From Candidatus Methylomirabilota bacterium (GTDB lineage Bacteria > Methylomirabilota > Methylomirabilia > Methylomirabilales > Methylomirabilaceae), in NCBI GenBank assembly GCA_028869615.1, contig JAGWRQ010000013.1, forward strand, positions 1 through 18,878: a DNA stretch of 18,878 bases, given 5' to 3'. The position numbers were made by a program, and so were the translations under genes. Position 1 is the stretch's first letter. Each line of letters starts with the position of its first letter. Shown here in pieces: positions 1 to 18,878 of this stretch. A model generated the notes under the pieces. It ran no database searches, was not told the origin of the DNA, and saw nothing but the letters and a program-made list of their open reading frames with translations.

Positions 1-548
1 TAAAAGGCGAAGAATGCGAGATTAATCCAAAAGGCAAGCTCGACATCGAATCTCGCTTGATGAGCATGCCAGACAGCGGCAAGCGTAGTGGTCGTGATAA
101 GCGCCGCAATTACGCCAAGCCGTCGGTCGAACAGCAGCTTTCCACTAAAGTACACGAGGAACACCAGCCCGATCCCGAAGGTCGCTGATGGAAATCGAAT
201 GGCAAACTCAGTCGGCCCCCACAGGACAAGGGACAGCGCCATAAGCCAGAAATGCAGTGGGGGTTTGTTCACATAGGGACGTCCCTCGTAGACAAGCTGC
301 AGCCAGTCCCCGGTCCGAACCATCCTTCGCGCAATGGCCGCGTACATCCCCTCGTCGCCTCTGAGGGGTATGCCCAGATGCGAGTAGAAGACGAAAAGCA
401 CCCAGACGAGCAGAGCGCCCAGGACCAGCCACTCCTTTTCCAGACATCCCCCTATCCCACATCCCCCCGCACCGCCCTTTGCAAAAGGGGGGATGTCTGG
501 GGCTGAAGGAGAATTTACTTCGTACCCCGCACCTCGCAGTTCGCCCAT
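1..548 (-). CDS. ArnT/PMT-like membrane glycosyltransferase (GT39 family), N-terminal part
   Basis: The reading frame is open from an ATG at 548 to the window edge, giving 182 codons of a longer gene. After a hydrophobic segment at about residues 40-60 comes an acidic D65-E66 pair followed by GMYAAIARRM. Around residues 89-101 there is GRPYVNKPPLHFW, and more membrane segments follow. This is the first-loop pattern of GT39/ArnT-like enzymes, which move sugars from polyprenyl-phosphate donors to lipid A or protein on the periplasmic side. The ATG lies two bases after the kdsD stop (TAG AG ATG). Residues 4-11 come from a GC-rich heptad-like stretch, and residues 17-37 (PDIPPFAKGG and following) come from a palindromic repeat at 440-500, so the N-terminus is unusual. 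Translation might instead start at a non-ATG codon after the repeat. The family call is firm; the acceptor is unknown. Confidence 0.8.
   Translation of the reverse strand, partial: MGELRGAGYEVNSPSAPDIPPFAKGGAGGCGIGGCLEKEWLVLGALLVWVLFVFYSHLGIPLRGDEGMYAAIARRMVRTGDWLQLVYEGRPYVNKPPLHFWLMALSLVLWGPTEFAIRFPSATFGIGLVFLVYFSGKLLFDRRLGVIAALITTTTLAAVWHAHQARFDVELAFWINLAFFAF
440..500. repeat. GC-rich palindromic repeat read in frame near the start of the ArnT-like gene
   Basis: Bases 440-452 (CCAGACATCCCCC) and 488-500 are perfect 13-bp inverted arms with a 35-base loop. The loop holds a second left arm: ACATCCCCCC at 459-468 pairs with GGGGGGATGT at 487-496, so two hairpins compete for the same right arm. 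Read on the minus strand, the element has no stop in the ArnT-like frame and adds about 21 residues. There is no transposase and I saw no clear target duplication. A role as hairpin or attenuator between kdsD and the downstream gene is inference. Confidence 0.75.
516..531 (-). repeat. Short GC-rich repeat copy at the kdsD/ArnT-like junction
   Basis: On the minus strand this reads TGCGGGGTACGAAGTA. It matches 14 of 16 bases of the plus-strand sequence at 15436-15451, so the two copies are inverted relative to each other about 15 kb apart. It lies in a stretch with an approximate 7-base rhythm (GCGAACT, GCGAGGT, GCGGGGT, ACGAAGT) that is translated as residues 2-11 of the ArnT-like protein. Confidence 0.5.
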
Positions 549-550
549 CT

Positions 551-1510
551 CTATACCACCCCAGCCCTCAAAAGATCGTGCAGATGGATGACCCCATCCG
601 GCTTCGCCTCGTGATCTACACTCAGCAGGGAGGTGATCGCGTGCCGTTCCATAACCTCCAGCGCCTTGGCCGCAAGGGCGTCCTTGTCGATAGTCCTGGG
701 GTTTGGCGTCATACAGTCTCTGACCTGCCGCTGCAATAGATCGATCCCTCTTTGGAGCGCCCGCCGAAGGTCGCCATCGGTCAGGATCCCGGTGAGGATC
801 CCGGCCTCGTCCACCACAGCGGTCATCCCGAGCTGCTTTCGCGAAATCTCGGTGACTGCGTCACGCATGAGCGCATCCTGCGCGATGATAGGGAGTCGCT
901 CGCCGACATGCATCAGGTCCTTCACCCGCCAAAGCAGTCGCCTCCCCAGACTGCCGGCCGGATGCAGGAGGGCAAAGTCGGCCTCGGTGAAGCCGCGCTG
1001 CTCGAGCAGGACAACAGCGAGCGCATCGCCCATTGCCAAGGCTGCCGTGGTGCTGGCAGTCGGCGCCAATGCCAGCGGGCAGGCTTCTTTCGCTACACCG
1101 ACATCGATGGCAACATCGCTCTGTCGGGCAAGGGTAGAAGCAGAATCGCCGACCAGCGCGATCAGTGTGAGGCCGAGCCGTTTGATCGCGGGGAGCAAGC
1201 CCACAAGCTCATCCGTCTCACCGCTGTTCGAGACCGCAATCACGACATCGCCACGGACCAGCATTCCCAGATCGCCATGCCCCCCCTCGGCGGGGTGGAG
1301 AAAGAACGCAGGGGTTCCGGTGCTGGCCATGGTGGAGGCAATCTTCTGAGCAACCGAGCCGGACTTGCCCATGCCGGTCAGCACGACCCGGCCCCGGCAG
1401 TCCCGGAGGATCTCGACGGCCCGGTCGAACCGCTCATTAAGTTTCGGGATCAAGGCCAGGATCGCCTCGGCCTCGATCTGCAACACGTGTCGCCCTCGAT
1501 CGGCAATCAT
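551..1510 (-). CDS. kdsD: D-arabinose-5-phosphate isomerase (KdsD/KpsF)
   Basis: This 319-residue enzyme interconverts ribulose-5-phosphate and arabinose-5-phosphate, the first committed step towards KDO. The N-terminal SIS domain (about residues 35-170) carries GMGKSG (K49), GGHGD (H78), SGETDE (E101) and KEACP (E142), with H183 in LLHPAGSLGRR. These line up at a constant offset of 10 with the catalytic positions known for E. coli KdsD (K59, H88, E111, E152, H193). Two CBS domains follow at about 197-255 and 264-319. Length is normal for the family. The ATG overlaps the heptosyltransferase stop as ATGA, so translation is probably coupled. Together with kdsA at 10834-11709 it supplies the KDO pathway. 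A capsule-specific KpsF paralogue cannot be excluded, but no other capsule genes are nearby. Confidence 0.96.
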   Translation of the reverse strand: MIADRGRHVLQIEAEAILALIPKLNERFDRAVEILRDCRGRVVLTGMGKSGSVAQKIASTMASTGTPAFFLHPAEGGHGDLGMLVRGDVVIAVSNSGETDELVGLLPAIKRLGLTLIALVGDSASTLARQSDVAIDVGVAKEACPLALAPTASTTAALAMGDALAVVLLEQRGFTEADFALLHPAGSLGRRLLWRVKDLMHVGERLPIIAQDALMRDAVTEISRKQLGMTAVVDEAGILTGILTDGDLRRALQRGIDLLQRQVRDCMTPNPRTIDKDALAAKALEVMERHAITSLLSVDHEAKPDGVIHLHDLLRAGVV

Positions 1511-2565
1511 AGAATCTCGGTCCGCTCTGGCGGAGTCCCGAGCATCCGCTCTACGACGGGGATCACCTCATCAAGCTCGATCAATCGCATGCAGTTCTGC
1601 TCCCCACGCTGGCACCCGCCCGGGAAGCAGGGCCGGCAATCCACCCCCTTGTAGAGCGTGGCATGACCCTGACCGGCCGGTCCCCAGATCCTCGGATCGG
1701 CAGGACCAAAAAGGCCGACCACCGGCGTGCCCATCGCAGCCGCGATATGCATTGGTCCGTTGTCGTTTCCAACAAGGAGGGCAGCCTGTCGGAGCAGCCC
1801 GGCCAACTCCAAGAGCGTCAAGCGCCCGACCAGCGAACGACAGCCGGTTTCTACCCGGCTCAGGATTGCCTCAGCGGTCTCCTGATCTGCAACGGAACCG
1901 AGCAGCACCACCTTGATCCCGAGCTTCCCCTGAATATAGTCGATCAGGCCCGCCAACCGCGCAGCAGGCCAGCTTTTAAACCACCACCGGGCACCTGGAT
2001 GCACCGCCACAAAGCGCTCACCGGACAAGATGTCGACGGCGCCGAGGGCAGCGCCAGCGGCCGCCTCATCGGACGCTCGAATCTTGAGTATAGGCAACGA
2101 AGGGGCAACCGGAATCCCCAGCACCTCCAGCGCCATCAGATGCTGGCGGATCATCGGAATCGGCTGCTCCTGCACCGGGACCAGATGCGTGTAGAGTCGC
2201 CCACGCCAGCGACCTTCTCGATTGAAGCCGACTCTAGTCGCCGCTCCGGTGAGTCGGCTCAGGATCGCCGCGCGGTCTCCATCGGTCAGATCGAGCACGA
2301 GATCGAAGCGGCGCCGACGCAGCGCCGCAGCGAATTTCAGTTGACGCAGCGGCGACCCTGCCCGCTCCGCGATCAGCACCTCATCCAAATAAGGGTTGGT
2401 GGCAATCATCGTCTCGGTACCCGGATTGACCAGCATTGAAAGGACCGCTTTTGGAAAGACCGCCCGCAAGGAGGCGATAACGGGGGTGCTGAGCAACACA
2501 TCGCCCAGGTATCTCAGTTTGATCACCAATATCCGCTCTGGTGCGACCATGCCAGAGGTCGACAT
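1507..2565 (-). CDS. Lipopolysaccharide heptosyltransferase, GT9 family (heptosyltransferase III/WaaQ-like)
   Basis: A 352-residue cytoplasmic enzyme expected to add heptose from an ADP-heptose donor to the LPS core. N-terminal ILVIKLRYLGDVLLSTPVI is the GT9 signature. HPGARWWFKSWP (189-200) and the NDNGPMHIAAAMGTP stretch (267-281) form the C-terminal nucleotide-binding lobe. A cysteine cluster (C310, C313, C318, C325) near the end is common in WaaQ-like members. The frame is open upstream, but the ATG at 2565 overlaps the preceding GT4 stop as TGATG and has GGGAAG six bases before it, so I chose this start. The acceptor sugar, and heptosyltransferase I, II or III specificity, cannot be fixed from sequence; the WaaQ-like call rests on the HPGARW and cysteine motifs. 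Confidence 0.9.
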   Translation of the reverse strand: MSTSGMVAPERILVIKLRYLGDVLLSTPVIASLRAVFPKAVLSMLVNPGTETMIATNPYLDEVLIAERAGSPLRQLKFAAALRRRRFDLVLDLTDGDRAAILSRLTGAATRVGFNREGRWRGRLYTHLVPVQEQPIPMIRQHLMALEVLGIPVAPSLPILKIRASDEAAAGAALGAVDILSGERFVAVHPGARWWFKSWPAARLAGLIDYIQGKLGIKVVLLGSVADQETAEAILSRVETGCRSLVGRLTLLELAGLLRQAALLVGNDNGPMHIAAAMGTPVVGLFGPADPRIWGPAGQGHATLYKGVDCRPCFPGGCQRGEQNCMRLIELDEVIPVVERMLGTPPERTEIL

Positions 2566-3665
2566 CACCGACTTCCCACCCGGCGATATGCCTGCAGTGT
2601 CTCGCGCGCAGTTCGCTCCCACGAGAACTGCTTTATGCGATCGAACCCACGCGCTCGAAGCATGACGGCCAGCGTTTCATCTTCCAAGATAGCGTTCATC
2701 GCGTCAGCCAGGGCCTCAGGGTCCCGGGGATCCACCTGGAGGGCCGCCTCTCCGACAACCTCTGGGAGCGAAGATGTGTTCGAGGTGATGGTGGGGGCTC
2801 CGCACGCCATCGCCTCCAGGGGCGGCAAACCGAAACCCTCATAGAGCGAGGGGTAGACAAACAGGTCAGCGTAGGAATAGAGGCGTCGGACCTCCTCCTG
2901 GGGAAGATAGCCCGGCATGACGACTTCCCCATCCAGGCCCGAGCCCCTGACGACATCAGAGATCTCCTCAATCCCCTGTCCGGAAGCGCCAACGAGCACG
3001 AGGCAGTGAGAACGCCGTATGCGAGTCAGCCGGCCAAAGGCCCGCACCAGCGTGGGGACATTTTTGCGCGGCTCGAGCGTCCCCACGAACAGCACATACC
3101 TGTCCCGAGGCAGGGCATACCGCCGACAAAGCGCCTCGCGACCTCCCGCAACACGCTCGGGGTAGTAGTCGTCGCCTACGCCGGGATTGATGACTTCGAT
3201 CTTCTCGCGGGGCACGCCCATCAAATCACCCACGTCTCGAGCTGCGTGCTCAGACAGAACCAAAATAAGGGTGGCTCGATGAGCTGTGCGCTTGGTCTTC
3301 TCTGATGCCAGGCGGGCTCCCCAACGGCGCGGCGCGACACCGGGCACACGTTCGGCCGCCAAGTCATGGATAGAGACGATACTCCCACGTCTGCCGAAGC
3401 CCCGAAGCCGATAGCTCGTCCCATGGTAGACGTCCAACTCGTCGAGCCGGCTCCTCGCCCACAGCAGGAGTTTGGGAGCGGAAACCACACGAACATTTCC
3501 ACCCCATCCCGCCGGGGTCTTCGACTCGCCCCACATACCGGTGCGGTACAGTACAAACTCATCATCGGGGGCCAAGCGCACCATGTGCGTGATCAGGTTA
3601 GCTACGTATTGGCCGATCCCGGCCTGCCGTATGAACATCGGATTCGCGTCAATGCCGATGATCAC
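2565..3665 (-). CDS. Glycosyltransferase family 4 (mannosyltransferase-like)
   Basis: A 366-residue retaining GT-B glycosyltransferase acting on the inner membrane face. N-terminal IGIDANPMFIRQAGIGQY is the glycine-rich acceptor-side start of this subgroup. FVGTLEPRKNVPTLVRAF (193-210) opens the donor lobe, and YEGFGLPPLEAMACG contains the EX7E pair E276/E284. It resembles enzymes annotated as O-antigen mannosyltransferases (WbaZ/MtfB type), but the donor is not provable. The frame extends to a TTG at 3671. I prefer GTG at 3665 because it overlaps the ligase-family stop as GTGA and follows an AGGTGGG ribosome site. It is followed directly by the heptosyltransferase. Confidence 0.88.
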   Translation of the reverse strand: MIIGIDANPMFIRQAGIGQYVANLITHMVRLAPDDEFVLYRTGMWGESKTPAGWGGNVRVVSAPKLLLWARSRLDELDVYHGTSYRLRGFGRRGSIVSIHDLAAERVPGVAPRRWGARLASEKTKRTAHRATLILVLSEHAARDVGDLMGVPREKIEVINPGVGDDYYPERVAGGREALCRRYALPRDRYVLFVGTLEPRKNVPTLVRAFGRLTRIRRSHCLVLVGASGQGIEEISDVVRGSGLDGEVVMPGYLPQEEVRRLYSYADLFVYPSLYEGFGLPPLEAMACGAPTITSNTSSLPEVVGEAALQVDPRDPEALADAMNAILEDETLAVMLRARGFDRIKQFSWERTARETLQAYRRVGSR

Positions 3666-4885
3666 GGCCAACCCACCTGAGGTAACCGTGCTGCCCTACT
3701 CGAGCTCAGCATGAGGGCGGTGAGCGACCAAAAGGCGATCGCCACTTCCGACTCGAGGGTCGTGTTGACCACTCCAGCAACCAGAACAGTAATGAAGCTC
3801 CCCATGGCAACATACCATAGGGCCCTGCAAAGTGAGCGCTCCACATGGCGCTGCTTGATCCCCTCGTAGGCATAGCACACGAACACAGCGGTAAGCGCCA
3901 GGAGCCCGAGCAGTCCTTCCTCCGCCATGGTATGGAAGAACAGGCTATGACCGTCACGGTACGGTTCCTTAAGGCCGTACTGCTTATAGTCCAAGGTTTT
4001 GATTCTGAAGTTTCTTGGACCAACCCCCAGGAGGGGACGATCCTTGAGGATCAGGATAGCAGCCCTCCAAATCTTGACTCGCTCCCTGGCGTTGTCATCC
4101 TGGGAAAGGTGGGTCAGCATCTCGATCTGCCTGGTATAGAGTCTTCCTGCGATCTGAAGACTGAGGAACGTGGCTATCACGAGTAAGGTGGCAACCGCGA
4201 TCAGCGTCCATCGCCGAAGAGAGATCGAGAAGAAGAGAAGACAGGCCATAAATGCCGCCCATCCCCCTCTTGAGTAGGTTAAAAAGAGCGCAACCAATGT
4301 AAGAACGGCAAGCGCGCCCATGGCCATTTTTCCTGGAATTGGCCAGTCCATTAACAGGAGGAGACCGATCAAGAGGGCCAACATGATGACGAGATACGGC
4401 GCCGTACTGTTAGGATGGCCAAGCGATTTTATCTCTAATCGAAGTTGATTTTTACTGAAATAGTTGAAGAGGCCCCAAGCAACGCCTACCCCAGTGGAAG
4501 CAATGAAGGACCACAGGCAAAATCGGACCTTTGGAACAGTGTCAACATCATTCACTATCATCAGAAAGAGCGACAGCGGCCTGAACACTTCCCACGCTCC
4601 GCGGAAGCCGCTCCATCGATCGATAGCGAAGGTGGCGCTCAACAAGGACGCGAGAAAGAACAGGGAGAAGAAAACTCCGATAGGCGTGAAGGTCACTGGC
4701 CACCGGCGGTCCCCCACCCTTTTCCAGACCCACCCTCCCAAGGCGAGGAAGTAGCCGATGTTCTTGAGGGACTCGGAGAGCGGCAGAAAGACAATCGTGA
4801 TGATCAAGCCCCCCATGAAGACCACGTCCGCGTAGAACACCAGGCTTCTTAGGGTCTGCGATCTCACCAGCGTCCTGGTTACCAT
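3662..4885 (-). CDS. O-antigen ligase/polymerase family membrane protein (Wzy_C domain)
   Basis: A 407-residue polytopic inner-membrane protein with about ten to twelve hydrophobic segments. YSRGGW (204-209, R206) begins the second half. A large periplasmic loop at about 245-315 carries RVKIWRAAILILKDRPLLGVG and ends in DGHSLFFHTMAEEG (H313), the arginine/histidine pattern of the O-antigen ligase family. Such proteins attach undecaprenyl-linked glycans to lipid A-core (WaaL) or polymerise repeat units (Wzy), and sequence alone does not separate these. The ATG at 4885 has AAAGGA six bases upstream. The stop overlaps the next gene as GTGA. A neighbouring initiating sugar transferase and core enzymes favour a ligase role, which is inference. 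Confidence 0.85.
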   Translation of the reverse strand: MVTRTLVRSQTLRSLVFYADVVFMGGLIITIVFLPLSESLKNIGYFLALGGWVWKRVGDRRWPVTFTPIGVFFSLFFLASLLSATFAIDRWSGFRGAWEVFRPLSLFLMIVNDVDTVPKVRFCLWSFIASTGVGVAWGLFNYFSKNQLRLEIKSLGHPNSTAPYLVIMLALLIGLLLLMDWPIPGKMAMGALAVLTLVALFLTYSRGGWAAFMACLLFFSISLRRWTLIAVATLLVIATFLSLQIAGRLYTRQIEMLTHLSQDDNARERVKIWRAAILILKDRPLLGVGPRNFRIKTLDYKQYGLKEPYRDGHSLFFHTMAEEGLLGLLALTAVFVCYAYEGIKQRHVERSLCRALWYVAMGSFITVLVAGVVNTTLESEVAIAFWSLTALMLSSSRAARLPQVGWP

Positions 4886-5004
4886 GACCTTTCCTTTCCA
4901 GCCGTTGCCCTTTCGGTTCTGAGCAGCGCCCAGGCTTTCACGTAGCAGACGAACGTGTGGAAGCTGTAAAGGGCGGCATAGACCAGCCCATGCTTGATTT
5001 CCCC
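4879..5004 (-). pseudogene. C-terminal remnant of a GT2 (WaaE-like) glycosyltransferase
   Basis: The gap between the second methyltransferase and the ligase-family gene holds a reading frame with HGLVYAALYSFHTFVCYVK then AWALLRTER, ending at a TAA (4879-4881) overlapping the ligase start. The tandem GT2 protein ends in HGLVYAALFSFHTFARYVK then AWEL. DNA at 4919-4992 matches 6996-7069 at 62 of 74 bases by my count. No start codon, DxD or catalytic domain remains, so this is the stump of a deleted paralogue. The rest of the gap (5005-5055) shows nothing recognisable. Confidence 0.8.
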
Positions 5005-5055
5005 TTCACCGCGTTGATGTCCCGGACGGTGAAGACGGTACGCGGCACCATGCGC

Positions 5056-5820
5056 CTACACCTTTTGGGCCTTGACGATCAGGATCTCGCCAAAGAGCAG
5101 CTTCCTGGAGTTCAGCAGCTCCCGGACAGGTATCTCTTCCGGAGTATCGCCACCGAGCTGTTCCTTTACGATGAACCGCTCCAGCAAACGGTAGAAGAAC
5201 GGATGTTTCCGCTCAAGCTTGTTCACTTCCAGGTCAGTGATCCGGAACCGGTGTTTTTCCAAAATATAGCGGAGCTCCAGGTAGCTAATCGGGTTCAGGT
5301 GCTTGACGGTCCACCCTCCGCCAACTGCCTGCTCCCGCCGGACCATCAGATCGAAGTGGATCGGGTACCCCAGCCTCAGACAGTGCATTCGGGACTTCAG
5401 CGAGAGGGTGTTGGGAGTGGTGAGGATCAGCATTCCTCCCGATTTGAGCACTCGTCGCACCTCCCTAACCAGATGATGAGGATTCTCGATATGCTCGATC
5501 CCCTCTACACAGACCACGATATCGAACGACTCCTCCGGAAACGGCAGTTCTTTGTTCAGGTCCAGAGAGTGACACGGCAGATCCGTGAGCTTGAAGAGAG
5601 AGGGTTCGATGTCCCCGCACACGATCTCGTGTCCCAGCGCCAACAGCTCAAGCGCCAGGGCTCCCTCCCCGCTCGGGACGTCGAGGACCTTTCCTGGTGG
5701 CTCGCACCGCAGCAACCCGATCACCATCTCGTGGACAAGTGAAACCGTCATCGGGCGTGGCAGATCATCACTGCGAGCGAGCCCACCCTGTACGGTGCGA
5801 TTCGTTGTGGATGTGCCCAA
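5056..5820 (-). CDS. Class I SAM-dependent methyltransferase
   Basis: A 254-residue Rossmann-fold methyltransferase. Motif I is VLDVPSGEGALALELL (45-60), then GDIEPS at the acidic strand end. SFDIVVCVEGIEHIENP and LKSGGMLILTTPN are the post-motif strands of the Methyltransf_11/23 group. Family members in polysaccharide clusters often cap or decorate glycan chains; the substrate is unknown here. No ATG fits the N-terminus. The TTG at 5820 has AAAGG six bases upstream and lies 16 bases after the preceding GT4 stop, so I accept it; a downstream ATG (residue 24) would also keep motif I. It is followed by the GT2 remnant. Confidence 0.85.
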   Translation of the reverse strand: MGTSTTNRTVQGGLARSDDLPRPMTVSLVHEMVIGLLRCEPPGKVLDVPSGEGALALELLALGHEIVCGDIEPSLFKLTDLPCHSLDLNKELPFPEESFDIVVCVEGIEHIENPHHLVREVRRVLKSGGMLILTTPNTLSLKSRMHCLRLGYPIHFDLMVRREQAVGGGWTVKHLNPISYLELRYILEKHRFRITDLEVNKLERKHPFFYRLLERFIVKEQLGGDTPEEIPVRELLNSRKLLFGEILIVKAQKV

Positions 5821-5836
5821 TCTGAACCTTTCGGAT

Positions 5837-6970
5837 CTACCCCGACGACCGGTTGAGTAGTCGATCGTATAGACCGGTCAAGATGCGCATCTGCGTTTCG
5901 AGGCCAAAGACCGTCTCGACCCGTCCGCGTCCAAGCTCCCCCATTAATGCCCGGCGCTGTGGGTCTTTTAAGAGCTCCACAAGAGCCTTGGCCAGCGCGT
6001 CAGTATCTCCTGGAGGCACCAGCAGGCCAGTCCGAGCATCCTCCACGACCTCGGGCGGCCCATCCACAGTTGTCGCCACTACCGGCTTCCCGCTGGCCAT
6101 CGCCTCGAGCAAGACGATCCCAAACCCTTCATCCACAGAGGCCAACACGAATAGGTCCATGGCATCAAGGTAAGGAAAGACGTCTTCCTGAAACCCGGCA
6201 AAGCGCAATCGGCCACCGAGGTCAAGAGATTCACCCAATCGCTCCAATCCACTTCTGAGTCCGCGATCATCGGCTCCAAGGATGAGGCAGGCCAGATCGG
6301 GAATCTCTCGCCTCGCCTTTGCCACCGCTCTGATGAGAACGTCATAACCCTTTTTAGGGGAGATGTTCGCCACGCAGCCGATCACAAGGGTTTCAGGAGC
6401 AATGCCGTACTCCCGCCGGATTTTCTGACCGTTCCCAACTGCTTTGGCCCTCGCCACATCGATCCCGCTATAGACCGTCACCACCTGCTCCCGACAGAGT
6501 CCCCCTTGGATGGCCTTGCGCCGCACCCCCTCCGACACTGCAATCAGGAGATTAGCCCACTGGAGTCGCAACTTCCGAAATTTTCTCGGTACCATCTCGC
6601 TTCGCGCATGGACCACGCAAGGAATCCTAGCAAGGCGACAGGCCAAGGCGACGATCGCGGCATCATCGGCGTCGTTGACGTGGACAAGCGAGATCTTCCT
6701 GGCCCGCAGTAGTCGCAGCAGCCTCAAAACGGCCCATGGGAGGAAGGGGATCGACTTCCCCTTCCTAATGGCCGGCAGCGGAAGACAGGTCGTCTCTACC
6801 GCCAGCCGGTGGAATATGGGAAGGTGTTCAGTCCCACGGGACAGCAGGACCATGGCGTTAAAGCGAGTCCTGTCGAGGTGAGACAGAATATTGAGAAGGT
6901 CCACCAGCGCTCCGCCATATGTCTGGCCGCTTGACCGATAGACATAGAGAATCTGGTGCGCCTCAGCCAT
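5837..6970 (-). CDS. Glycosyltransferase family 4
   Basis: A 377-residue GT-B enzyme. YVYRSSGQTYGGALVDLLN near the N-terminus gives the glycine-rich loop. The donor lobe opens with IGCVANISPKKGYDVLIRA (197-215). VDEGFGIVLLEAMASGKPVVAT carries EX7E residues E281 and E289, and DGPPEVVEDARTG follows, as is standard for GT4. The ATG at 6970 has GGAGAGGGG just before it and lies 12 bases after the stop of the tandem GT2 gene. It probably adds one sugar of the core or O-chain; donor and acceptor cannot be assigned. There are no membrane segments. Confidence 0.9.
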   Translation of the reverse strand: MAEAHQILYVYRSSGQTYGGALVDLLNILSHLDRTRFNAMVLLSRGTEHLPIFHRLAVETTCLPLPAIRKGKSIPFLPWAVLRLLRLLRARKISLVHVNDADDAAIVALACRLARIPCVVHARSEMVPRKFRKLRLQWANLLIAVSEGVRRKAIQGGLCREQVVTVYSGIDVARAKAVGNGQKIRREYGIAPETLVIGCVANISPKKGYDVLIRAVAKARREIPDLACLILGADDRGLRSGLERLGESLDLGGRLRFAGFQEDVFPYLDAMDLFVLASVDEGFGIVLLEAMASGKPVVATTVDGPPEVVEDARTGLLVPPGDTDALAKALVELLKDPQRRALMGELGRGRVETVFGLETQMRILTGLYDRLLNRSSG

Positions 6971-6982
6971 CCCCTCTCCAGA

Positions 6983-8590
6983 TCATCCCAGCTTCCTGCT
7001 CAGCTCCCAGGCCTTCACGTAGCGGGCGAAGGTGTGGAAACTGAACAGGGCAGCATAGACCAACCCATGGAGGCCATCACGAAATCCCTGCTTGAGCAGA
7101 TAGACCTTCAGGAAGGCGACCAAGGGCCGCAACGTCAGGTCGGACCAACTGATCCGTGTACGTCGCGCCCTGATCTCCCGAGCCTTGATCTGCGTTTCAG
7201 CATCGAGTTTCCTCAGGCGCTGACGGAGGCTCCGCCCGGTGAAGTGACTGATCGGGTTCCGCATGATCCCGCTCACACCCCCAATGATCGGGGTGTCCAA
7301 GGTCGTCTCATCATACCGGATGAAACCCCGTTTGAAGAGGCGCCACTGAAGGTCTGGAAACGCCCCACCCCAGCGCAGCCACCGGCCAAAGAAGTAGTTT
7401 TGCCGGGGGATCCGGTAGGCCACCACGACTCCGTCCTGGTTGGCCCGCCCGAGACAAGCCTGAATCTCCTCCTGCACCTCAGGCGTTACCCGCTCGTCGG
7501 CATCCAGGATCAGGACCCACTGTCCGCTCACCCGTTCGAGGCCGAAGTTCCGCTGGGCGGGAAAACCGGACCAGGGATTGAGGTAGACCTTGTCGGTAAA
7601 TCGTCGGCTGATCTCCACGGTGTGGTCTTCGCTCAAGGCGTCCACCACTACGATCTCATCAGCCCAGATCACGCTCTCCAGGCATTGCTGGATATTCTCC
7701 TCTTCGTTCCGTGTGATGACGAGGACCGAGACCCTGGCCGTCCATTCATCCTGTCTGACAAGAGGTTTGACCGCTGACGCACTGTGCCGATCGAGCCATC
7801 GTTCCTGCCGACTTTCGGTTCCCTGACCCGGCTCAGTGCGGAGCCTCAACTCCCAGACCTTCGCATATTTAATGAAATTGAAATAGGCGGCGCCAAGGGC
7901 AGCGATCAATCCGGGCATCCCATCCAGGAAACCTCGCTTGAGCAGATACACCTGCACAAACTTCACGAGCGCGCGCGCCAACAGTTCCGCGCCGCTGACC
8001 GATCCCGGCTGACGCCCCCTTGTCACCCGTTCCTCCGCCGAGATCCTTGTATACCGATCCTGTTTTCGGAGGTACTGAGAGAAGTCGTGGTAGGTGAGAT
8101 GAATGAGGTCATTCGTCATGCAGCCAACGGAGCCATCGGAGATGCCGAAGTAGGCATGAGGATTCACCCCCCCGAACCGCCCTTTGCGCCGGTCAAACAA
8201 GCGAAGGACACGATCAGGGTACCAGCCCCCGTGCCGCATCCACCGTCCCAGGAAGTAGTTCCTGCGGGCAATCCAGTATCCGTCGTGACGGGGCGTCGAC
8301 AGCTCGCGTTCGATGGCTTGGCGAAGCTCGTCAGGCACCCGTTCATCGGCATCGATGTTCAGAATCCAATCATGCGTGGCCAGCGAGATCGCGAAATTCT
8401 TTTGCTCAATGAATCCGGCCCATGGGTGACGGAAGACCTTATCGGTGTAGCCTCGGCAAATCTCCACGGTGCGATCCGCGCTTCCTGAATCCACGATGAC
8501 GATCTCCTTCACCCATGTCAAGCTCTCCAGACACGCTTGGATATTTTCTTCCTCGTTATGGGTGATGATCGTCGCGGTGAGATCGGCCAT
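6983..8590 (-). CDS. Tandem double-domain GT2 glycosyltransferase (WaaE/KdtX-like module twice)
   Basis: A 535-residue protein made of two complete inverting GT2 modules; single-module relatives are about 250-270 residues. Module 1 (about 1-252) has TIITHNEEENIQACLESL, DSGSADRTVEI and the metal-binding DADERVP (D80-D82). Module 2 (about 285-535) repeats this as LVITRNEEENIQQCLESV, DALSEDHTVEI and DADERVT (D363-D365). Each ends with a hydrophobic LLKRGF/LLKQGF plus YVKAWEL-type tail, which may be membrane-associated. A 30-residue polar linker joins them. WaaE-like enzymes add glucose to heptose in LPS cores; specificity here is unknown. I start at ATG 8590, which has GAGG five bases upstream and is seven bases after the msbA stop; the longer TTG frame at 8611 would overlap msbA. 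Both active sites look intact. Confidence 0.9.
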   Translation of the reverse strand: MADLTATIITHNEEENIQACLESLTWVKEIVIVDSGSADRTVEICRGYTDKVFRHPWAGFIEQKNFAISLATHDWILNIDADERVPDELRQAIERELSTPRHDGYWIARRNYFLGRWMRHGGWYPDRVLRLFDRRKGRFGGVNPHAYFGISDGSVGCMTNDLIHLTYHDFSQYLRKQDRYTRISAEERVTRGRQPGSVSGAELLARALVKFVQVYLLKRGFLDGMPGLIAALGAAYFNFIKYAKVWELRLRTEPGQGTESRQERWLDRHSASAVKPLVRQDEWTARVSVLVITRNEEENIQQCLESVIWADEIVVVDALSEDHTVEISRRFTDKVYLNPWSGFPAQRNFGLERVSGQWVLILDADERVTPEVQEEIQACLGRANQDGVVVAYRIPRQNYFFGRWLRWGGAFPDLQWRLFKRGFIRYDETTLDTPIIGGVSGIMRNPISHFTGRSLRQRLRKLDAETQIKAREIRARRTRISWSDLTLRPLVAFLKVYLLKQGFRDGLHGLVYAALFSFHTFARYVKAWELSRKLG

Positions 8591-8597
8591 CGTTGCC

Positions 8598-10424
8598 TCA
8601 GGCTTGAGCAAACTGAGTGTTGTACAAGCGGCAATAGACCCCGCCCTGCGCCATCAGCTCCGCATGTGTCCCTTGCTCGACACAGCGGCCACCGTCCAGC
8701 ACCAGGATCTTATCGGCCCGGATTACAGTGGAAAGTCGGTGGGCAATCACGAAGGTGGTCCGATTCTGCATGAGCCGATCCAGGGCCTCCTGGACCAGTC
8801 GCTCCGACTCCGCATCGAGAGCCGACGTAGCTTCATCCAGGATCAGGATGGGCGGGTTCTTCAGGATGGCCCTGGCGATGGCGATCCGCTGCTTCTCGCC
8901 GCCGGACAGGCGTACACCCCGTTCGCCGATCCTGGTCTCGTACCGGTTCGGGAGCGCATCGATGAATCGGTCGGCATTGGCGGTCCTGGCCGCCTCCACG
9001 ACGAAGCTTGGGGGCACGTCACGCTGCCCGTACGCGATATTGTTGAAGATGGTATCATCAAACAATAGCGTCTCCTGGGTGACGATCCCCATTTGCGCGC
9101 GCAGTGACGGAAGCGTCACCCGCGCGATATCGGTTCCATCGATCCTGACATAGCCGCCTGTGGGATCGTAGAAGCGGGGAATGAGACCCACGAGGGTGGT
9201 CTTGCCGGCCCCGCTACTGCCCACGATCGCCACAATCTCGCCCAGCTTGGCCCGGAGACTGACCGCTCGCAGCACGACCCGACCGGGCTCATAGGCGAAC
9301 GAGACGTTGTCAAACTGGACCCCTTCCTGCATCCGCGGAAGCGCCACAGCGTCCGGTCGCTCCACCACATCGGGGCGCTGATCCATTAACTCGAAGACGC
9401 GGGCCACTCCCGCCATGCCGCGCTGGATGTTGTTGTTGATCTGGCTGATCCGCTTCACAGGCTGATAGAGAGAGGCCAGCGCCCCAAGGAAGGCCATGAA
9501 CGCCCCAGGGGTGAGGCTCCTGGAAAAGACCAGGTAGCCGCCGACCCAGATGGCGACAACGATGCCGATTGAGCCAAGGACATCCAGCACCGGCGAGGTG
9601 AGCGCATCGACCCGCGTTGTCCGCATGAGAGCCTTGAAGACCTGATCGCTCGCTTCCCAATAGCGCTGCTTCTCATACGCTTCCATGTTGAAGGCCTTGA
9701 CGATTCTGATGCCGGAGATAGTCTCATGCAGGATAGTGTTCAGCTCGGCCCGCCGCTTCTGGACCATGGTCCCCCTCCGGCGGATCTTCTGCCCGAACTT
9801 CACAATCGGCAGGATGGCCACAGGAAGGACCAGGAGCGACAGGAGCGCGAGCTGCCACTTGATGAGGAAGAGGACAGCGATCAGCGCCATGATGTTCAGC
9901 GGCTCTTTCAGAGCGTTGCGGAAAAGTTCGGTCGAGGCGTCGCCCAGGGCTTCGACGTCGGAGCTGAGGCGGGACATGAGCTCGCCTGTTGAACGGCGGC
10001 TGAAAAATGCGAGGGACTGCGTCTGCAAATGGCTATACAGATCGTTCCGTATATCCCGCTGAACGCACTCCGCCACGTACCGCATCGCCAGTTGTTGAAG
10101 GTACGTCAGCGCGCCCTTCGCCAGGAAGACCAGAAAGAGGGCAGCCCCGATGAAGGTGAGAACGCTGATCCGGTTGCCTTGCAGCAACGCCTGCAACTGG
10201 TCCAGCCGCCGACCAAGCGCGGCTTTGATCGGGTCCGGGAGGCTAATCCCCGACCCGCCGCCCTCCGCCGCAAAGAGCCCGTCGAAGATCGGCTGGAGCG
10301 AGCCGATAGAGACCGCATTGAGCACGGCAATGAGGACCAGGCAGACGAGGGCAAAGATGATCCTCGTCCGGTAGGGGGCGGCATACCGGAGTACGCGAAG
10401 GAACTGCTGCAATGGGGTCTGCAT
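8598..10424 (-). CDS. msbA: MsbA-like lipid A/polysaccharide ABC exporter (fused permease and ATPase)
   Basis: A 608-residue half-transporter with an N-terminal six-helix ABC_membrane domain (about 18-335) and a C-terminal ATPase. Walker A is GSSGAGKTT (402-410), the Q-loop is VTQETLLFDD, the signature is LSGGEKQ (506-512), Walker B is ILILDEATSALD (526-537) and the switch histidine is H562. It should act as a homodimer flipping lipid A-core across the inner membrane. It sits between kdsA and core glycosyltransferases, which supports MsbA over a drug exporter. About 20 extra residues with GGGSG lie in the first periplasmic loop. The ATG at 10424 is only four bases from a heptad repeat copy and has just a weak TTTAGG upstream, so the repeat may have replaced the native leader. 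Confidence 0.88.
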   Translation of the reverse strand: MQTPLQQFLRVLRYAAPYRTRIIFALVCLVLIAVLNAVSIGSLQPIFDGLFAAEGGGSGISLPDPIKAALGRRLDQLQALLQGNRISVLTFIGAALFLVFLAKGALTYLQQLAMRYVAECVQRDIRNDLYSHLQTQSLAFFSRRSTGELMSRLSSDVEALGDASTELFRNALKEPLNIMALIAVLFLIKWQLALLSLLVLPVAILPIVKFGQKIRRRGTMVQKRRAELNTILHETISGIRIVKAFNMEAYEKQRYWEASDQVFKALMRTTRVDALTSPVLDVLGSIGIVVAIWVGGYLVFSRSLTPGAFMAFLGALASLYQPVKRISQINNNIQRGMAGVARVFELMDQRPDVVERPDAVALPRMQEGVQFDNVSFAYEPGRVVLRAVSLRAKLGEIVAIVGSSGAGKTTLVGLIPRFYDPTGGYVRIDGTDIARVTLPSLRAQMGIVTQETLLFDDTIFNNIAYGQRDVPPSFVVEAARTANADRFIDALPNRYETRIGERGVRLSGGEKQRIAIARAILKNPPILILDEATSALDAESERLVQEALDRLMQNRTTFVIAHRLSTVIRADKILVLDGGRCVEQGTHAELMAQGGVYCRLYNTQFAQA

Positions 10425-10427
10425 GCC

Positions 10428-10467
10428 TAAAGAACAGCCGTCAGCTATCAGCGGTCAGCCTTTAGCT
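10428..10467 (-). repeat. Direct repeat copy downstream of the four-helix-bundle gene
   Basis: On the minus strand this 40-base copy has AGCTA, then GCTGACCGCTGATAG, then GCTGTTCTTTA. It matches 10807-10846 at 35 of 40 bases in the same orientation. It is built from 7-base units and contains the stop codon of the four-helix-bundle gene (10448-10450). It ends four bases before the msbA ATG. Confidence 0.85.
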
Positions 10468-10807
10468 TCTGAATGAAAGATGTCAACATCCGCTTCACCT
10501 CCGCCACATCAATGGCGAGCCGCTCGTAATCCGAGCTGTTCAGTAAGTTGAGATCACGTGCGAGCATGAGGTGATAGTCCAACTCGCTCGCTGACCCCAT
10601 CGCGATCTGAAGGAACCGTGCCAACTCGGCGTCGCCATCTCTGCCACACCCCTCCGCAATGTTGGCGGGAACGGATGCGGAGGCACGTCGGATCTGGCTC
10701 ATCAGTCCGTACATCTCATCCCGTGGAAACGATTGACTGGCCTTGTAAACCCCCAGAGTCAAGTGATGGGCCTTCTCCCACACCTTCAATTCTCTAAAAT
10801 CTTTCAT
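10448..10807 (-). CDS. Four-helix-bundle protein, 23S rRNA intervening-sequence (S23) family
   Basis: A 119-residue protein with the full family pattern: DFRELKVWEKAHHLTLGVY at the start, FPRDEMYGLMSQIRRASAS in the middle, VPANIAEGCGR (46-56), and a helix with ELARFLQIAMGSASELDYHL. The family was named for ORFs in intervening sequences of some 23S rRNAs. Members form helical-bundle oligomers and resemble the Avd accessory protein of diversity-generating retroelements. Its cellular role is unproven, and no rRNA or reverse transcriptase is present here. The ATG and stop both fall inside or at the edge of two 40-bp direct repeats, so the gene looks like a cassette inserted between kdsA and msbA. 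No strong ribosome site precedes it. Family confidence is high; function is unknown. Confidence 0.93.
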   Translation of the reverse strand: MKDFRELKVWEKAHHLTLGVYKASQSFPRDEMYGLMSQIRRASASVPANIAEGCGRDGDAELARFLQIAMGSASELDYHLMLARDLNLLNSSDYERLAIDVAEVKRMLTSFIQKLKADR

Positions 10808-10846
10808 AAAGAACAGCTTTCAACTATCAGCGGTCAGCTTGTAGCT
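10807..10846 (-). repeat. Direct repeat copy upstream of the four-helix-bundle gene
   Basis: This is the partner of 10428-10467 (35/40 identical, 379 bases apart, same orientation). It abuts the four-helix-bundle ATG and holds the kdsA stop codon (10834-10836). The 7-base rhythm continues upstream to about 10876 as AGCNNNN units, forming the last codons of kdsA. Confidence 0.85.
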
Positions 10847-10856
10847 GATGGCTGAT
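10826..10856. repeat. Hairpin over the kdsA stop codon
   Basis: ATCAGC (10826-10831) pairs with GCTGAT (10851-10856), and TCAGCT (10834-10839) pairs with AGCTGA (10843-10848). This leaves a 3-base loop and a 2x2 interruption with one possible G-T pair. It arises because AGC-type heptads switch to their complement here. There is no run of T directly after it in the transcribed direction, so it is not a classical terminator. It might slow decay or limit read-through. Confidence 0.55.
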
Positions 10857-11709
10857 TGCTGATCGCTAACTGCTGGTTGATATACGGCGCCACCACCTGC
10901 TGAACTGCCAGTAATTGGTCAAGAAGTCCAGGGAGGGCATCGAGCCGGAGCATAGCGGGGCCGTCGCTGGGCGCATTGGCAGGGTCGGGATGGACCTCCA
11001 TGAAGAGCCCATCGACACCTGCCGCCACGGCGGCTCGCGCCAGGTAAGGGATGAAGTCGGACTGTCCCGCGGAGGTATCGCCCGCGCCGCCGGGCAGTTG
11101 CAGACTGTGGGTAATATCGAACAGCACGGGGTAGCCGAAGCTGCGCATGACCGGGAGCGAGCGGATGTCTACCACCAGGTTGTTATAGCCGAAGCTGCTT
11201 CCCCGTTCAGTCAGCACAATCGCCTCCGAGCCGGCAGATCGAAGCTTCTCGACAATATTACCGGCATCCCATGGCGACAGGAATTGGCCCTTCTTGACAT
11301 TGACCGGCTTGCCGGACCTCGCAGCAGCGGTCAGCAGGTCGGTCTGCCGACACAAGAAGGCCGGAATCTGAAGCATATCCAGCACCTCCGCTGCAGCAGC
11401 TACCTGATGTACGTCGTGGACGTCGGAGATCACGGGGATGTCCAGTTTCGTCTTCACCCGCTCCAGGATGCGAAGCCCCTCCTCCAAACCCGGACCGCGA
11501 AATGAACGGCCTGATGACCGATTGGCCTTATCATAAGAAGACTTGAGAACAAAGGGAACCCGGCGCGTCTCGCAGACCGCCTTGATTGCCTCGCCGATCC
11601 TGAGCAGGTGATCCTCGCTCTCGATGACACATGGACCGGCCACCAAGAGTAACGGCGCTCCACCGCCAAGCGCCAACGTGCCGATCCGTACCTGTTTTGT
11701 CAGTGCCAT
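10834..11709 (-). CDS. kdsA: 3-deoxy-8-phosphooctulonate (KDO-8-P) synthase
   Basis: A 291-residue TIM-barrel enzyme that condenses phosphoenolpyruvate with arabinose-5-phosphate. Visible are [10 protein letters not shown] (C27), [53 protein letters not shown] and [11 protein letters not shown], then MEVHPDP. Cysteine in GPC, where E. coli KdsA has asparagine, marks the metal-dependent class typified by Aquifex. The last 14 residues ([14 protein letters not shown]) are encoded by 7-base repeats that also supply the TGA stop, so the native tail was probably overwritten. The frame continues to a TTG at 11724 inside another heptad array. I chose ATG 11709, which fits the family N-terminus, although no clear ribosome site precedes it. 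Product is used with kdsD; kdsB, kdsC and waaA are not in the window. Confidence 0.96.
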
Positions 11710-11723
11710 AGGGTGAATGGGCA

Positions 11724-11753
11724 AGCGGTCAGCGGTCAGCGGTCAGCGGTCAG
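11724..11753 (-). repeat. Four perfect tandem heptads (minus strand GACCGCT) in the pyrG-kdsA gap
   Basis: The plus strand reads AGCGGTC four times in a row with no mismatch, then AG. The same unit occurs once in each direct repeat around the four-helix-bundle gene. It lies 15 bases before the chosen kdsA ATG, where a ribosome site would be expected. The rest of the 79-base gap (11754-11788) shows nothing recognisable. Confidence 0.9.
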
Positions 11754-11788
11754 GAAAATCACCTTTCTTGACCGTAACCTCCAGACCC

Positions 11789-14399
<2,611 letters not shown>

Positions 14400-14444
14400 A
14401 CCCCCCCAGGAAACGTCTTGGCCAACGATGACGTATTGACGCTT

Positions 14445-14473
14445 ACAATAGCTGAAATTGTGAGAAAATTCAA
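14445..14473 (-). promoter_or_regulatory. Possible sigma-70-type promoter upstream of the heptose kinase
   Basis: On the minus strand, TTGAAT (14473-14468) is followed by a 17-base spacer and TATTGT (14450-14445) in an AT-rich stretch unusual for this window. The -35 overlaps the epimerase stop codon. It would give a leader of roughly 40 bases before GTG 14399 and could drive the kinase, pyrG and kdsA separately from the upstream polymer genes. It is based on consensus only. Confidence 0.4.
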
Positions 14474-15420
14474 CCCATTTCTCCTCCACAACGGCGCGCC
14501 TGCCCCCGATAGGACGCCACGGATCGGGCAATCCCTTCCTCAAGGGAAATCATCGGTTCCCAACCCAGCTCAGCCTTGGCGCGAGAGGCGTCCAGGCAGA
14601 TCCTGTCGATCTCCCCGGGGCGTTTGGATGCCAGAATCGGCTCCACCGTGGCCCCCACCGCCTTGCGTACCAGCTCAAAGATCCACGCGTCACTCACTTC
14701 GCACCCAAGCCCCAAATTATAGATTCGGCCGGCAGCCTGTTCCTCCGTCATGACCAAGAGGTTCGCCGCGACGATGTCATCGACGTACACATAGTCCCGG
14801 GTTTTCGTGCCATCGCCGAAAATCGTTGGGCGCTCGCCAGCGAGCATCTGCCGGCTGAAAATCGCCACCACACCAGCCTCGCCGGCAGGATCCTGCCGAG
14901 GACCGTAGACATTGGCATACCGTAGGATCGTGTAGTCAAGCCCGGATCCATCGAAGAGACGCAGGTATTGCTCCACGCTGTACTTACTCACCCCATACGC
15001 GGACATCGGCTGGATCGGATGGAGCTCATCAACGGGCAGCCGTTGGGGTTCGCCGTACACTGCGCCCCCTGACGAAATGTCGATGAACTTCCTCACATGA
15101 TAGGCAAGAGAGAGCTCGATCAGATTGAGCGAGCCAAGGATGTTCACGGAGGCGTCAAACGACGGTTCGGCCATCGACCGGCGCAGGTTGCCCTGGGCCG
15201 CGTGATGATTGACCAGCTCCGGGCGCTCGGCGCGAAAAACCTCCTCGAGAGCCTGACGCTCACGGATGTCCACCCGGTACAAGCGTGCCGAGGAATGGAC
15301 CTGCGCTCGCTTCCCCATCGAGAGGTCGTCCACGACGGCGACGTCATGGCCCTCCTGCACCAAGGCGTCCACCACATGCGACCCGATAAATCCCGCCCCT
15401 CCAGTGACCAGTACCCTCAT
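14470..15420 (-). CDS. NAD-dependent nucleotide-sugar epimerase/dehydratase (GalE-like extended SDR)
   Basis: A 316-residue extended short-chain dehydrogenase. The N-terminal VTGGAGFIGSH (5-15) binds NAD. HHAAQGNLRRSM, ISSGGAVYGE (S117) and YGVSK (Y142, K146) form the active site. RYANVYGPRQDP and GDGTKTRDYVYVDDI are the usual substrate-lobe motifs. It is close to UDP-glucose/UDP-N-acetylglucosamine 4-epimerases, and should supply an epimerised sugar nucleotide for the polymer made by the upstream transferases; the exact substrate is not certain. The ATG at 15420 has an excellent GGGAGGT site four to five bases before it. A 70-base gap containing a possible promoter separates it from the heptose kinase. 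Confidence 0.9.
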   Translation of the reverse strand: MRVLVTGGAGFIGSHVVDALVQEGHDVAVVDDLSMGKRAQVHSSARLYRVDIRERQALEEVFRAERPELVNHHAAQGNLRRSMAEPSFDASVNILGSLNLIELSLAYHVRKFIDISSGGAVYGEPQRLPVDELHPIQPMSAYGVSKYSVEQYLRLFDGSGLDYTILRYANVYGPRQDPAGEAGVVAIFSRQMLAGERPTIFGDGTKTRDYVYVDDIVAANLLVMTEEQAAGRIYNLGLGCEVSDAWIFELVRKAVGATVEPILASKRPGEIDRICLDASRAKAELGWEPMISLEEGIARSVASYRGQARRCGGEMG

Positions 15421-15511
15421 GAGACCTCCCTTGTATGCGGGGTACGGGGTATAGGGTGTCTCGGGTGTACCTTCCTTCCGGCTGCCCTGTACCCTACACC
15501 CTAGTTGCTCA
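15421..15511. repeat. Inverted GC-rich heptad-like repeats between the sugar transferase and epimerase genes
   Basis: The plus strand reads GCGGGGT, ACGGGGT, ATAGGGT (15437-15457) and later CTGCCCT, GTACCCT, ACACCCT (15481-15501), two sets of 7-base units facing each other. Their pairing would give an imperfect 18-bp stem with a loop of some 25 bases on either strand. There is no T run, so it is not an obvious intrinsic terminator. The remainder of the 91-base gap holds the epimerase ribosome site. The copy at 15436-15451 recurs inverted at 516-531. Confidence 0.65.
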
Positions 15512-16915
15512 TTACATGGCGTTCTTGTGGATGAACCCCTTCCAAAGGCTCAGCCAGAGAATCTTCAGATCGAAGAGTAACGACCAGTGCTCGATGTAGA
15601 ACAGGTCGCACTCGATCCGCTTCTCGATCGAGGTATCGCCCCTCCACCCATTGACCTGGGCCCACCCGGTGATTCCCGCCTTCACCTTGTGGCGGAGCAT
15701 ATACCGAGGGATCTGTTTCCGAAACTCTTCAATAAAGACCGGCCGTTCGGGGCGGGGACCGACGAGGCTCATCTCTCCTGTCAGTACATTGAACAGTTGC
15801 GGCAGCTCATCCAGCGAGGTTCGGCGGAGCAACGCGCCGATCACCGTCCGACGTCCATCACCGCGCGTGGCCCAGACCGGGCCGGTGTCATCTTCAGCGT
15901 TTGTTCGCATCGATCGGAATTTGAGCATCTGGAAGGTCCTGCCGTCGAGGCCCATCCGTTCCTGATGGTAGAGAACCGGGCCAGGAGAAGTCAGCTTGAT
16001 GATGGCCGCAAAGAGGAGCAGCAGCGGCCCGGTGATCAGGAGGGCCACGCTCGACAGTACGATGTCCATCACCCTTTTGCCGACCAGGCTCCAGCCATAC
16101 GAGGGCGAATCCTGCAGGCTGATCAGGGGAAGGCCGTCGAACTCCTCCACCCCTCCCCGCAGGGTCATGTACTGGTAGAGGTCCGGAACAACATTGATGT
16201 CCGCGATCCCCTCCTCCAGGCTTCGAAGGATCCCCTCCATCCGCCCGTAGACCTCCAGCGGAATAGCGATGAGGACCCTGTCGATCGACAGCTCCCTCAC
16301 GACCTCCCCTGCCTGCTCGTAGGTGCCAAGGGCCTGGAGCCCCTCCACCCGTTTCCCCACCATTCTGGGATCCCCGACCAGGAGCCCGACAATGCGGAGA
16401 CCCAATTCCTGGCGCGCATGGATCCTCTCGATGACCTTCCGCGCCAACGCTCCCTCTCCGACAATCAGGATATGGCGGAGATTGTATCCCCTGCGCCTCA
16501 GAACCCGGAGGACCTCGCGGAAGGAACTCCTGATGAAGCTGACTGACAGAATGCTGAAGACCCAGAAATAGAGGATCACAACTCTTGAAAACTCATACTG
16601 CTTGAAGAAGAACGTCAAGGCCACCAGGATCAAGACAGCGAGCGTGCACGCTTGCGCGATATCCCTAACCTCGGCGAGATGAGACGAGACGCGCCGTGGA
16701 CGGTAGAGCCCGAAGGCCTTAAATGCAATCCCCCACACGATGATAATAAGGGCTAGCAAGACGAGGTATGGATGGATACCAGGGATACCCTGGTACACAG
16801 GGATCGGACCCCAGTAAAAGCGGAGAGCATACGCGGCGATCCAGCTTGCGGCGATCGCCAGCAGATCCGAGAGGAGCATCAGGTTTTCAAGAAACTTACT
16901 GTGTCGCTTGAGCAT
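15512..16915 (-). CDS. Undecaprenyl-phosphate glycosylphosphotransferase (WcaJ-like)
   Basis: A 467-residue inner-membrane enzyme that starts repeat-unit synthesis by moving a sugar-1-phosphate, usually glucose, onto undecaprenyl phosphate. Four hydrophobic segments (about 12-32, 48-68, 90-104, 111-128) precede a CoA-binding-like Rossmann region (about 145-260). The catalytic bact_transf domain starts near 279 with KRVMDIVLSS and has LKFRSMR (331-337), DELPQLFNVL (369-378), SLVGPRPERP and ITGWAQVNGWRG. Length and order fit the TIGR03023-type WcaJ group. The ATG at 16915 lies 20 bases inside the end of the GT4 gene, so translation may be coupled. A galactose or N-acetylhexosamine specificity is possible. 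Confidence 0.92.
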   Translation of the reverse strand: MLKRHSKFLENLMLLSDLLAIAASWIAAYALRFYWGPIPVYQGIPGIHPYLVLLALIIIVWGIAFKAFGLYRPRRVSSHLAEVRDIAQACTLAVLILVALTFFFKQYEFSRVVILYFWVFSILSVSFIRSSFREVLRVLRRRGYNLRHILIVGEGALARKVIERIHARQELGLRIVGLLVGDPRMVGKRVEGLQALGTYEQAGEVVRELSIDRVLIAIPLEVYGRMEGILRSLEEGIADINVVPDLYQYMTLRGGVEEFDGLPLISLQDSPSYGWSLVGKRVMDIVLSSVALLITGPLLLLFAAIIKLTSPGPVLYHQERMGLDGRTFQMLKFRSMRTNAEDDTGPVWATRGDGRRTVIGALLRRTSLDELPQLFNVLTGEMSLVGPRPERPVFIEEFRKQIPRYMLRHKVKAGITGWAQVNGWRGDTSIEKRIECDLFYIEHWSLLFDLKILWLSLWKGFIHKNAM

Positions 16916-18116
16916 GGCCTACGGCGGATTCGCCCCGTTGTTTCCACGCCTCGTAGCGCTCGGCCACGAAGGCAGACATCCGTTTCTCGAAGATCGAGCG
17001 ATCAAAGGTAAGGGCGTGGGCGCGAAGCGCCTCAGGATCGAATCGATCGGCTGAGCGCTCGAACAGGTCGATGGCCTGGATCAACGCCTCGACTGTCTGC
17101 TCGTAGAAGAACACGCCGGTGGAAGTTCGAGGTTCGACACCGAAGACGTTTTGTAACTCTGAACGTTGAACATTGAACATTGAACGATCCAACGGAACCA
17201 CGGTTTCCGTAACGCCACCCTTCCCGTACGCGATCACCGGCCTCCCACTGGCCATGGCTTCGACCGGAAGAATTCCGAAATCCTCTTCACCCGGAAAGAT
17301 CAGCGCCCGGCAACGGCTTAGAAGATGGGCAACCTCACCGTCCGGACGCCACCCCAGAAATTCGATGGTGGGACCGGCGATGCGCCGCAGGCGACGGCCC
17401 TCCTGACCTTCACCCACAATCACCAGACGTCGCCGAAGCTGGTTACAGGCCTCAATAGCAAGATCGATCCGCTTGTACGGCGCAAGGGCCCCAGCCACGA
17501 GGTAGTAGTCGTCTGTCCGGTCAGCGATATGAAAACGGGTGGTCTCAACCGGTGGATAGATCACCTGGGCCTCCCGGTCGTAGTGGCGTCGGATCCGATC
17601 TGCCACATGTCGGGAGATGGCAACAAAGTGATCGACCCGAGTGTTGACCGCGATGTCCCATCGCCGCAAGCGGCCCGTAATGGCCCGAAGAAGAGGGCGT
17701 GAGAGAGGGCCCATCCGTCCCCGGCCCACGTAGGCCTCCTGCAGATCCCAGATGTATCGCATGGGTGTGTACAGATAAGCGATGTGAAGCGCGCCAGGCG
17801 GAGGCCTGACCCCCTTGGCCACACAGTGGCTGCTGGAGAGGATCAGATCGTATCCGTCAAGCGAGAATCCCTCGACGGCCCACGGAAATAACGGCAGATA
17901 GTAGCGGTAGCGGCTCGCCGCAAACGGCAATGCTTGGATGGCCGACGTTCGGATTCGACGACGCTCGATGAGCGTGGTTACACTTCCCTTCACGTGCAGC
18001 AGGGTGAAGAGGTCCGCGCTCGGAAAGAGCTCACAGAGGGCCTCCAGACAGCGCTCTCCGCCCCGCATCCCCGTCAGCCAATCGTGCACGATGGCGACCC
18101 TGGCCTGGGTGATCAT
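16896..18116 (-). CDS. Glycosyltransferase family 4 (WbaZ-like mannosyltransferase)
   Basis: A 406-residue GT-B enzyme. VAIVHDWLTGMRGGERCLE (7-25) and AYLYTPMRYIWDLQEAYVG are typical of WbaZ-like O-antigen mannosyltransferases. The donor lobe has YYLVAGALAPYKRIDLAIEA (204-223). FPGEEDFGILPVEAMASGRPV carries EX7E residues E278 and E286. Between TETVVPLD and TGVFFYEQT, where relatives usually have only a few residues, there is an extra stretch of about 20; residues 311-320 come from TTGAACA-type heptads. The upstream frame is open to 18176, but ATG 18116 overlaps the methyltransferase stop as ATGA and follows AAAGGA, so I start there. Specificity for mannose is inferred from similarity only. 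Confidence 0.9.
   Translation of the reverse strand: MITQARVAIVHDWLTGMRGGERCLEALCELFPSADLFTLLHVKGSVTTLIERRRIRTSAIQALPFAASRYRYYLPLFPWAVEGFSLDGYDLILSSSHCVAKGVRPPPGALHIAYLYTPMRYIWDLQEAYVGRGRMGPLSRPLLRAITGRLRRWDIAVNTRVDHFVAISRHVADRIRRHYDREAQVIYPPVETTRFHIADRTDDYYLVAGALAPYKRIDLAIEACNQLRRRLVIVGEGQEGRRLRRIAGPTIEFLGWRPDGEVAHLLSRCRALIFPGEEDFGILPVEAMASGRPVIAYGKGGVTETVVPLDRSMFNVQRSELQNVFGVEPRTSTGVFFYEQTVEALIQAIDLFERSADRFDPEALRAHALTFDRSIFEKRMSAFVAERYEAWKQRGESAVGHAQATQ
17157..17186 (-). repeat. In-frame TTGAACA-type heptad repeat inside the WbaZ-like gene
   Basis: The plus strand shows CTCTGAA, CGTTGAA, CATTGAA, CATTGAA, CG: four 7-base units with small changes. In the gene frame it is translated as RSMFNVQRSE without a stop, whereas the opposite strand contains in-frame TGA. 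It falls in a surface loop position after the EX7E motif. Confidence 0.85.
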
Positions 18117-18745
18117 AACCCGTCCTTTCGCGGGGCGATCTTGAAGACCAGGTGGACCGCGCAGAGAGTCGGCCACGCCTTGGCAAGGAGCGCCGGCATC
18201 CGAGTGGCGCCGGCATGGAATTCGAGCACCTCGTACCCGGCCTCCCGAATCATCGCCTCGGCGCTCCGCTTGGTGAAGAAGCGAAGGTGCATCCGATCGA
18301 GAATCCCATTGTCCGCGTAGTCAAAGCGCCCGAAGAGCAGAGGTGCCCTGATCCTCCAATTGGCGATGTTCGGCAGCGAGACGACAATATACCCCCCCGG
18401 ATTCAGGAAGTCCCGCATTCGGAGCAAGCTCTGCTTAGGCTGCCGCAGGTGCTCCAGCACATCCGCCAGTACCACCACGTCGAAGGCGGCTTGAATCTGC
18501 CGAAGGACGTCCTCGTCCTCTACGGAGCCGCAGATGACGTTCACGCCCGGCTGTGCTGCGCGTCGCGCCAGCGCCTCGTCGACCTCAATCCCCGTCACAG
18601 AGCAACCGGCCTCAACGAAGCAGCGGGCCAGATACCCTGAGGCGGGACCGATCTCCAGCACCGACTTGTCACGACCCACCAGCTGAAGGACCAGTGCGTG
18701 GGCGGTCGATGGGCCACGGAGGTTCAGTCGATATGGTTCTACCAA
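18113..18745 (-). CDS. Class I SAM-dependent methyltransferase (Methyltransf_23 type)
   Basis: A 210-residue Rossmann methyltransferase. Motif I is VLEIGPASGYLARCFVEAG (29-47), and GIEVDEALA ends the second strand. FDVVVLADVLEHLRQP and LNPGGYIVVSLPNIANW are the later motifs. NGILDRMHLRFFTKRS is common in methyltransferases of polysaccharide clusters. The substrate is unknown; chain capping or sugar O-methylation is plausible. No ATG is available near the N-terminus, so TTG at 18745 is the best start. It overlaps the end of the upstream membrane-protein frame by seven bases, with GGAGG about 13 bases before it, slightly far. Its stop overlaps the WbaZ-like start as ATGA. Confidence 0.87.
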   Translation of the reverse strand: MVEPYRLNLRGPSTAHALVLQLVGRDKSVLEIGPASGYLARCFVEAGCSVTGIEVDEALARRAAQPGVNVICGSVEDEDVLRQIQAAFDVVVLADVLEHLRQPKQSLLRMRDFLNPGGYIVVSLPNIANWRIRAPLLFGRFDYADNGILDRMHLRFFTKRSAEAMIREAGYEVLEFHAGATRMPALLAKAWPTLCAVHLVFKIAPRKDGL

Positions 18746-18878
18746 GGCAGTCGCTTCGCCTCCGCACCGCGCCAGAGCCTTCTCACTGCGATGAACTCCT
18801 CCTCCCTCAGCGCCCCGGTCCCGATAAGAACCAGGAGATAGGTGCTAAAGCCGGCGGCAAACGCGACGGCCCAGTGTA
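18739..18878 (-). CDS. C-terminal end of a polytopic membrane protein, probably a polysaccharide flippase
   Basis: Only the last 45 codons are inside the window. They encode one hydrophobic segment (WAVAFAAGFSTYLLVLIGTG) followed by a charged tail (ALREEEFIAVRRLWRG and a basic end). A final membrane helix with a REEEF-LRRL tail is common at the C-terminus of MOP-superfamily Wzx flippases, and the position before a methyltransferase and glycosyltransferases fits. The stop TAG (18739-18741) lies inside the start region of the methyltransferase, so the genes overlap by seven bases. Too little remains to exclude other membrane families. Confidence 0.5.
   Translation of the reverse strand, partial: HWAVAFAAGFSTYLLVLIGTGALREEEFIAVRRLWRGAEAKRLPW

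Follow-up and report, generated by a model that had tools for sequence, protein, structure and literature searches.

We propose that the S23 gene between kdsA and msbA in the window, by which we mean the whole 18,878-nucleotide stretch of a Candidatus Methylomirabilota contig (JAGWRQ010000013.1) analysed here, is a resident copy of a mobile element in which an S23-family gene is bracketed by arms of tandem heptads, a reading to which we assign a probability of roughly 0.72. The plan of inverted arms and heptad arrays around an S23 gene recurs across many bacterial phyla. A small mobile or repeat-associated element had been suspected in a preliminary description of this DNA, and the suspicion is supported by filled and empty plasmid sites, by arms that appear to move with the gene, and by heptads standing without the gene at the kdsA-msbA junction of relatives.

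Results

An S23 gene between heptad arms in the window

The identification of the bracketed gene as S23 is confirmed by two profiles above their cut-offs, PF05635 (E 5e-38, 130 bits against a cut-off of 33.8) and TIGR02436 (E 6.9e-38, 129.2 bits against 24), and the AlphaFold2 model consists of four helices with a mean pLDDT of 94.5 (Table 1). Scans of the protein against Pfam and NCBIfam returned only IVP/Avd-type families at E ≤ 0.001 and no transposase, the Y1 domain included, and the Avd profiles scored below their cut-offs (bAvd, 22.9 of 40; DivGenRetAVD, 25.1 of 80). Rfam gave no match in the window, nor in the 20 loci tested among the 80 world loci described below.

The two 40-nt direct repeats on which the preliminary description was built are identical at 35 of 40 positions and lie 379 nt apart, against a best 40-nt match of 28 in 60 dinucleotide shuffles of positions 9800-11400, and in a repeat search the match lengthens to 49 nt (82% identity). 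They frame the S23 gene as had been described, one copy overlapping the first base of the ATG and the other containing the stop codon, and they reach the flanking genes as well, the kdsA stop (10834-10836) lying inside one copy and the msbA start (10424) just past the other (10428). A third heptad array, inverted and absent from the earlier account, makes the repeat copy upstream of S23 one half of a hairpin, and the order in gene direction is TCAGC heptads, GCTGA heptads, S23 and GCTGA heptads. The arm pair around S23 genes in general is inverted, not direct. The gene plus one repeat had been taken for a unit; the association of gene and repeat stands, but the direct repeats are not the ends of the element, being two of its three arms. 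The C-terminal tail of KdsA is read from the left heptad arm, and the kdsA stop codon falls in the right arm (10834-10875).

Table 1. Features of the window discussed in the text
Feature	Position	Strand	Support
S23 / 23S_rRNA_IVP four-helix-bundle gene, 119 aa	10448..10807	-	profile matches; AlphaFold2 model
Left inverted arm, TCAGCNN heptads (gene direction); doubles as kdsA C-terminus coding	10842..10875	-	
Right arm 1, GCTGANN heptads directly before S23 start; holds kdsA stop	10807..10846	-	
Right arm 2, GCTGANN heptads including S23 stop; direct repeat of right arm 1	10428..10467	-	
kdsA, flanking gene	10834..11724	-	
msbA-like ABC transporter, flanking gene	8598..10424	-	best NCBIfam match MsbA, below its cut-off
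Solo GCTGACC heptad array, gene-free, pyrG-kdsA gap	11719..11756	-	
AGGGTNT / ACCCTNN heptad hairpin, gene-free, between two sugar genes	15421..15511	-	by eye
TTGAACN heptads (17155-17189) and degenerate second arm, inside glycosyltransferase ORF	17100..17189	-	

Further heptad arrays are found elsewhere in the window. The hairpin between two sugar genes is weaker than the others and falls below the lag-7 threshold, and the homologous gap carries other motifs in some relatives; at the site inside the glycosyltransferase ORF, the heptads of relatives have motifs different from this one, at the same codon and in frame (L270-L280). One S23 gene was found in the window genome (G000; 2.06 Mb in 278 contigs), together with 241 matches to GCTGANNGCTGANNGCTGA at up to two mismatches, compared with 9 for the reversed pattern.

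Inverted heptad arms accompany S23 genes in general

A world set was obtained by scanning contigs with 16 genus S23 proteins, and the best 80 of at least 587 confirmed loci were kept, which biases the set to close relatives. Among these best 80 of at least 587, inverted arms above the 99th percentile of the controls flank 50 of 79 S23 loci (control positions, 6 of 759), inverted arms or a 7-9-nt array are present at 72 of 79 (control positions, 57 of 759), and seven of 79 show neither sign. In the genus, 26 S23 genes had flanks long enough to score: 21 have inverted arms (controls, 2 of 102), 25 have either these or a 7-9-nt array to one side or both (controls, 18 of 102), and one has neither.

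Within 200 nt, a lag-7 identity of at least 17/24 was seen upstream of 43 of 80 and downstream of 42 of 79 S23 genes of the world set (best 80 of at least 587), compared with 49 of 1236 windows taken from other parts of these loci. For lag 5 the same set gave 2 of 80 upstream and 0 of 79 downstream, and the control lags 4, 5, 10, 11 and 13 were near zero beside S23 genes; lag 8 gave 12 of 80 and 10 of 79, which indicates that a period-8 class of arms exists. Arms of period 9 (L053) or period 8 take the place of period 7 at some S23 genes. When S23 genes were set against other ORFs of the same loci (again the best 80 of at least 587), an inverted score of at least 30 was reached by 46/77 against 4/120, and lag-7 arrays stood on both sides of 24/77 against 2/120, upstream of 39/77 against 10/120 and downstream of 35/77 against 16/120. 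Lag-7 arrays next to ORFs other than S23 are not rare. A search of phage records for S23 gave no match, and IMG/VR yielded 29 S23 loci, of which 13 were inspected.

Close S23 relatives share a heptad motif across phyla

Arm pairs were compared among 104 of 107 loci, leaving out L092, L136 and L168 (ORF from the match start of at most 80 aa), with arms counted as shared at a score of at least 30 and phyla assigned from record titles. The inter-phylum pairs, which are not independent, being drawn from 31 loci and few subfamilies, share arms in 33 of 57 cases at 60% identity or more and in 65 of 4149 below; by identity, the share is 59/4091 below 55%, 6/58 at 55-60%, 14/31 at 60-65% and 19/26 at 65% or more. 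Three of the 33 pairs involve L139, a possibly misbinned Limnohabitans MAG that has long arms in common with Flavobacterium. When the arms were permuted within phyla, the observed share for pairs of at least 60% identity was reached in 0 of 2000 permutations.

The window's subfamily is accompanied by TCAGC/GCTGA arms in Hydrocoleum (a cyanobacterium), a Blastocatellia MAG (Acidobacteriota), Nitrospinota, Nitrospirota, a Methylobacillus MAG (Pseudomonadota) and a deltaproteobacterial MAG (L091-L095, L100), and L096-L099, 57-63% identical to the window protein, are flanked by different arms. A second subfamily, with CTGACTC-type arms, comprises L047 of the genus genome G002 and the cyanobacterial loci L112, L314, L324 and L325 (64-68% identical), the last three being plasmid genes; L127 (Planctomycetota) matches L047 by an arm score of 43 with the related motif CTGTATT, and L326, 61% identical to L047, has another motif. 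Exact GCTGANN had been predicted for six virus-collection contigs (L282-L287), and the prediction failed, since all six carry GCCGANN, one base off; five of these contigs have an ORF with 59-70% identity to the window protein, and L284 and L285 have an identical flank. Plasmid relatives L311 and L312 carry GCTAA-type arms. The heptad motifs seem to drift along with the S23 protein.

Gene and arms are present or absent together at plasmid sites

With the Trichormus variabilis plasmid C locus (site 1) as query, 11 records covered at least 80%. Three of them carry the insert (one Scytonema and two T. variabilis sequences that are identical) and six are without the gene; the five of these that were read, four of them distinct, have flanks 96-98% identical, a 13-nt gap and no heptads. 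Nostoc C052 pC052_E retains one arm and an apparently decayed S23, Brasilonema pBOCT2 has a heptad hairpin and no gene, and pBOCT1, a less complete match, has no insert. The filled form is longer by 428 nt, a length that takes in the arms, and this insert lies between two GTAAT copies, by eye a 5-bp duplication, and two filled forms differ by 14 nt, that is, by two heptads.

At site 2, on Nostoc plasmids, three forms are filled, with the S23 ORF shortened in one of them, and five forms that were read are empty; the TTCTA that stands on either side could be a duplication, yet it resembles the heptads. One of these empty plasmids has another S23, 40% identical and with different arms, a gene further along, at a site that is empty in six others and bordered by imperfect TAATG/TTATG. 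Gene and arms are also absent together in three empty forms of an Aulosira site and, by single comparisons, in Picosynechococcus PCC 7002 relative to PCC 7003 (cmr2-cmr3) and between Calothrix NIES-22 and Tolypothrix PCC 7601; the end of the upstream gene differs at 10 of 30 bases in the Picosynechococcus pair and at 8 of 30 in the other.

Over the six plasmid sites, a target duplication is clear at one (GTAAT) and ambiguous at two, the ends not being placed at three, and the empty forms read carry no heptads by eye. The inserts of sites 1 and 2 contain no gene besides S23, and several of the filled and empty examples are complete plasmids. The comparisons left out H31, H64, H65, H74, H75 and H77 and most matches of the later searches. 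The joint presence or absence of gene and arms suggests that they arrive at plasmid sites as one unit. Insertion at a pre-existing heptad repeat, as initially envisaged, may hold at chromosomal sites, but the plasmid empty forms read had no heptads to receive the gene.

Chromosomal junctions across the genus

S23 is patchy in the genus, being present in 12 of 15 genomes with 0-7 copies each (27 of the 35 matches found were taken further); several of these genomes are only 80-83% complete, and G005 is a complete one of 2,752,854 bases. The order pyrG-kdsA-msbA is kept in all 13 genomes in which a true kdsA was found, and at the kdsA-msbA junction three of them (G000, G001 and G004) carry S23 and the other ten do not. 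Heptads without the gene do occur at this junction: G008 has a hairpin and no S23. A single GCTGA array follows a short stretch resembling the end of S23 in G002 and G011, an apparent remnant is seen in G012, a different heptad family, AGGGTNT, occupies the junction in G005, G006, G010, G013 and G014, and a third family is found in G009.

In the pyrG-kdsA gap, G001 and G006 carry a different S23 (41-45% identical) between AGGGT-type arms, G007 has a piece of S23 at a contig end, seven other genomes have AGGGT-type heptads alone, G000 has a GCTGA array, and G011 and G012 have no insert; where others have heptads, an unrelated 1.37-kb insert is found in G009 (L073). AtpG matches were obtained in 11 of 15 genomes and nine atpA-atpG junctions were read: G001, G002 and G008 have S23 with CCCGAAA arms, short arrays of the AGGGT type are found in G005, G006, G011, G012 and G013 and a different motif in G009, in gaps of 32-90 nt. 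The rfaE-pyrG gap of G002, G012 and G004 (L270, L272, L281) contains a palindrome of about 130 nt, of the GTCATTGCGAGGGAGCG type, between heptad arms. In L048 of G009 (1483-2361), the S23 ORF continues in frame into a protein that is pseudopilin-like by eye.

In a kdsA-msbA-pyrG tree, most inner nodes of which have support of 41-90, the genomes with S23 at kdsA-msbA do not form a clade. Their three S23 genes share 83-89% DNA identity, compared with 83-85% for kdsA, and the pairwise differences at codon positions 1/2/3 are 8/7/35, 8/11/41 and 6/10/24. The proposal of a new insertion at kdsA-msbA is thus unsupported, the divergence of S23 (11-17%) being close to that of kdsA (15-17%) and falling mostly on third codon positions, and a recent simple insertion at the window site was set aside, given that three genomes share S23 with kdsA-like divergence, although support at most inner nodes of the tree is only 41-90. 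The S23 gene of this junction looks old and under selection, and the short S23-tail-like stretches in two relatives point to an old presence with repeated loss, the gene having probably been lost several times.

Dispersal and turnover of gene-free heptads

CGAAACY heptads, counted with the element's own arms, have 47, 95 and 66 matches in the three carriers of the corresponding S23 and 0-8 in the twelve other genomes, one S23 match outside the carriers (G006:C8:148631) being left untyped; the reversed control gave 0, and the chance of three random genomes of 15 being the top three is 1 in 455. TTGAACN was predicted to be highest in G001 and G010, and the fit was partial: the counts are 194 in G001, 181 in G013, 164 in G014, 125 in G010, 75 in G002 and 0-17 in the others (reversed control, 8 in G003 and 1 each in G008 and G009), and G013, G014 and G002 are high without that S23. 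Exact GCTGA matches number 69-116 in the five genomes with that S23 and 4-109 in the ten without it, and G005, in which no S23 was detected, has frequent GCTGA arrays. A dispersal of AGGAGKC in G002, predicted beforehand, failed, all 31 matches lying at the S23 locus. GGGAATA, counted in 20 genomes, was high only in four of five cyanobacteria and is therefore confounded by phylum. Over the phylum, GCTGA arrays occur in 25 of 26 genomes with S23 above the cut-off and in 9 of 69 without, a distribution that follows phylogeny. Per 400 kb, G005 has 25 lag-7 arrays and G006 has 19; no such array was counted in 400 kb from G046 and G047, two genomes of the same class without S23.

In orthologous gaps of the window's gene cluster, the motifs differ between species and some sites have mixed-motif arms. 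The site in the glycosyltransferase frame carries CCCGAAA in G002 and G008, both of which own a CCCGAAA-type S23, and not in G001, another owner. We infer that some process may convert such sites in place.

Array structure

Statistics were taken over 51 GCTGA arrays from 70 genus loci and 8 of other genomes, repeats removed, with detection seeded on the pentamer and requiring at most one mismatch per unit and at least three units. The pentamer is 92-99% fixed, in part by construction, since it seeded the detection; 44 of the 51 arrays have 3-4 units, and the two spacer bases are nearly free. Between the inverted arms of 8 pairs the spacer bases match at 4 of 42 positions, with 27% expected, and the idea that the arms are copies of each other was rejected on this ground. 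The pattern fits a protein reading one pentamer per step, and XCC0516 (2gsc), a relative with a solved structure, is described as a toroidal homopentamer (PMC4990558).

Discussion

Based on these findings, we propose that the S23 protein would act as the element's own recognition factor, close S23 relatives sharing one heptad motif, that gene and arms would move as one unit, between phyla too, and that the gene-free arms would be dispersed non-autonomous copies. From the array pattern and the homopentamer of XCC0516, a ring of five S23 subunits may bind the array with about one heptad per subunit, and, because the spacer bases are free and unmatched between arms, the array may be bound as single-stranded RNA or DNA. 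Cutting or copying would fall to a recruited enzyme; S23 itself matched no transposase profile of Pfam or NCBIfam. If S23 is the true driver of movement, it would be a mobile-element protein unlike any transposase class that we know of.

As a tentative first guess, the movement could include an RNA-templated step, by analogy with Avd of diversity-generating retroelements (DGR), which is homologous to PF05635 and essential for retrohoming (PMC10053308); the window S23, unlike DGR Avd, scores below the Avd-profile cut-offs. More doubtful is the further thought that S23/Avd rings constitute a mobile-element class of their own, in which a ring with a heptad template would convert hairpins to its own motif in an RNA-templated manner. 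Such rewriting in place would explain the mixed-motif arms and the differing motifs at orthologous sites, one of which lies in the glycosyltransferase frame, and, if it is true, the intervening sequences (IVSs) of 23S rRNA and DGR Avd would be specialised descendants.

In our best reading, the S23/heptad element works like the RAYT/REP system and is not a member of it, as S23 matches no transposase family. The system of REP-associated tyrosine transposases, RAYT/REP, is characterised by inverted flanks, co-evolution of protein and repeat, and an abundance of cognate repeats that follows the gene (PMC2817692). Similarly, the S23 ORF lies between inverted repeats, with heptad arms in place of REPs, and the S23 subfamily and its repeats co-vary, as in that co-evolution; the copy-number sign is clear for CGAAACY, partial for TTGAACN, weak for GCTGA and absent for AGGAGKC. 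Unlike RAYT, S23 is a four-helix bundle without a transposase match, and its repeats are tandem heptads with free spacer bases. The 23S rRNA IVSs likewise hold an S23-family ORF in a stem of inverted repeats and are sporadically spread, their mobility having long been suspected (PMC4990558); the present element differs in lying apart from rRNA, none being found in the window or the 20 tested loci, in having stems of heptad arrays, and in its dispersed gene-free copies. Intergenic heptad arrays, often as close inverted pairs in Xanthomonas, are also known from the GGGAATC-type repeats of Xanthomonas and Nostoc, which have been studied as quadruplex-forming repeats (PMC4692102); in the excerpted text of that paper the terms four-helix, 23S and XCC0516 were not found.

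The STRR heptanucleotide repeats of cyanobacteria are dispersed tandem heptads as well, and we know of no protein partner for them. A link between S23 and heptads was not found in the literature screened, mostly by titles and abstract openings. The S23 family, widespread and of unknown function, thereby gains a candidate partner and a testable role, the element bears on how rRNA intervening sequences move, and the heptad repeats, which PMC4692102 deals with as simple sequence repeats, gain a candidate cause.

Among the alternatives, it is unlikely that another enzyme, such as an IS200/IS605-type transposase or a reverse transcriptase encoded elsewhere, mobilises the hairpins with S23 as a passenger. 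This explanation overlaps with the preferred one, and the odds do not sum to one. It would accommodate the 119-aa protein that no transposase family matches and the inserts at plasmid sites 1 and 2 that bring no other gene, whereas a link between S23 subfamily and motif across phyla would be unexpected of a passenger. Another process might instead spread the heptad hairpins, with S23 elements inserting only into hairpins of their cognate motif in the way that homing elements and telomere-repeat retrotransposons enter cognate sites. We consider this quite unlikely: gene-free hairpins or arrays do stand at the same junctions (in G008 at kdsA-msbA, and as AGGGT-type heptads in seven genomes at pyrG-kdsA), heptads persist in G005 without a detected S23, and they even occur inside a coding gene, but the empty forms read at six plasmid sites are free of heptads, and the six atpA-atpG junctions read without S23 carry different motifs.

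It is improbable, too, that S23 is a host or domesticated RNA-binding regulator, comparable to a TRAP-like ring, with the dispersed hairpins as mRNA targets and mobility as an incidental matter. The fixed pentamer with its free two-base spacer resembles a binding register (detection being seeded on the pentamer), S23 is under purifying selection, and hairpins lie between genes of a cluster; against these stand the motifs that differ at orthologous sites among species of one genus, the patchy occurrence of S23 (12 of 15 genus genomes, 0-7 copies) and the plasmid insertions at heptad-free sites. Ordinary satellite growth by slippage at terminators, with the S23 link due to chance or assembly artefact, is extremely improbable and already disfavoured by the controls, since the control lags (4, 5, 10, 11 and 13) give values near zero and scores at other genes are much lower; near-identical elements do differ by two heptads in arm length, as slippage would produce, but several of the examples are complete plasmids.

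The plasmid elements also touch on cas loci, in which 23S_rRNA_IVP genes have been reported (PMC3936711) and for which S23 elements between cas genes may be the explanation. Such elements were observed on cyanobacterial plasmids (L311, L326, L328) at cas6-cas4 and cmr2-cmr3; PCC 7002 is without the cas-locus element of PCC 7003, and others seem to be likewise by listing.
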